DNA of 64,000 nucleotides, from contig JBFMCV010000004.1 of NCBI GenBank assembly GCA_040754335.1, positions 62,001 through 126,000 on the forward strand, read 5' to 3'. This document shows, piece by piece, positions 1 to 64,000 of this stretch; positions within the stretch are counted from its first letter, which is position 1, and every line of letters starts with the position of its first letter. Origin of the DNA: Thermodesulfobacteriota bacterium. GTDB lineage: Bacteria > Desulfobacterota_D > UBA1144 > Nemesobacterales > UBA2774. The notes below the pieces were generated by a model that did no database searches, was not told where the DNA came from, and saw only the letters and a program-made list of their open reading frames with translations. The translations under genes and the position numbers were made by a program.

Positions 1-2
1 GG

Positions 3-1484
3 GAGAACGTGAGCGTCACCAGCATGGACGAGAGCGTGAGGGCCAACCCCGAGTTAAACGCTTCGTTCCTGAGGCTCCTCAAGAAGGGTAAGAACGTCGC
101 CGATACGCTTTTTGAAATGAACAGGCTCCGTTTTCTGGGCTATTATATCCCGGAGTTCGGAAAGATAGTATGCATGGTCCAGCACGACGCCTACCATGTC
201 TACACCGTCGATGTCCACTCCATATTCATGGTGAGGGAGATCGAGAACCTGCTCAACTATAAATACGAGAAAGAGCACCCCCTCCTCACGAAAACAGCCG
301 AATCATTATTGAGCAGACACGTGCTCTACCTCGCGTGCCTCTTTCACGACATGGGCAAGGGGGAAGGGAAGGACCACGCGGAGAAAGGGGCGGCGATGAT
401 TCCCAAGATCGCGAAAAGGATGGGGCTTAATGCGACCGAGACCGAGCAGCTCGAGTTCCTCGTCAAAAACCACCTTTTGATGTCTCACTTCTCGCAGAGG
501 AGGGACATACACGACTACAGCCTCATAGTGAGGTTCGCGAAGGCCGTGAAAACGCTCGAAACCCTCTCTCTCATCTATCTGCTGACGTTCGCCGATATAA
601 AGTCGGTCGGCCCCGACGTGTGGACTAACTGGAAGGGGATGCTGCTTAAGGAGCTTTTCATCAGGACCGCAAAGGTCCTCGAAAGAGGAGACTTCAAAGG
701 GGAAGACCCGCTCGCGAGGCAGAAGAGGGTGATCGACGAGGTCGTGAGGATTCTCGGCAGCAAGGTATCGAGGAAGAGCGTAAAGGCTATACTCGAGACC
801 ATGCCCGAATCCTATTTCCTCGGATTCTCAGCGAGGAAGATCGCCTACCACGTCGGCCTCATCGAGAAATCGAGGGACGCGGTGGGGATGGACGTGCTTT
901 TTTACCCTCACGAGGAGTACAACGAATTTACCTTCTGGGGATTCGACGAGCCCGGGATTTTCTCCAAGCTCTGCGGGGTCATCAGGGCGACGGGACTTAA
1001 CGTGCTCGGAGCGCGCATAACGACGAGGAAGGACGGCAGGATTCTCGACGTCTTCTACGTGAACAAGCTCGGCCAGTCCGTGAAAGAAGGGGAGGAGGTA
1101 TGGGACAAGCTGAGGGATAATCTGGATCAGGTGCTCACCGGGAAGACGGACGTCGAGGTGCTCGTCGCCAGAAGGAGACAGGAGAAGCCCCTTTACAGCA
1201 AGGCGATACCGCAGTATCCGACGAGGGTCATGATCGACAACGAATCTTCCGACGCCGCTACCGTAATAGACGTGATTACGTACGACAGGGCGGGGCTCCT
1301 CTACGATATAACGAAGACTATAAAGAACCTCGGCCTCTCGATCGAATACGCGAAGATCTCGACCAAGGTCGATCAGGTGGTCGACGCTTTTTACGTGGTC
1401 GATTTGAATCACAAGAAAATTACCGATCCGGACAGGATAGAAGAAATAAAAACCGCTTTGCTGGAATCGATGACTTCCGGGTAA
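3..1484 (+). CDS. glnD: Bifunctional PII uridylyltransferase / uridylyl-removing enzyme GlnD (3' part only)
   Basis: The frame is open to the left edge, so only the C-terminal part is present; the family is usually 850-930 residues and the N-terminal nucleotidyltransferase domain lies outside the window. Counting from the GTG at position 9, the HD phosphohydrolase domain carries H59-D60 and H113-D114 (FHDMGKG). Two ACT domains follow, at about residues 310-360 (GFDEPGIFSKLCGVIRATG) and 420-475 (YDRAGLLYDITKTIKNLG). In the family the HD domain removes UMP from PII proteins and the ACT domains sense glutamine, linking nitrogen status to metabolism. nadB follows 42 bp downstream on the same strand. 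The GTG at 9 is internal to the protein and should not be taken as the true start. Confidence 0.95.
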   Translation, partial: ENVSVTSMDESVRANPELNASFLRLLKKGKNVADTLFEMNRLRFLGYYIPEFGKIVCMVQHDAYHVYTVDVHSIFMVREIENLLNYKYEKEHPLLTKTAESLLSRHVLYLACLFHDMGKGEGKDHAEKGAAMIPKIAKRMGLNATETEQLEFLVKNHLLMSHFSQRRDIHDYSLIVRFAKAVKTLETLSLIYLLTFADIKSVGPDVWTNWKGMLLKELFIRTAKVLERGDFKGEDPLARQKRVIDEVVRILGSKVSRKSVKAILETMPESYFLGFSARKIAYHVGLIEKSRDAVGMDVLFYPHEEYNEFTFWGFDEPGIFSKLCGVIRATGLNVLGARITTRKDGRILDVFYVNKLGQSVKEGEEVWDKLRDNLDQVLTGKTDVEVLVARRRQEKPLYSKAIPQYPTRVMIDNESSDAATVIDVITYDRAGLLYDITKTIKNLGLSIEYAKISTKVDQVVDAFYVVDLNHKKITDPDRIEEIKTALLESMTSG

Positions 1485-1526
1485 GGGTCTGTTCATATAT
1501 CATTTCAGAAGAAACAAGGGCCGGAT

Positions 1527-3128
1527 ATGAGCATATCTCGAGCGGACGCTCAGGACATAAGGGAGATACATTCGGATTTTCTCGTAATAGGGAGCGGTCT
1601 CGCGGGCCTGTATGCTGCCCTTTACGCTTCCGGCTTCGGGAGCGTCACCCTCCTCACGAAATCGACGGTCGAGGAGAGTAATTCCTACTGGGCCCAGGGG
1701 GGGATAGCGGCCGTGGTCGATCCCGAAGATTCGACGTGGTTCCATATAGAAGACACGCTCAGGGCCGGCAGGGGGCTGAACGACACGGACGCCGTCACGG
1801 TTCTGGTTAATGAGGGCAAGGACCGCGTGACAGACCTCATGAAGCTCGGTATGAAGTTCGATACGGGAGAGAAAGGGCTCGAGCTCGGGCTCGAGGGCGG
1901 GCATACCAGAAGGCGCGTGCTCCACGCGGGCGGCAGCTCGACCGGTCGGGAGATGGTCAAATTCCTGATCGCCGCGGTCGAGAGCAACAAATCCATAAGA
2001 AAGTTCGAAAGCACGGGTGTCATGGGGTTTTTCTCGGACGGGTCCCGGTGCGGGGGAGCGCTGGCTATAGACGGCAATATGAGCCCCGTCGCGTTTATAT
2101 CGAAGTCCACGATACTCGCGACAGGAGGGGCATGCGCCCTTTACGAGAGGACGACAAACCCCGAAGGCGCGACAGGCGAGGGTATAGCGCTTGCTTACGA
2201 AGCCGGGGCGGAGATCGCCGATATGGAATTCGTTCAGTTCCACCCGACGGCTTTTTACAACGAGAGCGGAGCGAGCTTCCTCATATCGGAAGCCGTGCGG
2301 GGGGAAGGGGCGCACCTGCTTGACTACGGGGGAAAGCGGTTCATGCATAACTACAGCGAGCTCGGGGAGCTCGCGCCTAGGGACGTCGTATCGCGCGCTA
2401 TATACATGGAGATGAAAAAGTCGGGCAGGGATTACGTCTATCTCGACGTGAGGCACCTCGATCCGGACTACATCAAAGCACGGTTTTCGAATATCTACTA
2501 TGCCTGCCTGGCATACGGGACGGACATGACCTCGGACCTCGTCCCGGTCGCCCCTGCCGCTCATTACACGATCGGTGGGGTGAGGACGGGGCTCTCGGGG
2601 GAGACGAACATAAAAGGCCTCTTCGCCTGCGGCGAGGTCGCCTGCACCGGCGTGCACGGCGCCAACAGGCTCGCGAGCAATTCGCTCCTCGAATGCGTGG
2701 TATTCGCCAGGCGCGCGGTTGACGGCGCAAGGGGTATGCCTCAAGCCCGCTACAGTGCGCCTGCCGCCGATATCGACCCCGCGATCTACCGGGTTTCAGT
2801 TTCGGAGGAGGGATTGTTCGGGGAGCTAAAGACCCGGGCTTCGCGTATAATGAACAGACGCGTCGGCATAGTGAGGAACAAGGAAAACCTTGATAAAGCC
2901 CTCGCGGAGCTCGGTATGCTGACGGCGGGTCTCGACAAGCTCTCAGGCTACCACAGGCTGAAATTAAAGATGATTCTCGATGTCTCTACGATCATCACAC
3001 GGTTTTCTCTCCTGAGGGAGGAATCGAGGGGCGTGCATATAAGAGAGGACTTTCCCGCTGAGGACCCCGGATGGAGGAAGCACATTATATTGAGGAAGGG
3101 AGAGGAGCCTGCCGCTATACCGGTATGA
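1527..3128 (+). CDS. nadB: L-aspartate oxidase NadB
   Basis: FAD flavoprotein that oxidises L-aspartate to iminoaspartate, the first step of de novo NAD synthesis in the cytoplasm. The 533-residue length fits the family. An N-terminal dinucleotide-binding motif (VIGSGLAGLYAA, about residues 20-31) is followed by SNSYWAQGGIAAV. Family motifs FHPTAFY, SEAVRGEGAHL and ELAPRDVVSRAI lie in the middle, then the conserved GVHGANRLASNSLLE stretch that distinguishes this flavoprotein family. The start is the ATG after a short spacer with a GGCC-rich region; no strong ribosome-binding site is seen. It is the first of three NAD genes in the same direction (nadB-nadC-nadA), so imine product and its consumer NadA are made together. 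Confidence 0.96.
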   Translation: MSISRADAQDIREIHSDFLVIGSGLAGLYAALYASGFGSVTLLTKSTVEESNSYWAQGGIAAVVDPEDSTWFHIEDTLRAGRGLNDTDAVTVLVNEGKDRVTDLMKLGMKFDTGEKGLELGLEGGHTRRRVLHAGGSSTGREMVKFLIAAVESNKSIRKFESTGVMGFFSDGSRCGGALAIDGNMSPVAFISKSTILATGGACALYERTTNPEGATGEGIALAYEAGAEIADMEFVQFHPTAFYNESGASFLISEAVRGEGAHLLDYGGKRFMHNYSELGELAPRDVVSRAIYMEMKKSGRDYVYLDVRHLDPDYIKARFSNIYYACLAYGTDMTSDLVPVAPAAHYTIGGVRTGLSGETNIKGLFACGEVACTGVHGANRLASNSLLECVVFARRAVDGARGMPQARYSAPAADIDPAIYRVSVSEEGLFGELKTRASRIMNRRVGIVRNKENLDKALAELGMLTAGLDKLSGYHRLKLKMILDVSTIITRFSLLREESRGVHIREDFPAEDPGWRKHIILRKGEEPAAIPV

Positions 3129-3176
3129 AAGGTATAGTATGTTACCGGGGGATGATCCGGCGCAGACGTTCGACGC

Positions 3177-4022
3177 ATGAAAAGAATAGAGCTTGATTTC
3201 AGCCGCGTAGACCGCATCATAGAATACGCACTCAGGGAAGACCTTGGTGACGGCGACATCACCACGAACTCGCTCGCAACGGAGAAGGAGGACTCGAGGG
3301 CTGTCATTCGCGCCAAGGCAAAGGGGGTGATCGCCGGGCTCCCGATAGCCAAGCGCGTCTTTCAGAAACTCGACCCGACGGTCGTGTGCGTGGACAACAT
3401 CAGCGACGGCGAGGACATAAAGCCGGGCGATATCCTCTCGGAAATAAACGGGGGCACGAGGGCGCTGCTGTCGGGCGAGCGGCTCGCACTCAATATACTT
3501 CAAAGGCTCTCCGGTATAGCGACCCTCACGTCGAAATACGTGAAAGCGGTCGAGGGTCTCCCAGTGAAGGTTCTCGACACGCGGAAGACGGCTCCCGGCC
3601 TCCGCATACTCGATAAATACGCGGTTTCCGCGGGGGGCGGATACAACCACCGCTTCGGTCTCTTCGACGGGGTCTTGATAAAGGACAACCACATAAAGAT
3701 CGCGGGCGGTATAGGGGACGCGGTCGCGGCCGTACGCAAGAAGTACAGGCAGAAATACAAGATAGAGGTCGAAACCTCGGATATCGAGCAGGTGAAGGAA
3801 GCGCTCATAGCCGGCGCAGATATAATTATGCTCGACAATATGAACCCTGCCGAGATGAGAAAGGCGGTCCGTCTCATAGACAGGAATGCGCTCGTCGAGG
3901 CCTCGGGCGGGATTACCCTCAGGAACGTGAGGGAAGTGGCGGAGACAGGGGTGGATTTTATATCGGTGGGGGCCCTTACCCACTCGGCCTCGGCTTTAGA
4001 TATAGGGCTCTATGTGGTATAA
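3177..4022 (+). CDS. nadC: Nicotinate-nucleotide pyrophosphorylase (carboxylating) NadC
   Basis: Quinolinate phosphoribosyltransferase: converts quinolinate and PRPP to nicotinate mononucleotide with loss of CO2. The 281 residues match the usual length. The N-terminal ALREDLGDGDITTN motif is typical, and the phosphoribosyl-binding core shows DTRKTAPGLR, KYAVSAGGGYNHRFGLFDG and LIKDNHI. The C-terminal barrel ends with ASGGITLRNV and DFISVGALTHS. It sits 48 bp after nadB and 37 bp before nadA. The stop codon lies inside a TATAAT sequence (4018-4023), which could be a -10 box of an internal promoter for nadA with a weak TTTAGA 17 bp upstream; this last point is speculative. Confidence 0.96.
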   Translation: MKRIELDFSRVDRIIEYALREDLGDGDITTNSLATEKEDSRAVIRAKAKGVIAGLPIAKRVFQKLDPTVVCVDNISDGEDIKPGDILSEINGGTRALLSGERLALNILQRLSGIATLTSKYVKAVEGLPVKVLDTRKTAPGLRILDKYAVSAGGGYNHRFGLFDGVLIKDNHIKIAGGIGDAVAAVRKKYRQKYKIEVETSDIEQVKEALIAGADIIMLDNMNPAEMRKAVRLIDRNALVEASGGITLRNVREVAETGVDFISVGALTHSASALDIGLYVV

Positions 4023-4059
4023 TTAATTTTATTAATGATGTAGGTAAGTTGAGGTATGA

Positions 4060-5016
4060 ATGGAAGGCTACGACCAAATATCTGAAGAGATAAAAAGACT
4101 TAAGGAAGAAAAGAACGCCGTTATACTCGCGCACAACTACCAGGTGCCCGAGGTGCAGGACGTTGCGGATTTTACGGCCGATTCGCTCGCGCTCTCGCAG
4201 ATGGCCGCCAAAACAGAGGCGGATATCATCGTATTCTGCGGGGTGCATTTCATGGCGGAGACCGCCTCCATAATCTCCCCGCAAAAGAAAGTGCTCCTCC
4301 CCGATCTCGGCGCGGGCTGCTCTCTTGCGGATACGATAAATGCCGACCAGCTCCGGGAATGGAAGAAGGAGCATCCCGGCGCTGTCGTTGTTTCTTACGT
4401 TAATACGACTGCAGAGGTGAAAGCCGAGAGCGACTACTGCTGCACGTCTTCAAACGCCGTCAAAGTAGTGAGCGCCGTCCCCGAGGATAAAGAGATACTC
4501 TTCCTCCCGGACATGTTCTTAGGCGCTTATGCGGCCAAGGTCACGGGGAGGAAAATCCACGTCTGGCCGGGCGAATGTCACGTGCATGCGGGAATTAGGA
4601 CCGAGGATTTGAAAGAAATGAAGCACACGCATCCGGACGCCGAGCTCGTCGTCCACCCCGAGTGCGGATGCACGACGAATCTTCTTTACCAGGGCCTGAA
4701 CGGCTCTTCTGCCAACGGGAACGGCCACATTAAATTCTTATCGACGGGCGGCATGATAAAATTCGCGAAGGAGTCTCAGGCAAAAGAGTTCATCATCGCG
4801 ACCGAAACCGGGATGCTCTACAAGCTTAGGAAAGACAATCCCGACAAGACGTTCCTACCGGCGAGGGAAAACGCGGTCTGCAAGTACATGAAGATGATTA
4901 CGCTTGAAAAAGTTCTCAGGTCGCTCAGGGAAGAAGTCTACGAAGTGAAAGTTCCCGAGCACGTCGCTTTAAAAGCTAAGAAGTCCATAGATCGTATGCT
5001 AGAGATAACGGCCTAA
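4060..5016 (+). CDS. nadA: Quinolinate synthase NadA
   Basis: Iron-sulfur enzyme that condenses iminoaspartate (from NadB) with dihydroxyacetone phosphate to give quinolinate. The 318-residue protein is of the short three-cysteine bacterial/archaeal type. The three conserved 4Fe-4S ligands are C87 (GAGCSLAD), C173 (WPGECHVHAG) and C274 (ENAVCKYMKM). Other family motifs are ILAHNYQVPEVQDVADF near the N-terminus and HPECGC at 199-204. A GAGG six bases before the ATG supports this start. Its stop codon overlaps the end of the convergent ggt gene by four bases. Confidence 0.97.
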   Translation: MEGYDQISEEIKRLKEEKNAVILAHNYQVPEVQDVADFTADSLALSQMAAKTEADIIVFCGVHFMAETASIISPQKKVLLPDLGAGCSLADTINADQLREWKKEHPGAVVVSYVNTTAEVKAESDYCCTSSNAVKVVSAVPEDKEILFLPDMFLGAYAAKVTGRKIHVWPGECHVHAGIRTEDLKEMKHTHPDAELVVHPECGCTTNLLYQGLNGSSANGNGHIKFLSTGGMIKFAKESQAKEFIIATETGMLYKLRKDNPDKTFLPARENAVCKYMKMITLEKVLRSLREEVYEVKVPEHVALKAKKSIDRMLEITA

Positions 5017-6827
5017 TACCCCTCCGCAAGCCCTCCGGGCCTCCTCGGGTCGGTCGCTCCGTATAGAAAATCCCCTGACTTCATTATGCTCTGCGCGCTC
5101 CCCATCGTATCGCCCGTCACCACCTTGTGGCCAATCTCCGTGAGCAATCTTACGGTATCCGCGCTCAGCCCTTTCTCAATTCTCAACTCGTCGGGCAGCC
5201 ACTGGTGATGCACTCTCACTGCATTTGTCGCTTCTGATACGTTCATCCCGAAATCGATCACGTTCGTCAGTATCTGCAGGACGGTCGTGATGATGAGGCT
5301 GCCCCCGACGCTGCCGGTGATCAAAAACGGCTTCCCGCCTTTGAGCACTATCGTCGGAGTCATCGAGCTCAGCATCCTCTTTCCCGGAGCGAGCGCGTTA
5401 TATTCGCCTCCCGTCAGGCCGTATGCGTTAGGAGTGCCGGGCGTGATCGAGAAATCGTCCATTTCGTTGTTGAGCAGTATGCCCGTCCCCGGAACCATGA
5501 TCCCGGAGCCGTAATTGAAGTTGAGCGTGTAGGTGTTCGAGACGGTGTTCCCCCATTTATCTATCACGGAGAAGTGTGTAGTGCTACCTCCCTCGCGGGG
5601 AGCATGACTGCCCGGGGAGATTTCGCCGCTCGGAGTCGCCCTTTCCGGGTCTATCCTCGCGCTCATGCTACGGGCGTATTCTTTCGAAGTGAGGCGTGAA
5701 ACCGGAATTTCGTAAAAGTCCGGGTCGCCCAGATAAACCGAGCGGTCTGCGAAGGCAAGCTTCATGCACTCTGCCATTATATGTATCGCCCTTGCGGAAT
5801 TGTTGCCGTATGTGCCGAGCGGGAACCTTTCGAGCATGTTCAGCATTTCTATTAAGAGCACTCCGCCCGAGCTCGGAGGCGGCATGGAATATATCTCGTA
5901 CCCTCTGTAACTTCCCCGGACGGGTTTTCTGACGACGGCCTCGTAGGACGCGAGGTCTTCCTTCGTTATGAGGCCGTCTTCCGCTTTCATGAACCCGGTT
6001 ATCTTTTCAGCCACCTCTCCTTCATAAAACGCGTCCGGGCCCGATTCGGCTATTTGCCTGAGGGTACGCGCCAGGTCCTTTTGCTCGAGCGGCTCGCCCT
6101 GGGCATAGCTCACGCCGCCGTCCTTAAAAAATACTTTCATACTTTCGGGAGACGCATTAATCCTGTCCCTGGCGCCGGAAAGCGACCTCACGAGCTCTTC
6201 GTCAGCAGGGAACCCCTTTTCGGCAAGCTCTATAGCGGGTCTGAGGGCCCTTTCGAGCGATATAGTGCCGTACTTCTCAAGCGCAAGCGCGAGTCCCGCT
6301 ACGGTGCCCGGCACGCCCGAGGCGATTATGCTGCGGCGTGACTTCTCCTCGTCGACCTCCCCTTTGTCATTGATATACATCTCCCTCCGCGCCGCGAGAG
6401 GGGCTTTCTCCCTGTAGTCTATCGCCGCCGCTTCCTTCGCTCCAGTGAGATAAATCAGCATGAAGCCTCCCCCGCCGAGGTTCCCCGCCCTCGGGTAGGT
6501 GACCGCCATCGTAAAACCGACCGTAACGGCTGCGTCAACGGCGTTCCCACCTTCCCTCAGCACCTCTAGTCCCGCCTTTGTCGCGTATTCGCTCTCCGAC
6601 ACGACCATTCCCTCCAGCGCGTACGCGGGATGGAACCGCGCCTCCGGGTCGAACGCCGGATGCGTCTCACCTGCGGCGACCGGCGCATGGTATAAAAAAA
6701 GAATCGTCAGGAATATCAGGCCCGGTAAATGAAACAAGCGAGCCTGTGAAAATTTTTCCTTCAGGCTTATCATCGGTTCACGGGCCCTCTCGATGAAGGA
6801 ATATCCATCCGCAAAAGAGTGCGGCAT
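5013..6827 (-). CDS. ggt: Gamma-glutamyltransferase (Ntn-hydrolase), exported
   Basis: Hydrolyses or transfers the gamma-glutamyl group of glutathione and similar compounds in the periplasm. It is made as one precursor that self-cleaves before the catalytic threonine, here T416 of GGSTTHFSV; family motifs EGGNAVDAAV, NLGGGGFML, NNEMDDF and GSVGGS are present. The N-terminus carries a hydrophobic export segment (about residues 31-52, ending APVAAG). Translation may start at codon 19 (position 6773), which gives a more normal signal peptide; the first ATG has a GGAAGG close in front. It lies 79 bp downstream of rho on the same strand and ends against nadA. Confidence 0.95.
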   Translation of the reverse strand: MPHSFADGYSFIERAREPMISLKEKFSQARLFHLPGLIFLTILFLYHAPVAAGETHPAFDPEARFHPAYALEGMVVSESEYATKAGLEVLREGGNAVDAAVTVGFTMAVTYPRAGNLGGGGFMLIYLTGAKEAAAIDYREKAPLAARREMYINDKGEVDEEKSRRSIIASGVPGTVAGLALALEKYGTISLERALRPAIELAEKGFPADEELVRSLSGARDRINASPESMKVFFKDGGVSYAQGEPLEQKDLARTLRQIAESGPDAFYEGEVAEKITGFMKAEDGLITKEDLASYEAVVRKPVRGSYRGYEIYSMPPPSSGGVLLIEMLNMLERFPLGTYGNNSARAIHIMAECMKLAFADRSVYLGDPDFYEIPVSRLTSKEYARSMSARIDPERATPSGEISPGSHAPREGGSTTHFSVIDKWGNTVSNTYTLNFNYGSGIMVPGTGILLNNEMDDFSITPGTPNAYGLTGGEYNALAPGKRMLSSMTPTIVLKGGKPFLITGSVGGSLIITTVLQILTNVIDFGMNVSEATNAVRVHHQWLPDELRIEKGLSADTVRLLTEIGHKVVTGDTMGSAQSIMKSGDFLYGATDPRRPGGLAEGY

Positions 6828-6906
6828 GCCCCTTCCATTTTCAATAGAGTTTATTCAGTCTGGTTGCTGAAGATGAATTACGGCGGCTGTGCAGACCAAG
6901 CCGGAA

Positions 6907-8223
6907 TTACTGGTTCATCATGTTGAAGAATTCCTTGTTCGACTTCGTTCCGCTCATCTTGTCGAGGAGGAATTCCATAGCTTCGACGGTGTTCATCGGG
7001 CTCAAGACTTTTCTGAGCAGCCATACCTTGTTGAGCACGTCTGCCGGAAGCAGGAGCTCTTCTTTCCTCGTGCCCGAGCGCTGGAGGTCGAGCGCAGGGA
7101 ATACTCTCTTGTCGGCGAGCCTCCTGTCGAGGTAGGCCTCCATGTTGCCTGTTCCCTTGAATTCTTCGAATATGACCTCGTCCATCCTGCTGCCCGTATC
7201 TATCAGGGCCGTGGCGATGATAGTCAGGCTTCCGCCCTCCTCGGTGTTCCTGGCGGCGCCGAAGAACCTCTTCGGCCTCTGGAGCGCGTTCGCCTCCATA
7301 CCTCCCGAGAGCACCCTGCCGCTCGCGGGCGTAACGGTATTGCTCGCGCGGGCGAGCCTCGTCAAGCTGTCGAGCAGGATTACGACGTCCTTACCGTGCT
7401 CCACGAGCCTCTTCGCTTTTTCGAGCACCATATCGGCCACCTGGATGTGTCTCTGTGGCGGCTCGTCGAACGTCGAGCTGACTACTTCCCCGTTGACCGA
7501 ACGCTCCATATCCGTTACTTCCTCCGGGCGCTCGTCGATAAGGAGCACTATGAGGGCGACGTCGGGGTGGTTCCTGGTTATAGCGTTAGCTATCCTCTGG
7601 AGCAGTATCGTTTTACCCGTCCTCGGCGGGGCCACGATCAAACCCCTCTGGCCCATACCGATAGGGATGAACAGGTCGAGCACCCTCGTGCAGAAATCGT
7701 TTGCGTCGTATTCGAGCATCAGCTTCTGGTCGGGGTGAAGGGGGACACGGTTTTCGAAAGCGACTCTTTCCCTGCATACTTCGGGAGAATCGAAGTTCAC
7801 CTCTTCTATCTTGAGGAGCGCCAGGTTCTTCTCGCCTTCTCTGGGCAGCCTTACCTGCCCGCCCACGGTGTCTCCGGTCTTCAAGTTGAAAGAGCGTATC
7901 TGGGATTTCGAAACGTAGATGTCGTCGGGTCCGGGCAGATAGCTGTACTTGGGAGACCTGAGGAACCCGTACCCCTCGGACAGAATTTCTAGCACGCCCT
8001 CGGCATATATGACCCCTTCTTTTTCGCTCTGGGCCTTGAGGATAGCGTAGATGATGTCCTGCTTCGTCATGCGCGAGGTCTCGTCGATCTCGAGGTCCCT
8101 CGCCATCTTCATGAGCTCCGCGCTCTTCTTGTTTCTGATGTCGTTCAGGTGGAGGAAATGACTTTCTTCCGACAAAACTTCCTTCTCTTCGGGTTTTTCC
8201 CGTAATTTGGTTGCTCTAGCCAT
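6907..8223 (-). CDS. rho: Transcription termination factor Rho
   Basis: RNA-dependent helicase that ends transcription at factor-dependent terminators. The 438-residue protein has the N-terminal Rho helix-extended domain ([20 protein letters not shown]), the OB-fold RNA-binding domain with GYGFLR and DDIYVS, and the RecA-like ATPase core. Walker A is APPRTGKT (near residue 195), followed by [12 protein letters not shown], the Q/R loops and the highly conserved SSGRV-equivalent [10 protein letters not shown] and [15 protein letters not shown]. The ATG at 8223 is preceded by AAGGAC at good spacing. The roughly 300 bp upstream is shared with a divergently transcribed secreted-protein gene and is AT-rich; Rho leaders are often self-regulated, but no specific site is visible here. 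Confidence 0.98.
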
Positions 8224-8426
8224 GTGTTATAAGTCCTTGACTCATTATTTTTTTAGGAATTTACAGCAATTGTCACTTTACGAATTTATGGAAATGAGTG
8301 TAAGTTCTCGTTGAGTTGCTATAAAAGTATTAGACAACATTATTATGCCAGTCAAACGTGTGTTTTGTCAAGTGAGATTTTTCGGTAATAATAAATCCCG
8401 CGGCCTGGTTTGTTGTCACGCTTATG

Positions 8427-8456
8427 TTAAACAAACCCGGCTCTTTATGCTATAAT
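8427..8456 (+). promoter_or_regulatory. Candidate sigma-70 promoter for the secreted protein gene at 8523
   Basis: A perfect TATAAT -10 box lies at 8451-8456, with a weak TTAAAC -35 candidate at 8427-8432 and an 18 bp spacer. It lies in the 299 bp rho/8523 divergent intergenic region, about 65 bp before the start codon. The surrounding AT-rich region (8224-8450) otherwise holds no feature I can name. Confidence 0.45.
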
Positions 8457-8522
8457 CAAAATTTGACGGGGCGGCTCCGGATTCCGCAAATAGAGAAAAA
8501 TATGTTTTGAACAGAGGGTGTT

Positions 8523-9500
8523 ATGAAACGCATATCTAATTTTACAGTATTTTTGGCGCTCGCTCTGCTTGCGGCATATTACGCGGGGCCTGATGCGCTC
8601 TCGGCTGGAGGCTTCAGTGCCGGTAAGGCCCGCGACGGCAGGGGCGATGCGCTCCTGGCCCAAGGCGGAGACGACTCCGACAACGCCACATCGAAGACGC
8701 CGCCCAGGTACACGGAAGTCGAGCTCACGTCGCTTGACGGCGAGATATTCATAAACCCCCTCTATACGGGAAAGGTCTCCACGGTGAGGACGATAGACAA
8801 GAACGGGCTCATAGGGCAGAAGGTGGACATAGAGGTCAGGATCATGACCGACGGCTGGAGGAAGTTCAGCCTCCCCGGGACTGCCGCGGGCGCCTACGGG
8901 GTGATAGTGTCCGGCGACGAGGGCATACTGAAGATTTCGAAACCCGCCGAAACTCCCGCACCCTCGGGAGGAGAGTTGAAATCCATAAAGAAGCTCGTCA
9001 TAGAGTTCGGGTATCTGAGCACTGTTTTTTCCTTCCCGAGCATGAACATACTCGAGCCGAGCAAGGTCGAGTTGGGCGTTCTCAACAACGCGGATAACAA
9101 GTTCATAAACGGAAGCATCGTCGCCATGAAGCCTGACCAGGCCGCGGTCGAGTTCCAGGACCTCCCGGCTACCGTCGTAAATAAAGAAGGGACGATGAGG
9201 GTGAGCCTCAAGGAGCCGGGCGGCACTTTTATAAATTCCGATATTCAGGCTTGGGGGTATAACATAATCGTATCCGAAACGGATATAGACACGCCCGCTC
9301 CTATCACGGCCGAGGTGTTCGGTCTTCCGGACGACGCGGAAATAAGGTTCGACTTCAGCTCACTCACGGGTCAGGTGATAGACCCGTCTACCAAGATATT
9401 GACCGTGGGGGAGATTAACAAGGGGGCTACCGTCTCGACGATTACGACAAAAATCGGAGGCGCTCAGCCCCTTACGGTTACGGTCAGGAGGGTCAGATAG
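8523..9500 (+). CDS. Exported protein of unknown function
   Basis: I do not recognise this 325-residue protein. An N-terminal signal peptide is clear (MKRISNFTVF then a hydrophobic run LALALLAAYYAG, cleavage probably near ALSAGG). The mature part begins with a Gly/Asp-rich low-complexity stretch and then looks all-beta, with repeated short strands and turns (VELTSLDGEIFIN, VDIEVRIMTDGWRKF, AEVFGLPDDAEIRFDFS), consistent with an Ig-like or cohesin-like surface domain, but this is only inference. AGAGGGTG precedes the ATG. It stands alone between divergent rho and downstream yebC, with its own candidate promoter. Confidence 0.8.
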   Translation: MKRISNFTVFLALALLAAYYAGPDALSAGGFSAGKARDGRGDALLAQGGDDSDNATSKTPPRYTEVELTSLDGEIFINPLYTGKVSTVRTIDKNGLIGQKVDIEVRIMTDGWRKFSLPGTAAGAYGVIVSGDEGILKISKPAETPAPSGGELKSIKKLVIEFGYLSTVFSFPSMNILEPSKVELGVLNNADNKFINGSIVAMKPDQAAVEFQDLPATVVNKEGTMRVSLKEPGGTFINSDIQAWGYNIIVSETDIDTPAPITAEVFGLPDDAEIRFDFSSLTGQVIDPSTKILTVGEINKGATVSTITTKIGGAQPLTVTVRRVR

Positions 9501-9592
9501 CGGAGTTTAGAGATGCTCTTGCCAATCATTATCCAATGTCTTAGAATTCTTATATACTATATTTAAACACTCGGAAGAGAGGTGATGTAATC

Positions 9593-10342
9593 ATGTCCGG
9601 CCATTCAAAATGGGCGAATATCAAGCACAGAAAGGCGGCGGTCGATGCGAAAAGGGGTAAGGTCTTCACGAAGCTTATCCGCGAGCTGACCGTTGCCGCA
9701 AAGCACGGGGGAGGGGACCCCGAAGCAAACCCCCGTCTCAGGACCGCCATTGCGGCTGCCAAGAGCCAGAACATGTCTAACGATACGATAGACCGGGCTA
9801 TAAAGCGGGGTACGGGCGAAATGGGCGGGGAAGAGTACCATGAGCTGTCCTACGAGGGGTACGGGCCCGGCGGAAGCGCGGTTCTGGTCAAGACACTCAC
9901 CGACAACAAGAACAGGACGGTCTCCGATATCAGGAGGATTTTCACGAAGTACGGCGGGAGCCTCGGGGAATCGGGATGCGTCTCGTGGATGTTCCACATG
10001 AAGGGAAGGATCGCGTTCGATAAAAACAAGGTCGACGAGGACAAGGTATTCGAGATCGCCCTCGACGCCGGAGCGGACGACGTCGTTACCGAAGAGAGCG
10101 AGCTCGTCGTCATCACCCCGCCCGACGCGTTCGAAACGGTCAAGTCCGCGATACAGAGCGCGGGCCTCGGCTACGAGACCGCGGAGGTCACTATGATCCC
10201 TCAGAACAGCATCAAGATAGAAGGCAGGGAAGCCGAGAACATGATCCGCCTCATGGAGGCGCTTGAAGACAGCGACGACGTCCAGAACGTATATTCGAAC
10301 TTCGACGTTTCCGAAGAGCTCATGCTGAGCCTGGCGTCCTGA
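9593..10342 (+). CDS. yebC: YebC/PmpR/TACO1-family protein
   Basis: Cytoplasmic protein of the YebC family, described first as a DNA-binding regulator and more recently linked to relief of ribosome stalling. The 249 residues are full length. The N-terminal signature [20 protein letters not shown] is nearly invariant, followed by [34 protein letters not shown] and the Glu/Asp-rich central domain ([23 protein letters not shown]). A GAGGTGA box precedes the ATG. It ends 1 bp before ruvC, a gene order found in many bacteria (yebC-ruvC-ruvA-ruvB), so the four genes are probably one transcription unit. Confidence 0.96.
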
Positions 10343-10343
10343 T

Positions 10344-10895
10344 ATGAAGGTGATCGGAATCGACCCCGGCTCGAGGGTTTGCGGTTACGGGGTCCTCGAG
10401 TCCCGGAGCGGGGATATAAGGCATCTGGCGAGCGGGAGCATAACGCCGGGGCACGGCCTTCCCCTCTACCAAAGGTTAAAGATAATATACGAGTCTCTTA
10501 TAAAAGTGATAGGCGAGCATTCGCCCGAGGCGATGTCCGTCGAGGATATATTCTTTGCGAAAAACGCCAAGAGCGCGATAAAGCTCGGGGAGGCGAGAGG
10601 TGTTGCGCTGCTCGCGGCTTCGAATTCCGGGATATCGATATTCGAATACACCCCGACAAAGGTCAAGCTCGCGCTCACCGGGAGCGGGAGGGCGAACAAG
10701 AGTGAGGTGCAGAGTATGCTCTCCATGATACTCGGCGTATCCGAATTCGAAACGGAGGACGCTTCCGACGCGCTCGCGGTAGCGCTCTGCCATATAAATC
10801 TCTCACGCATCGAGTCCAGGCTGGGCAAGGAGTTCACAGAGCCGCGGAAGAGGAGGAGGCGGTTTACACTAAATGATCTCCCTTCTAAGGGGTAA
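10344..10895 (+). CDS. ruvC: Holliday junction endonuclease RuvC
   Basis: Dimeric RNase H-fold nuclease that cuts Holliday junctions after RuvAB branch migration. The 183 residues carry the full acidic catalytic set: D7 (GIDPGSRVCGYG), E67 (SVEDIFFAKNAKSA), D139 and D142 (ETEDASDALAVALCH). The C-terminus is basic (RKRRRRF). It starts one base after yebC ends and its last 23 bases overlap ruvA, indicating translational coupling. Confidence 0.97.
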   Translation: MKVIGIDPGSRVCGYGVLESRSGDIRHLASGSITPGHGLPLYQRLKIIYESLIKVIGEHSPEAMSVEDIFFAKNAKSAIKLGEARGVALLAASNSGISIFEYTPTKVKLALTGSGRANKSEVQSMLSMILGVSEFETEDASDALAVALCHINLSRIESRLGKEFTEPRKRRRRFTLNDLPSKG

Positions 10896-11460
10896 GGTTG
10901 CACATAAGTCTCTCGGGAAGGTGGTAGTCGACGTGAACGGCGTCGGCTACGGCGTCACGGTGCCGCTATCCACTTATTACAGGCTCCCCGAGACGGGGGG
11001 CGAAACCGAATTGAAGATCCATACAAGCATGAAGGACTCGTCGATCGAGCTCTTCGGCTTCCATACTGAGGACGAGCGCGCCGTGTTCACGCTCCTTATA
11101 AGCGTCGCGGGGGTAGGTCCGAGGGTGGCCACCAATATACTTTCCTACATCACGCCTGCCGAGTTCGCCTCCGCTCTTTCTTCCGGGGAGCTCGACAGGA
11201 AGAAAATACCGGGCATAGGGCCCAAGCTCGCTTCGAGACTGACGACGGAGCTCAAGGACAAGGTCTCGGAGCTCGGCGCACACGAAGAATCGGTGAAGAG
11301 AACCGGCATACTCGAAGACGTCGTATCCGCCCTCCTCAATCTCGGCTATAAAAGGGCCGAGATCGACGAGCGCGTCTCCGAGATCGAGCGCATCGCCTCA
11401 GGCGAGAGCGATATCGAGACTGCGCTGAGGGAATCGCTCAAGGTGATGAGGAAGGTCTGA
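10873..11460 (+). CDS. ruvA: Holliday junction branch migration factor RuvA
   Basis: Tetrameric junction-binding protein that loads RuvB. The 195-residue protein has the N-terminal OB-fold (MISLLRGKVAHKSLGKVVVDVNGVGYGV), tandem helix-hairpin-helix motifs (LLISVAGVGPRVATNILSYI and KKIPGIGPKLASRLTTELKD) and the C-terminal RuvB-binding domain (DVVSALLNLGYKRAEID). The ATG lies inside the end of ruvC. A 79 bp gap separates it from ruvB. Confidence 0.97.
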   Translation: MISLLRGKVAHKSLGKVVVDVNGVGYGVTVPLSTYYRLPETGGETELKIHTSMKDSSIELFGFHTEDERAVFTLLISVAGVGPRVATNILSYITPAEFASALSSGELDRKKIPGIGPKLASRLTTELKDKVSELGAHEESVKRTGILEDVVSALLNLGYKRAEIDERVSEIERIASGESDIETALRESLKVMRKV

Positions 11461-11539
11461 ACTTGTATTTCCAGGCCGGATTTCTATGGAGCTTCTGTTC
11501 ATTTATAATTAGAAAGACTCTCGATTGACGGAGCATGTA

Positions 11540-12562
11540 ATGGCGGAGAGGCTTCTGAGCCCGAAAGACAGGGAAGACGAATCGCTCCTCGACAGGAACC
11601 TCAGGCCCGAGCGGCTTAAAGACTATCTCGGCCAGGCCAAGGTCAAGGAAAAGGTCGAGATCTTCATCGAAGCCGCAAGGAGACGAAGCGAAGCTCTCGA
11701 CCACGTGCTCCTCTACGGCCCGCCCGGCCTCGGGAAAACGACACTCGCTCACGTCGTCTCGAACGAGCTGGGGGTCAGGATTTACGCCACGTCCGGCCCC
11801 GTTATAGAGAGGGTGGGCGACCTCGCTTCAATCCTTACCAACCTCGAGGACAGGGACGTGCTCTTCATAGACGAGATACACCGTCTCAACCGCATAGTCG
11901 AGGAATACCTCTATTCGGCGATGGAGGACTACAAGATAGACATCATGATAGGCGACGGGCCTACTGCGAAGTCCATGAAGGTCTCTGTGAACAGGTTTAC
12001 GCTCGTAGGTGCCACGACCAGGACTGGCTTATTGACGTCCCCTCTACGGTCGAGGTTCGGCGTCGATCTAAGGCTCGATTATTATACCTCGAGCGAAATC
12101 GAGGAGATACTTAAAAGGTCTGCAGGCATACTGGGAGTGGAGATTACGCCCGAAGGTGTGGCCGAGCTCGCCTGCCGCGCGCGCGGCACCCCCCGCATAG
12201 CGAACAGGCTCCTGAAAAGGGTCAGAGACTTCGCCGAGGTCAGGGCGGACGGGGTGATCGACACCGGCGTAGCGGCCTCGGCGCTCCAGATGCTCGAGGT
12301 GGACCCCCTCGGGCTGGATAACCTGGACAGGGCAATCCTCGAGACCATAATCGGGAAGTTCAGGGGAGGGCCCGTAGGCATAGATTCAATAGCGGCCGCC
12401 GTGAGCGAGGACAAGGACACGATCGAAGACGTCTATGAACCCTTCTTAATACGGCAGGGACTAATAGCCAAGACTCCCAGGGGGAGGGTCGTCACGCCGC
12501 TTGCGTATTCCCACTTGAACATTGCTGCGCCGCGCATGCAGAAAGGGCTCTTCGGGGATTAA
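11540..12562 (+). CDS. ruvB: Holliday junction DNA helicase RuvB
   Basis: AAA+ motor that drives branch migration. The N-terminal [17 protein letters not shown] motif, Walker [13 protein letters not shown], Walker [11 protein letters not shown] and sensor [20 protein letters not shown] are all present, followed by the winged-helix C-terminal domain ending [14 protein letters not shown] place the start at the ATG at 11540 because GGAG lies six bases upstream; the frame also has a TTG at 11525 that would add five residues, but it has no good ribosome-binding site. The stop overlaps the end of a convergent gene by four bases. Confidence 0.97.
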
Positions 12563-13011
12563 TTCACCTTATTGAGCGGCAGCTCCCTTATGAACTCGTC
12601 CCAGTGCTCTTCCGTGATGAGATCGAGCTCTTTCCTCGGCTTTTCATATCCTCCGCCCCCGGGAAAGAGCTCGTTATAGACCTCGTCCCTGAGCTCGAGC
12701 CACATGTCTATCGACTCGTAGTTCTTGAATCTGACGACCGTCTTATACGTCCAGAGCGGCTCGAGCGTATGCACGCGCTGCGTGTAGAGCCTGTACTCGT
12801 CGACTATGATCCCCCGCTTCTGCATCTCGCTCCAGAACGGATAGAGCTTCTCCCTGTAAATCTCGAGGAACTTTTCCCTGTTCTCGGGTTTCACCACATA
12901 ATAGCTCTCCTCGATCACGACCCTGTACCTCTCCTCCGCGGCTCCTGCGAAAGAAGCCGTTACAATCAGCAGCGCCGCCGTGAGGCACATGGACATCGCT
13001 CCCTTTTTCAT
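12559..13011 (-). CDS. Small exported protein of unknown function
   Basis: About 150 residues from the ATG at 13011, giving a normal signal peptide ([25 protein letters not shown]). The frame is open further upstream to 13077 but those 22 codons precede the signal peptide and look untranslated. The mature part is rich in Tyr, Trp, Glu and Arg, with a pattern such as [24 protein letters not shown] and [17 protein letters not shown] that recalls dimeric alpha/beta-barrel (ferredoxin-like, NIPSNAP-type) domains; this fold guess is weak. A GGGAGG lies twelve bases before the start. Convergent with ruvB, with no partner gene on its strand. Confidence 0.7.
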
Positions 13012-13263
13012 TGTTTTATACGGCCTCCCTTTGAATTCAGGGGGTTTCAACTCCCCCTTTGTTATCGAGACTACCATTATACACTCCGGGCCGAAGCTCC
13101 GGCAAACTCCCGGATATGAGGATTTTGTCGCGAATATTATTTGATTTTAGTTTGTAAGTATGGAAAACTTAATACGGAATCTTAAATGCAGCTCATTCGT
13201 AATAATCAGAAGCATTGATTTTCATTCAAACCCTAAATCCAACTTATCAGCGGGTCAGCACAG

Positions 13264-14022
13264 ATGACAAACTGGATATATCTATTGTTAGAGGCTCAGA
13301 CATATAACGGGTCCGGTCAGATAAAAATCACGAACCTAATCACGGACGCGGGTCCTGTCGTGAAGGTCGTGCTGCTTCTCCTCTTGATCATGTCGGTGAT
13401 CTCGTGGACGATAATATTTTCCAAGGCCTTTGTCCTGAAAAGGGCGGCAAAGAGGTCGGAGAAGTTCCTCGAGCTCTATAATGCGAGCGGCAACTTCGGG
13501 AACCTCTACTCCTCGACCAAGCACATCGGAGGGCCGATAGCGGAGGTATTCAGGGCCGGGTATACGGAGATTTTGAAGCTGAGACGGGCGAGCGGGGCGG
13601 CTCAGAGCCCCGAGTCGAGGACTAACCCGGAAGTGATCGTGAACGAGTTAGGCGTGGTGGAGCTCGTCGAAAGGGCGCTAAAGAGGACCATGGCTTCCGA
13701 GACGGCCAAGCTCGAAAGCTCGCTCATATTCCTCGCGACGACTGGAAGCGCGGCGCCGTTTATAGGCCTCTTCGGCACTGTCTGGGGGATAATGACCTCC
13801 TTCATAGGGCTCGCGGGGAGCCAGGGCGTCCCAACGCTTCAGGCAGTCGCCCCCGGCATCGCCGAGGCGCTCGTAGCCACCGCAATAGGTCTTGCGGCGG
13901 CTATACCGGCCGTTATCGCGTACAATTATTTCATCAGCAGGGTGAAGAGGATAGACATAGAAATGGAAAACTTTTCGTCGGAGTTCCTCAACATCGTGGA
14001 CAGGTATATTAAGAAGGTGTAA
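13264..14022 (+). CDS. tolQ: TolQ/ExbB/MotA-family proton channel subunit
   Basis: Inner-membrane subunit of a proton-driven energiser. The 252-residue protein has one N-terminal membrane helix ([20 protein letters not shown], about residues 33-52) and two more in the C-terminal half ([20 protein letters not shown] and [17 protein letters not shown]), with the TM-proximal signature [13 protein letters not shown]. Length and the long cytoplasmic loop fit TolQ/ExbB rather than MotA. It begins a three-gene unit with tolR (5 bp later) and a TolA/TonB-like gene. TolB and Pal are not in the window, so Tol versus Exb assignment rests on gene order and is provisional. Confidence 0.9.
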
Positions 14023-14027
14023 GACGC

Positions 14028-14465
14028 ATGGGAATGCAGACCGGCAAGAATAACGGACGCTCGGTGATGTCGGAGATAAACGTGACGCCCTTTGTGGACG
14101 TGATGCTCGTTCTCCTCGTCATATTCATGGTCACGACCCCGATACTCTACCAGGGGGTGGACGTGAACCTGCCGAAGACCGAGTCCCGTCCCATGCCTTC
14201 GCTCGACCGTGAGAGGAAGGTCGTCGTCACGCTCGACGCGAGCGGGGAGATATTCATCGAAAAGGAGCGGTACTCGCTCGACCAGCTCCGGATAGAGGTA
14301 AGGAAGCTCATGGCCGAGAGGGGTAAGAGTTTAACGGACGAGGACGTCTTCCTGAGAGCCGATTCAAGCGTCCCTTACGGCACGGTCGTCGAAGTGATGT
14401 CGGAGATAAGAAACGCGGGGGTACAGAAGATCGGGCTCATCACGGAGCCTGTTCCGAAGCAATGA
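14028..14465 (+). CDS. tolR: TolR/ExbD-family biopolymer transport protein
   Basis: Partner of the TolQ-like channel; 145 residues with a single N-terminal membrane helix carrying the essential aspartate D24 (INVTPFVDVMLVLLVIFMVT) and a periplasmic domain with KVVVTLDASGEIFIEKE and VFLRADSSVPYGTVVEVM, typical of the family. In the family, proton flow through TolQ/TolR helices is passed to TolA or TonB. Starts 5 bp after tolQ and ends 6 bp before the next gene, so these are almost certainly co-translated. Confidence 0.94.
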   Translation: MGMQTGKNNGRSVMSEINVTPFVDVMLVLLVIFMVTTPILYQGVDVNLPKTESRPMPSLDRERKVVVTLDASGEIFIEKERYSLDQLRIEVRKLMAERGKSLTDEDVFLRADSSVPYGTVVEVMSEIRNAGVQKIGLITEPVPKQ

Positions 14466-14471
14466 CCAGCG

Positions 14472-15611
14472 GTGAGAGGGGAAATGAAACCGGAAGATAA
14501 GGATACATCGAGCGGCACGTCTTTTTGGGGAATATTTTTTTCGGTCGCCCTCCACGCTGCCGTGCTTATACTGGTGCTGTTCTGGGGTTTCAGCGGCACG
14601 TCAAACCATTCGAGCTCAAGCGGCCCCATTCAGGTATCTCTTTCGGGCATAGGACCCGGAGGAGGGCAGGACTCGGATCCTGCGTCCCGGCCGAAGGCGC
14701 CTGAGGCCCCGAAGAAGCCTGAGCCTGTCAAAGAGAATCCCCCCGAGGTCAAGAAGAAGGAAGTTAAAGCCGCCCCCGAGCCTGAAAAAAAAGAGCCGCC
14801 TAAAGAACCCGAGAAGGAAGAGGTAAAGAAGGTGGAGGTCAAGAAGGAAGAGCCTAAAGTAGAGCCCAAAGAGGAAGAGAAGCCCAAAGAGGTCGTGAAA
14901 GAAGAGCCCGAGAAGAAGGAAGTCATACCTCTCGAGACGGAGAAAAAAGAGGAAGTAAAGAAAGAAGAAAAGAAAGAAGAGCCGAAAAAAGAAGAGAAGA
15001 AGGAAGTAGCCGAAAAACCCAAGCCGACGGAAAAACCCAAGACGGAAACTAAGAAGACGACCGCCAGCAAGAAGAAAGACCTTGAGAGTGAAAAGAGCAA
15101 GGTCCTTCAGGATATAAAGAGACAGAAGGTGCTCGAGGAGTTAAAGAGCGGATCGCAGGAGAGTACCCAGCCCCAGGAGGAGATAGGGGAGGAGCAGAGG
15201 CTCGCCATGGCCGATTCCGGGGAGATGCCCGGGGAATCGGAGCCGGGCCCCGGCGAACCGTCGGAGGGTTCGTCTCTAAGCAGGGAGGGTTCCGGAAGCG
15301 GCTCGTCCATTAATCCGGTCTTATTGAACATATATAAAGATAAAGTCCATCAGAGGATAAGCAGGAACTGGAGGATACCGCCTGGAGTGCCTACCGACGG
15401 CAGCCTTACGACTATGATATTGTTCAAGGTCGACCAGAGCGGAAGAGTATTCGATGTGAGGGTGAACCAGTCCTCGGGCAACCCGGCGTTCGACGAATAC
15501 AGCGTCAGCGCGATCTATAAGTCCGCCCCGCTCCCGCCGCCACCTTCGGAGTTCGCCAAAGAGGCGGAGACGAGCGGCGTGCTCGTACCGTTTAAGAACG
15601 TGACATACTGA
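14472..15611 (+). CDS. TolA/TonB-like energy transducer with long Lys/Glu/Pro spacer
   Basis: 379 residues: a single membrane anchor at about 18-40 (FWGIFFSVALHAAVLILVLF), a long low-complexity Lys/Glu/Pro-rich spacer at about 75-225, and a C-terminal TonB/TolA-type domain at about 285-375 (VHQRISRNWRIPPGV, ILFKVDQSGRVFDVRVNQSSGNPAFDE). The spacer would bridge the periplasm, and the C-terminal domain would contact an outer-membrane partner. The GTG at 14472 or the ATG at 14484 may be used; AGGGG lies very close to the latter. The domain form is nearer to TolA/TonB C-terminal fusions of Desulfobacterota than to E. coli TolA. Confidence 0.88.
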   Translation: MRGEMKPEDKDTSSGTSFWGIFFSVALHAAVLILVLFWGFSGTSNHSSSSGPIQVSLSGIGPGGGQDSDPASRPKAPEAPKKPEPVKENPPEVKKKEVKAAPEPEKKEPPKEPEKEEVKKVEVKKEEPKVEPKEEEKPKEVVKEEPEKKEVIPLETEKKEEVKKEEKKEEPKKEEKKEVAEKPKPTEKPKTETKKTTASKKKDLESEKSKVLQDIKRQKVLEELKSGSQESTQPQEEIGEEQRLAMADSGEMPGESEPGPGEPSEGSSLSREGSGSGSSINPVLLNIYKDKVHQRISRNWRIPPGVPTDGSLTTMILFKVDQSGRVFDVRVNQSSGNPAFDEYSVSAIYKSAPLPPPPSEFAKEAETSGVLVPFKNVTY

Positions 15612-15672
15612 TGGTCGTCGATATGGTTCTTGCCGCAAAATTCGTTTCAGAAGTTCAATTGGGTGGTCATTA

Positions 15673-16299
15673 TTGAATCTTATCCTCGTACGTCACGGCG
15701 AAACTGAATGGAACAGGACAGGCAGGTGTCAGGGTGTCGCGGATATAGACCTCAACGACACCGGCATGAGGCAGGTAGGGGAGCTCGCGCATTCATTGAA
15801 AGACGCCGAGATTTCAGCCGTGTATTCGAGCGACTTGGTTCGGGCGCTCCGCACGGCAACGGAGATCGCGTCCCTCCATAACCTCGACGTCAATATAGAC
15901 AAGGACCTGAGGGAAATGAACCAGGGGGACCTCGAAGGGCTCCTCTTTGAAGACATAAGGGAGAGGTATGCGGATATTCTCCGGGAATGGAGGGAGAGTC
16001 CCGAGACCCTAAGGCTCCCGGGCGGGGAGTCTCTCCTACAGGTGGAGCAGAGGGCATGGAATGTTTTCGAGAAGCTCAACAGTCTCCATGCGGGCGAAAC
16101 CGTCGTCGCCGTGAGTCACAACCTCACGATCACCGCGCTCCTCTGCAGGATTACGGGCGTGGGCTTGAAGGGCTTCCGTAATTTCAACCTCCGTGCCGCT
16201 TCGAAGAATCTTATCGTCTCCGTTAACGGGAATATAGAGGTCAAAGTACTGAACGATGTCTCCCACCTGTCCCCTGCAGAGTCGCTCCCCCCGTTGTGA
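15673..16299 (+). CDS. Histidine phosphatase family protein (phosphoglycerate mutase-like)
   Basis: 208-residue member of the histidine phosphatase (PGM-like) superfamily. The catalytic RHGETEWN motif is at residues 7-14, with the supporting arginine region (YSSDLVRALRTATEIA), the acid in REMNQGDLEG and the second catalytic histidine in VVAVSHNLTITALL. The family covers alpha-ribazole phosphatase, cofactor-dependent mutases and broad phosphatases; the substrate cannot be told from sequence. The likely start is a TTG after GGGTGG. It sits 61 bp after the tol unit and before argS. Confidence 0.88.
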   Translation: MNLILVRHGETEWNRTGRCQGVADIDLNDTGMRQVGELAHSLKDAEISAVYSSDLVRALRTATEIASLHNLDVNIDKDLREMNQGDLEGLLFEDIRERYADILREWRESPETLRLPGGESLLQVEQRAWNVFEKLNSLHAGETVVAVSHNLTITALLCRITGVGLKGFRNFNLRAASKNLIVSVNGNIEVKVLNDVSHLSPAESLPPL

Positions 16300-16347
16300 T
16301 TCTCACCGTCAATCGCTGTCAGAGGGATCACGGCTCAGGAGGGTTTC

Positions 16348-16376
16348 TTGTAACTCCCCGCGATTTATGGTGTAAT
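16348..16376 (+). promoter_or_regulatory. Candidate sigma-70 promoter for argS
   Basis: TTGTAA (16348-16353) and TGTAAT (16371-16376) are separated by 17 bp and lie just upstream of the argS start at 16391. The match is 4/6 and 5/6 to the consensus, so it is only a candidate; the resulting leader would be very short. Confidence 0.35.
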
Positions 16377-16390
16377 TTCCTGATAACGCT

Positions 16391-18070
16391 ATGAAAGAAG
16401 AAATAGAGAGAGTCGTTTTACGGTCTGTAGAAAGCATAGGAAAGAAAATCAACCTTACCGATCTCCCTGTCGAAGTGGAGGTCGACATCCCCAAACGCAA
16501 GGAGTTCGGTGATTTTTCCATCAATACCGCAATGGTGCTCGCGAGGAAGATGGGCAAGAACCCGAGGCAGGTGGCGGAGCTCATCATCGAGAACCTGCCT
16601 GGAGAGAAAGACAAGCTTTTCAGAAAGGTCGAGATCGCGGGCGCGGGCTTCATAAACTTCTTCGTCAGGGAAGATGCAATAGTAAATAAGCTTGAAGATA
16701 TAGCGAGGCTCGGAGAGAAGTTCGGCGCCTCAGGCTTCGGGAGCGGTCACAGCGTCCTTGTGGAATTCGTGAGCGCCAACCCCACCGGTTTCCTCCACAT
16801 GGGGCACGCCAGGAACGCGGTCGTCGGGGACACGATTTCGAATATCCTATCTGCCTCCGGCTACAGGGTCACGCGGGAGTTCTACATAAACGACGCCGGA
16901 AGGCAAATGCAACTCCTAGGCGAATCCGTGTTCGCGAGATACAGGGAGCTCTTCGGCGAGGCGGCTGAGATACCGGAGGACGGCTACAAGGGCGACTACG
17001 TAAAGGAGATCGCTTCGGAGATAAAAGAGCTCGAAGGCTATTCGCTGCTCAATAAACCGAGGGAGGAATCCCTCGCGTTCTCGAGGGAATTCGCGCGCGA
17101 GAGGCTGCTAGCCGCCGTAGGAAATGACCTCGAGGACATAGGCGTACGCTTCGACGTCTGGTACAGCGAAAAGGAAAATATACACGGCTTAGGCAAGAAC
17201 GGCGGCGCGCCGGATAAGCTAGGCGAGATCAAAAAACGCCTCGCGGACGGAGGCGCGCTCGAGGAAAGGGACGGCGCCTTATGGTTCTCTGCAACTAAAT
17301 ACGGCGACACGCAGGACTGGGTGCTCGTGAAGAGCGACGGGAGCCCGACATACTTTCTCTCGGACATCGCGTACCACGCGGATAAGCTCGAAAGGGGTTT
17401 TGAAAGTCTCATCAACGTCTGGGGGGCTGATCATCACGGGCACGTCTCCAGGCTAAGGGCAGCTCTAAGGGCGCTCGGCTTCGACGATAAGAGGTTCAAC
17501 GTCGTACTCATCCAGTTCGTACGCCTGATGAGGCGCGGCGAGGAAGTATCCATGTCGAAAAGGGCCGGGAGCTACGTTACGATGCGCGACGTGGTAAAAG
17601 AAGTCGGGGCCGACGTGATGCGCTTCTTCCTCCTGATGCGGAGCTCGGAGAGCCACCTCGATTTCGACCTCGACCTGGCCAGGAAAGAATCGAGCGAGAA
17701 CCCCGTTTATTACATCCAGTACGCCTATGCGCGTATAAGGAGTCTGTTCAGAAAGGCGGAGGAGGAAGGCGCCTCGGAATCCGCTTCCTCGCTTCACCTT
17801 CTTTCCCGGCCGGAGGAGGTGGACCTCGTCAAGAAGCTCCTTCTATACCCCGATATAGTCAAGGATTCGGCGGAGTCGCTCGCGCCCCACAAGGTTGCAT
17901 ATTATCTCCAGGAGCTGGCCTCTGACTTCCACGGATACTATAATAAATTCAGGATAGTCGACGACGACCGCGATTTGAGCGGAGCGAGGCTTTACCTGGT
18001 CAGGTGCGTGCAGACGGTCCTCAGCAACGGACTGAAACTGCTGGGGATATCGGCGCCCGAGAGGATGTGA
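16391..18070 (+). CDS. argS: Arginyl-tRNA synthetase
   Basis: Class I aminoacyl-tRNA synthetase charging tRNA-Arg in the cytoplasm. The 559-residue protein has the N-terminal Add-1 domain (about 1-100), the HIGH-type motif HMGH at 136-139 within SANPTGFLHMGHARN, the conserved FYINDAGRQMQLL, the HHGHVSRL region, the MSKRAG form of the KMSKS loop, and the C-terminal anticodon-binding helical domain ending LLGISAPERM. Followed 5 bp later by a SPOR-domain gene, an arrangement that suggests co-transcription. Confidence 0.98.
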   Translation: MKEEIERVVLRSVESIGKKINLTDLPVEVEVDIPKRKEFGDFSINTAMVLARKMGKNPRQVAELIIENLPGEKDKLFRKVEIAGAGFINFFVREDAIVNKLEDIARLGEKFGASGFGSGHSVLVEFVSANPTGFLHMGHARNAVVGDTISNILSASGYRVTREFYINDAGRQMQLLGESVFARYRELFGEAAEIPEDGYKGDYVKEIASEIKELEGYSLLNKPREESLAFSREFARERLLAAVGNDLEDIGVRFDVWYSEKENIHGLGKNGGAPDKLGEIKKRLADGGALEERDGALWFSATKYGDTQDWVLVKSDGSPTYFLSDIAYHADKLERGFESLINVWGADHHGHVSRLRAALRALGFDDKRFNVVLIQFVRLMRRGEEVSMSKRAGSYVTMRDVVKEVGADVMRFFLLMRSSESHLDFDLDLARKESSENPVYYIQYAYARIRSLFRKAEEEGASESASSLHLLSRPEEVDLVKKLLLYPDIVKDSAESLAPHKVAYYLQELASDFHGYYNKFRIVDDDRDLSGARLYLVRCVQTVLSNGLKLLGISAPERM

Positions 18071-18074
18071 CCTT

Positions 18075-18809
18075 ATGAGCAGGGATAGTTCACAGGGAAG
18101 CGGCCGAATACTTTCGTTCCTGTTCGCTTTTACCGTGCTGTTCGTCCTGGTTTTCGGCCTGGGCGTATTCGTAGGCAAGAGACTGAGCCGGCAGGACCTC
18201 AGTATAACCAGGAGTTTCGAAGAAGCCCCTCCCGAGCCGTCTCCGACGCCTGTCGAAGAGACTCCGGATGCGGGATTCGAGCAAATGGCTGAAAGCCCTG
18301 CTCCCGCCGTAGAGGAAGCGGTTGAGGAGAACGCTCCCCCACCTACTCTACCTCCTACCGAGGAAGACGAAAAAGTTGAAACGGAAACGGGGTCAAAGAC
18401 TGTAACGGCCCCCGAAAGCGCCAAGCCCCCCGCTCCGGCCAAGCAGGACGATGAAAGGTTGGCCGAGATCACGCGTGAAATAGAGCGCGAGCTCGAGAAA
18501 AAACGGCCTCAGGAAACGAAGGAGCCCGAGGCCGCCAAACCTTCATTGCCTCATGTGGATCCCGAAGGTGCATATACAGTCCAGATAGGGTCTTTTCAGG
18601 ACCAGAAGCAGGCGAACAGCCTTGCGAGCGCACTCCAGTCGAAGGGATACCCGGTGTTTATAAAATCCATGACGTCCCCCGATAATAAAATCTGGTACAG
18701 GGTAAGAGTGGGAACTTTCAAGGATCTCGAAACTGCCAAGGCATACGGGGAATCGCTGAAGAGTTCGGAGCCTGGCGTAAAATTGGTTTTTATTACTATT
18801 AACAACTGA
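18075..18809 (+). CDS. SPOR-domain membrane protein
   Basis: 244 residues: a short cytoplasmic N-terminus, one membrane helix (about 11-32, ILSFLFAFTVLFVLVFGLGVFVG), a long acidic Pro/Glu-rich periplasmic linker (about 45-160), and a C-terminal SPOR domain (about 163-242: AYTVQIGSFQDQKQANSLASAL, WYRVRVGTFKDLETAKAYGESL). In the family SPOR domains bind peptidoglycan glycan strands lacking stem peptides and target proteins to the division site. It follows argS by 5 bp and is followed 7 bp later by a second, related SPOR gene. Confidence 0.92.
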   Translation: MSRDSSQGSGRILSFLFAFTVLFVLVFGLGVFVGKRLSRQDLSITRSFEEAPPEPSPTPVEETPDAGFEQMAESPAPAVEEAVEENAPPPTLPPTEEDEKVETETGSKTVTAPESAKPPAPAKQDDERLAEITREIERELEKKRPQETKEPEAAKPSLPHVDPEGAYTVQIGSFQDQKQANSLASALQSKGYPVFIKSMTSPDNKIWYRVRVGTFKDLETAKAYGESLKSSEPGVKLVFITINN

Positions 18810-18816
18810 CGCCGCG

Positions 18817-20397
18817 ATGAAGAAGTCCGTACCAGGAATGAGGATCATGATTACAGGACACCCGGTCGTTCGGTTTATAACACGTTTCGCCCCCCTTCTC
18901 GTTTTTCTCGTGCTCTCAGGCACCGCGCCGTCATTCCCGGAAAACACGGCGAAGGGCGTGCACATAGTGGAGTTAAAAACGCAGGCGGGGCTCGTAAAGG
19001 TGTTCCTGCCCGACGATATATCCGCGGGTGACACAGTTTCAGCCTCCGTAGCGCTTTACCCCGGAGGCGTCACGGCGGAGGCTGTGAACCGTAACCTCGC
19101 GATGCTTAAAAGCTGCATTATCGAAACGAGCTTTTTCAAGGTCCCTGCCTCTCAAAAATCCATAAAAATAAACGTCCCCAGGAACTCAGCCGGGACCGAG
19201 ATGAAATTCACTCTGAGAAACGCTTCGATGAAGGTCCTCGACAGCGTGTCAGTGCCTATAAGTCTTTCCGCAGCCTCGCGCGGGAGCTCGGAGGCGCCGT
19301 CGCCATATGACTACCAGTGCCCTCTCGTCGGCCAGGCAGGGAGGGTCGTGGAAATAAAAGGCCCCTTCGACGGTGATTTCGCGACGACTGATTTCAAGAT
19401 CGGGAATAAAAAGGCGAACGTCATCGCCGAGTCCCCGAGGAAGCTCGTTTTCGAGAGCCCTTCAGACGTAATAGGCTCGGTAGAGGTGGTGCTTGTCGAG
19501 CGGAACGTGGAGGTAAGGAGGCCGTTCACGTGCCTGCAGGTGCTGAAGATAGGCGAAGGGGACGCGGTGCCGGTCGTGAGCGGTTCCGCTGCCGGACCTG
19601 CGGTTCCGCAGGATAGAGAGATGAGGGCGACTGAGCCGGGAATTGCCGAAAGGGAGCTTCCCCCCGCCACACAGTCGCTCGAGTTCGGGAGCATTAAAGC
19701 TGAGGAAAACCTGCCTCCCCCGGAGCGGACTGCCGAAGCGCCGGCCCAAGCCTTGGTCCCGGGCTACAGGAATGAGGAGATGAGGATAATTCTCGCAAAC
19801 CAGATGGAGTCCCCGGTCTCGCTCGAGGGCTCTCTAAGCGCGGCGCCCGCCGAATCCGAAGTGGCGGAGCCGGCCGCGGAGGAAGAAAGCGCCCCGTCAG
19901 CGAGAGAAGGTGAATCTATAGTAGAGGCGCCGATCGAAACGGCGCCTGTAAAAAAACCGGAGCAGGATTCTCAGATTCTCACCCCCACCGGGAGCGATGG
20001 CGAAAACGCTTCCGGTATCGTTCCGGGCGGCTCGACGGCTGCCGTGCTCGAAGGTCAGCTCCTGGCCTCGTTCACTGGCGGCGCATTAGAGGACGGCGTT
20101 TCTGATGCGGTCAAACAGCCGGAAGCGCAGCCCCCGGCCGAGGCAGAGCCCCGCGGGAAGTTCACCGTGCAGGTAGCGTCCTACAGGGAAAAGCAGGACG
20201 CCTATGTACTGGCGGACCGGCTGACCCGGAAGGGGTATCAGGCTTTCGTTTCGGAAGCGAATCTCCCCGGAAAAGGCAAATGGTACAGGGTCAGGGTAGG
20301 CCGGTTCGGAACGCGGAAGGAGGCTTCTTCGTTCGGTGAAAGCTTGAAAAGGAATGAGAGCTTTATAAAATCAGTCTACGTAGCCGAGGACGAGTGA
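18817..20397 (+). CDS. Exported SPOR-domain protein
   Basis: 526 residues with an N-terminal hydrophobic export segment (about 25-42, PLLVFLVLSGTAP), an N-terminal region of about 230 residues with two beta-sandwich-like units of no family I recognise (VELKTQAGLVKVFLPDDI; GRVVEIKGPFDGDFATTDFKIG), a long low-complexity Ala/Glu/Pro linker (about 255-440) and a C-terminal SPOR domain (about 444-524: KFTVQVASYREKQDAYVLADRL, WYRVRVGRFGTRKEASSFGESL). The SPOR domain is clearly similar to that of the preceding gene, pointing to tandem duplication. Probably peptidoglycan-binding in the periplasm. Confidence 0.88.
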   Translation: MKKSVPGMRIMITGHPVVRFITRFAPLLVFLVLSGTAPSFPENTAKGVHIVELKTQAGLVKVFLPDDISAGDTVSASVALYPGGVTAEAVNRNLAMLKSCIIETSFFKVPASQKSIKINVPRNSAGTEMKFTLRNASMKVLDSVSVPISLSAASRGSSEAPSPYDYQCPLVGQAGRVVEIKGPFDGDFATTDFKIGNKKANVIAESPRKLVFESPSDVIGSVEVVLVERNVEVRRPFTCLQVLKIGEGDAVPVVSGSAAGPAVPQDREMRATEPGIAERELPPATQSLEFGSIKAEENLPPPERTAEAPAQALVPGYRNEEMRIILANQMESPVSLEGSLSAAPAESEVAEPAAEEESAPSAREGESIVEAPIETAPVKKPEQDSQILTPTGSDGENASGIVPGGSTAAVLEGQLLASFTGGALEDGVSDAVKQPEAQPPAEAEPRGKFTVQVASYREKQDAYVLADRLTRKGYQAFVSEANLPGKGKWYRVRVGRFGTRKEASSFGESLKRNESFIKSVYVAEDE

Positions 20398-20515
20398 CCC
20401 CGGTTTTATTACTGGGTGCTCTCCCGAAACATCTCTCCTTCTTGCCTGAAAAAGCCAAAACGGATATTGTTATTCCCGGATTTGCCGTATTATTTTAATT
20501 CTGGAACGGAGCATT

Positions 20516-21238
20516 ATGACTCATCCCGAAGAAATAACGGAACGGTCTAAAAACAAAAGAAGACCTGAATCGACGACGCTTCTCGGAAGCGGGATCAAGA
20601 CGTGGTGGCTCCTGCTGATGCTGCCTATCGAGGATTACCTCCTCAAGATCAGGGTACATCCGAACGTCCTTACTGTTTCCACGCTCGTAGTCGCCGTTAT
20701 CACCGGTCTCTTCTATCATTATGGATGGATCTTTGCGGGGGGCATACTCGTGCTAGCCGGATCGACCTTCGACATATTCGACGGGCGCGTCGCCAGGGCC
20801 CAGGGTCTAAGCAGCCAGCACGGTGCCTTCTTCGATTCCTGCCTCGACAGGTTCTCGGAGGCCTTCATATACCTGGGACTGCTCAGCTTCTTCAGGGACT
20901 CGATTTTTTCGTACGTCGTTTTCCTCATACTCGTTTCGACTACCATGGTGAGCTATACGCGCGCGAGGGCGGAGGGTCTCGGCGTGAAATGCGAAGTCGG
21001 TGTCATGCAGAGGGCCGAGAGGGTCGTTTATCTGGGGGTGCTCTCGGTATTTAATTTCCTCGGCAACATCGTCGCCGGGGCGTTCGGATTCGGCCCCGAC
21101 GACTATCTCCTCAAGCTTGCGTTGATCTTGATGCTCGTCTTTTCTTCCTACACCGCCGTCCAGCGCATGTTCCACGTGATGACCGAGCTCAGGAAACGGG
21201 AAGAGCAGAAGAAAATCGAGCCTGAGACGGTTCCCTAA
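20516..21238 (+). CDS. CDP-alcohol phosphatidyltransferase family protein
   Basis: 240-residue integral membrane enzyme of the CDP-alcohol phosphatidyltransferase family, which transfers a phosphatidyl group from a CDP-activated lipid to an alcohol. The complete metal-binding signature is present: D86, D89-G90, A93-R94, G103, D107 and D111 in DIFDGRVARAQG...GAFFDSCLD. Five or six membrane helices follow. The acceptor (glycerol phosphate, inositol phosphate, serine) cannot be told from sequence; the charged N-terminus before the first helix is longer than in PgsA. CGGAGC precedes the ATG. A 241 bp gap without recognised features separates it from carB. Confidence 0.9.
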   Translation: MTHPEEITERSKNKRRPESTTLLGSGIKTWWLLLMLPIEDYLLKIRVHPNVLTVSTLVVAVITGLFYHYGWIFAGGILVLAGSTFDIFDGRVARAQGLSSQHGAFFDSCLDRFSEAFIYLGLLSFFRDSIFSYVVFLILVSTTMVSYTRARAEGLGVKCEVGVMQRAERVVYLGVLSVFNFLGNIVAGAFGFGPDDYLLKLALILMLVFSSYTAVQRMFHVMTELRKREEQKKIEPETVP

Positions 21239-21479
21239 ACCGTCCTCACCACGCATATGCTGACTCGGGCGTGTTCAGACTCCCGGAAATCTGACGGAAA
21301 CCACGGTATGCCGGGTGCGGATTCCCCGTTTTTATCCGGCTGTTTCTGGGATGCGGTTATTTGCTAGACGGCGATTTCACAGGTATAAATCAGGTGCTTC
21401 GGTGCGGGGGCTCAGCCGTCTTAGCCGGATCCCGATATACTCGTTTTTCGAAAATTGACTTAAACTCCGCAATACTTAT

Positions 21480-24671
<3,192 letters not shown>

Positions 24672-24775
24672 CTATTGTATAATTGGATACCATGTTTATC
24701 TTATCCGTATACGGTTTAATCCGCTTGAAAAGGTTTCCTTTCCCGCCCCTTTAACAGCTCCAGGAGGAATTCTAT

Positions 24776-25252
24776 ATGACCATAGAAAGAGTGCCGATGA
24801 CTCCGCAGGGATTTAAGAAGCTTCAGGAAGAGCTCCGGAGGCTCAAGACCGTGGACAGGCAGGAAGTGATAAAACTGATCGAATACGCGAGGTCTCTAGG
24901 GGACCTGTCCGAGAACGCCGAGTATGAAACAGCGAAGCAGAGACAGTCGTTCGTGGAGGGCAGGATTCAGGAGCTCGAGAGCAAGATAGGGAGGGCAGAG
25001 ATCATCGACCCCGCCGAGCTCAGGGATAAGGACCGGGTCACTTTCGGGGTCAGGGTCAAGCTCGAGAATCTCGATACCGGGGAAACCGTTACGTATCAGC
25101 TAGTGGGCCCCGACGAGTCGGAGCCCGATAACGGCCTCATTTCGATCACTTCGCCCATCGGCAAAGCGCTCATAGGAAAGCGAGTAGACGACGACGTACA
25201 GGTGCATGCCCCGGGCGGGATCAGGGAGTTCGTCGTTCTCGAGATAAGCTGA
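24776..25252 (+). CDS. greA: Transcription elongation factor GreA
   Basis: Rescues backtracked RNA polymerase by promoting transcript cleavage. The 158-residue protein has the N-terminal coiled coil with the acidic tip DLSENAEYE (catalytic D and E near residues 43 and 46) and the C-terminal FKBP-like domain (VTFGVRVKLENLDTGE, ISITSPIGKALIGK). An excellent AGGAGG lies before the ATG. A TATAAT at 24678-24683, with only a weak -35 (TTCAGG, 17 bp upstream and inside carB), may be its own promoter. Convergent with the next gene (28 bp apart). Confidence 0.97.
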   Translation: MTIERVPMTPQGFKKLQEELRRLKTVDRQEVIKLIEYARSLGDLSENAEYETAKQRQSFVEGRIQELESKIGRAEIIDPAELRDKDRVTFGVRVKLENLDTGETVTYQLVGPDESEPDNGLISITSPIGKALIGKRVDDDVQVHAPGGIREFVVLEIS

Positions 25253-25280
25253 CCGGCTGCCCGACGGCTCCTCAAGGGTT

Positions 25281-26360
25281 TCACTCGATCACGACCGACG
25301 ATTCCACTTTACCCGTCTCCGGGTCGTAAATGTATTCCTCTCCCAGGGGATGAGCGGGGAAATCAGCCGTGGTCTCGAGCTCGATGAACTCTCTCAGCTC
25401 GTCCAGACTCTTCGGATAATCTCCGTATAGGCTCTTGTATCTCGCGGCTTTCGCTTGTAATAAAGCTGTGCTTTGGTTTATTTGCTGATCTACGAGAACC
25501 GTATTTTTTACGGATTCGATTTTTGGCGCAATAATGAACTTGCCGCCTACAGGCGAGGCCGGGATTCCTCCCTTTATCATCCCCGCCTTTACCATGTCTT
25601 CCATGGAGTCTGGAAATTTGCCGTATGCCCTGACGTACTCCTTCAGCGATTCGGTAAGCTCGTCCTCGATTGCCATTGTGTCTATCTCTTTGATATTCCT
25701 GAGTGCAAAATCTCTTCTGCCCTCGCTGGGGCTGGTTTCATAGATTATCTCCCAGATCTTTCTCGAGAGCTCGCTGTTCCCTCCTCTGGCATGAGCGGAT
25801 GCCGCCATGCCTTTCATCGATGCCTTCCTCAACGGAGAGATACCCGGTTTATCTGCGGCTTCCCCGAACAGCTCGGCCGCTTTATCGTAGTTCTTGGGAT
25901 AGAAATAGTAAATGAAAGCCTCTTCGAGAGGCAGGCGGTAGTTCTCGGGGTTGTTCTTCCTGCCTTTATCGAATAGCTCTATCCCCTTCATTGTTTCACC
26001 TAGACCGAAAGGCGGCGGCTCCGCGAGGAACGTACCTCCGTACCGGTATGCGCTTACGAACTTCGGGTCTAGGTCCGTGATAATATCGAAGTAGTGGTAG
26101 AGTAGGTCGGGATTCTGCTCTTCGAGTTTTTTACTTCCAAAGTACTGAAGCGCTCTCAGCCAATATATATCCGCGAGCAGCTCGTGGTAACCCATCGAGA
26201 TTTTCTTGAGTGACGAGGACGAGAGATAAAGGCTTTCGTCCACCGAACGGAACTTTCCTCTTATGTCATCGATCTTGTTCTGGAAGGGGACCGATGCGGC
26301 GATTAACAAAGCCAGGATTACTATGGCGAACATAGGCTTTTTCGCGATATATGCTGACAT
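25281..26360 (-). CDS. Membrane-anchored TPR protein of the pilin/ABC cluster, with two pseudopilin-like C-terminal repeats
   Basis: 359 residues: one N-terminal membrane helix (about 10-24, FAIVILALLIAASVPF), then helical tetratricopeptide-type repeats (about 50-230, e.g. YHELLADIYWLRALQYFG, NYDKAAELFGEA). The C-terminal third holds two copies of a motif resembling type II/IV pseudopilin tails: YGKFPDSMEDMV...IPASPVGGKF and YGDYPKSLDELR...FPAHPLGEEYIYD. It begins 3 bp after the ABC permease gene, so it belongs to the same operon. By position it may correspond to the third component of the Myxococcus PilG/PilH/PilI set; I infer this from context, not from proven sequence similarity. Confidence 0.8.
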   Translation of the reverse strand: MSAYIAKKPMFAIVILALLIAASVPFQNKIDDIRGKFRSVDESLYLSSSSLKKISMGYHELLADIYWLRALQYFGSKKLEEQNPDLLYHYFDIITDLDPKFVSAYRYGGTFLAEPPPFGLGETMKGIELFDKGRKNNPENYRLPLEEAFIYYFYPKNYDKAAELFGEAADKPGISPLRKASMKGMAASAHARGGNSELSRKIWEIIYETSPSEGRRDFALRNIKEIDTMAIEDELTESLKEYVRAYGKFPDSMEDMVKAGMIKGGIPASPVGGKFIIAPKIESVKNTVLVDQQINQSTALLQAKAARYKSLYGDYPKSLDELREFIELETTADFPAHPLGEEYIYDPETGKVESSVVIE

Positions 26361-26363
26361 CGG

Positions 26364-27170
26364 TTATTTAAACTCTTTTCTCTCGAAAATAACTGTCGCG
26401 AGTATGAGGAGGGCGAGCGTATATATGACGGCGTATACGGTTGTGTATAGAATCAGGTCGGGGTTGATTACGCCTCCGTACACGGCTTCGCTCCTCACGT
26501 CGAATTTCTCGAGGTTCGGAATGATCCTGTAAACCGCCTCTGAAAATAGTGCACTTACCGGACTTTTTACTTCCTCTGCGAATAATCTGACGTCGCTCGA
26601 GAAGCGCCCAATCGCGATTGCGAAAAAGGTGAATAACGCGCTCAGCACCGGGGTCGTGAAGCTCGAAAAGACGAGCGCTATGCCGATTACGACCAGGAAT
26701 TCGAGGTACTCGAAATATACGGCGTTAAAGAACTCGGCGTAGTAATGTCCCCCGTAATAAAAACTTATTAGACCCTCGTATTTGATTTCTATTAACAATA
26801 CTAGCAGAAAAAGTATAAGCGCCATGCCGAGCGTGATAACGAATAGTGTAAATCCGAGGCCGAGATACTTGCCGAATATGAATTCGTATCTCTTTATGGG
26901 TTTCGAGAAAATGTTGTACACGGTTTTTCTCTCCACCTCTTTATAAACGAGGCCTATGCCGAGGAAGACCGAGATCAGTATCCCGATTACGGATATGGCG
27001 GTGAGACCCAGGTCCTTGACAATCTTGTTATACTGCTCAGCCGATATGCTCGCGAATATGAGCGAGCTCAGGATCATTATTATCGCGAACAGTATCAGGC
27101 TGTAGAGCACCCTGTCCCTGATTGCCTCTATGAACGTATTGTGCGCGACGCTCAGTATTCTTCTCATCAC
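26364..27170 (-). CDS. ABC-2 type transporter permease (PilI-like by context)
   Basis: 268-residue integral membrane protein with six predicted helices in the ABC-2 pattern: TM1 (LYSLILFAIIMILSSLIFA), TM2 (TAISVIGILISVFLGIGLVY), then the amphipathic segment NIFSKPIKRYEFIFGKYLGLG characteristic of these permeases, TM3 (TLFVITLGMALILFLLVLLI), two closely spaced helices (VVIGIALVFSSFTTPVLSALFTFFAIA) and a last helix at the C-terminus. It pairs with the ABC ATPase 31 bp upstream and the TPR protein 3 bp downstream. The cluster with pilin genes suggests a role in pilus function. Confidence 0.86.
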   Translation of the reverse strand: MMRRILSVAHNTFIEAIRDRVLYSLILFAIIMILSSLIFASISAEQYNKIVKDLGLTAISVIGILISVFLGIGLVYKEVERKTVYNIFSKPIKRYEFIFGKYLGLGFTLFVITLGMALILFLLVLLIEIKYEGLISFYYGGHYYAEFFNAVYFEYLEFLVVIGIALVFSSFTTPVLSALFTFFAIAIGRFSSDVRLFAEEVKSPVSALFSEAVYRIIPNLEKFDVRSEAVYGGVINPDLILYTTVYAVIYTLALLILATVIFERKEFK

Positions 27171-27201
27171 GTTTTGATAGCCTCGATCAAACCGCGGCCT
27201 T

Positions 27202-28149
27202 TTACTTTTCCTTTTGCGGGCTCCCTTTTTTGGCTTCCTCCACGAAAAGCCCTTCGAGGGACTTCCTCAGCGGGTGTATGGACACTATCTCCGCAGACGT
27301 GCGCGTGACGGCTTCGAGGACCCTCCGTTTTATGTCTTCGTCGAATTTCAGCACTATGTATCCTGCTCTATGCTCCATCTCGACACTCAGGTCTTTTACG
27401 CATTGCTTGATTTCGTCGCCCGCTCCTTCGAGGTGCATTTCGTAGTTAGTGTGTATCTCTTTAAGCAGCTCCCCTATCTTTCCGATCTTTATCACCACAC
27501 CCTCCATGATTATCCCCACCCTGTCGCAGAGCGCTTCCACGTCCGAGAGCATATGCGAGCTGAGGAGAATTGTCTTTCCCTTTCTTTTCTCTTCGAGTAT
27601 CAGGTCTTTTATTTCCCTCCGTCCTATAGGGTCGAGCCCGCTCATCGGCTCGTCGAGTATCAGGAACTCCGGGTCGTTAATGAGCGCTTGGGCGATGCCG
27701 ATTCGCTGCATCATGCCCTTCGAATATTTCCTCATCTGTACTTTTCTTGCATGATCCATCCTGACTTTCCCGAGCAGCTCGTCTATTTTTTCGTGGAGGT
27801 GTTTCCGTCTGAGTCCGTGGAGCTCGCCCATGTAATAAAGGAGCTCTTCTCCCGTGAGGTAATCGTAGAAATAAGGGTTCTCGGGCAGATAGCCTATCCT
27901 GCTTTTTGCGTCGGAGTTAGAATGCTCTTTGCCGAGCAGCTCTATCTTTCCTTCGGTAGGAGTGACGAATCCCAGGATCGATTTGAATGTCGTCGTCTTT
28001 CCGGCGCCGTTAGGCCCGACGAAGCCGAACACCTCGCCCTTGGAGACGTCGAAGGATACGTTCTTGAGGACGCGCGTCTTCTTGCCCGTGAATCCGGTTT
28101 TGTAGTCTTTGACGAGGTTCGTGATATTGAGAATCGCTTCTGACATCAT
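27202..28149 (-). CDS. ABC transporter ATP-binding protein (PilH-like by context)
   Basis: 315-residue nucleotide-binding subunit with Walker A GPNGAGKTTTFKSILG (about 45-60), signature YSKGMMQRIGIAQAL, Walker B FLILDEPMSGLDP and the H-loop LLSSHMLSDVEALCD, followed by a C-terminal extension of about 90 residues found in many ABC-2 exporter ATPases. Two possible ATG codons are adjacent at the start. It lies 77 bp downstream of a type IV pilin gene on the same strand and 31 bp upstream of its permease. In Myxococcus xanthus a pilin-linked ABC transporter (PilH) is needed for pilus assembly, which makes a similar role plausible here. Confidence 0.92.
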   Translation of the reverse strand: MMSEAILNITNLVKDYKTGFTGKKTRVLKNVSFDVSKGEVFGFVGPNGAGKTTTFKSILGFVTPTEGKIELLGKEHSNSDAKSRIGYLPENPYFYDYLTGEELLYYMGELHGLRRKHLHEKIDELLGKVRMDHARKVQMRKYSKGMMQRIGIAQALINDPEFLILDEPMSGLDPIGRREIKDLILEEKRKGKTILLSSHMLSDVEALCDRVGIIMEGVVIKIGKIGELLKEIHTNYEMHLEGAGDEIKQCVKDLSVEMEHRAGYIVLKFDEDIKRRVLEAVTRTSAEIVSIHPLRKSLEGLFVEEAKKGSPQKEK

Positions 28150-28226
28150 CGGACATCTAAATATATGTCAATGAATACGTGGAGGCAATATGTTTAATGG
28201 GGTTTTGGAAGGGAGAATGATGAATC

Positions 28227-28826
28227 TTATCCGTCGCAAGCGGGATCGTTACGCCCGGATTCGAAAGTACCGGTTGTTCCCGACGCTTGGGATGAAACTG
28301 TACATTTCGTAACTTTATCTGCAAAGGCTGAAAAATCTTTCCTGCCGTTTACCCGTGCGCTCGTCATCGAGGCTTCCCAACCGAAATCCCCTTGTAATGA
28401 TTGCACGTCGCTTCCAGCGTCGTCGCTCCATGAGAGACAGTATCCGGCTTTGGGGTCGACGCAATCAGCGGAGGCTGCGGGACTGCCGTCGCTTGAGACC
28501 GCATCTTCAAAAGTGGAGTCTATTAGCGCATCCTCTGGATTGTTCGTTCCTGCAGGGTCCCTGAGAGTGCCTGCAGTGCCGAGTACACCGATAAAATTTG
28601 TAAAATTTCTGTCACCGTTATTATCCAGATCCTGTTCGAAATACTCGTATTCGGCGTCTTTAAGGGTCTGTAGTGCTTTTCTTGCATTAGCCTCGTTTGA
28701 GGAGATACGGGCTTTTAAGAGGTTGGGGATCGCGATTGCCAGAAGAATACCTATTATCGCCGCGACTACAAGAAGCTCGATGAGTGTAAAACCGTTTTCG
28801 TCTTTTTTATTTTCCTCTTGGTTCAT
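28227..28826 (-). CDS. Type IV pilin-like protein (second of a tandem pair)
   Basis: 199-residue prepilin with a short charged leader (MNQEENKKDENG) and the class III signal GFTLIELLVVAAIIGILLAI, where prepilin peptidase cuts after G and the conserved E5 follows. The hydrophobic helix runs to about residue 33, then the N-terminal alpha-helix (ARISSNEANARKALQTLKDAE) and a beta-rich head with four Cys residues in the DCVDPKAGYC and KCTVSS...DPACDG regions. An AGAGGA lies eight bases before the ATG. The head is related to that of the upstream pilin, so the two arose by duplication. A sigma-54-like promoter lies just upstream. Confidence 0.93.
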   Translation of the reverse strand: MNQEENKKDENGFTLIELLVVAAIIGILLAIAIPNLLKARISSNEANARKALQTLKDAEYEYFEQDLDNNGDRNFTNFIGVLGTAGTLRDPAGTNNPEDALIDSTFEDAVSSDGSPAASADCVDPKAGYCLSWSDDAGSDVQSLQGDFGWEASMTSARVNGRKDFSAFADKVTKCTVSSQASGTTGTFESGRNDPACDG

Positions 28827-28851
28827 AGACGATGTCCTCTAATAGATTATT

Positions 28852-28867
28852 AGCAATATCCATACCA
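28852..28867 (-). promoter_or_regulatory. Candidate sigma-54 (-24/-12) promoter of the second pilin gene
   Basis: On the minus strand the sequence TGGTATGGATATTGCT (28867 to 28852) has GG and GC with the exact ten-base spacing of sigma-54 promoters and a good TTGCT -12 element; the -24 element TGGTAT differs from TGGCAC at two bases. Transcription would begin near 28841, leaving about 15 bases before the ATG at 28826 that still include the AGAGGA ribosome-binding site. Confidence 0.5.
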
Positions 28868-29160
28868 TATTGGCCCTAATCTTAACAGCCTAAATAAGCT
28901 TGTAATCCACCGAAATCATTGCACAAATCTATACTGAGGCATGGGTCGAAGATGGAACTACACATGAAATCCATTTCGTAGACCGATGACCTTACAATAT
29001 TTGTCATCGTGATGCAGTTTTTGTTATTCCAGTAATTCTAATAGGGATGTAGCACTTGGCGTTTTTGATCGGATCGATTTTATATTTACTTAGAAATATA
29101 TAACGGCGGGTTGTTAATAAACCCGCCGTTATAAGTTTTGTCTTGTGAATTGTTAGGGTA
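28868..29160. other. Intergenic stretch between the two pilin genes
   Basis: No gene is seen. It is AT-rich compared with the flanking chromosome. It contains a strong inverted repeat near its right end (listed separately), TGACA/TGTC-type boxes around 28994-29010 (minus strand TGACAAATATTG) that could be activator sites for the second pilin promoter, and otherwise nothing recognised. Confidence 0.5.
29099..29133. terminator. Strong hairpin after the first pilin gene, probable terminator
   Basis: A 14 bp perfect inverted repeat (29099-29112 with 29120-29133; core AACGGCGGGTT / AACCCGCCGTT) with a 7-base loop lies 28 bp past the stop codon of the upstream pilin gene. On the minus strand it is followed by TATTTCT, on the plus strand by AGTTTTGTCTT. 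It would end or reduce transcription of the first pilin before the second, letting the main pilin be expressed in excess. Confidence 0.75.
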
Positions 29161-29739
29161 TTAATCGCAGCCGGGGCTGGTACGATCTGCTTGAAATGTT
29201 CCTGCCGCTCCAACTCCTGATGTGCTAAGCGTACACCTTATTGCACCGTCGCCATATACAGAGAAGTCTCTTCTACCAGTCTTGTTGAAGCTTGTCATAC
29301 TGGTTTGCCAGCCGAAGTCATCAAAATTACCGGCGCCGTTGGCTACTATTGCCGTATCCCACTGAATACAGTATCCGGCCTTCGGATCAATGCAACCCGC
29401 ACCGACTGCACCTTCGAAGCTGCTGTCAACAAGTGCATCCTCTTCTGTTCCAGTTCCCTCTGGGTCTCGTAGTGACGGAACTGTTCCAAAAGCTCCTATA
29501 TCATCGATAAAATCCCTTTCACCGTTGTTGTCCAGGTCCTGCTCGAAATACTCGCCCTCTGCATCTCTCAAGGTCTGCATGGACTTCCTGGCATTTGCCT
29601 CGTTCGCCGACATTCTCGCCTTGATAAGGTTAGGAATCGCGATCGCGAGCAGTATGCCTATGATTGCCGCTACTACGAGAAGCTCGATAAGGGTGAAACC
29701 CTTCTCTCCCCTCTTTACATTCTTTAACGTGCTTAACAT
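29161..29739 (-). CDS. Type IV major pilin-like protein (first of a tandem pair)
   Basis: 192 residues from the ATG at 29739, chosen because AAGGAGG lies eight bases upstream; the frame is open to 29817 but those extra codons overlap the promoter. Short leader MLSTLKNVKRGEKG, then prepilin cleavage site and hydrophobic helix GFTLIELLVVAAIIGILLAI with the conserved E5, followed by the N-terminal helix (ARMSANEANARKSMQTLRDAE) and a beta-rich head with CIDPKAGYC and two further Cys near the C-terminus. The head is similar to that of the next gene. It has a near-perfect sigma-54 promoter and paired upstream boxes, and is followed by a strong hairpin. Confidence 0.94.
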   Translation of the reverse strand: MLSTLKNVKRGEKGFTLIELLVVAAIIGILLAIAIPNLIKARMSANEANARKSMQTLRDAEGEYFEQDLDNNGERDFIDDIGAFGTVPSLRDPEGTGTEEDALVDSSFEGAVGAGCIDPKAGYCIQWDTAIVANGAGNFDDFGWQTSMTSFNKTGRRDFSVYGDGAIRCTLSTSGVGAAGTFQADRTSPGCD

Positions 29740-29782
29740 AGAAATAACCTCCTTTTCGGAAATGAGTCTTGCGAAGATAGGT

Positions 29783-29798
29783 TGCAAAGCCCGTGCCA
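29783..29798 (-). promoter_or_regulatory. Sigma-54 (-24/-12) promoter of the first pilin gene
   Basis: The minus-strand sequence TGGCACGGGCTTTGCA (29798 to 29783) matches the sigma-54 consensus TGGCAC-N5-TTGCA completely, with GG and GC spaced by ten bases. Transcription should begin near 29772, leaving a leader of about 33 bases that contains the AAGGAGG ribosome-binding site of the pilin. Sigma-54 control of pilin genes through the PilS/PilR two-component system is well known in Pseudomonas, Geobacter and Myxococcus. Confidence 0.85.
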
Positions 29799-29920
29799 CG
29801 TGCCGGGGTTTCAGCATATCCCGAGCATAATCTGCCTGAATTTAATGGAAAACGGTCGATTATACTCTTTTGTTATATGTGATGAGGAACTTCAGCTCTG
29901 GCCGCTGACTATGAAAATTG

Positions 29921-29964
29921 TGACACTTTTTGTCGTTGCCTTGACAATGTGACAAAAATTGTCA
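29921..29964. promoter_or_regulatory. Paired TGACA-N5-TGTCA boxes, candidate enhancer-binding (PilR-type) sites
   Basis: Two inverted-repeat boxes lie at 29921-29935 (TGACACTTTTTGTCG, one mismatch) and 29950-29964 (TGACAAAAATTGTCA, perfect arms), centred 29 bp apart. They sit about 150-190 bp upstream of the predicted start of pilin transcription, the usual distance for a sigma-54 activator. The half-site TGTC is the core of the PilR-binding consensus described upstream of pilA in Pseudomonas aeruginosa. They could also influence the divergent lipoprotein gene at 30073. Confidence 0.55.
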
Positions 29965-30072
29965 GCCCGTCTGCTATGACGACGGTTAATCCGGGTATAA
30001 TGAATGAATATTTATCAATCCGGGGAAGTATGCTATTTTATACTACCAATTTAAAAGGAGGCGGTTCGAATC

Positions 30073-30603
30073 ATGCATAGAGATAAGCATTTAGTTTTCC
30101 CGCTGGTGGTTTTCCTCGCTGTCTTCGCCCTGCTTGCCGCGGGATGTACTACAATAAAGACTACTTCCTACTTTACTCCGACCAAGACGAAGCTGCGCGA
30201 CTATCAGGCAATGCAGTTCGAAACCTTCGAGACCCAGATCGAGGACTTCCCGAAAGCCGCGCTTACGAAGATACCGGATCAGGCAGCCGCTCTCCTCGAA
30301 TCCGAGAAAAAGTTCAAAGAAGTAAAATTCGGGGAAATTGAAAATATCCCAGCCGAGGATACTATAGTATTGTTAGGGGAGATAAGCGAGTACAGGCCTA
30401 GCTCGGATGTTTCATACGAAGGCGGGGCGCTTAAATTCGGCGAAGTCTCTATAGCCATCAAGCTCGCTCTTGTCAATAAAGCGACAGGTGACGAGATCGC
30501 GACTGGCGAGGTGAACGGTTTCAGCTCGACGGGCTTTATGGCGAAGGACATATTCGAAAGCATGGCCGAGGAAATCGTCAAGTACATCAACGAGACCTAT
30601 TGA
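30073..30603 (+). CDS. Lipoprotein of unknown function
   Basis: 176 residues with a lipoprotein signal peptide: charged start, hydrophobic run (LVFPLVVFLAVFALLAAGC) and lipobox LAAGC with C25 as the acylation site. The mature domain (about 30-176) has alternating strands and helices (TIVLLGEISEYRPSSD, EVSIAIKLALVNKATGDEIATGEV, ESMAEEIVKYINETY), a pattern like small curli-assembly CsgG-type or DUF4410-type lipoproteins, though I do not claim homology. AGGAGG precedes the start by eleven bases. Followed 43 bp later by a TPR protein in the same direction; the upstream pilin gene is divergent. Confidence 0.82.
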   Translation: MHRDKHLVFPLVVFLAVFALLAAGCTTIKTTSYFTPTKTKLRDYQAMQFETFETQIEDFPKAALTKIPDQAAALLESEKKFKEVKFGEIENIPAEDTIVLLGEISEYRPSSDVSYEGGALKFGEVSIAIKLALVNKATGDEIATGEVNGFSSTGFMAKDIFESMAEEIVKYINETY

Positions 30604-30646
30604 GTAACCCGTACAGTCTTGTTTAAAATTACATAGGGAGGATGAT

Positions 30647-31660
30647 ATGAGAAAATTTGTTCTTTATGTTTTGCTGCTGGCTGTAGCCATAGGCGCATTC
30701 AACTTAACGGAGTCCCGCGCGTTAGCACAGAATGCCGCAGGCGCCGCGGGACTATATAAACAGGGCAGGGAGGAGTTCCTGAAATTTACGCCCGAGGGGT
30801 TTGACAAGGCGATATCCCTCTACAACCATGCAATAAAGGCTGACCCTAATTACGCGCAGGCTTACGCGGGCCTGGCTGAAGTTTATTCATTCATGGGTTA
30901 CTACAGGTATCAGGTAAGGGAGGAATACGAAAAGTTCTATAACGACTCGTACGTGAACATGGCGAAGGCGCTTCAGATAAACCCGAACCTCGAGGAGGTG
31001 CAGCTCGCGCTCGCCTACAGCTACCTACAGCTGAGCAGGGAAAAAGACGCGAAGGCAGCAGCGCAGAAGATACTCGCCAAGAACCCTAATAACGCGGAAG
31101 CCATGTATATTCTCTGGTCGGCAAGCGGGGAGAACCCCGACTCGCCCGAGATAAGAAAGGTGCTCCAGCTAAGTCCGAAGTTCGTCCCGGCGTATGTGGG
31201 CCTCGGGAACGCGCTCTTCTTCAAGAAGAGGGCTTACGGGCAGGCGACGGAGAACTTCAGAAAAGCCGCCGAGATCGCACCCTCCGCGCAGATACATAAC
31301 CTCTTCGGCACGGCGCTCAGGACTCAGGGTCACTACAATGAAGCGATCGACGAGTACGAGAAGGCTATAAAGGAGAATCCGAATTACGCGCCTGCCTACA
31401 TGAACCTTGGCATCACGTATTACTATCTCAACAAGTTTAACCAGAACATCGAGAACCAGAAAAAAGCTATTTCGCTTAACCCGAATTATCCCGATGCGTA
31501 CTTCTTTATCGCGCAGGGATACGAGAAAGCCAATAACCCGCAGCAGGCGGTCGTTTACTACAAGAAATTCCTGGATGTGTCCCTGGAACAGGAGATGTAC
31601 GCGGGCTACGCCGCGCAGGCCAAACAGAGGATCTCCGCTCTCGGCGGCGCGGGCAAGTAG
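30647..31660 (+). CDS. Exported tetratricopeptide-repeat protein
   Basis: 337 residues with a signal peptide (MRKFVLYVLLLAVAIGAFNL, cleavage near ALAQNA) and about seven TPR units over residues 35-330, e.g. FDKAISLYNHAIKADPNYAQA, HYNEAIDEYEKAIKENPNYAP and NIENQKKAISLNPNYPDAYF. TPR arrays act as periplasmic protein-interaction scaffolds; the partner is unknown. GGGAGGATGAT precedes the ATG. It probably shares a transcript with the lipoprotein gene 43 bp upstream. Confidence 0.88.
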   Translation: MRKFVLYVLLLAVAIGAFNLTESRALAQNAAGAAGLYKQGREEFLKFTPEGFDKAISLYNHAIKADPNYAQAYAGLAEVYSFMGYYRYQVREEYEKFYNDSYVNMAKALQINPNLEEVQLALAYSYLQLSREKDAKAAAQKILAKNPNNAEAMYILWSASGENPDSPEIRKVLQLSPKFVPAYVGLGNALFFKKRAYGQATENFRKAAEIAPSAQIHNLFGTALRTQGHYNEAIDEYEKAIKENPNYAPAYMNLGITYYYLNKFNQNIENQKKAISLNPNYPDAYFFIAQGYEKANNPQQAVVYYKKFLDVSLEQEMYAGYAAQAKQRISALGGAGK

Positions 31661-31669
31661 GTGTTACAG

Positions 31670-31721
31670 ACCGGCTCACGCTGAAAAACGGGTGAGCACT
31701 GCTTGTAAAGTCTGAGCCGGT
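31670..31721 (+). terminator. Inverted repeat after the TPR gene, possible terminator
   Basis: ACCGGCTCA (31670-31678) pairs perfectly with TGAGCCGGT (31713-31721), and an alternative inner pairing GCTCAC with GTGAGC exists at 31674-31697. The region starts 10 bp after the TPR stop codon. There is no T-run, so factor-independent termination is doubtful; it may instead stabilise the 3' end. Confidence 0.35.
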
Positions 31722-31754
31722 GTCGAAATAAATAAAGCGGCGGGGTTTCATTAT

Positions 31755-32108
31755 ATGCGGCGGGATGCGGACAGGCCCGAATTAATAGCGCTCTCCTTCG
31801 GCATGGAATCGAGCGCGAGCCTCTGGAATGTCGTATTCGAGGGGTTCGATCAGGAGGTCGTGCTGGTGTCGAGGTTCGCAGGCAAGGACGACAGTGTCGT
31901 GGGCACGCTCTATGAGTTCGGCGATATAATAGGCAGGAATTACAGGGAATGCAAAGTCAGGGCGACGCGCACGGGAATCGAGATTAAAAAACCGTTCCCG
32001 AGGAACGATGTCTCGCTCGTGAACGAATGGACGGGTCTAATGGAAAGCATCCGGGAGGAGATGACCCAGATTCATGCCGGACGCGTTGATACCGGATGCG
32101 GCCGCTAA
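31755..32108 (+). CDS. Small protein of unknown function
   Basis: 117 residues without signal peptide or membrane segment. The pattern LIALSFGMESSASLWNVVFEGFDQEVVLV...CKVRATRTGIEIKKPF suggests a small mixed alpha/beta domain; I do not recognise a family. GGCGGGG precedes the ATG. Its stop overlaps the stop region of the convergent birA gene by four bases, and it sits 94 bp after the TPR gene. Confidence 0.6.
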   Translation: MRRDADRPELIALSFGMESSASLWNVVFEGFDQEVVLVSRFAGKDDSVVGTLYEFGDIIGRNYRECKVRATRTGIEIKKPFPRNDVSLVNEWTGLMESIREEMTQIHAGRVDTGCGR

Positions 32109-32905
32109 ATAACTGTGACGTCCCCGGTTATTATCCTGACTATGCTCCCGTCATCTTTTTTGAGAAGCAGGTGGCCCTCGCCGTCTATTCCCGTCGCGGT
32201 TCCTTCGATCATGCTCCCGTCTTCAGTCACGACCCTGACGCGTTTATTATATCCGCCCCACCTCTCTGTCCATTCCTTGATTATGGATGACTTCCCGCGC
32301 CTCTTGAATGTCTGATACCACGATTCGAGCTCGAGCAAAAGGTCTCCTGTGAATTTGGCCCTGTCGATGTCCTCCCCGAGGCTCTCTTTTAGAGACGTTG
32401 CGTGTTTTGCAATCTCTCCCATCTCGCGTTTGATCTCTGACCGCGTCATGTTTATATTCACGCCGATTCCGACTACTATGTAGTCGACCCTATCCCCCCT
32501 GGGCACCATTTCCGTAAGCACGCCGGCAGCCTTTTTACCGTCTATCTGCACGTCGTTCGGCCATTTTATAACCGTGTTCCGTATCCCGGTCTTCTTTATC
32601 GTATCAAACAGTGCTATGGAAGCGAGGAAGGTGAGCAGTGGCGATTCCCATGCCGGCATAGACGGCCTGAACAGCACGGACATGTACAGGTTCACGCCGG
32701 CCGGGGAGATCCACTTCCGGCCGAGCCTCCCCTTTCCGCTCGTCTGCTTGTCCGCGATGACGGCGGTCCCTTCGGACGCGCCTTGCTCCGCGAGTCTCGA
32801 CAGGACGGTATTCGTCGACCCCGTTTCGTCGAAGTAGTGTATGACTTTCCCAATAGTCTCGGTCTTGAGGAGACCGTTCAGTTTGCGGATCATCGGTGAT
32901 GTCAT
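32105..32905 (-). CDS. birA: Biotin--[acetyl-CoA-carboxylase] ligase BirA (monofunctional type)
   Basis: Attaches biotin to the carboxyl-carrier protein of biotin-dependent carboxylases. The 266 residues hold the catalytic domain: STNTVLSRLA, the biotin-adenylate loop TSGKGRLGRKWISPAGVNLYMS (read as two overlapping motifs, SGKGRLGRKW and AGVNLYMSVL), IKWPNDVQIDGKKAAGVLTE and the C-terminal SH3-like domain. The N-terminal winged-helix operator-binding domain of E. coli BirA is missing, so this is the non-regulatory group I form. A G-rich stretch precedes the ATG. Confidence 0.95.
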   Translation of the reverse strand: MTSPMIRKLNGLLKTETIGKVIHYFDETGSTNTVLSRLAEQGASEGTAVIADKQTSGKGRLGRKWISPAGVNLYMSVLFRPSMPAWESPLLTFLASIALFDTIKKTGIRNTVIKWPNDVQIDGKKAAGVLTEMVPRGDRVDYIVVGIGVNINMTRSEIKREMGEIAKHATSLKESLGEDIDRAKFTGDLLLELESWYQTFKRRGKSSIIKEWTERWGGYNKRVRVVTEDGSMIEGTATGIDGEGHLLLKKDDGSIVRIITGDVTVI

Positions 32906-33050
32906 TGTTATTTGCCCCCCACGCTTCCAGGACGTATTCTAACTGTTTTATCGCCTTTGTAGAATCTCCCATCGTGTATATAGTGAGACCGGATTCGGCT
33001 ATTGCGGACGGCGGTGGAAAATAACCGGAATGTACTTATAATATCTATCG

Positions 33051-33461
33051 ATGAATATTACAAAGATTTATCTCTACTTCACGGTATCGTTTGCGCTCCT
33101 GTTTGTTATCTATACCCTTGCCCGGGCCGAGCAGACGGCAGCGCCGAAAGATAGCCCCGTGCTCGAGGTCAGAATAAAGGACGTGGTCTCAAACCCCGGC
33201 GAATACAACGGCAAGAAGGTCTCCCTCGAGGGCAAGGTCGCGAAGGTCGACTACAGGAAATCGAGCAAGGGGGAGCCGTTCACTATATTCAAGCTGAAGG
33301 ATGCCGAGAACAACGAAGTCGGGGTCTATTACGAAGACGAGCGCCTCCCGCTCTCGAAAGGCGACACGGTGAAGATCATGGGAAGGTTCTGGAAGGAGAA
33401 GAGTTACTTCCTCTATAAAATCAAGAACGTTATCAAAGCCCGGACAGTCGATATCATATAG
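33051..33461 (+). CDS. Exported OB-fold protein
   Basis: 136 residues with a signal peptide or membrane anchor (YLYFTVSFALLFVIYTLARA) and a single OB-fold-like domain: VLEVRIKDVVSNPGEYNGKKVSLEGKV is split here as EVRIKDVVSNPGEYNGKKV and VSLEGKVAKVDY, followed by FTIFKLKDAENNEVGVYY and LSKGDTVKIMGRF. Such domains occur in periplasmic nucleic-acid-binding-like or heme-handling (CcmE-like) proteins. Partner and ligand are unknown. It lies upstream of the AsmA-like gene (111 bp), which might share its transcript. Confidence 0.75.
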   Translation: MNITKIYLYFTVSFALLFVIYTLARAEQTAAPKDSPVLEVRIKDVVSNPGEYNGKKVSLEGKVAKVDYRKSSKGEPFTIFKLKDAENNEVGVYYEDERLPLSKGDTVKIMGRFWKEKSYFLYKIKNVIKARTVDII

Positions 33462-33572
33462 AAACAGACGTAATTTCACGCAGTCGCTTTAGTCGGCGTG
33501 TTTTCCGTGGCGTGAGTCCGCCCGTTTAAATTCCACTTTCAAACGAACGATTCGTCATATAATATCTTTTTC

Positions 33573-36500
33573 ATGACCCTCCGCGGGAACGGGTTGGCGA
33601 GAGCGCTCTTTTTTGTATTCCTCATTCTTTGCGCGAGCCTCGTTTTCCTCAACTTTTACCTGAACGGGAAGTTAAAACAGCTCGCCCCGGCTTACCTCAA
33701 ACAGTTCTCCAATCTGAGCGGCTTCGATCTTTATGCGGATGAGGCCGGCCTCGATCCACTTTTCAGGATCAGGCTTAACGGTGTGAGAGTCTCGGACCAG
33801 TCCCTCCCGCAAAAAGTGCTTGCCGAGATCCAAGCTTTGACGATCGATCCCGGCATAATGTCCTCGCTCCTGTCCGGGAGCATTACTGTGAGGGAGATCG
33901 TGATCGACGGCCCGGTTATCAGATACGACGTCGCGAGCGCGGGTAAGATCCGGGGCTTGATCGAAAGGGGCGGGGACGGAAGTAAGGGGACATCCGTCGG
34001 GATCGAAAAGATAAGGTTGAACGGCGCGCGTTTCGAGATCAGCCCTCAAGTAGTTTTCACGTCCGGAGCCCTCAAAATTCTGATCGATAAGTCACGCGGC
34101 GAATCGAGAGTCGATATAGACGGCGACGTCGCCGTATTCGGGAACGGCATGGACGTTTCGGGGACCGTGAATGTAAAGCCCGGTGAGACGAGCGGGCAAG
34201 TAAAGCTCGTGACTGACAAATCCCGGCCGGGCTCGGCTCCTGAATCGTTTGTCTCGTCTCATAACCTGAAGGGAGTCGCCGAGATAACGTTCAAGGCCGC
34301 CGACACCATAGATTCGCACGGGCGAATATCGATCCTCTCAGGCGATGCGGTGAGCGCTTCTTCGGACGGAAAGATTGCGGCCCTCGAATACGGGCTCGTA
34401 TACGACAGGAGCGTAGACACCGCTCATATAAGCAAGTTGAGTTTCGACATATTGAATATAATCTGCGGCGCTCTGGGGGGAGATGTAAAAGACGTGACGG
34501 GTGGACTCGCAATCGATCTCGAAGGCTCCGCGTCTTCAGGCGATATGAAACAGCTCTCAAAATGGTTTCCGGATATAAACGCGGAAACGCTCGCTGGAAA
34601 TATCAGGTCCGATAATTTATCGATCGGCGGCTCGGTGGGAAAGAACGACATCGCGCTCACGGGGAAATTTGTGCTTGACGGCATTGGCTTCACTTATACG
34701 GATGAAAGCCTCCGGGTTTCGGGCCTCGGCTGCGAAATGGAAGTAATACAGCATATAAGCGGCAAAGCCGGCTTCTCGTTCACGTCGCGGGGGCCGTGTT
34801 CTGCCGAAGAATTCTCCGAGAAAGATGCGGGCATTATAAAAAGCCTGACCGCGGGAGTCGATATCAAGAGCGCCGGATTCTGGAATAGTATAGAAGTCTC
34901 GTTCTCTAACCTGGACGGCCAATACATGGACGGAACGGTTTCGGGCTCGCTGAATATATCATCGAGAGACGGGAAGAGTGAAATCAAGGGAAATCTCAAA
35001 GGTGCGGGTCTTAATCTCGAGAGAGCGCCTAAATCTATAACTCCTTTCGACCTCGCCGGAACCGCGGAGTCCGTATCGGCTGATATAGAAGGGAATCCGG
35101 GGATGTATAAGGCCGGGATTACGTTTGCAGTGAACGATTTTACAGTCAGGTCGAAGACCGGCAGGGAATTCAAGGTGTCGAAGGCCGTATCATCGGTGCC
35201 TCTCGCTCTCGAGTACTCGGAGAGCGAACAAGATGGAGAAGCGGGAATTTCTCCCGGGGAGAAGGCGAGAAAAATTATTATCAGGGACAAAGGTCTTTCT
35301 TATGAGAATCTCTCGTTCGGCGAGTATTTTATCGAGGGCGGCAAGGTCGATGAGCTCACGTTCTCGCTCGCACTCGGCGGCGACTGGACGCTCGGCATGG
35401 CGTCGCGGGGCAGGGGATTTCAGGTGCTCGGCATCGATGTGCACTTGGGGGAGTTTAAAGAGCACATCGACATAGGAGTGAGCGGAAGGAGGGGTTTCAG
35501 CGGGACGATCGACGGAACGGGCGGCAGGTTCAAGAGCGTCGACTTCCCCGCGCTCTCGGCCGAATACGTCTTCAACGGGAACTCGATAGATGTACGCAAA
35601 CTGAGCGCTCGGGTGAGCACGATAGGCGAGCTCAGGAGCGATAATCTCAGGGTCGAATTCGGCGGGGAGGAAGGGGGCTATCCGTATAAAGTCATATTGA
35701 AAGACGGGACGTTCTCGGGATACGGGAATAAACTGACTTCGGAAGGCATTGCCGGAAGCTTTACGGTGAATAACCCGAAAGCTGGTACAACGTTCTGGGA
35801 GGGCACTGCGGCGGCTGCGAAATCGAACATTTTCTCTCAGGTCGTAGAAGGTCTTAAATTGAATATAACTCCTTCTCCTGACGGGATTATTTTAAAGGAT
35901 ATCGCGGGTAAATTCATGAACGGTGACCTCCGCGGCAGTATAGATATAATCACCTCAGGCGCGGCCGCCCGCATCGCGGCCGACCTCGGACTCGTGAACG
36001 CTTCAGTCAAATCGGGCGGCCTCGATATAGCCCTGGGCAGGGGGGGTTTTGATTTCTCGGGCACCCTTCCCGACAACTCCCTCCCAGAAGGCACCGGGAG
36101 ATTCGGGTTCGATAACCTCAACATAAAAAGAGAGGGTCTCGACGTGGCTTACAGCGGGGGTGCAAACACACGGACGGGCGGTGAAACATTATTCATCGAA
36201 GACGGGTTTATAAGGAATAAGGACAAGAGTGAGTTGAGGTTCTCCGGAGAGATGGAAAATGCCCTTGGTAGCGAGAGGAAGCTCGGGATCAATTTCCAGG
36301 ACTTTCCGCTGACGAGCGCAATTAAATTCCTGTCCCCGTTCATCCCGCTGACGGTCAGGGAAGATCGGATAGCCGGCACCGTTGGTTTCAGCGTCGAATT
36401 TTACAGGCCTTTCGATACCGGGGGCGGCTGGAACGGCAGCCTTTCGTTTAAAGGGGCCTCGCTCGCGGCGTTCATGGGCGGCGCCGATCTTTCTTTACGG

Positions 36501-37283
36501 GGCATAAACGGGACCATAACCGTAAAGGACGAAGGGGAGGCTAAGAACGCCCTCGCGTCTCTCCTGGATGGAGAGTTAAAGCTCGATAGAGCGCTTTATA
36601 AAAAGTACCATCAGACATTCAGGGAATCCGACCCCGACGCCGGAGCCGACCATATAAAGATCGACGAGATAGAATACGGCATACTTAAATTCGAGAACGT
36701 CGAATGCGCCCTCGAAGCCGATGGAAACAAGGTCGGAATTATAAAGCTCTCGTCCGGTTTCTTCGGAGGGAGCCTCTACGCAAGCGGCGCACTTGAATTC
36801 GATAAGCCGGGCGGCTCCTATAATTTCTCGTTCCTGTTTAACGACATCAGCTTAGGCGCTATTTCCAAGCGGCTGTCGCCGTCCCAGGAGTATATAACGG
36901 GGAGAGTTAACGGCCTCGTGTGGCTCACCGGCGAGGGCGCCGAGCTCGGCACGATCGACGGCCCGTTCGAGTTCTGGTCCGTGAGCTCCGCTAAAGAGCC
37001 GCGTTCCATAGGAAAGGCGCTCCTCGACCAGCTCGGCGCCAAGGAGAGGCTCATACTGGGCTCGTCGCGGAGCTATGATAACGGTGAGATTTCAGGTTAT
37101 ATTAGTGACGGAGTAATTACGTTCAGAAAGTTCAATATTTCTAATTCCATTCTGGGTATTAAGAACTTATCGATTCAGGCGGACCCGGTGAAGAATTCTA
37201 TTTCCATAGCGCATCTGGTGTCCGTGATAAGAGAGATAGCCAGAAGGTCGCAGTCGGGCGGTCCGACAATTGAAACTCAATAG
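33573..37283 (+). CDS. AsmA-like intermembrane lipid-transport protein, YdbH type
   Basis: 1236 residues with one N-terminal membrane helix (about 10-27, ARALFFVFLILCASLVFLN) and a very long periplasmic part made of beta-strands with Gly/Ser/Asp turns (VREIVIDGPVIRYDV, GTVNVKPGETSGQVKLV, GKFMNGDLRGSIDI). This is the repeating beta-groove pattern of AsmA/TamB/YdbH proteins, which form hydrophobic channels carrying phospholipids between the two membranes. The C-terminal region (about 1040-1210: LKFENVECALEADGNKVGIIKL, FNISNSILGIKNLSIQADPV) fits the YdbH-type DctA-like domain. Followed 13 bp later by a DUF1318 YnbE/YdbL-like lipoprotein gene, as in the E. coli ydbH-ynbE-ydbL operon. Confidence 0.78.
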   Translation: MTLRGNGLARALFFVFLILCASLVFLNFYLNGKLKQLAPAYLKQFSNLSGFDLYADEAGLDPLFRIRLNGVRVSDQSLPQKVLAEIQALTIDPGIMSSLLSGSITVREIVIDGPVIRYDVASAGKIRGLIERGGDGSKGTSVGIEKIRLNGARFEISPQVVFTSGALKILIDKSRGESRVDIDGDVAVFGNGMDVSGTVNVKPGETSGQVKLVTDKSRPGSAPESFVSSHNLKGVAEITFKAADTIDSHGRISILSGDAVSASSDGKIAALEYGLVYDRSVDTAHISKLSFDILNIICGALGGDVKDVTGGLAIDLEGSASSGDMKQLSKWFPDINAETLAGNIRSDNLSIGGSVGKNDIALTGKFVLDGIGFTYTDESLRVSGLGCEMEVIQHISGKAGFSFTSRGPCSAEEFSEKDAGIIKSLTAGVDIKSAGFWNSIEVSFSNLDGQYMDGTVSGSLNISSRDGKSEIKGNLKGAGLNLERAPKSITPFDLAGTAESVSADIEGNPGMYKAGITFAVNDFTVRSKTGREFKVSKAVSSVPLALEYSESEQDGEAGISPGEKARKIIIRDKGLSYENLSFGEYFIEGGKVDELTFSLALGGDWTLGMASRGRGFQVLGIDVHLGEFKEHIDIGVSGRRGFSGTIDGTGGRFKSVDFPALSAEYVFNGNSIDVRKLSARVSTIGELRSDNLRVEFGGEEGGYPYKVILKDGTFSGYGNKLTSEGIAGSFTVNNPKAGTTFWEGTAAAAKSNIFSQVVEGLKLNITPSPDGIILKDIAGKFMNGDLRGSIDIITSGAAARIAADLGLVNASVKSGGLDIALGRGGFDFSGTLPDNSLPEGTGRFGFDNLNIKREGLDVAYSGGANTRTGGETLFIEDGFIRNKDKSELRFSGEMENALGSERKLGINFQDFPLTSAIKFLSPFIPLTVREDRIAGTVGFSVEFYRPFDTGGGWNGSLSFKGASLAAFMGGADLSLRGINGTITVKDEGEAKNALASLLDGELKLDRALYKKYHQTFRESDPDAGADHIKIDEIEYGILKFENVECALEADGNKVGIIKLSSGFFGGSLYASGALEFDKPGGSYNFSFLFNDISLGAISKRLSPSQEYITGRVNGLVWLTGEGAELGTIDGPFEFWSVSSAKEPRSIGKALLDQLGAKERLILGSSRSYDNGEISGYISDGVITFRKFNISNSILGIKNLSIQADPVKNSISIAHLVSVIREIARRSQSGGPTIETQ

Positions 37284-37296
37284 GCGAGGTGAGATC

Positions 37297-37968
37297 ATGA
37301 ATAGAAATATATTAAGGGCGCTGCAGTCTTCTCTTTTAATTTTACTGTTCTACACCGTATCCTGCGCGACTATAACCGTAAACGTCTACTTCCCGGCGGA
37401 AGAGGTCAGGGAGGCTTATTCAAATCTCGAGGAAGAGTTCCTGGAGCAGGGTCCCAAGGGTGATTCAGGTTCCGAAAAGAAGCAGCCGGAGGGTCCTAAA
37501 CCCGCGCCATCGCCTGCGCCGCAGAGTATGAAAAAGTACCAGGACGAACCTACGCTTTCTTCCGAGAAGAAATATCTTGTCATAAAGAGAGAGATTTCCC
37601 TCGATTTCAGCGAATATGCGTGGGCCCAGGGGAACGTCGCCCAGCAGATAACCCAGAAAATAAGGAGCATGCCCGACGTCATCCAGGCTTATAAGAGGAG
37701 ATCCCAGCGTCTCGGCGAAATAAACCAGATGCTGTCCCAGGGTCTGGTCGTTGAAGGCAGCCAGGGGTTACTCGTACAGAATGGGAGCCTTACCCCGCAG
37801 CAGATGCAGGCGTTTAATGCCGAGAACTCCGACCGTCAGATAATAATCAGAGGCATGGCCAAGGCTATCGTCGAGATCAACAACATGGACCCGACGCCCG
37901 AGAATATCGAAAAGGTGCTGCCCGAGGCCGCAAGGCAGTTCGCGAGCGTCAGGCAGAGCGAGAGGTAA
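37297..37968 (+). CDS. DUF1318 lipoprotein, YnbE/YdbL-like
   Basis: About 223 residues from the ATG at 37297, chosen because GAGGTGA lies just upstream; the same frame also has an ATG at 37270 inside the AsmA-like gene. A lipobox lies at LFYTVSCATIT (acylated Cys near residue 24), followed by the short YnbE-like strand ATITVNVYFPAEEVREAYSNLE, a Pro-rich linker and a C-terminal DUF1318/YdbL-like domain (VIQAYKRRSQRLGEIN, GLVVEGSQGLLVQNG, FNAENSDRQIIIRGMAKAI). In E. coli YnbE docks with YdbH to bridge to the outer membrane and YdbL modulates this; here both seem joined in one protein. Confidence 0.8.
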   Translation: MNRNILRALQSSLLILLFYTVSCATITVNVYFPAEEVREAYSNLEEEFLEQGPKGDSGSEKKQPEGPKPAPSPAPQSMKKYQDEPTLSSEKKYLVIKREISLDFSEYAWAQGNVAQQITQKIRSMPDVIQAYKRRSQRLGEINQMLSQGLVVEGSQGLLVQNGSLTPQQMQAFNAENSDRQIIIRGMAKAIVEINNMDPTPENIEKVLPEAARQFASVRQSER

Positions 37969-37978
37969 GGGCATGGCT

Positions 37979-38068
37979 GACCGTCGGACGTTAGGTCCGA
38001 ACGTGCGCCGACGGTCGTAATACAGCTCGCGAAAAAATTCCGGGAGAGGGGGCAGCTCTCCTCTCCCG
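37979..38068. terminator. Two successive hairpins downstream of the YnbE/YdbL-like gene
   Basis: Hairpin 1: GACCGTCGG (37979-37987) pairs with CCGACGGTC (38008-38016), with an inner ACGTT/AACGT stem. Hairpin 2: CGGGAGAG (38041-38048) pairs with CTCTCCCG (38061-38068). Neither is followed by a T-run, so they may act as transcript-stabilising structures or as a factor-dependent end, before the outer-membrane protein gene at 38181. Confidence 0.45.
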
Positions 38069-38180
38069 CTCCGATCCGCAAAATAAATTTCACACATATT
38101 GAAGTTCCTCCTCGATTGTTGTCTAATTATTGGTGCCAAGACGGCCCTCTTACCAAAATGCGCCGTCCGGAGGATGAGAC

Positions 38181-39434
38181 ATGAGTCCGAGAATTATCCT
38201 GCTGTCGTTAGCGGCAGTGTTTATGGTTTTTATGCCGCTCACGGCCGATGCCAATAAATTGTTTATTGCCAATATAGAGGTTGACGACGATGTAGTATTC
38301 GAAGGCACCGACAGCTTGTTCAAGGTAGTCGATTTTTTCGACAACAAATCCCTTCATGAATTCTTTCCCGATTACACGGCTGATTCCGCGGTGCTTGCGC
38401 GGGTCGATCTTAGAGGCATAGATCTGGAAATAGAGTATCGCCGGAATTCGTCGGAGCTTATCGTCAGGATACCGTCCAAAAATTTCGAGGTAAGCTTCGA
38501 CGGAGGTAACCGCAACGAGAGCCAGGAACAGTTCGAGGACTGGCTTAAAGGCGATTTCGAATCCCCGGCGGCTCCGGGCCGGAAGCTCACCACGCTCCTG
38601 CATATAGTAGTGGCCAACTCCCCCGTGGAACCCGTCGCCGGGAATCCGAACAGCCTGCTGACGAGGATGTTCCTCTCCGATTTCGATGCGGGGATAACGG
38701 GGCCGTTCATCAGCTCGAGGACACGCGTCCCCGGGAACCGAAACTTCCTCACGCTCGGCGGAGAGTTCGGGTTTTTCAACGCGGGTCCATACGACGGTCA
38801 GGTGCTGAATTTCCCCATAAATTACAAATGGAACTTCAAGGGGTGGCCCAAGCTCTCCTGGATATTCGATCTTCCAATCACTCTCACCCGGACGGAGACG
38901 GCCTGGTCTTACATGGGCTCTTTCGGCACGGGCTTCCAGTTCAGGCCTTACAGGTGGTGGGCCCTTACTCCGATGGGCCGTATTGGCGGGGTCGGGTCGT
39001 TCGATGTCGGGGCGCTCGCCGTACTGGTCTCGGGGAGCCTGACGAATTATTTCCAGGGCAGCATAGGCTCCACCAACCTCGGCTTCGGAACGATGACCGG
39101 GATATCCACCACGATAGACGGGATCAAGGTCGGCGGATACGACCTCAGCTACGAGCTCACGAATTACGTGCTCCGTAACGGCGGAAACCTGACACAGAAG
39201 CTCGATTTCAAGGTTCTCGGGAACCCTGCGGCGTTCAAGCTCTTTCTCAACCACACGAAGTTCTGGGGCAACGAGCTCTATCTGGACTCCTTTTTCGACA
39301 TTGGAGTCGCATTCGTGACGATAAAGAAGGTCGCGGATTCGTTCGTTGAGGCGCTCGACCTCTCCTTCACATTCTCCGCGGGCGTAGATAACGATTACAA
39401 TAACTACAGCTTCAAGCTGACATGGCGTTTCTGA
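38181..39434 (+). CDS. Predicted outer-membrane beta-barrel protein of unknown function
   Basis: 417 residues with a signal peptide (MSPRIILLSLAAVFMVFMPLTADA) and an N-terminal region of about 120 residues (ANIEVDDDVVFEGTDSLFKV, LEIEYRRNSSELIVRIPSKN). The remainder has alternating aromatic-rich strands (FLTLGGEFGFFNAGPYDG, WIFDLPITLTRTETAWSYMG, YFQGSIGSTNLGFGTMTG) and the chain ends NNYSFKLTWRF, a C-terminal aromatic strand typical of BAM-inserted barrels. I do not recognise the family. GGAGG lies before the ATG. It lies 212 bp after the YnbE/YdbL-like gene. Confidence 0.8.
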   Translation: MSPRIILLSLAAVFMVFMPLTADANKLFIANIEVDDDVVFEGTDSLFKVVDFFDNKSLHEFFPDYTADSAVLARVDLRGIDLEIEYRRNSSELIVRIPSKNFEVSFDGGNRNESQEQFEDWLKGDFESPAAPGRKLTTLLHIVVANSPVEPVAGNPNSLLTRMFLSDFDAGITGPFISSRTRVPGNRNFLTLGGEFGFFNAGPYDGQVLNFPINYKWNFKGWPKLSWIFDLPITLTRTETAWSYMGSFGTGFQFRPYRWWALTPMGRIGGVGSFDVGALAVLVSGSLTNYFQGSIGSTNLGFGTMTGISTTIDGIKVGGYDLSYELTNYVLRNGGNLTQKLDFKVLGNPAAFKLFLNHTKFWGNELYLDSFFDIGVAFVTIKKVADSFVEALDLSFTFSAGVDNDYNNYSFKLTWRF

Positions 39435-40000
39435 CGCGCGGAACTTGCGCTCTTGTGTAGTTTCATCGAACCCCCTCTCCTCAACACAACAACTGCGGCA
39501 AGATCGTATTTTCTTCTATTTCCCTCCTTAGAAAAAGAACGAATGCGAACAAGCGAGCATTCGGACTCAACACCAACAAAGGCGACTGAGTAAATTAACT
39601 TCAGACTCATCGCGGCATAAGACAAAATAGGTTAGGGAGGATTTAGTTCTAATCCCGTTCGTACTACCTGTCCGGCGTAGCTTTAGCGCTCGTCTCGGCG
39701 TAGGCCGAGCCGTAGCCGGGAAGCCGGAAGCTTGTCGAAGCACACAATGTGCTGATATACGACCCTACCCACTCTTCCGTTTAAGCCGGCAGCAATCCCA
39801 AACCGTTCGTCCTGAGCTTGTCGAAGGACGCGCACATATAGCGCGATTCCACGATCCCTTCCAACCCCTTAGCTCAAACCGACAACAGAGACAATTTCGT
39901 GTGTCCGCGGCGACGCGCTGCCTTCCCCTATCGGTTCTCTTCAAAATCTACTATTATTTGATCATGGTCTACACAGATAATCCAGCAGGAGGTCAACTGC
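39435..40000. repeat. Intergenic stretch with REP-like repeats
   Basis: No gene is supported in this 566 bp. At 39805-39829 is an element reading GTTCGTCCTGAGCTTGTCG plus AAGGAC, with a GTCCT/AGGAC stem; a partial copy (AGCTTGTCGAAG) lies at about 39729-39740 and a relative at 63771-63795. At 39694-39709 CTCGGC pairs with GCCGAG around a GTAG loop, inside a run where GGCGTAG and CGTAGCCGG recur (39672-39719). These look like REP-type mobile palindromes spread in intergenic DNA. The last 20 bp hold the AGGAGG ribosome-binding site of the channel gene. Confidence 0.6.
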
Positions 40001-40684
40001 ATGACTGAGAGCGTCAAACCGGGCTTCACACGTTTTATGATAAGCTCGACTCAATACAAGATGTTCAACTTCATGGTGTCGATATTGCTGCTGCTCATCC
40101 TCTCCGCCGTGCTCGAGGGCACGGAATACGGATTTATCATCGTCAATACGATGAGCAGCATCGTATTCTTCCTCGGCGTCTACGCCGTCGGCAGGAGCAG
40201 GCGCACGCTCATAGTCCTGATAATTCTCGGGCTTCCGTGGTTTTTATCCGAGTGGGCTTTTACGAAGTCTACCCGGACTATTTTCACTAGCATGCTTTTC
40301 TTCATTTTCGTTACGATCACGATACTCGAGCATATTCTGAAATCGGATGAGGTGACGACCGATACGCTCTACGGGGCCGTCTGTGTCTATCTGCTACTCG
40401 GGATAATGTGGGCGTCGATCTACGGGTTTCTCGAATACGTATCGCCCGGGGCCGTCTTCGAGGGGTATGACAAAGAAATAACTACTAAGATGAGCACTAA
40501 CGAGCTCATATATTACAGCTACACGACGCTCGCCACAATCGGATACGGCGACATTACTTCCGTGACGCCGGTCGGGAGGATCATCTCCGTGCTCGAGGGG
40601 ATATTCGGCCAGCTCTACATCGCGTTCCTCGTCGCGAGACTGATAAGCATATATACGACGAACGCGATAAGGAGAAAGGGCTGA
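40001..40684 (+). CDS. Two-pore-domain-type potassium channel family protein
   Basis: 227-residue membrane protein of the ion channel (Ion_trans_2) family. The selectivity filter TIGYGD is at residues 179-184 within YYSYTTLATIGYGDITSVTP, flanked by pore helix and inner helix (IISVLEGIFGQLYIAFLVARL). Four further hydrophobic helices precede it (about 23-40, 44-62, 70-85, 94-110), giving six segments without an arginine-rich voltage sensor. No cytoplasmic RCK or TrkA domain is attached. AGGAGG is eight bases before the ATG. Convergent with the next gene (9 bp). Confidence 0.9.
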   Translation: MTESVKPGFTRFMISSTQYKMFNFMVSILLLLILSAVLEGTEYGFIIVNTMSSIVFFLGVYAVGRSRRTLIVLIILGLPWFLSEWAFTKSTRTIFTSMLFFIFVTITILEHILKSDEVTTDTLYGAVCVYLLLGIMWASIYGFLEYVSPGAVFEGYDKEITTKMSTNELIYYSYTTLATIGYGDITSVTPVGRIISVLEGIFGQLYIAFLVARLISIYTTNAIRRKG

Positions 40685-40693
40685 ATAACGCTT

Positions 40694-41296
40694 CTAGTCC
40701 AGTATCGCTAGGTTGCTTATAAATTTGATCCCCATGACCAGAGCGCCCATCCTGATCCACCAGCCTAGGAACACTATCGGAATAAATAACGCGGCCGGGT
40801 AGCGCATCATCCCGCATGCGGCGTACAACGGGTGTACAGGTATCGGAGACAAGGCGCCTCCGAAGAGAATCAGGCTCACTACCCGGAGCGAGCGTCCCTT
40901 CGTCCACTTGTGGTTTTGAACATCCGGGAATCTCTTCCTCACGAACTGCCTGTCCCCGAAGCACCTGCCGAGGAAGTAAGATACGGAGGAGCCCGTCACT
41001 GCCCCGAGAGCGATCAGAGTAACGAGCCTCCCGGGCTCGTATCCCAGGAGCGTCCCGAGTACGGCGTAGGCCGAAACCGGGAGCGTCAGGGGCGAGCTGC
41101 TGGCCGCCGTAATGAGATATAGCATGACGTCGGCGTTCCTCTGCCCGTAGCTTGTGATGAGATTCTCCCCGAAATAAAGCAGCCTCTCCCCGAACAGGAA
41201 CGATACCGCGGAGCTTGCCAGGAGCATCAATAACGTGATTCCGATGGCGATCCTTATTGAGCCCGGGACCGCCCGGAGCCTGAGAGGGATAATCAC
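40694..41296 (-). CDS. VTT/DedA-like (YqaA-type) membrane protein
   Basis: 200-residue polytopic membrane protein: about five hydrophobic helices, with the core AASSSPLTLPVSAYAVLGTLLGYEPGRL and GAVTGSSVSYFLGRCFG, which carries the Gly-rich VTT (SNARE-associated) signature of YqaA-type proteins, and LILFGGALSPIPVHPLYAACG. Relatives of this superfamily are implicated in lipid flipping and membrane-potential homeostasis; the role here is inferred only. Alone on its strand between the channel and the isocitrate dehydrogenase gene. Confidence 0.75.
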   Translation of the reverse strand: MIIPLRLRAVPGSIRIAIGITLLMLLASSAVSFLFGERLLYFGENLITSYGQRNADVMLYLITAASSSPLTLPVSAYAVLGTLLGYEPGRLVTLIALGAVTGSSVSYFLGRCFGDRQFVRKRFPDVQNHKWTKGRSLRVVSLILFGGALSPIPVHPLYAACGMMRYPAALFIPIVFLGWWIRMGALVMGIKFISNLAILD

Positions 41297-41445
41297 GGAT
41301 TATAAATCAAACATAGCAATCTTTGATTTCGGTTAAGCGGGAGTAAACGTTTGATGAAGGTCGAAATGCGCACAGCGGTAATATTTTCAAAAAATATGGC
41401 TCCTGAGAATTGATAAGCTCGTAAAATCAGGGTTCAATATCCCTC

Positions 41446-42465
41446 ATGGGCAAACGTAATATCGTAATAATACCGGGGGATGGCATCGGTCCCGAGATAA
41501 CGGAGGCGGTAATCAGGATCATGGACGCGTCAGGCGCCGGGGTAACATGGGTGGAACACGCTGCCGGTCTTGCCGCGCTCGAGAAGGGAATGGACGTGCT
41601 CCCGGACGAGACACTGGAAGCCATAAAAGAGCACAAGGTCGCCTTGAAAGGTCCCTGCACCACCCCGATAGGCGAAGGGTTCACGTCCGTGAACGTGAAG
41701 CTCAGGAAAACGCTCGACCTGTACGCGGCCGTGAGGCCGGTAAGGAACCTTCCGGGGGTGATCACGCGCTTCAGGAACGTGGACATAGTGATCATACGCG
41801 AGAATACGGAGGGACTCTACAGCGGCGTTGAGAACGTAGTCTCGCCGGGCGTCGTCATGAGCATGAAAGTCGCGACCGAGAAGGCGTGCAGCCGCATCTC
41901 GCACTGGGCGTTCGACTACGCACGCCACAGACACAGGAAAAAGGTCACGGTATTCCACAAAGCAAATATAATGAAGTTGACCGACGGTCTCTTTATCAGG
42001 AAATCGAAGGAGGCGAGCAAAGAGTACTGCGATATACAGTATGAGGAGATGATAATCGACGCGGGATGCATGAAGCTCGTCCAGGACCCTGCCCTCTTCG
42101 ACGTGCTCCTTCTCGAGAACCTCTACGGTGACCTCATAAGCGACCTCTGCGCGGGCCTTGTGGGCGGGTTAGGGGTCGTGCCCGGGGCCAACATCGGAGA
42201 CAGGGAGGCGGTATTCGAGGCCGTCCACGGCTCGGCTCCCGATATAGCGGGCAAGGGCGTCGCTAACCCGCTCGCGCTCCTCATGTCTGGCGTAATGATG
42301 CTCAACCACCTTGCCGACACGGAGGGGCGGGAGGACTTACGCGCATGCGCGGACAAGATTAAAAACGCCTATAACAGCGCTCTTCAGGACGGCGACAGGA
42401 CGCGCGACCTGGGCGGGAAGCTCGGCACCATGGAGTTCGCCGACGCGCTGATAAAGCGGCTTTGA
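41446..42465 (+). CDS. Isocitrate dehydrogenase, NAD+-dependent type
   Basis: 339-residue member of the isocitrate/isopropylmalate dehydrogenase family: IIPGDGIGPEI at the N-terminus, TSVNVKLRKTLDLYAAVRPV (substrate loop, residues 80-99), REN TEGLYSG (118-127), and YGDLISDLCAGLVGGLGV. At the coenzyme-specificity site it reads HGSAPDIAGKG with D266 and I267, where NADP-type enzymes have Lys and Tyr, so NAD+ is expected. The substrate-loop sequence fits isocitrate rather than isopropylmalate. It would feed the TCA cycle, of which sucD is also in this window. Confidence 0.92.
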   Translation: MGKRNIVIIPGDGIGPEITEAVIRIMDASGAGVTWVEHAAGLAALEKGMDVLPDETLEAIKEHKVALKGPCTTPIGEGFTSVNVKLRKTLDLYAAVRPVRNLPGVITRFRNVDIVIIRENTEGLYSGVENVVSPGVVMSMKVATEKACSRISHWAFDYARHRHRKKVTVFHKANIMKLTDGLFIRKSKEASKEYCDIQYEEMIIDAGCMKLVQDPALFDVLLLENLYGDLISDLCAGLVGGLGVVPGANIGDREAVFEAVHGSAPDIAGKGVANPLALLMSGVMMLNHLADTEGREDLRACADKIKNAYNSALQDGDRTRDLGGKLGTMEFADALIKRL

Positions 42466-42520
42466 ACCGGGTTCGCTCGGTTTTGGATGTAATTTAATGG
42501 AAGCGCGGATGAAGGCAGGG

Positions 42521-43510
42521 TCACAGGTTCTCCCCGATTACCCTCAGGAAGTTCCCGCCCATTATCTTTCTCACCCTTTCCTCGGAGTACCCTTTCTCAA
42601 GGAAGTATTCCGCTATCTTCGGGAGGTCTGAGATCTTTCTCAGGTCTTCGGGAAAGTCCTCCACCCTGGCTCCGTCCATATCGCTCCCTATCCCGACGTG
42701 ATCCTCGCCGCAGAGCGTTAAGATGTAATCCGTGTGCGCGAATACGTCTTCGAGTGTAGGCATATTATCGCCCGTCCTCAGGAACTGGTTATATAGCACG
42801 ATCCCGACGACGCCCCCCCTCTCCGATATTGCAAGCAGCTGGTCGTCTTTCAGGTTCCTGGGGTGGTCGGTGAGCGACCTCGCGTTCGAATGGGACGCTA
42901 TCGGTATGAGTGTGGTCAGCCCTATCGCTTCCCAGAACCCCTTTTCGTTTATGTGAGAAAGGTCGAGAGTGATACGTAGCTCGTTCATCCTTTTTATAAG
43001 CTCCCTCCCCTCGTCCGAGAGACCTTCTTCGGTGTTGTTCCCGGACGCAAAACGGTTCTTGTCGTTCCATGTAAGCCCTATTATCCTCACCCCCCGCTCG
43101 TAGAATTCCCCGAGCTTATCGGGGCTCTCAATCGGGTCTGCGCCCTCCATCAGCGTAAGGAAACCTATCCTTCCCTCCTTGCCTATCCTCCCCATATCAT
43201 TCTTTGTCTTTATCTGAAATATTTCGCCTTCATGCTCCCTGTAAATCCTGTCGTATATGCCGAATTGCTCGAGCGCCGCCTCGAGCGTCTTTTCCGGCTT
43301 GTGTTTCGGGTGAACGAATACGGTATTGAACACGAGGCCTATGCCGGCTTCCCTCAGCCAGGGAAGAGTTATCATGCAGGGGACCGAAGGGCTTACGAAA
43401 TCCCTCCCGTAGTGGTTCAGATGGAACGCAATATCCTCGTGAGCGTCGAGAATAAATAAATCCTCAATCATAGTTTTTCGCTCGTTTCTTACACGTTCAT
43501 CGCTATCCAT
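42521..43510 (-). CDS. Dipeptidase, peptidase family M19
   Basis: 329-residue zinc dipeptidase of the renal dipeptidase family. The binuclear metal ligands are visible: H24 and D26 (LDAHEDIAFH), E122 (LTLMEGADP), H186 (TLDLSHINEKG) and H207 (IPIASHSNARS), plus the C-terminal HVGIGSDMDGAR. No signal peptide, so it probably acts in the cytoplasm. Start at the first ATG, with AAAGGG seven bases upstream; a second ATG 13 codons later is possible. It is 53 bp after the Memo-family gene on the same strand, which suggests shared transcription. Confidence 0.93.
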   Translation of the reverse strand: MDSDERVRNERKTMIEDLFILDAHEDIAFHLNHYGRDFVSPSVPCMITLPWLREAGIGLVFNTVFVHPKHKPEKTLEAALEQFGIYDRIYREHEGEIFQIKTKNDMGRIGKEGRIGFLTLMEGADPIESPDKLGEFYERGVRIIGLTWNDKNRFASGNNTEEGLSDEGRELIKRMNELRITLDLSHINEKGFWEAIGLTTLIPIASHSNARSLTDHPRNLKDDQLLAISERGGVVGIVLYNQFLRTGDNMPTLEDVFAHTDYILTLCGEDHVGIGSDMDGARVEDFPEDLRKISDLPKIAEYFLEKGYSEERVRKIMGGNFLRVIGENL

Positions 43511-43563
43511 ACGTGGGCCCTTTTCTGTAATTCCGGTTTTCTCCGCGCTTTTCCGCCCTCAGG

Positions 43564-44805
43564 CTATATATAAAAACCCATGCTCGCGTAGCTGACGACC
43601 GATCCGGTATCGGGCTCGAGCGCCTGCCCGTAATCGAGCAGCTTTCCGCGCCGCGCATCGATAGTGGCGAGCGTAGCGTATATAGGGGAAAGCCCGCAGA
43701 CCTTCCGCCAGTCCTTCTCCTCCTCGACCGACCTGTAAAACCCCTCGGCGTCCATCTTTTCTCCGAAAGACAGGCTCAGCATGTCTCTCTCTCTAATAGT
43801 GCCGAGCGTGAGTTCGTTCACAGGCTCCTTATCCCCGAACTTGAGCCCCACGTGTGCCATGTCGGCCCCGGCGATAATAAAGACATCATCCCCCATATCC
43901 CTTACGATGCCACCGACCGCTCCGAGGAAGCGGGATATCGTTTCGTCATCTTTAGGCGATCTGCCCTCCCTCACCAGCCTGTGAAATGAATTGCAGAGTA
44001 TGGGGACGATCCTGAATTTCTTTTTCCCGTTCATTATGTGCTGGAGGAACGCGACCTGGAACTCTATCGAATGCTCGGTGCGGTGAGAGATCTCGCCCTC
44101 GTATAAATCCCATCCGCATGCGCTTTCAAGCTCCCCGATTATCTTGCTGTCCGTCTCGGCTTCGCCGAGCGGCGTCCTGAAGCTCTTCCTCGTCAGGATG
44201 AACGGGTTTTCCACCTCCGCGTAGTGAGACGTGCCGAAGATTATGAACGTATCGGCTTCGCTTTCACAGAGCAATTCCCTGTAGGCGAGCGCGTATGAGA
44301 CGCCGCCCCTCCCGTAGTCTATATGCGGGGATATAAGCCCCCTCAATTTCCCTGGCCCGGCTTCATGTGGTATCGTCTCCTCCGCTTTGCTGAAAAACGC
44401 CTTGAACCACCTGTCGAGCTCCTTCGGGTCGCCGGGATAAGCCAGACCCGCATGGCTCGAGTCCCTCGCGTCCGAACTGCGGAAATCCGACTCGATGCGG
44501 TTCTTATAGTCCCTGAAGTTTTCGCTGTCGAGAAAAAGCGCTTCGTCGAGCTGCCTGATCAGGTTCTCGATATCGTCCGACATGACCAGCTCCCCGAACC
44601 TCTCCATCACGAGTGATTGTATGTCCCGCACCGTCCTCGTGCCGTCGAACAGGCTCAATATCTTGAGAGTCTCTATAGAGACGGCGAGTATGTTTTCAGA
44701 TAAGTTCTGAGGGTCCCTCAGGCATATGATCCTTTCCCCGTCGACCTCGGCGGGGATTACTTCGATATATCTCAGCTTCGGGTATTCACTGGTTTTATTG
44801 TTCAT
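43564..44805 (-). CDS. Memo-family (AmmeMemoRadiSam system protein B-like) protein with N-terminal PqqD-like region
   Basis: 413 residues from the ATG at 44805, which overlaps the upstream hydantoinase-B stop as ATGA; the long open frame continuing upstream of it is only the antisense frame of that gene. Residues about 150-413 are a Memo domain: RGLISPHIDYGRGG (H161), IIFGTSHYAE (H194), EHSIEFQVAFLQ, AGADMAHVG and KVCGLSPIYATLA (C370), the His-His-Cys metal set of Memo proteins. Residues about 8-95 resemble a PqqD-type winged helix (SIETLKILSLFDGTRTVRD, ERFGELVMSDDIENLIRQLD). No AMMECR1 or radical-SAM partner is nearby. Enzymatic role unproven; human Memo1 is reported to bind iron or copper. 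Confidence 0.83.
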   Translation of the reverse strand: MNNKTSEYPKLRYIEVIPAEVDGERIICLRDPQNLSENILAVSIETLKILSLFDGTRTVRDIQSLVMERFGELVMSDDIENLIRQLDEALFLDSENFRDYKNRIESDFRSSDARDSSHAGLAYPGDPKELDRWFKAFFSKAEETIPHEAGPGKLRGLISPHIDYGRGGVSYALAYRELLCESEADTFIIFGTSHYAEVENPFILTRKSFRTPLGEAETDSKIIGELESACGWDLYEGEISHRTEHSIEFQVAFLQHIMNGKKKFRIVPILCNSFHRLVREGRSPKDDETISRFLGAVGGIVRDMGDDVFIIAGADMAHVGLKFGDKEPVNELTLGTIRERDMLSLSFGEKMDAEGFYRSVEEEKDWRKVCGLSPIYATLATIDARRGKLLDYGQALEPDTGSVVSYASMGFYI

Positions 44806-46370
44806 GTGTTTTTGGGTTTTCCCCACCCGCCTCCGCCGGGCGTCCTGATTTCGAGAACGTCTCCTTTCCTTACGGTGAACGTGGACTTGGGAGGAATGAC
44901 CGTCGCCTTTCCCTTGCTCAAGAGTATGTTCCTGCCTTTTTTCCCACACTTGCCGCCTTGGATACCGTAGGGTGCCGACTTCCTCCGCTCCGTTATCAGG
45001 GAGACAGTCGCGTCCGTCAGGAACCTGTACTTCCTGACTATACCGTCTCCACCCCTGAACCTGCCTCTGCCCCCGCTCCGTTTCCGCACGGAATATGCGT
45101 CGATCATCACGGGTAGTTCCCTCTCGATGGCCTCGACAGGGGTATTGAGCGTGTTTGTCATGTGTGTCTGGACCGCGTTGACCCCGTCCTTGCCTGACCT
45201 CCCGCCCATCCCGCCGGCGATAGTTTCGTAGTATGCGAAGCTCCTTCCGTTCCCCGGGTGCACGCCCCCGAAGGTGGTGTTGCTCATCGTGCCCGCGCTC
45301 GCGGCGGGGACCATTTCGGGAATCGCTTTTGAGAGGGCGCCGAAAACTATATCGACCACGCGCTGGGATGTCTCGACGTTCCCGCCCACTACGGCCGCGG
45401 GGTATTCGGCGTTCAGTATGGAGCCCTTTTCGGTCCTGATGTCTATCACCCTCAGCGGGCCCGAGTTGAGCGGCATACCATCCGGGGCGAGGCACTGGAA
45501 TACGTAAACCGTCGCCGCGGTGGTCACGCTCAAAGGCGCGTTCAGGCAGCCCTTAACCTTTCCCGACGAGCCCCTGAAATCCACGACCGCCTTATCGCCT
45601 TCGATAGTTACCGAAACCCTGAGAGGAATATTCCTGGTTCCCGCCCCGTCGTCGTCGAGTACGTCCTCGAACCTGTAAACTCCGTCGGGGATTTTCCTTA
45701 TCACCCCTCTCATCATTTTTTCACTGTACCTGAGAAGCTCGTCTCCCGCATCCCTGACCTTTTTAAGCGAGTACTTCGCGATGACCTCTTTCAATCTCCT
45801 TATCCCGAGATCGAGCGAGCCCGTCTGGGCCCTCAGGTCTCCTTCCCTCTCCTCCGGGTCGCGCGTCGAGGAGAGTATCCTCCGGAAGAGCCCTCTGTTC
45901 AGTCTCCCTTTTCTGTACATTCTCGAGGGGGGGATCAATATCCCTTCCTCGTGTATCGAGGTGGAGAGCGGCATAGAGCCCGGCGTGAGTCCGCCCATGT
46001 CCGCGTGGTGCGCGCGGGAGGCGACGAAGAATTCGAGCCCGCCCTCGGCGAATACCGGGGCTATGCAGGTAACGTCAGGCAGGTGAGTCCCTCCCCTGAA
46101 CGGGTCGTTCAATATGAACACGTCGCCCTCCGATGTGTCGGGTTCCCCTATTATCGCCTTCACCGCGAAGCTCATGGAGCCCAGGTGCACGGGAATGTGG
46201 GCAGCCTGCGCGATCATTTCGCCCGAGGCCTTGAATATCGCGCAGGACAGGTCCCTCCGCTCCTTTATATTGGGCGAGAAGCCCGCGCGTATGAGGACGC
46301 CCCCCATTTCCTCGGCGATCGAGCTGAGCGCGTTCTGAAATATTTCGAGTTCGAACGGGCTAAGAGGCAT
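44802..46370 (-). CDS. Hydantoinase B / oxoprolinase family protein
   Basis: 522-residue member of the HyuB family (N-methylhydantoinase, 5-oxoprolinase and acetone carboxylase relatives). Family stretches present include FQNALSSIAEEMGGVLIRAG, KERRDLSCAIF, EGDVFILNDPFRGGTHLPDV, RAHHADMGGLTPGSMP, AVVGGNVETSQRVVD and GGSGGRGRFRGG-like KRSGGRGRFRGGDG. Such subunits usually act with a HyuA subunit encoded next door; none is in this window. The substrate is unknown. Translationally coupled to the downstream Memo-type gene by a four-base overlap; the gene upstream encodes a small secreted protein. Confidence 0.92.
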   Translation of the reverse strand: MPLSPFELEIFQNALSSIAEEMGGVLIRAGFSPNIKERRDLSCAIFKASGEMIAQAAHIPVHLGSMSFAVKAIIGEPDTSEGDVFILNDPFRGGTHLPDVTCIAPVFAEGGLEFFVASRAHHADMGGLTPGSMPLSTSIHEEGILIPPSRMYRKGRLNRGLFRRILSSTRDPEEREGDLRAQTGSLDLGIRRLKEVIAKYSLKKVRDAGDELLRYSEKMMRGVIRKIPDGVYRFEDVLDDDGAGTRNIPLRVSVTIEGDKAVVDFRGSSGKVKGCLNAPLSVTTAATVYVFQCLAPDGMPLNSGPLRVIDIRTEKGSILNAEYPAAVVGGNVETSQRVVDIVFGALSKAIPEMVPAASAGTMSNTTFGGVHPGNGRSFAYYETIAGGMGGRSGKDGVNAVQTHMTNTLNTPVEAIERELPVMIDAYSVRKRSGGRGRFRGGDGIVRKYRFLTDATVSLITERRKSAPYGIQGGKCGKKGRNILLSKGKATVIPPKSTFTVRKGDVLEIRTPGGGGWGKPKNT

Positions 46371-46430
46371 CGGATGATCTCAACACTGCGTTTCCCGGCA
46401 GTGATTACGGGTTTGTAGCCGGGGAGTCGA

Positions 46431-46895
46431 TTATTGTTCCGGCTCGGGCGCTGAAGGAGTCAGGGTTTCCAGGTTCGAGTACCTGCATAGCCCGGAGTTG
46501 TAATATCTCACATACATATTTTCTTTGAGATCGGCCTTCGGGCCTCCCGGAATTATGTGACTGCCGTTTCTGCATTCCTCGACTACTTTCAAAAACGGCA
46601 CGGGGGCCAGGTCTCCCGTCCCGTATTTGCCCTTTATACTCTTCTCCACTTTCACGGCGGCCGTGCATTTCGATACCGTCTCTGGAGTATAACCGGAGGA
46701 GCTTTCGTCGGCAGGCCTGCATTCGCCTGAATCGTAAGGATTCCCGCATTCGATTTTCAAGACTGTGCCCTCGACGGCGTAATCCGAGCCGTTGAGGAGC
46801 TCTTCCTCGGAGCATGGGGGAGGGACGGCGCGGACGCTCGCCCCCGTTAAGGCGAACACAGTGAAAATGAGTGGTATTATTATCTTGTTTTTCAC
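46431..46895 (-). CDS. Small secreted cysteine-rich protein of unknown function
   Basis: 154 residues, GTG start, with a signal peptide (MKNKIIIPLIFTVFALTGASVRA). The mature chain has six cysteines (PPCSEEE, KIECGNPYDSGECR, SKCTAAVKV, VVEECRNGS, SGLCRYSNL) likely to form disulfides in the periplasm or outside, and a beta-rich appearance (YAVEGTVLKIE, CTAAVKVEKSIKG). I recognise no family, though the pattern of an EGTV...KVEKSIKG strand pair recalls small NTR/TIMP-like OB-fold domains. It sits 60 bp before the hydantoinase-B-like gene on the same strand. Confidence 0.75.
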   Translation of the reverse strand: MKNKIIIPLIFTVFALTGASVRAVPPPCSEEELLNGSDYAVEGTVLKIECGNPYDSGECRPADESSSGYTPETVSKCTAAVKVEKSIKGKYGTGDLAPVPFLKVVEECRNGSHIIPGGPKADLKENMYVRYYNSGLCRYSNLETLTPSAPEPEQ

Positions 46896-46986
46896 GCTGA
46901 TTATACTAATGTATTGTGGTTTTATTCGTTGTCAAACTTAATCTTCAGAGCCGAATGATCGGCCATGCGAGAGGATAACAGATAGA

Positions 46987-47940
46987 ATGAAAATTCTGGT
47001 CACAGGTGCTGCCGGGTTTATAGGCTCTCACCTTGCCGAGAGACTTATAAAAGAAGGTTATGAAGTCAAGGGAGTGGACTCTTTTCTCGATTACTACCCG
47101 CGCAGGATTAAAGAGCACAACCTGAAGGGCTTGGCAGGGGAAAAAGGGTTCGAGTTCATCGAAGGGGATATACTCGGCCTGGAACTCGATAAGCTCCTGG
47201 ACGGTGTCGAAGCCGTTTTCCATCAAGCTGCTATCGCCGGCGTGAGGTCGAGCTGGGGTGTGAGGTTCGACGAGTACGTCAGGAACAACATATCGGGCAC
47301 ACAGCTCCTTCTCGAGGCCTTCAAGGATAGACGCCGTCTCAAAAAATTCGTCTACGCCTCGTCATCGTCCGTTTACGGCGATTCCGACGAGCTCCCGATC
47401 AAGGAGACCTCTCCCTTAAAGCCCGTCTCGCCTTACGGTGTCACGAAGCTCTCGGGCGAGCAGCTCGCCTACCTCTATTACAAGGGCTACGGCGTCCCGG
47501 TCGTCTCTCTCAGGTACTTCACCGTCTACGGTCCCAGGCAGCGCCCGGACATGGCTTTCCACAAGTTCCTTAAAGCGGTCCTGACGGGCGGGGGAATAGA
47601 GGTCTACGGTACGGGGGAGCAGACGAGGGACTTCACCTTCATAGGGGACGCTGTCGACGCCAACCTCGCCGCATTCTCAAAAGGGATTGACGGCGAGGCT
47701 TACAACGTGGGCGGCGGAAGCAGAATAAAGCTCATCGAATGCATAAGGATTATCGAGGAAATATCCGGGAAAAAAGCGAATCTCGAATTCGGTGATCCCC
47801 AGAGGGGCGACGCCCGGCACACATACGCTGACGTCTCCAAGGCTGAAAAAGATTTCGGGTATTCTCCCCGGGTCGGTATACGCGAAGGACTCACCGAGCA
47901 CTACGACTGGCTTAAGGACAATTTAGAGCTTTACCGCTGA
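46987..47940 (+). CDS. NAD-dependent sugar epimerase/dehydratase (UDP-glucose/glucuronate 4-epimerase-like)
   Basis: 317-residue extended short-chain dehydrogenase. The N-terminal TGAAGFIGSHLAERL (NAD-binding) is followed by VFHQAAIAGVRSSW, the catalytic YASSSSVYGDS serine/threonine stretch, YGVTKLSGEQLAYLYY (Y-x3-K) and GPRQRPDMAFHKFLKAVL. This is closest to UDP-glucuronate/UDP-glucose 4-epimerases that prepare sugar nucleotides for polysaccharide or LPS. GAGAGGA lies before the ATG. It stands alone and ends 1 bp before the convergent sucD. Confidence 0.9.
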   Translation: MKILVTGAAGFIGSHLAERLIKEGYEVKGVDSFLDYYPRRIKEHNLKGLAGEKGFEFIEGDILGLELDKLLDGVEAVFHQAAIAGVRSSWGVRFDEYVRNNISGTQLLLEAFKDRRRLKKFVYASSSSVYGDSDELPIKETSPLKPVSPYGVTKLSGEQLAYLYYKGYGVPVVSLRYFTVYGPRQRPDMAFHKFLKAVLTGGGIEVYGTGEQTRDFTFIGDAVDANLAAFSKGIDGEAYNVGGGSRIKLIECIRIIEEISGKKANLEFGDPQRGDARHTYADVSKAEKDFGYSPRVGIREGLTEHYDWLKDNLELYR

Positions 47941-47941
47941 A

Positions 47942-48811
47942 TCAGCCAATTGCTTCTTTGAGGGTCTCACCCATCTCGGCGGGGCTCGGACATACCCTGA
48001 CCCCGGCCCTTTCGAGCGCCGCTACCTTGTCCTTGGCGCTTCCGGAGCTTCCCGATATGATAGCACCCGCGTGACCCATCCTTTTCCCTTTGGGGGCGGT
48101 GGCCCCGGCTATGAACGCTACAACGGGTTTCGACAAGTGGCTCTTTATGAACTCGGCCGCTTCCTCTTCCGCGCTCCCACCGATCTCGCCTATCATCACG
48201 ATAGCGTCCGTGTCCTTGTCCTTCTCGAAAAGCTTGAGTATGTCTATGAACGTCGAGCCGATTATAGGGTCTCCCCCTATTCCGACACAAGTGGACTGTC
48301 CAATGCCGAGGTTCGAGAGCTGCCATACGGCTTCATATGTCAGCGTGCCGCTCCTCGATATTATGCCGATCCTTCCGGGCGTGTGGATGTATCCCGGCAT
48401 GATTCCGACTTTCGCTTCCCCCGGCGTCATCACCCCGGGGCAGTTGGGTCCCACGAGACGCGCCTTCTTACCTTTCATGTACTCCTTTACTTTTATCATG
48501 TCCTGAGTCGGGACGCCTTCGGTGATGCATATTACGAGCTCGATCCCCGCGTCTATCGCCTCCACCATCGAATCCATCGCGAACGGGGCGGGTACGAAAA
48601 TGAGCGACGTGTTGGCCCCGGTCTTCTTGACCGCGGCCGCAACTGTATCGAACACAGGGAATCCCTCGACCTCCGTCCCGCCTTTGCCGGGGGTGACTCC
48701 GCCCACGACCTTGGTGCCGTATTCCTGGCACTGGGTCGCGTGGAACAGGCCCGCGCTTCCCGTGATACCCTGAACGATTACTTTGGAATTTTTATTCACC
48801 AGGATGCTCAT
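47942..48811 (-). CDS. sucD: Succinyl-CoA synthetase alpha subunit (ADP-forming)
   Basis: 289-residue alpha subunit of succinyl-CoA synthetase, which makes ATP (or GTP) from succinyl-CoA. CoA-binding N-terminal part [22 protein letters not shown], the conserved GPNCPGV, and the phosphorylated histidine H247 in [14 protein letters not shown] are present. The beta subunit gene sucC, which normally precedes sucD in the same operon, is not adjacent: yicC lies 176 bp upstream. Part of the TCA cycle with the isocitrate dehydrogenase encoded 6 kb away. Confidence 0.96.
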
Positions 48812-48987
48812 TCTTCAGTACTCCTTTTCGGCAGCTCCATATTCAAAACCGTAACGGCGGAGAGGAATCATAACACAGTGTTTTACAGGTTGCAAACACG
48901 GGGTCCTCGTGTAATAAATCAGCGCGTATGAGTCATGGATTGTTACATTTTCGTGCTGGCGGGTGCCGTCCGGACCGCCGACGCCGG

Positions 48988-49857
48988 CTATTCGATGTTC
49001 TGGAGCTGCTCCCTGATTTTTTCGAGTTCCGAGCGGAGATCGATCGTGAAGTGGGAGATTTCGGCGTCCTTCGCCTTGGCCGCTATGGTGCCTGCCTCCC
49101 GGTTCATCTCCTGGAGAAGGAAATCTAGCTCCTTTCCGATCGACCCCTTCCGCTTCAGGGTCTCCCTGAATTTGCCTATGTGCGCCTTCAGTCTTACAAG
49201 CTCTTCGGTAATATCGCTTCGTTCCGTTAGAAAAGCCGCTTCCTGGTATAGTCTCGCCTCGTCTATCTGGCTGTCCTCGAGGATCTTCGATATCCTCTCC
49301 TTGAGCTTGGCCGAAGCGGTCTCCATGAAATCCTTTCGCTTTACCGATATCGTGCGCGTGAGACTCTCTATTTTATCGAGCCTCTCCCTGAAGTCCTTCT
49401 CGAGCTTCCTCCCCTCGGATTTTCTTGCATCGTCCAGCTTCTGTATCGCCTTCGAGAGAATTTTCTCGATTTCGATAATATCGTTTCCGGTGAGCTGGTC
49501 CCCGGTTTTCGCCGTGAATATGTCCTTGACCGTCAGGAAATGCTCGATCCGTATATCTTCCTTAATGCCGAACTCCTTTTTCAGTGTCTCGATGCTCTTC
49601 CTCAGCTGCTTTGCGAGATCGAGGTTAAGTACAGGGGGAGCGGCCTTTACTCCTTCGAGTGAAACGGTGATCCTCAGTTTCCCGCGCAGTATCAGTTTCT
49701 TCACACTTTCAGTGAGCTCGGGCTCGATCGATGAAACTGATTCCGGGAGCAGGAACTTCAGGTCGAGGAACCTGTGGTTCTCGGACCTCACCTCGACTGT
49801 CAGCCTGCCGTGCCTCGTTTCGCCTTCGCTCTTTCCGAATCCCGTCATGCTTTTCAT
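48988..49857 (-). CDS. YicC/YloC-family endoribonuclease
   Basis: 289 residues from the ATG at 49857, which forms an ATGA overlap with the DUF4416 stop and has AGAGGTGA just upstream; the longer open frame to 49953 is not needed. Family motifs are the N-terminal MKSMTGFGKSEGE, VEVRSENHRFLDLKF, a coiled-coil middle region and the C-terminal GKELDFLLQEMNREAGTIAAKA. YicC was long a stress-induced unknown and is now described as an RNase; its target here is unknown. Translationally coupled to the upstream DUF4416 gene. Confidence 0.93.
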   Translation of the reverse strand: MKSMTGFGKSEGETRHGRLTVEVRSENHRFLDLKFLLPESVSSIEPELTESVKKLILRGKLRITVSLEGVKAAPPVLNLDLAKQLRKSIETLKKEFGIKEDIRIEHFLTVKDIFTAKTGDQLTGNDIIEIEKILSKAIQKLDDARKSEGRKLEKDFRERLDKIESLTRTISVKRKDFMETASAKLKERISKILEDSQIDEARLYQEAAFLTERSDITEELVRLKAHIGKFRETLKRKGSIGKELDFLLQEMNREAGTIAAKAKDAEISHFTIDLRSELEKIREQLQNIE

Positions 49858-50390
49858 TTCTTTGTCACCTCTTTCAGCTGGCTTACGTAGTCGTGCCTTA
49901 GCTTCCTGAACAGTTCCGTCATGCCGGCGCTCCCGTAATCTGGATAAGTCCATTCGAGACTCTTGAAGTCGTCTTTTATATATTTAAGAGTGAGATCGGC
50001 ATAGACGCCTCTTCCGAGGTAAGGGCGGTGGGAATAACCCTTTCCTGTGGCGAGTATGACGTGCTCCTGCGCTATGTATCCGGGGTCGATGTTTATGGTC
50101 CTTTTATTCTCATATGAAAATACCTTTTCCAGTTTATTTGTAAATATCTTAATATCCACGATCTCTTCCCTCTTTATGAGCTCTTTGAACGTGATGATTA
50201 CCCTCCTCAGGCCGGGCCCCATTTCCTCCTCGTAGTAGCCGGTGTAATCGAAGGGCATTTCAGGGCTCCTGAACTCTGTTTCGCCGATCCCTTCCCCGAG
50301 ACTCCTCACGCATTCTTCGAGAAGGGAGGACGGGCCGTAAATGACCCCGGTAAAGAGTTTTACAGGCGGAGGTTCGAGTAAGCGGCTCAT
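49854..50390 (-). CDS. DUF4416 family protein
   Basis: 178-residue cytoplasmic protein of DUF4416, seen in Desulfobacterota, Nitrospirota and related phyla, often next to yicC. The N-terminus PPPVKLFTGVIYG, TGYYEEEMGPGLRRVI and the C-terminal FRKLRHDYVSQLKE are typical. No catalytic motif is visible. Its stop overlaps the yicC start by four bases, so the two are translated together. Confidence 0.85.
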   Translation of the reverse strand: MSRLLEPPPVKLFTGVIYGPSSLLEECVRSLGEGIGETEFRSPEMPFDYTGYYEEEMGPGLRRVIITFKELIKREEIVDIKIFTNKLEKVFSYENKRTINIDPGYIAQEHVILATGKGYSHRPYLGRGVYADLTLKYIKDDFKSLEWTYPDYGSAGMTELFRKLRHDYVSQLKEVTKK

Positions 50391-50579
50391 ATCGTCCAGA
50401 ATCCGAAGGATAGTTTAAACGCATCGCGGTTTCAAGGCCATTTGAGGCCCCGCGCCCTGGGTGTTAGAATCCGTAGACATCGGGCGGAGGGAGCTGCCCC
50501 TGCCTCTTTGTCATCGACGCGCGCTCTTTTCTCCGCCCGGCATTGCCTGAAGCCGGCATTACCGCATAAACTGCTCTAT

Positions 50580-51881
50580 ATGACCAAGCGGAAATCGATA
50601 GTACTCCTGACTTTGCTCGTCATAGCCTCGGTCTCGCTGAGCCTCGGGTTCAAGCGGAATTTCCGCAAGGACATCGGTTTTATAAATGATTACTGTGACA
50701 AAATAGTTTACGCGGTGAGGGGCTCCTGGTACCCGTATTCCGGGATTCCTTATGTCGATGTGCCGAGCGAATACCCTCAGGTCGCTACCTACTTCTTCGC
50801 GCTGCCTTATGTAATAATAGGCTTTCCGGGCCCTCTCGACACGCGCATGATCGGCGAGCTCGAGACCTTCGTAGAGAGCGGTTTCCCGACAAACCCCAAT
50901 ATACACTCCTCTCCTTATTTGAGGAATAAGCTTTTCATGCGCTATGCCCTGGTCTTTTCGCTCCTTATGGTGCCGTTCCTTTTTTTTTCGATTCTTATAA
51001 TCTACGAATTAAGGCCGGACAGGAAATATCTCGCCTTCCTCATGCTCCTTCCCGCGGGGATATTTTTTACACACAACAGGTTCGATATTATTCCCGCGTT
51101 CCTGGGACTCCTTGCCATATATCTGCTTTCGAAGAACAGGTTCGGGCTTTCGGCGTTCGTTATAGCGATCGGGTTCCTCACGAAGTGGTACCTCGTCCTG
51201 CTTATGCCCGTGTTTCTCGCCTACTACTACACTCGAAGAAGAAAAATAAGCTGGCGGATGATGCTCGTGTTCCTTGCAACCTGTTTTGCCTTGATTCTCC
51301 CTACTCTCTTCTCGGGCGGCGCCCGGGCTCTTTTCGCCCCTTATATAACGCATCTCTCCCGCGGCTTCGATCAGCCTTCCTTCCTCTACCTCGTATCCCT
51401 TTTTCTCGACCGCTGCTTCGGTCTCGGCATCGACAACGTCTATTTCGCGGGAGCGGCGCTCGCGCTTCAGTTCTCCATGGTCCCCGTGTGCGTGACGAGC
51501 GGGGTCGATTCCGTGGACAAGGTGGTCAGATGGTCCCTGCTCTCAATTCTCGTGTTTATCGTATTCGCCAAAATAAACTCCCCGCAGTGGATCCTGTGGG
51601 TCGGTCCACTGCTGATACTGACGGCCCGCGGCAGGCTGTTCGTCGCGGGAATTATACTCCTCGACCTCCTGACTTACCTCCAGTTCCCTATACTCTATTA
51701 TTTCCGCGCTTACGGTGATCTGTATTACGATCTTTTTCTCCTTGCGTTTGCACTCAAGCTCGCCCTGCTGATGCTGTTCGCGGCATATATATTCCGCGGC
51801 CTGATTGGCGATAATCCGGTCATTTCCCGTTTGAGGGGCCGGAAGGAGAGGCAGGGTGGAACCGGGGGGTATGCTATCTGA
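50580..51881 (+). CDS. Polytopic membrane protein, GT87/DUF2029-like
   Basis: 433 residues from the ATG at 50580; the open frame begins at 50442 but those 46 codons are Arg/Ala-rich and precede the first helix. About ten membrane helices are predicted, with a periplasmic loop after TM1 containing the aspartate-rich DYCDKIVYAVRGSW and DVPSEYPQVATYFFALPY, an arrangement seen in GT-C fold lipid-linked glycosyltransferases (GT87/DUF2029). This family assignment is tentative. The next gene is a lipoprotein 80 bp downstream. Confidence 0.7.
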   Translation: MTKRKSIVLLTLLVIASVSLSLGFKRNFRKDIGFINDYCDKIVYAVRGSWYPYSGIPYVDVPSEYPQVATYFFALPYVIIGFPGPLDTRMIGELETFVESGFPTNPNIHSSPYLRNKLFMRYALVFSLLMVPFLFFSILIIYELRPDRKYLAFLMLLPAGIFFTHNRFDIIPAFLGLLAIYLLSKNRFGLSAFVIAIGFLTKWYLVLLMPVFLAYYYTRRRKISWRMMLVFLATCFALILPTLFSGGARALFAPYITHLSRGFDQPSFLYLVSLFLDRCFGLGIDNVYFAGAALALQFSMVPVCVTSGVDSVDKVVRWSLLSILVFIVFAKINSPQWILWVGPLLILTARGRLFVAGIILLDLLTYLQFPILYYFRAYGDLYYDLFLLAFALKLALLMLFAAYIFRGLIGDNPVISRLRGRKERQGGTGGYAI

Positions 51882-51960
51882 ATGTGTTAAATTTCTTGAT
51901 ATATCCACTCCGACTACTTATTCTAATTGCTTGGTGGCTGGGAGTGTTTTAGATACGCCT

Positions 51961-52440
51961 ATGAGAAATGTATGTTTCGCGGTGATCACCGCGGCGATGC
52001 TGACAGTATTTATTTCCTGCGCGCGGAGGCCCGAGCCCGAAATCCCCGAGAGGAAGGCGCTCGACCCTTCCCCGACGGAGGTCGTCGAAGAGCTGCTCAA
52101 GGCCTGGCAGAAAGAGGATTTCAAGAGGGCGTTCAAATACGTCTACGCTCCTTTCACGGACGAGGACGGTTACGTGATACAGATGAAGAACTATTTCAAG
52201 GTAAGTCAGATTTCAATTCTCGATTTTCACATACTGGGGACGCAGATATACGACAGGACGGCGATAGTCGTGGTGGAGCTGAAACAAAAACTCAAGTCTC
52301 CCAAGACGGGGAGCGTCATGGAGCTCAGTCAGAAAAGCCAGTACGACCTGGGAATTTTCGACGACAAATGGAAAGTTACCTCAGGGATGTGTATCGAGAA
52401 CTGTGTTGAGAGAGAGCAGGAACTGAAGGTGAATCAGTAG
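51961..52440 (+). CDS. Lipoprotein of unknown function
   Basis: 159 residues from the ATG at 51961, giving a lipoprotein signal (MRNVCFAVITAAMLTVFISC, acylated Cys at 20). The frame is open upstream to 51856, overlapping the membrane-protein gene, but those codons precede the signal peptide. The mature domain PSPTEVVEELLKAWQKEDFKRA followed by YFKVSQISILDFHILGTQIY and VVVELKQKLKSP resembles SnoaL/NTF2-like lipoprotein domains. Ends 3 bp before dapB, so co-transcription is likely. Confidence 0.75.
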   Translation: MRNVCFAVITAAMLTVFISCARRPEPEIPERKALDPSPTEVVEELLKAWQKEDFKRAFKYVYAPFTDEDGYVIQMKNYFKVSQISILDFHILGTQIYDRTAIVVVELKQKLKSPKTGSVMELSQKSQYDLGIFDDKWKVTSGMCIENCVEREQELKVNQ

Positions 52441-52443
52441 ACC

Positions 52444-53244
52444 ATGATAAAGGTATCCGTAGCGGGCGCCGCCGGGAGGATGGGGCAGAGGATAATTTAC
52501 TGCCTGTCGAGGGACGAAGGCGTAAAGATAGTCGGGGCGGGGGAAGCCGAAAGGCACCCGTCGCTCGGCATAGACGCCGGAATAATAGCAGGCGCGGGGG
52601 AGATAGGGGTGCCTATAACGAGCGATATAGCCCGGTCCTCTCTCGATGCGGATGTCATAGTGGATTTCTCGTCGCCGAAATCGACGCTTCGGAACGCGTC
52701 TTATGCTTTGGGCGAGGGCAAATCAATGGTGATAGGGACAACAGGGTTCACTGAAAAAGAGGATGCCGAGCTCAAGGAGCTCTGCCGCGGCTTTCCATGC
52801 GTGCTGTCGTCCAATATGAGCATCGGCGTAAACGTGATGATAGAAGCGACGAGGATGCTCGCGCGCGCGCTCGGGGACGAGTACGACGTAGAGATCGTCG
52901 AGGCCCACCACAGGCATAAAGTCGACTCCCCGAGCGGGACGGCGCTTATGATCGGACAGGCGGCTTCCGAGGGCCTGGGCAGGGACTTCCATAAAGTCGC
53001 CAGGTTCGAGAGGCACGGGAGGATAGGCGAACGGAAGCGGCACGAGATAGGCATACAGTCCTTGAGGGGCGGCGACGTGGTCGGAGAGCATACCGTCATG
53101 TTCCTGGGCGAGGGGGAGAGGATCGAGCTCGCTCACAGGGCTTTGAGCCGAGATAATTTCGCAAAGGGAGCCATCCGGGCCGTTAAATGGATATACGGCA
53201 AACCGCCGGGAATCTATACGATGAAGGACGTGCTCGCGCTCTGA
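52444..53244 (+). CDS. dapB: 4-hydroxy-tetrahydrodipicolinate reductase DapB
   Basis: Second step of lysine/diaminopimelate synthesis, reducing HTPA with NAD(P)H; needed for peptidoglycan precursors. The 266 residues show the dinucleotide-binding GAAGRMGQRI, VIVDFSSP, VIGTTGF and the catalytic EAHHRHKVDSPSGTA with H155, H156 and K159. Starts 3 bp after a lipoprotein gene and precedes tgt. Confidence 0.97.
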   Translation: MIKVSVAGAAGRMGQRIIYCLSRDEGVKIVGAGEAERHPSLGIDAGIIAGAGEIGVPITSDIARSSLDADVIVDFSSPKSTLRNASYALGEGKSMVIGTTGFTEKEDAELKELCRGFPCVLSSNMSIGVNVMIEATRMLARALGDEYDVEIVEAHHRHKVDSPSGTALMIGQAASEGLGRDFHKVARFERHGRIGERKRHEIGIQSLRGGDVVGEHTVMFLGEGERIELAHRALSRDNFAKGAIRAVKWIYGKPPGIYTMKDVLAL

Positions 53245-53273
53245 TCGTTTTCCGATTAACTCCCACGGAGTGA

Positions 53274-54403
<1,130 letters not shown>

Positions 54404-54404
<1 letters not shown>

Positions 54405-54793
54405 TGTATAAAAATCTGATAGCGGTAATATCCATAGCCTTCCTGGCTATGGGAGGCTGCCAGGCCCCCGGAGGCGAAGGCGGAGCCGGAAGTTCTCCGC
54501 TCGCTTTCCTGCCCTTCGTCCTTATATTCGTTCTCTTTTATTTTCTGATTCTCCGGCCGCAGCAGAAGCAGAGCAAGAAGAAGGAAGAGATGCTCAAGAG
54601 CTTGAAGCGCGGGGACAACGTCATCACGGCGGGCGGCATCTACGGCAGGATAATGAACATTTCGGAAGACGACATAGTGACGCTCGAGATATCGAAGGGC
54701 GTGAATATACGTATCGCACGCTCAGGTATCGCAGGACTCGAGGGCCAGGGGAAGGAAGAGCCAAAGGATAAGGAGGATAAGTCCAAGAAATGA
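54404..54793 (+). CDS. yajC: Sec translocon accessory subunit YajC
   Basis: 129 residues with one membrane helix (LPFVLIFVLFYFLILRPQQK) and the family signature LKSLKRGDNVITAGGIYGRI. An N-terminal hydrophobic stretch with a Cys (MGGCQAPGG) looks like a lipobox or cleavable segment, an unusual extension for YajC. GTG start fused to the tgt stop; its own stop overlaps the secD ATG as ATGA. Confidence 0.94.
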
Positions 54794-56388
54794 GAGCTTC
54801 CAGAGGATGGATTATCACGATTCTCGTCTTTGCCCTGCTTTCGGCGCTTCTCCTTATCCCTACGGTCGCGGGCGACGCTCTTCCGGGCTGGTGGGGAAAG
54901 GTTTTTCCAGACAGGGGTATCAGGCTCGGCCTCGACCTCCGGGGCGGCATATTCCTCTTGATCGGCGTCGATACGGAGAAGGCGGTAGATCATGAGCTTA
55001 ACGGGATCGACGATTTTATGACCCAGGAATTGAAGAGTGAAAAAATACTCATTAAAGGTTCTGAAATTAAAGGCGATAACCTCACACTGCAATTCTTCAC
55101 AAAAGAAGACCTCGACAAAGGGCTGAAGGTCGCCGAGGAGAACTTCAGCGACAGGGCCGATATTAATGAATCCGACCTGTCTCTCAGCTTCGCTCTCAAG
55201 GGCTCATACCTGGACGACATCCAGGTCAGGGCCATCGATCAGGTAAAGCAGGTAATAGAGAACCGCGTTCAGGAGCTCGGTCTCGTCGAGCCGTCGATAC
55301 AGAAAGCCGGAGCCGACAGGATTTTGATTCAGGTGCCGGGTGCGTCCGAAAAGGACAGGCAGAGGATAATCGATATTATCAAACGCTCGGCGGTGCTCGA
55401 GTTCAAGATTGTCAGGGACACGGGGGCTGACCAGGACGTCCTCATGGCGAAGTACGGCGTCAAATCGCCCGATGAGCTCAAATCCCAGGGCCTGATGCTC
55501 GTCCCGGGGGATACGGGCACCGAGAACGAGAAATTTTTTATAGCGACCTCTGATTCGCCTGTTACCGGCGAGTCTCTCTCGGACGCCAGGCTTATATTCG
55601 ACGAATACGGCAGGCCCGCCGTGGGTTTCAGCTTTAAAGGCGAGGGTGCGAGCAAATTCGGAGCGCTTACGGAAAAGAATATCGGGCAGAGGCTCGCCAT
55701 TGTGCTCGACGGCACTATTAAATCGGCGCCTACTATTCAGGAAAGAATAACGTCCCAGGGCAGGATCACGGGTACATTTACGACGGAAGAGGCGAAGGAC
55801 CTTGCGCTCGTGCTGCGTTCGGGCGCCCTTCCCGTACCTGTTACCGTCGAACAGGAACGGACGGTCGGCCCGTCTCTGGGTAAGGATTCTATCGAGAGCG
55901 GCATGCTCTCTATGGCTGTGGGCGGCGTGCTCGTCATAATTTTCATGATCTTCTTTTACAGGCTGCAGGGTGTGGTCGCCGACCTCGCCCTTGCGCTGAA
56001 CATGCTCTTTATCCTGGGATTCCTCTCCGCGTTCGGCATAACGCTGACTCTTCCTGGTATAGCGGGACTCGTCCTCACGATGGGCATGGCGGTCGACGGC
56101 AACATTATTATTCTGGAGAGGATCAAAGAGGAGCTGAGGCTGGGGAAATCTCCGGTCGCCGCAATAGACGCGGGTTACGCAAGGTCTCTCTGGACGGTTC
56201 TCGACGCGAACATAACTACGCTCATAACGGCCCTCATTCTCTTCTGGTTCGGGACGGGCCCGATAAAGGGTTTCGCAGCGACTGTCTCGATCGGTATCAT
56301 ATCGACCGTATTCAGCAACGTTATCGTCGCACGCGTTATAACCAATTTGATTTATCAGGACAGGAAAGTCCCTGTATTAAGCATCTGA
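54790..56388 (+). CDS. secD: Protein translocase subunit SecD
   Basis: 532-residue membrane subunit of the SecDF complex that uses the proton gradient to pull proteins out of the Sec channel. One N-terminal helix, a large periplasmic domain (LGLDLRGGIFLLIGVD, ENRVQELGLVEPSIQKAG, GRPAVGFSFKGEGASKFG), then five C-terminal helices containing GLVLTMGMAVDGNIII and LDANITTLITALILFWFGTGPIKGFA. Overlaps yajC by four bases; secF follows after 26 bp. Confidence 0.97.
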   Translation: MRASRGWIITILVFALLSALLLIPTVAGDALPGWWGKVFPDRGIRLGLDLRGGIFLLIGVDTEKAVDHELNGIDDFMTQELKSEKILIKGSEIKGDNLTLQFFTKEDLDKGLKVAEENFSDRADINESDLSLSFALKGSYLDDIQVRAIDQVKQVIENRVQELGLVEPSIQKAGADRILIQVPGASEKDRQRIIDIIKRSAVLEFKIVRDTGADQDVLMAKYGVKSPDELKSQGLMLVPGDTGTENEKFFIATSDSPVTGESLSDARLIFDEYGRPAVGFSFKGEGASKFGALTEKNIGQRLAIVLDGTIKSAPTIQERITSQGRITGTFTTEEAKDLALVLRSGALPVPVTVEQERTVGPSLGKDSIESGMLSMAVGGVLVIIFMIFFYRLQGVVADLALALNMLFILGFLSAFGITLTLPGIAGLVLTMGMAVDGNIIILERIKEELRLGKSPVAAIDAGYARSLWTVLDANITTLITALILFWFGTGPIKGFAATVSIGIISTVFSNVIVARVITNLIYQDRKVPVLSI

Positions 56389-56414
56389 AGGACGACTCGG
56401 GAGGATATCGCAAC

Positions 56415-57332
56415 TTGGATTTAATTAAACCTGGCACTCATATAGATTTCGTTGGCAAGATGGGCAAGGCGGTTCTATTGTCGATCGTGCTGATTCTCAT
56501 TTCAATAGGCTCGCTCATATACCATAAAGGTCCCAACTGGGGCGTGGAGTTCACGGGCGGATCGGAAATTCAGATAAAGCTTGCGAAGGACGTAGGTACC
56601 GAACAGATAAAAAGCACGCTCGATAAAGCGGGCTACCCGCCTCAGGAGGTGCAGCGTATAGGGCTTCAGGGGGATAACGAGTATTTGATCAGGTTTTCAG
56701 CCGACCTGGTTAAATTTGACCAGATACAGTCTTTCCAGAAAAAACTCGAAGGCATTATGAGCGGAAATGACGATTTCAAGGGCGGCTCGATCCTAAGGGT
56801 GGATTATATAGGGCCCAAAGTCGGCGCCGAGCTGATCGAAAAAGCGATAATCTCGATCCTTCTCGGATGCGTGGGGATACTCATCTACGTCATGCTGAGG
56901 TTCGAATTCGCTTTCGCCCTTGGTGCGGTGATCGCGCTCGTGCACGATACGGTCATCACACTCGGGGCGATTTCCGTCACGGACAAGGAATTCACGCTGA
57001 CGATCATCGCCGCGCTCCTGACCATAATCGGTTATTCGGTGAACGATACGATAATCATATTCGACAGGATAAGGGAGAATATGAAAAAGGGCGGCAGGGC
57101 TACGTTCGATGAGATAGTGAACGATTCCGTTAACCAGACCCTCTCGAGGACGATCCTGACGAGTTCGACTGTTTTCATCGTTCTGTTAGCCCTTTTCTTT
57201 TTGGGAGGGTCGGTTATACACGACTTCGCTTTCGCACTGATCGTAGGAGTTCTGGTGGGAACTTTCTCCTCGGTCTTCGTGGCGAGCGCGATAGTCATCT
57301 TCTGGAGAAAGAAAAAGGGGATGACCGTTTAG
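56415..57332 (+). CDS. secF: Protein translocase subunit SecF
   Basis: 305 residues; partner of SecD. N-terminal helix (AVLLSIVLILISIGSLIYH), periplasmic GVEFTGGSEIQIKLAKDV and five C-terminal helices with YSVNDTIIIFDRIREN and RTILTSSTVFIVLLALFFLGG. TTG start; GGAGG lies nine bases upstream. Ends next to the convergent thioredoxin-like gene. Confidence 0.97.
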   Translation: MDLIKPGTHIDFVGKMGKAVLLSIVLILISIGSLIYHKGPNWGVEFTGGSEIQIKLAKDVGTEQIKSTLDKAGYPPQEVQRIGLQGDNEYLIRFSADLVKFDQIQSFQKKLEGIMSGNDDFKGGSILRVDYIGPKVGAELIEKAIISILLGCVGILIYVMLRFEFAFALGAVIALVHDTVITLGAISVTDKEFTLTIIAALLTIIGYSVNDTIIIFDRIRENMKKGGRATFDEIVNDSVNQTLSRTILTSSTVFIVLLALFFLGGSVIHDFAFALIVGVLVGTFSSVFVASAIVIFWRKKKGMTV

Positions 57333-57769
57333 GAATCGCCTGCGCTCTTTTCGATCTCCGTATAAAGCTCTTCGGCGGCGGGCACTTTACCCTTTCCGAC
57401 AACTTTCCCGTTCACGATGACGGCGGGCACAGGATACCAGAGAAATAACGTCCTGATTGAGGGAACAAACGGCACTCGGTGCTTCAGTATGTCTTTAATC
57501 ACCCTTGGCATTACGTATACATAGTCTTTAGGCTCTATCTGTATTATCTCGACTTCGTCTTCCCCGTACCTCTCCCGAATCTCCCTGTGCAGCCTCCCGC
57601 ATTCCCCCGCCGATTCCCTTATCTCGCGGTATGAGGGTTCCTTTTTGGCATGCTCCCCCATCCCGCCTGAGCAGCAGACGCATCCGCTCCCCGTATCGCT
57701 CTCCCTCACTATGATAACGGTCGATTCGCTAATCGTGAGCCGCCTCCTTTTTGGAGACCGGCGCCTCAT
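57329..57769 (-). CDS. Thioredoxin-fold protein with a CVCC motif
   Basis: About 146 residues. The thioredoxin-like fold shows in [18 protein letters not shown] (an unusual CVCC redox or metal-binding site), [14 protein letters not shown] and the cis-Pro turn [23 protein letters not shown]. The first ATG (57769) lies inside cstA and adds a basic RRRSPKRRR tail; a strong AAGGAGG at about 57745-57755 lies after it, so translation may start later, at a non-ATG codon. This is the position usually occupied by the small YbdD gene after cstA. Function unknown. Confidence 0.7.
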
Positions 57770-59558
57770 TCTTCTCTGCGGGAAGCGCCTTGGTCCATAA
57801 CCTTATCGAATCAATGATTATTATTACCGCGCATATCATCATGACGGCCGTGAATATGATATTCACGTACCCCTGGACGGCGGAGCCTTCTTTCCTCGTG
57901 AGGGGCAGGAAATTTTTCGTGATGTTGAGCCACGCGGCGGTGAGAGTAGTCGCCATTACGAAGGCCATCGGCACGAGCGTTACCCACATGTATTTCGCCC
58001 TTCCGAGCTTGATGATGAACGTCGTCCCCACGCAGAGCGCTATACCGGCAAGGAGCTGGTTGGCCGTCCCGAACATGGGCCAGATGGTGCTTATGCTCCC
58101 CGTGAGCACGAAATACCCCCACGCGGCGGAAATAAGCGCGCTCGATATGACGGCCGACGGCAGGTGGTCGACCCTCTCGAAGGGCTTGTAAAACCTCCCG
58201 CCGAATTCCTGTATCATGAACCTCGCCACCCTCGTTCCCGTGTCGATAGTCGTCAGTATGAACAGCGCCTCGAACATTATCGCGAAATGGTACCAGTAGT
58301 CCATCAGGTGGCTCATTCCCGGAAGCGCTGTGAATATCTGCGCCATGCCGACGGCTAACGAAACCGCCCCTCCAGTCCTTCCGTTGAGTGTCTCCCCGAC
58401 TTGAGCCGAGAGGTGGTCGAGGTTGACCGTGCTGAGCCCGAGCGTTTCGAACAGGGGCCCGGGGACGTTTATGGCGAAGTAATCGCCCGGGAAAAGGGCG
58501 GTTGCGGCGATGAGGGCCAGGATCGCTATGAAACCCTCTATGAGCATCGCGACGAACCCGATCGTCTTTATGTCCGATTCCTTCGAGACCATCTTCGGCG
58601 AGGTGCCTGAGGCGACCAGCGCGTGGAACCCCGATATAGCGCCGCAGGCGATAGTGATAAATGTGAACGGGAACAATGCACCCGGTATTATCGGCCCGCC
58701 GCCCTTTATAAACTCCGTCACTGCGGGCATCTTTAGCTCGGGGTTGACTATTATTATCCCCGCGGCGAGGAACACGATTGTCCCTATCTTCATGAACGAG
58801 CTCAGGTAATCCCTCGGACACAGAAGCAGCCATACGGGCAGTATCGACGCGACGAAGCCGTAGATGAGTATGAATAACGTGATCTTGGTCTTGGGTAGCG
58901 TGAAGTAAGGCGCGAGGGAGGAGTGGGCAATGTCCTTACCAAAATAAACGGCCAGTATCAGGAGAACGACACCGATGGCTGTGGCCTCGACTATCCTCCC
59001 TTTCCTGAACCTGTACATGTAGAGGCCCATGAAGAACGCGATAGGGACGGTGCACCCGATCGTGAACACCCCCCACGAGCTCTCGGCGAGCGCGTTCACC
59101 ACTGCGAGCCCGAGTCCCGCCAGCGCGACTACGAGTATGAACAGCACGGCGATCGAGGCGATGATCCCGGAAAGAGGGCTTATCTCCGTTTTCGCTATCT
59201 CCGCGAGGGACTTCCCGCCGTGCCTTACCGAGGCGACAAATATAATGAAATCGTGCACGGCCCCCGCCAGCACCACGCCTATGAGAATCCAGAGATACCC
59301 AGGGAGCACGCCGAACTGGGCGGCGAGGACGGGTCCTATGAGCGGCCCCGCTCCCGTGATAGCGGCGAAGTGATGTCCGAAGAGGACCCATTTGTTCGTC
59401 GGGAAATAGTTCTGGCCGTCATACATGGTGTAAGCTGGGGTTTTTCTCGAATCGTCGAGCACTGCTACCTTCGCGGCGATGAACCCGTGATAGTATCTGT
59501 AGAAGATAACCATGACGCAGAGCGCTCCCACGACTAAAGGCATGGCATGAATGGTCAT
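57729..59558 (-). CDS. cstA: Carbon starvation protein CstA (pyruvate/peptide transporter family)
   Basis: 609-residue polytopic membrane protein of the CstA family, with about sixteen helices. Family stretches are [38 protein letters not shown] (read as [20 protein letters not shown] then [15 protein letters not shown]), [45 protein letters not shown] and [19 protein letters not shown]. Members import pyruvate or peptides. Its last codons overlap a thioredoxin-like gene. It is divergent from hppA across 459 bp. Confidence 0.93.
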
Positions 59559-60017
59559 AGTGTCGACCTCATATCTCTACTGAAATAGTCATATGCTATT
59601 ATCATAGCTGAATGTTGCCGTGCGACGAGTTTTTTCATGCCGGTGAGCTGCCGTTGCTTGTTAAAAAGCGAGCGGCAGGGTAACAAGATACAGCAAATCA
59701 ATTATAAACTCAAAATATCTGCCTGATCATGGCCCGCGGGTATCTATTTAACGGCTTCCCCGCATTTTCCTTGACTTTATTGCGCATTCTGATATGTTTT
59801 CCGCATCTTTGGGAGGAATGAGGTTATAAATTGCTTCGATTGAGGTACGGAAACATCGGTATGAGTACCTGCCGGGAATCTGTGTCCCGCCCATTTTTAT
59901 TTTTAAATTCAGGCAGTTCCGGCATGGCTGGAAAAACCCCCGGTTTTCTCTCCCGCTCCAGCAGAAAATGATCTGAAAATTATAAAATGTTATCAATAAA
60001 ACAAAGGAGATTTTGAT
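59559..60017. other. Divergent cstA/hppA intergenic region
   Basis: 459 bp without a supported gene. It holds a candidate promoter towards hppA (TTGACT 59771-59776, TATGTT 59793-59798, 16 bp spacer), a stem AGGTAC/GTACCT (59843-59848 with 59865-59870), and a terminator-like hairpin CGGGA/TCCCG (59873-59877 with 59885-59889) followed by a T-rich tract to 59904. Together these suggest a roughly 100-base leader RNA that could be terminated early. No riboswitch class is recognised. AAGGAG precedes the hppA ATG. Confidence 0.4.
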
Positions 60018-62141
60018 ATGGAGATAAGCAGCCACACATTAATTTTGCTTGTTTTGGCCATAAGCGTGCTTTCTCTGGCGTTCGCGGGTTACCTTGCGAA
60101 GTACGTGCTCGATTCCGATATGGGCACATCCGCGATGCAGGAGATAAGCAACGCGATCAAGGAAGGGGCGGAGGCGTTCCTCAAGAGACAGTACTCGACG
60201 ATCATCATGATGAGTCTCGCACTCGCTGCCCTGATGTTCCTCGTTTACTGGTTCCTGGCAGGCGATAAGGACACAGCCTGGCGTACTACCGTAGCGTTCC
60301 TTTTCGGAGCGGGCTGCTCGGCTCTTGCAGGATATATAGGCATGTGGATATCGATAAGGACGAACATCCGTACCGCGAGCGCCGTGAGGTCGAGCCTCGA
60401 CCGGGCGCTCAGGATCTCTTTCAGGGGCGGCGCCGTATCGGGCATAACGATCGTCGCAATGAGCCTCCTCGGCGTGGGTATTCTCTTCGTGCTCTACGGC
60501 GGATACAGCGCGGATGCCGAAGAGCTGAAGAGGGTCCCATACCTCATAGTCGGTTACGGATTCGGAGCGAGCTTCGTCGCGCTGTTCGCTCAGCTCGGCG
60601 GCGGTATTTACACCAAGGCTGCCGACGTGGGAGCGGACCTCGTGGGTAAGGTCGAGGCCGGTATACCCGAAGACGACCCCCGGAACCCCGCCGTTATTGC
60701 GGACCTGGTCGGCGACAACGTCGGCGACTGCGCAGGCCGCGGAGCCGACCTCTTCGAGTCGACCGCTGCTGAGAATATAGGCGCTATGATTCTGGGAGTC
60801 GCTCTCTTCCCCCACTTCGGGATAAAGGGGATACTCTTCCCGCTCGTGGCCCGCGCGTTCGGGCTCATAGCGAGCATGGTCGGCATAGGCATGGTCAGGC
60901 TGAAGAACGATAACGAAGACCCCATGGGGGCGCTCAACCGGGGATACTACATCACATGCCTGCTTGCGGCCGCGGGATTCTTCCTGGCGACGTATCTCCT
61001 CCTCAACAACAACCTCTGGCTCTTCCTCGCGGGCGTGATCGGTATCGCGACCAGTATCGCTTTCGTTTACATCACGCAGTACTACACCGAATACAGGTAC
61101 CGTCCGGTGAAATTCATAGCCGAAGCGTCCCAGACGGGTCCGGCGACGAACATCATAGCCGGTCTCGCGGTGGGCCTCGAGTGTACCGCCCTCCCCGTGC
61201 TCGCGATTTCGGCCGCGCTTGTAAGCGCGTATTACTGCGGGATTTACGGGCTCCAGGAATTCACCGACATATCCCGGAACGCCGCGGGTCTCTACGGTAC
61301 GGCGATCGCCACCATGGGTATGCTCGGCACGGCGGCATACATACTGGCGATGGACACGTTCGGGCCTATCACCGACAACGCGGGCGGCATAGTAGAGATG
61401 AGCAAGCAGCCTGAAGAGATAAGGAACAAGACTGACAGGCTCGATGCCGTCGGAAATACTACCAAAGCCCTGACGAAGGGATACGCGATCGGCTCGGCTG
61501 CGCTTGCGGCTTTCCTTCTCTTCTCCGCATACATGGACGAAGTGACTCACCTTACGGGTAAGCTCTTCGATACGGTCGACATCGCGCAGGTGCAGGTCTT
61601 CGTGGGCGGTCTTTTGGGCGCGATGCTCGTCTTCCTGTTCAGCGCGCTTGCGATCAGGGCGGTCGCGAGAGCGGCTTATTACGTCATTAGCGACGTGCGC
61701 GCCCAGTTCAAGGAAAACCCCGGCATCCTCCAGGGCACTTCCAAGCCTAACTACGCAAGGTGCGTCGATATCGTTACGAAGGGCGCACTTAAAGAGATGA
61801 TACCTCCCGGCCTCCTCGCGGTCTGCATGCCTATAGCCGTAGGGCTCATATTCAAGCAGTTCGGTCTCGGCGCGGAGACGGTGGCCGCGTTCCTTATGGT
61901 CGGGACCATAGGCGGCATCCTGCTCGCGACGCTCATGAATAACGGCGGCGGCGCGTGGGACAACGCGAAGAAATTCGTCGAGCTCGGGAATTACGGCGGC
62001 AAGAAATCGGAGACGCATAAAGCTACGGTAGTCGGAGACACGGTCGGCGATCCGTTCAAGGACACGGCGGGCCCGTCAATCCACGTGCTCATTAAGCTTC
62101 TCTCGACGATTACGCTCGTGCTTGCTCCGTTGTTTATCTAA
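60018..62141 (+). CDS. hppA: Membrane-bound proton-translocating pyrophosphatase, K+-independent
   Basis: 707-residue integral membrane pyrophosphatase that couples hydrolysis of PPi to ion pumping. The substrate and Mg-binding motifs are intact: DVGADLVGK (203-211), DDPRNPA (219-225), DNVGDCAGRGADLFES (233-248) and, near the C-terminus, TVVGDTVGDPFKDTAGPS. At the site that decides potassium need it reads GNTTK (K483), the lysine form of K+-independent enzymes rather than alanine. About sixteen membrane helices. AAGGAG precedes the ATG. The permease gene follows 33 bp downstream, so they may be co-transcribed. Confidence 0.97.
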   Translation: MEISSHTLILLVLAISVLSLAFAGYLAKYVLDSDMGTSAMQEISNAIKEGAEAFLKRQYSTIIMMSLALAALMFLVYWFLAGDKDTAWRTTVAFLFGAGCSALAGYIGMWISIRTNIRTASAVRSSLDRALRISFRGGAVSGITIVAMSLLGVGILFVLYGGYSADAEELKRVPYLIVGYGFGASFVALFAQLGGGIYTKAADVGADLVGKVEAGIPEDDPRNPAVIADLVGDNVGDCAGRGADLFESTAAENIGAMILGVALFPHFGIKGILFPLVARAFGLIASMVGIGMVRLKNDNEDPMGALNRGYYITCLLAAAGFFLATYLLLNNNLWLFLAGVIGIATSIAFVYITQYYTEYRYRPVKFIAEASQTGPATNIIAGLAVGLECTALPVLAISAALVSAYYCGIYGLQEFTDISRNAAGLYGTAIATMGMLGTAAYILAMDTFGPITDNAGGIVEMSKQPEEIRNKTDRLDAVGNTTKALTKGYAIGSAALAAFLLFSAYMDEVTHLTGKLFDTVDIAQVQVFVGGLLGAMLVFLFSALAIRAVARAAYYVISDVRAQFKENPGILQGTSKPNYARCVDIVTKGALKEMIPPGLLAVCMPIAVGLIFKQFGLGAETVAAFLMVGTIGGILLATLMNNGGGAWDNAKKFVELGNYGGKKSETHKATVVGDTVGDPFKDTAGPSIHVLIKLLSTITLVLAPLFI

Positions 62142-62174
62142 TTTTTAGAGAGTATTATTCAGGAGGCTCCCTCG

Positions 62175-63617
62175 ATGCTGAAGCAGCTCCTGAAACGAAA
62201 AAATATAAGCCAGATAACCCTTGAAGCGGACGACGAGCACCACGGTCTCAGACGTGTGCTCGGTCCGCTCGATCTGGTGAGCCTCGGCATCGGGATCATA
62301 ATCGGCGCCGGCATCTTTGTCGTAACGGGCCAGGCTGCGGCGCAGTACGCAGGGCCCGCGATATCGATCTCGTTCGTTCTTTCGGGATTCGGCTGCGTAC
62401 TGGCGGGCTTGTGCTACGCCGAAATGGCCTCGATGATCCCCGTCTCCGGAAGCGCATATACCTATGCGTATGCAACGCTTGGGCAGTTTATTGCGTGGGT
62501 GATCGGATGGGACCTGGTCCTCGAATACCTCTTCGCCAGCTCGACCGTATCCGTAGGCTGGTCGGGATATGTTGTCAGCTTCCTCAACGACTTCGGCATA
62601 ATGATTCCCGAGATTCTGTCGAAAGCGCCGCTGGCGCATGACCCTCGCGCCGGATGGGCCCTCACCGGCGCCGTAATCAATCTGCCTGCGATCATCATAG
62701 TGCTAGCAATGATGACGCTCCTCATTATAGGCATAAGGGAATCAGCCGCGGCCAACAGTATAATCGTAATAATCAAGCTCACCGTACTCCTTGTGTTTAT
62801 CGGCATAGGTTTTTTTTATATAAACCGTGAGAACTGGCAGCCCTTCATACCGCCCAACGACGGAGCGTTCGGTCATTTCGGCTGGAGCGGGGTGTTGAGA
62901 GGGGCGGGCGTTATTTTCTTCGCGTACATCGGCTTCGACGCCGTTTCGACGGCGGCGCAGGAGACGCGCAACCCCCAGCGAAGCATTCCCATCGGCATAC
63001 TCGGGTCTCTCATTGTCGCGACGGTTTTATATATACTGGTATCGCTGGTTCTGACAGGCGTCGTGAAGTACACGAACCTGAACGTGCCTGACCCGATTGC
63101 GGTTGCGGTCAACATGATGGGCGAAAAGCTCTACTGGCTCCGTCCTTTGATCAAAATAGGCGCGATCGCGGGTCTCACATCCGTGATCCTCGTTCTCCTA
63201 TTCGGACAGACGAGAATATTCTATTCAATGGCGAGGGACAGGATGCTGCCGGGACGCTTTGCCGCGATACATCCTATATTCAGGACGCCGGTGTTCACGA
63301 CGGTACTTACGGGCATAGCCGCTTCATTTTTCGCGGGGATATTTCCCCTGAGTGTTTTAGGAGAGCTCGTCTCGATAGGAACGCTGTTCGCCTTTGTTAT
63401 AGTCTGCACAGGGGTGCTCGTCCTACGGTATGCCGATCCTGAACTGCCGAGGCCGTTCAAGGTGCCTTTCTTTCCCGTTATCCCGGCGCTTGGCGCGGCC
63501 GTGAGCTTCCTTCAGATGGCGGCCCTTCCCATGGATACGTGGCTGAGGCTCATTATCTGGATGGCGATCGGTCTACTGATCTATTTCCTGTACTCCCGTA
63601 AGCGGGCTCAAGTCTGA
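62175..63617 (+). CDS. APC-family amino acid permease
   Basis: 480-residue transporter of the amino acid-polyamine-organocation superfamily, nearest in pattern to cationic amino-acid (CAT/YfnA-type) permeases. About twelve helices, with the unwound TM1 substrate motif GIGIIIGAGIFVVTGQAA, TM3 SGSAYTYAYATLGQF, TM6 FFAYIGFDAVSTAAQETRNP and TM8 GQTRIFYSMARDRMLP. The substrate cannot be assigned. AGGAGG is eight bases before the ATG; 33 bp after hppA. Confidence 0.92.
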   Translation: MLKQLLKRKNISQITLEADDEHHGLRRVLGPLDLVSLGIGIIIGAGIFVVTGQAAAQYAGPAISISFVLSGFGCVLAGLCYAEMASMIPVSGSAYTYAYATLGQFIAWVIGWDLVLEYLFASSTVSVGWSGYVVSFLNDFGIMIPEILSKAPLAHDPRAGWALTGAVINLPAIIIVLAMMTLLIIGIRESAAANSIIVIIKLTVLLVFIGIGFFYINRENWQPFIPPNDGAFGHFGWSGVLRGAGVIFFAYIGFDAVSTAAQETRNPQRSIPIGILGSLIVATVLYILVSLVLTGVVKYTNLNVPDPIAVAVNMMGEKLYWLRPLIKIGAIAGLTSVILVLLFGQTRIFYSMARDRMLPGRFAAIHPIFRTPVFTTVLTGIAASFFAGIFPLSVLGELVSIGTLFAFVIVCTGVLVLRYADPELPRPFKVPFFPVIPALGAAVSFLQMAALPMDTWLRLIIWMAIGLLIYFLYSRKRAQV

Positions 63618-64000
63618 CATTTCTGTAAATGTTAAATAACTCAGGGCTGGAATTTTTCTGGATAACGTGTAATGAAGGGGGTTTGTATTTCCCGACATTC
63701 ACAGAATCCGGCGGCGGGTGAGCACCCGCGGGCATACGGTCCTATTCACCGACTCTGCTCAACCATACCCGTTCGCCCTGAGCCTGTCGAAGGGTTGAAC
63801 GGGTATAACTCCCGTAGGTCTGGGGGGGAATTGATAGATTTTAGCCGTAATAAGATATTTTAGCCAGGATTCTGTGCGCGTGAGCACCCGCAGGCAAATG
63901 ATCTTAACCACCGCTTCCGCTCAATTTTACGATTGTTAGATTTGCGCCTGCAGCCACATAACAATCGTAAGACACACTACGTGTGTGCTTCTTTTCATCA
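63618..64000. repeat. Non-coding right end with MITE-like and REP-like repeats
   Basis: No gene is supported in these 383 bp. A 10 bp inverted repeat CACAGAATCC (63700-63709) and GGATTCTGTG (63867-63876) encloses 157 bp that contain a long hairpin (63765-63806). A 45-base direct repeat lies at 63718-63762 and 63880-63924 (35 of 45 bases identical by my alignment). Further right is a perfect 12 bp inverted repeat TTACGATTGTTA (63927-63938) with TAACAATCGTAA (63959-63970), and a short ACACAC/GTGTGT palindrome runs into CTTCTTTT at the end. Confidence 0.6.
63765..63806. repeat. REP-like double-stem palindrome
   Basis: Perfect outer stem ATACCCGTTC (63765-63774) with GAACGGGTAT (63797-63806) and inner stem CCCT/AGGG around GAGCCTGTCGA. 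The core CCCTGAGCCTGTCGAAGGG is related to the element at 39805-39829 in this window, marking one repeat family in intergenic DNA. Confidence 0.65.

Follow-up and report, generated by a model that had tools for sequence, protein, structure and literature searches.

The locus described here raises the question of why a protein encoded next to type IV pilin and ABC transporter genes should end in two segments that look like the head of a pseudopilin, and what such a protein might do. It lies in a stretch of 64,000 nucleotides from a Thermodesulfobacteriota contig, called the window below, whose nearest named relatives carry titles that read Candidatus Dadabacteria. The gene of interest is the terminal one of a minus-strand run, where it is preceded by two pilins, an ABC ATPase, and an ABC-2 permease in this order (Table 1); it is separated from the permease upstream by 3 bases, and the convergent gene greA is located just past it. 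Both pilins are also matched by the NCBIfam model typeIV_PilA_Myxo under its cut-off, with E 2.6e-12 for PilA-like 1 and E 1.9e-14 for PilA-like 2. A lipoprotein-like gene and a PilW-like TPR gene (the latter under the cut-off of its model) are divergent from the first pilin at window positions 30073-31660, and in the window's group the pair keeps this position in 7 of 14 loci. At 18075-20397 of the window, two neighboring proteins have, judged by eye, apparent SPOR-type C-terminal domains.

Table 1. Features of the locus, in window coordinates
Feature	Position	Strand	Basis
PilG-type accessory protein, 359 aa	25281..26360	(-)	ORF
Predicted N-terminal membrane helix, aa 7-34	26259..26342	(-)	AlphaFold2 helix
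Highly conserved stretch after membrane helix, aa 60-75	26136..26183	(-)	Invariant residues, 36 sequences
TPR-like helical array, aa 59-209	25734..26186	(-)	AlphaFold2 helices and Foldseek
Pilin-head module 1, aa 213-286	25503..25724	(-)	AlphaFold2
Pilin-head module 2, aa 287-354	25299..25502	(-)	AlphaFold2
ABC-2 permease (PilI-like)	26364..27170	(-)	Pfam ABC2_membrane_2, E 1.1e-8
ABC ATPase (PilH-like)	27202..28149	(-)	NCBIfam drrA/GldA-type ATPases, under cut-offs
Type IV pilin, PilA-like 2	28227..28826	(-)	Pfam N_methyl, E 2.3e-9
Type IV pilin, PilA-like 1	29161..29817	(-)	Pfam N_methyl, E 3.4e-9

The structure of the full protein was predicted by AlphaFold2 from a 36-row alignment with a mean pLDDT of 88.9, and that of the C-terminal 147 residues alone with 94.6. 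The model begins with a predicted membrane helix; a TM-like stretch is present in 80 of the 83 family relatives, and the positive-inside charge test for the orientation of the membrane helix gave 44/80. The prepilin cleavage motif was found in none of the 83 family sequences (first 70 residues, in sequences trimmed to the profile start), and for this reason the protein was not classed as a pseudopilin; with no prepilin motif, and with a membrane helix and a TPR-like array instead, it is not a pilin. In the stretch after the membrane helix, residues D64, Y66, W67, R69, Q72, and Y73 are invariant (alignment A2, n = 36), and this D-x-Y-W-x-R-x-x-Q-Y stretch might be a contact with the permease. 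The Foldseek matches of the helical array are TPR proteins, among them PilF, and none of the Pfam TPR models matches the protein, so that the array is named TPR-like by its fold alone. Whole-protein scans of Pfam and NCBIfam were uninformative and returned only low-scoring TRCF, PdxT, and MamA rows. The TPR fold and the type IV pilus context are shared with PilF/PilW/Tgl; it differs in that no Pfam or NCBIfam model of these proteins matches it, and in that it possesses a membrane helix and the added pilin heads.

The C-terminal part consists of two copies of a module of ~70 residues, each predicted to form a long helix, a short helix, and a beta hairpin (helices 213-246 and 253-258 with strands 275-278 and 283-286 in the first copy; helices 287-312 and 319-329 with strands 343-346 and 351-354 in the second). 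The motifs YGKFPDS (aa 246, position 25625) and IPASPVGG (aa 266, position 25565) mark the first copy, and YGDYPKS (aa 312, position 25427) and FPAHPLGEE (aa 334, position 25361) the second, all on the minus strand. The pairwise local score of the two copies, 56, was equalled in 1 of 5000 shuffles, and a comparison of their profiles within the window's group gave 95.6% (E 1.3e-8); compared with the single module of Acidobacteriota, the profiles of copies 1 and 2 gave 97.8% and 96.3%, respectively. An earlier, sequence-only reading of this DNA had described a soluble TPR protein, adjacent to pilin genes, that carries two tandem repeats similar to a pseudopilin tail. Both motifs on which it relied occur on the minus strand exactly where it had located them, the repeats are genuine by the shuffling and profile comparisons above, and two pilins do lie in the same minus-strand run. 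Its term TPR holds for the predicted fold and finds no counterpart in the Pfam models, and the protein is not simply soluble, given the predicted N-terminal membrane helix.

The likeness of the modules to pilin heads emerges first from the predicted structure. In a Foldseek search of 350,542 PDB chains, ranks 1-5 were all type IV pilins; their E-values were weak (0.32 to 1.4), and E 0.001 was not reached by any of the 71 matches. The remainder were mainly proteasome chains, with more pilins at ranks 25, 26, 38, 44, 48, and 49. When the 169 chains preselected by Foldseek were re-examined by VIA alignment, rows 1-14 consisted entirely of type IV pilins and pseudopilins, including two MBP fusions of a pilin, with Z from 8.1 to 4.3, and the first unrelated row had Z 3.3. 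The top row is E. coli GspG (3g20), aligned with module 1 at Z 8.1 and rmsd 2.2 A over 77 residues; PulG, PilJ, and two structures of the EpsG type lie within 1 unit of it and count as ties. Module 2 was aligned with PulG (5o2y) at Z 6.5 and rmsd 2.4 A over 71 residues, and with XcpT at Z 4.8. The type IV pilin PilJ of C. difficile (4ixj), Foldseek rank 1, aligns across both modules with Z 7.9; however, PilJ is a pilin, unlike the protein described here, and its fit across both heads is non-rigid, with rmsd 9.3.

Sequence profiles point to one particular pseudopilin. A first profile, constructed from Dadabacteria and Acidobacteriota modules and compared with 177,635 PDB sequences, had 22 matches at E<=10, 8 of which were GspG; the top row was 8fje ('E8', short repeated helical stretches) with E 0.00027, and rows 2-4 were GspG with E 0.0024 to 0.059. 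With a broad profile of 42 modules, places 1-8 among the same 177,635 sequences were all taken by GspG (E 2.5e-4 to 4.5e-3), and no other PDB match was observed under E 0.1. For a comparison of profiles by hhalign, 97 modules were pooled, and the GspG heads came from 27 of 30 diverse loci and 10 of 28 Dadabacteria sequences. This comparison gave 96.6% (E 5.3e-10), whereas the controls with the pooled module profile gave 1.0% for reversed GspG, 0.1% for GspH heads, and 0.5% for the TPR region, and reversed modules compared with GspG gave 1.3%. The sub-groups compared with diverse GspG gave 77.2% for copy 1, 44.5% for copy 2, and 89.8% for the Acidobacteriota module; with a profile of Dadabacteria GspG only, the pooled modules gave 81.3%, and the three sub-groups taken singly 14.7, 0.6, and 16.8%, where 0.6% belongs to copy 2.

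The Pfam family T2SSG (PF08334) had no row for the window protein at E<=1, and thus no match above its curated cut-off, and matched 4 of 49 single modules at E<=1 (best 0.02) and, in another set, 10 of 42 at E<=0.1 (best 3.5e-4). A search of 57 genomes of the phylum with the module profile (E<=0.01) recovered PilG-type genes in 18 genomes; the off-target matches within the phylum, found in 10 genomes that all belong to genus g10, were in 10 of 10 the own GspG gene of the genome (E 5.1e-5 to 3.3e-3), and GspG of other genera, including that of the window, was not reached among the 57. In the reverse direction, a search of 6,444 ORFs with a profile of Dadabacteria GspG heads found none of the PilG modules, and its sole match was one lipoprotein-like ORF at E 0.052.

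The module thus has in common with the major pseudopilin GspG/PulG/EpsG of type II secretion (PF08334) the fold of the head and the pattern G-x-x-P ... P-x-x-P-x-G-x-x-[YF]. It differs by the absence of a ~16-residue GspG stretch that precedes the P-x-D-P-x-G motif, and the prepilin N-terminus of GspG is absent from the protein as a whole. GspG also has a calcium site in its C-terminal loop. An origin of the module from the adjacent PilA was considered and rejected, as none of the pilin-motif ORFs flagged in 35 loci matched the module profile (E 1e-3); as judged by these profiles, the likeness of the module is to GspG and not to the neighboring PilA. The pseudopilin similarity claimed in the sequence-only reading is therefore borne out by structure (VIA rows 1-14) and by profile (GspG places 1-8) alike. 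The predicted fold is that of a pilin head rather than an unrelated one, and of the two pseudopilins it had named for a profile search, GspG is matched (96.6%) and GspH is not (0.1%). Its proposal that such a domain mimics or binds pilins is more tentative, as the stand-alone module ORFs described below have no recognised pilus neighbors.

The identity of the protein follows from its counterparts in myxobacteria. PilH, an ABC transporter homologue, was reportedly found by Wu et al. in 1998 to be required for pili of M. xanthus. Passages of PMC3546991 describe a single operon in this organism, MXAN_5783-5780, which comprises pilA, pilG (accessory factor), pilH (ATPase), and pilI (permease). According to passages of PMC3724824, PilGHI is essential for translocation of pilin over the inner membrane, and those of PMC3924187 report that it is needed for PilA export; pilus assembly, too, is described in these passages as requiring it. 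Myxobacteria were selected here by typeIV_PilA_Myxo, whose cut-off was passed in 10 of 195 genomes, all with one genus label (g366) and one of them qualifying only when its neighbors are included in the frame. In 10 of 10 loci the pilin is followed by the family member, the ATPase, and the permease. The family profile matches the gene at the pilG position in all 10 loci of this one genus (E 2.5e-43 to 1e-48), and the encoded protein has one module in each (E 1.7e-9 to 2.8e-12). Moreover, HMMs built from the permease and the ATPase of the window with their relatives match the permease at the pilI position and the ATPase at the pilH position in 10 of 10 loci. An identical order is observed in G084 (L170), of the same family as g366, where the pilin is under the typeIV_PilA_Myxo cut-off.

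M. xanthus PilG (MXAN_5782; TCDB 3.A.1.144.5) likewise has ATPase and permease partners and pilA as a neighbor, and the comparison with it was made through the g366 loci. There are also differences: the gene order is pilin-ATPase-permease-PilG in the window versus pilin-PilG-ATPase-permease in myxobacteria, the window protein has two modules versus one in myxobacterial PilG, and the relatives of the window and the myxobacteria are on opposite sides of a deep branch of the tree. We identify the window protein as the PilG-type accessory subunit of an ABC system like PilGHI; its pilin-head domain, doubled here, is absent from annotation. We regard this identity and the homology of the heads to GspG, taken jointly, as highly probable.

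The family is widespread. A 36-sequence profile (E<=1e-3) has matches in 166 of 386 genomes, the weak ones of which may be other TPR proteins. In the 81 genomes with the strongest PilG-like matches outside the phylum (E<=5e-21), the match extends through the module in 47, stops short of it in 28, and is intermediate in 6; since 28 of 81 end before the module, it is not essential everywhere. According to passages of PMC6060248, a paper on myxobacterial pili, homology matches of PilG, PilH, and PilI occur in almost all bacteria studied, and hence a wide spread of PilGHI is not new in itself. The window's group comprises 14 loci, of which 9 are titled Ca. Dadabacteria; 12 have two copies of the module and 2 have one. 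Of these two, L062 has one copy, and the reading frame of L061, located at a contig edge, is interrupted by a stop. The 24 loci of Acidobacteriota and the 10 of myxobacteria have one module each, and the other 35 loci, hand-picked from the best rows of the 36-sequence profile and thus biased towards modules, include 7 with two modules, 24 with one, and 4 with none. Outside the window's group, most loci (58 of 69) thus have a single head, and a few of the 83 loci are truncated by contig ends.

In 69 of 83 loci, the ATPase and the permease adjoin the PilG-type gene in the same orientation; of the other 14, 9 are situated at a locus edge. A pilin-motif ORF lies on the strand of the PilG-type gene, no more than 6 kb away, in 54 of 83. 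In a tree built from the region preceding the module (82 rows, L061 omitted), the family is divided by a single well-supported branch: the loci ordered PilG-ATPase-permease, 21 in all and including the myxobacteria, are on one side and the closest relatives of the window are on the other. A single origin of the two-module form was rejected, as the tree requires 6 changes, at least 3 of them forced by well-supported branches. A contig titled Bifidobacterium breve (L076) falls inside Acidobacteriota, and by this placement it is probably a mislabelled MAG.

Within the phylum, the PilG-type protein is present in 18 of 57 genomes and the permease in 17 of 57 (the match in G025 being weak, E 1.4e-5), and the two differ only at G021, in which the permease was not found. 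In this genome (locus L062), a pilin and a one-module PilG-type gene are side by side with no adjacent ABC genes. In L053, at about 7208-7908, the permease gene falls into two reading frames, either because it is a pseudogene or through faulty assembly, and the same pattern occurs in G026. Matches to the PilM_2 model are strong in 41 of 57 genomes (E 2.5e-22 or better), and 45 genomes exceed the cut-off of this model; since it matches control genomes as well, these matches are not all necessarily PilM. By this distribution, the PilG-type set seems to be an accessory that type IV pili can do without. A tie to type II secretion was considered and rejected: genus g2, none of whose 7 genomes has the PilG-type protein, has GspG in 6 of 7, and as GspG is present in genomes devoid of the PilG-type protein, the set is not tied to that system.

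The modules, their homology to GspG heads, the family identity with the myxobacterial protein at the pilG position, and the gene linkage are computed results. As an overall explanation we favor, with modest confidence, a PilG-type subunit of a pilus-linked PilGHI-like transporter whose heads handle pilins. The N-terminal helix would tether the protein in the inner membrane beside the permease, and the remainder, which would face the periplasm, is a TPR-like array capped by two GspG-type heads. Most likely, the heads would substitute for a pilin at the membrane exit, and they may form contacts of the pilin-pilin type with incoming PilA or minor pilins. Such contacts could hold pilins at the permease, where the ATPase and the permease would present or extract PilA for assembly. 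The contact mechanism is itself a more tentative proposal than the explanation as a whole.

The strongest competing explanation, although a rather doubtful one, is that the module is a generic domain, a compact extracytoplasmic fold related to the GspG head which caps a TPR array and makes no contact with pilins. PilG-like proteins devoid of the module exist, and the module also occurs outside the family: the small ORFs at loci L133-L137 (also contained within L197-L201) encode proteins of 115-140 aa that by eye resemble lipoproteins, each with a single module. Of 10 neighboring ORFs scanned around them, 7 could be named, as a peptide ABC transporter (three genes), a semialdehyde dehydrogenase, URO-D, an acyltransferase, and a histidine kinase; none of the named neighbors is a pilus gene, and no pilin motif was flagged around these loci. 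The small ORFs were not taken for GspG, their sequences being lipoprotein-like by eye. It is chiefly these stand-alone modules with no recognised pilus neighbors that call for caution about a pilin-specific role. However, the pilin-head ancestry of the module, the pilin-motif ORFs near 54 of 83 loci, and the necessity of the transporter for PilA export, as reported in passages of PMC3924187, all speak against a cap that makes no contact with pilins.

It is unlikely that the ABC complex moves another substrate, be it a lipid, a glycan, or a protein on which pilus function depends, with the heads irrelevant to substrate choice. The permease and the ATPase do match only broad ABC-2 and drrA/GldA-type models, and in 29 of 83 loci no pilin-motif ORF was found on the strand of the PilG-type gene at a distance of up to 6 kb, but the operon shared with pilA in M. 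xanthus and the role in PilA export, as described in passages of PMC3546991 and PMC3924187, argue against this explanation. Slightly less likely still, the heads would mimic pilins in order to seed or cap the base of the filament together with minor pilins, rather than deliver PilA. A pilin-head fold with no prepilin N-terminus would suit this function, and two heads in tandem might look like a few stacked subunits; yet most loci outside the window's group have one head, and PilGHI is described as acting in pilin translocation or export (passages of PMC3724824 and PMC3924187). Finally, although single-sequence and single-copy scores are weak and a VIA Z near 8 can reflect a common arrangement, a chance helix-hairpin similarity to GspG is already disfavored and very improbable in view of the top 8 of 8 PDB sequence matches, the hhalign result of 96.6% against 0.1-1.3% in the controls, and the 10 of 10 off-target genome matches that are GspG, though from one genus.

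Returning to the transporter subunit with pilin-handling heads, the cited passages on PilGHI (PMC3724824, PMC3924187) describe a role in translocation or export with no mechanism, and among titles and abstract openings, with subscription journals outside the search, we found no paper on a pilin-like domain in PilG. The results demonstrate that the pilin-head fold occurs in proteins other than pilins, that the head is doubled in some lineages, and that the three-gene set recurs across many families. A PilG that carries a pilin head leads to a testable idea, namely that PilG recognises pilins through resemblance. A bolder and rather speculative version is that a pilin head was captured as a domain of an ABC subunit, by which PilGHI grips pilins through pilin-pilin contacts and loads them into the inner membrane or pulls them out of it; if true, this would add an ATP-driven pilin-handling step, beside the known assembly motors, in many bacterial families. 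The pilin-head architecture suggests how a little-understood transporter may handle the subunits of the pilus.

Follow-up and report, generated by a model that had tools for sequence, protein, structure and literature searches.

Results

The pilin locus

The window, a 64,000-nucleotide stretch of a genome that is 98% complete, carries on its minus strand two type IV pilin genes, each of which has its own sigma-54 promoter and upstream activator box (Table 1). Translation of pilin 1 from the ATG at 29739 gives a normal prepilin leader of 14 aa (MLSTLKNVKRGEKG ahead of FTLIELL) and a mature protein of 178 aa, which is long, whereas PilA of Geobacter is short. A longer open reading frame starting at 29817 was considered implausible because the sigma-54 promoter would fall inside it. 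Orthologues of pilin 1 were found in 18 of the 31 genomes searched, its own genome counted. Directly past the stop codon lies a terminator hairpin that probably makes pilin 1 monocistronic; scans of this type give about 1.7 chance matches, and the stem found here is long and adjoins the stop codon.

A sequence-only reading of this DNA had described an exact -24/-12 element with ten bases between GG and GC, ending 44 bp before the pilin start codon. The element is indeed present on the minus strand, in a TGGCAC/TTGCA context, and is the sole exact match in the window, its distance to the ATG being 43 bp by our measurement. The start of transcription is predicted at about 29772, and in alignments of upstream regions the promoter is kept 40-57 bp ahead of most pilin orthologues. 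Sigma-70 promoters near pilin 1 were no more numerous than expected by chance.

The same reading had placed two TGACA-N5-TGTCA boxes about 150-190 bp upstream of the predicted start. The position holds, with box centres at about 156 and 185 bp, and the distal box is exact, but the proximal one has a mismatch, so that the claim of two such boxes was a slight overstatement. The distal box lies 151 bp upstream of the -24 element and is kept at equal distance in two relatives (G001 and G002); the proximal box is conserved in part among relatives, and 14 bp separate the two. Dyads of 5-bp half-sites with a spacer of about 5 bp, paired and located upstream of a sigma-54 promoter, correspond to NtrC-type upstream activator sites.

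The arrangement extends past the gene noted earlier: pilin 2 also has a sigma-54 promoter and a box. Its promoter is kept in G001, G002, G003 and G026, and its box is found 124 bp upstream of the -24 element, at a place where G001, G002 and G003 have an exact TGACA-N5-TGTCA. A gap of 77 bp separates pilin 2 from the gene of an ABC transporter ATP-binding protein, which probably shares its transcription unit, and the succession of pilin and ABC transporter genes resembles the pilA regions of Geobacter and Myxococcus. The last gene of the cluster encodes a protein for which Pfam and NCBIfam searches returned no family match. A pilin of G026 (G026:C51:16834-17412) is 82% identical to the window pilin, although the two genomes are assigned to different families, which could reflect horizontal transfer, misplacement or contamination.

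Table 1. Features of the pilin locus (positions in the window) and of related loci elsewhere in the genome (contig:position)
Feature	Position	Strand	Description
359-aa protein	25281..26360	-	last gene of cluster; no Pfam or NCBIfam match
ABC-2 type permease	26364..27170	-	Pfam PF12679
ABC transporter ATP-binding protein	27202..28149	-	Pfam ABC_tran PF00005
Pilin 2 (second type IV pilin)	28227..28826	-	199 aa, 59% identical to pilin 1
Pilin 2 sigma-54 promoter	28852..28867	-	TGGTATGGATATTGCT, 25 bp before ATG
Pilin 2 activator box	28992..29006	.	TGACAAATATTGTAA on minus strand, 9/10
Terminator hairpin after pilin 1	29099..29133	-	14-bp stem
Pilin 1 (major-type IV pilin)	29161..29739	-	192 aa; Pfam N_methyl PF07963, E=3e-9
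Pilin 1 sigma-54 promoter	29783..29798	-	TGGCACGGGCTTTGCA, exact -24/-12 consensus
Proximal activator box	29921..29935	.	TGACACTTTTTGTCG, 9/10, one mismatch
Distal activator box	29950..29964	.	TGACAAAAATTGTCA, 10/10, exact TGACA-N5-TGTCA
Box-bearing sigma-54 promoter	C4:13621		ORF-less stretch
Putative sigma-54-dependent sRNA	G000:C4:13482-13640	-	sigma-54 promoter, terminator, no conserved ORF
Box-bearing sigma-54 promoter	C4:171551	-	sigma-70-family sigma factor, 402 aa, regions 1.2-4
Box-bearing sigma-54 promoter	C4:376140		small secreted protein
Box-bearing sigma-54 promoter	C3:279881		subtilase
Box-bearing sigma-54 promoter	C7:63540	-	MshEN-receiver protein
Box-bearing sigma-54 promoter	C8:68732		PAS/GAF sensor
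Box-bearing sigma-54 promoter	C11:1151		secreted CBM96 protein
Tenth candidate target	C2:365741		PAS protein
pilB-pilT-pilC-pilS-pilR cluster	C4:240.5-248 kb		about 155 kb from the pilins, same contig

Association of the box with sigma-54 promoters

A genome-wide search for strict sigma-54 elements (TGGYAY-N5-TTGCW) returned 41, and the reversed control 4. A box matching at least 9 of the 10 positions was found within 175 bp upstream of nine of these 41 promoters and downstream of none, while dinucleotide shuffles gave an expectation of 0.2 box-bearing promoters, the largest count being 2 in 300 shuffles. The exact box occurs in only five copies in the 3.26-Mb genome; three of them lie ahead of strict sigma-54 elements, and a fourth, at C2:365741, is located 72 bp ahead of the near-consensus element TGGCATAGGAATTGCC. 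In the phylum, 58 genomes of which were scanned, the exact pair of box and promoter was found 24 times, in 13 genomes that all belong to this order; the reversed control gave none. Several named relatives are Candidatus Dadabacteria. In upstream alignments of pilin orthologues the promoter and the boxes stand out as islands of conservation, and the promoter together with at least one box or half-box recurs ahead of pilin orthologues across the order, some distant ones retaining only a degenerate box. The distances between box and promoter, judged by eye, displayed no clear pattern of helical phasing.

The full dyad was required in these searches after the half-site TGTCA alone had mixed in a second palindrome, TGTCAGA-N3-TCTGACA, which in many relatives lies a short way ahead of sigma-54 promoters (L092, L096 and others) and is probably the site of another activator. 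In the two cases read by eye the downstream genes were acetyltransferase-like and YbaK-like. PEP-CTERM/PrsR was considered as the owner of this palindrome and rejected, the two loci read having non-PEP-CTERM genes.

The wider set of box-bearing promoters

Together with those of the two pilins, the seven promoters listed in Table 1 make up the nine box-bearing ones. The distance from box to promoter at the sigma-factor site is 88-90 bp in eight genomes (G000, G001, G002, G003, G005, G006, G007 and G010). The protein encoded at C7:63540 has an N-terminal MshEN domain of the cyclic-di-GMP type, as in PilB, and a C-terminal receiver, and its gene adjoins a PII gene. At G000:C4:376140-377601, a second sigma-factor-like gene, recognized by eye, has its own sigma-54 promoter, and the next gene, for a small secreted repeat protein, has a sigma-54 promoter that carries the box. 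The suggestion that pilin control is linked to nitrogen found no support, since the sigma-54 promoter of the PII (glnB-like) gene at C7:64016 has no box.

The box-bearing promoter at C4:13621 precedes no recognizable gene, and the region is predicted to encode a sigma-54-dependent small RNA, with its own promoter, an intrinsic terminator, a conserved unpaired seed and no conserved ORF. The locus was found in six genomes of the family, adjoining a SuhB/inositol-monophosphatase-like gene (read by eye), and consists of a sigma-54 promoter located 59-137 bp upstream of a conserved block in which 24 invariant unpaired bases, GCCATAACATATTCCCCATCCTCT, are followed by the terminator hairpin; G000, G001 and G003 also have an exact box. 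Of the 16 predicted pairs of the hairpin, two carry compensatory changes, altered on both sides among the six genomes. The predicted G000 transcript folds better than all of 200 shuffles (z = -3.45), which is mostly an effect of the terminator. Rfam covariance models gave no match at E up to 1, and a search for targets by seed complementarity and duplex energies returned nothing convincing.

rpoN and the PilS/PilR pair

The regulators that the sequence-only reading had predicted are encoded in the genome: rpoN was found (PF04552, E=8.7e-55; TIGR02395 over cut-off), and so was a PilS/PilR pair, in a pilB-pilT-pilC-pilS-pilR cluster. The gene order pilBTC-SR is also that of Geobacter. PilR possesses a receiver, a GAFTGA AAA+ domain and a Fis-type HTH, and its gene adjoins those of a PilS-like kinase with six transmembrane segments and of PilBTC; no NCBIfam PilR model was among the 25 matches listed, and the name rests on domains and neighbors. 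It is one of 13 full-length sigma-54 activators in the genome. Its helix GITLRSLRYRLAKHEL hardly varies among the orthologues read and is unlike the C-termini of the other activators read (9 of the 13 in all). Full or partial PilR was detected in 18 of 44 genomes of the order, and the box-promoter pair occurs in 11 of these 18 against 2 of the 26 genomes without detected PilR (Fisher p = 2e-4, uncorrected for phylogeny).

Discussion

Control of pilin genes by sigma-54 and PilR is established in Geobacter (PMC2725144) and in Pseudomonas (PMC6058289), and the promoter of pilin 1 is a good but ordinary example of this known kind. We consider it likely that both pilins are transcribed by sigma-54 RNA polymerase with the help of an NtrC-type activator, most likely PilR, bound to the dyads, and that a small conserved regulon is under the same control. 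According to this model, dimers of PilR, phosphorylated by PilS, would occupy the TGACA-N5-TGTCA dyads located 120-155 bp upstream, oligomerize over the paired sites and loop to the promoter, where the GAFTGA AAA+ domain of PilR would drive open-complex formation. The activator of the pilins would most likely also switch on the sigma-70-family factor, the putative sRNA next to the SuhB-like gene, the MshEN-receiver protein, a secreted subtilase and PAS-domain sensors.

Several features are shared with the PilS/PilR-RpoN control of pilA in Geobacter sulfurreducens and Pseudomonas aeruginosa, namely a sigma-54 pilin promoter, the PilS/PilR pair and upstream activator sites (PMC2725144, PMC6058289). 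In contrast to these systems, here about 155 kb separate pilR from the pilin, promoter and box occur at each of two pilins, and a sigma-70-family factor and a putative sRNA belong to the conserved regulon. With regard to the sites themselves, those of NmpR, an NtrC-like regulator of Myxococcus xanthus, were shown experimentally to be GCGCA-N5-TGCGC with a preferred spacing of 14-15 (PMC11841059). Likewise, the sites described here are 5-N5-5 dyads, paired 14 bp apart and upstream of sigma-54 promoters, although the half-site is TGACA instead of GCGCA and the targets differ. In the sigma-54 regulome of Desulfovibrio vulgaris, NtrC-type activators drive pili operons and ncRNAs (PMC4641369, PMC3333781), but separate activators serve the pili (DVU2114) and the ncRNAs, whereas here one box type is common to the pilins and the putative sRNA.

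The geometry of the NmpR sites and the established role of PilR in Geobacter and Pseudomonas make PilR the leading candidate for binding the boxes, a plausible assignment with which gene content and co-occurrence agree. A real alternative, if an unlikely one, is that the promoters depend on sigma-54 and one of the other 12 NtrC-type activators binds the boxes, PilR acting elsewhere. The sequence-only reading had proposed to see whether the box sits before other pilus genes; this is the case for pilin 2, but the box-bearing genes are mostly non-pilus and the pilBTCSR operon lacks the box. A sigma-54-like element does occur 313 bp before pilB, and since it has no box, control of the pilus machinery through the same box is unsupported. 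In addition, box-promoter pairs are carried by G022 and G030, in which no PilR was detected, and the same holds for PilR in G026, which has the pilin (draft genomes, 92-94% complete). On the other hand, the box precedes both pilins, the classic target of PilR, the PilR helix is almost unchanged among the orthologues read and unlike the other activators read, and co-occurrence across genomes favors PilR, even though it discriminates weakly because there are 13 candidates and lineages without PilR have fewer activator-like candidates generally. Far less probable, and already disfavored, is that an unrelated dimeric regulator uses the boxes as operators to control the divergent gene at 30073-30603. 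The boxes of pilin 1 do lie in the 333-bp intergenic region shared with this gene, 109-150 bp from its start codon; nevertheless, the box is tied to sigma-54 promoters both genome-wide and across species, and no divergent gene is involved at the box of pilin 2.

As for the locus at C4:13621, it seems improbable that it is no RNA gene, the hairpin merely terminating the convergent SuhB-like gene and the promoter driving a tiny unrecognized peptide. The hairpin lies between the SuhB-like gene and the promoter and could terminate both transcripts, and an ORF of 12-19 aa can be read by eye at such loci in three genomes. However, this ORF is not kept in G002, G006 and G007, the sigma-54 promoter is retained in all six genomes, the 24 invariant bases are on the side of the hairpin away from the SuhB-like gene, and a T-rich tail follows the hairpin on the RNA strand. 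A putative sigma-54-dependent small RNA is the reading that we prefer.

What is new in this system is not the promoter but the regulon, with its sigma factor and its new putative sRNA. The lineage is represented here almost entirely by draft genomes of environmental origin; for it a concrete, testable activator box and regulon are now available, and the box motif can be used to search for the regulon elsewhere. Pili seem to be produced under a broader, conserved circuit, which ties type IV pilus expression to a sigma factor of a second tier and to a putative sRNA that is itself conserved; such a circuit was not met in the PilR literature found. Somewhat more tentatively, at slightly less than an even chance, we hypothesize that PilR is a hub and not just a switch for the pilin in this family of Dadabacteria, relaying signals of the surface or pilus state to both pilins, to a dedicated sigma-70-family factor and to a new family of sigma-54-dependent sRNA with an invariant 24-nt seed. 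If so, the status of the pilus would reprogram transcription and translation together.
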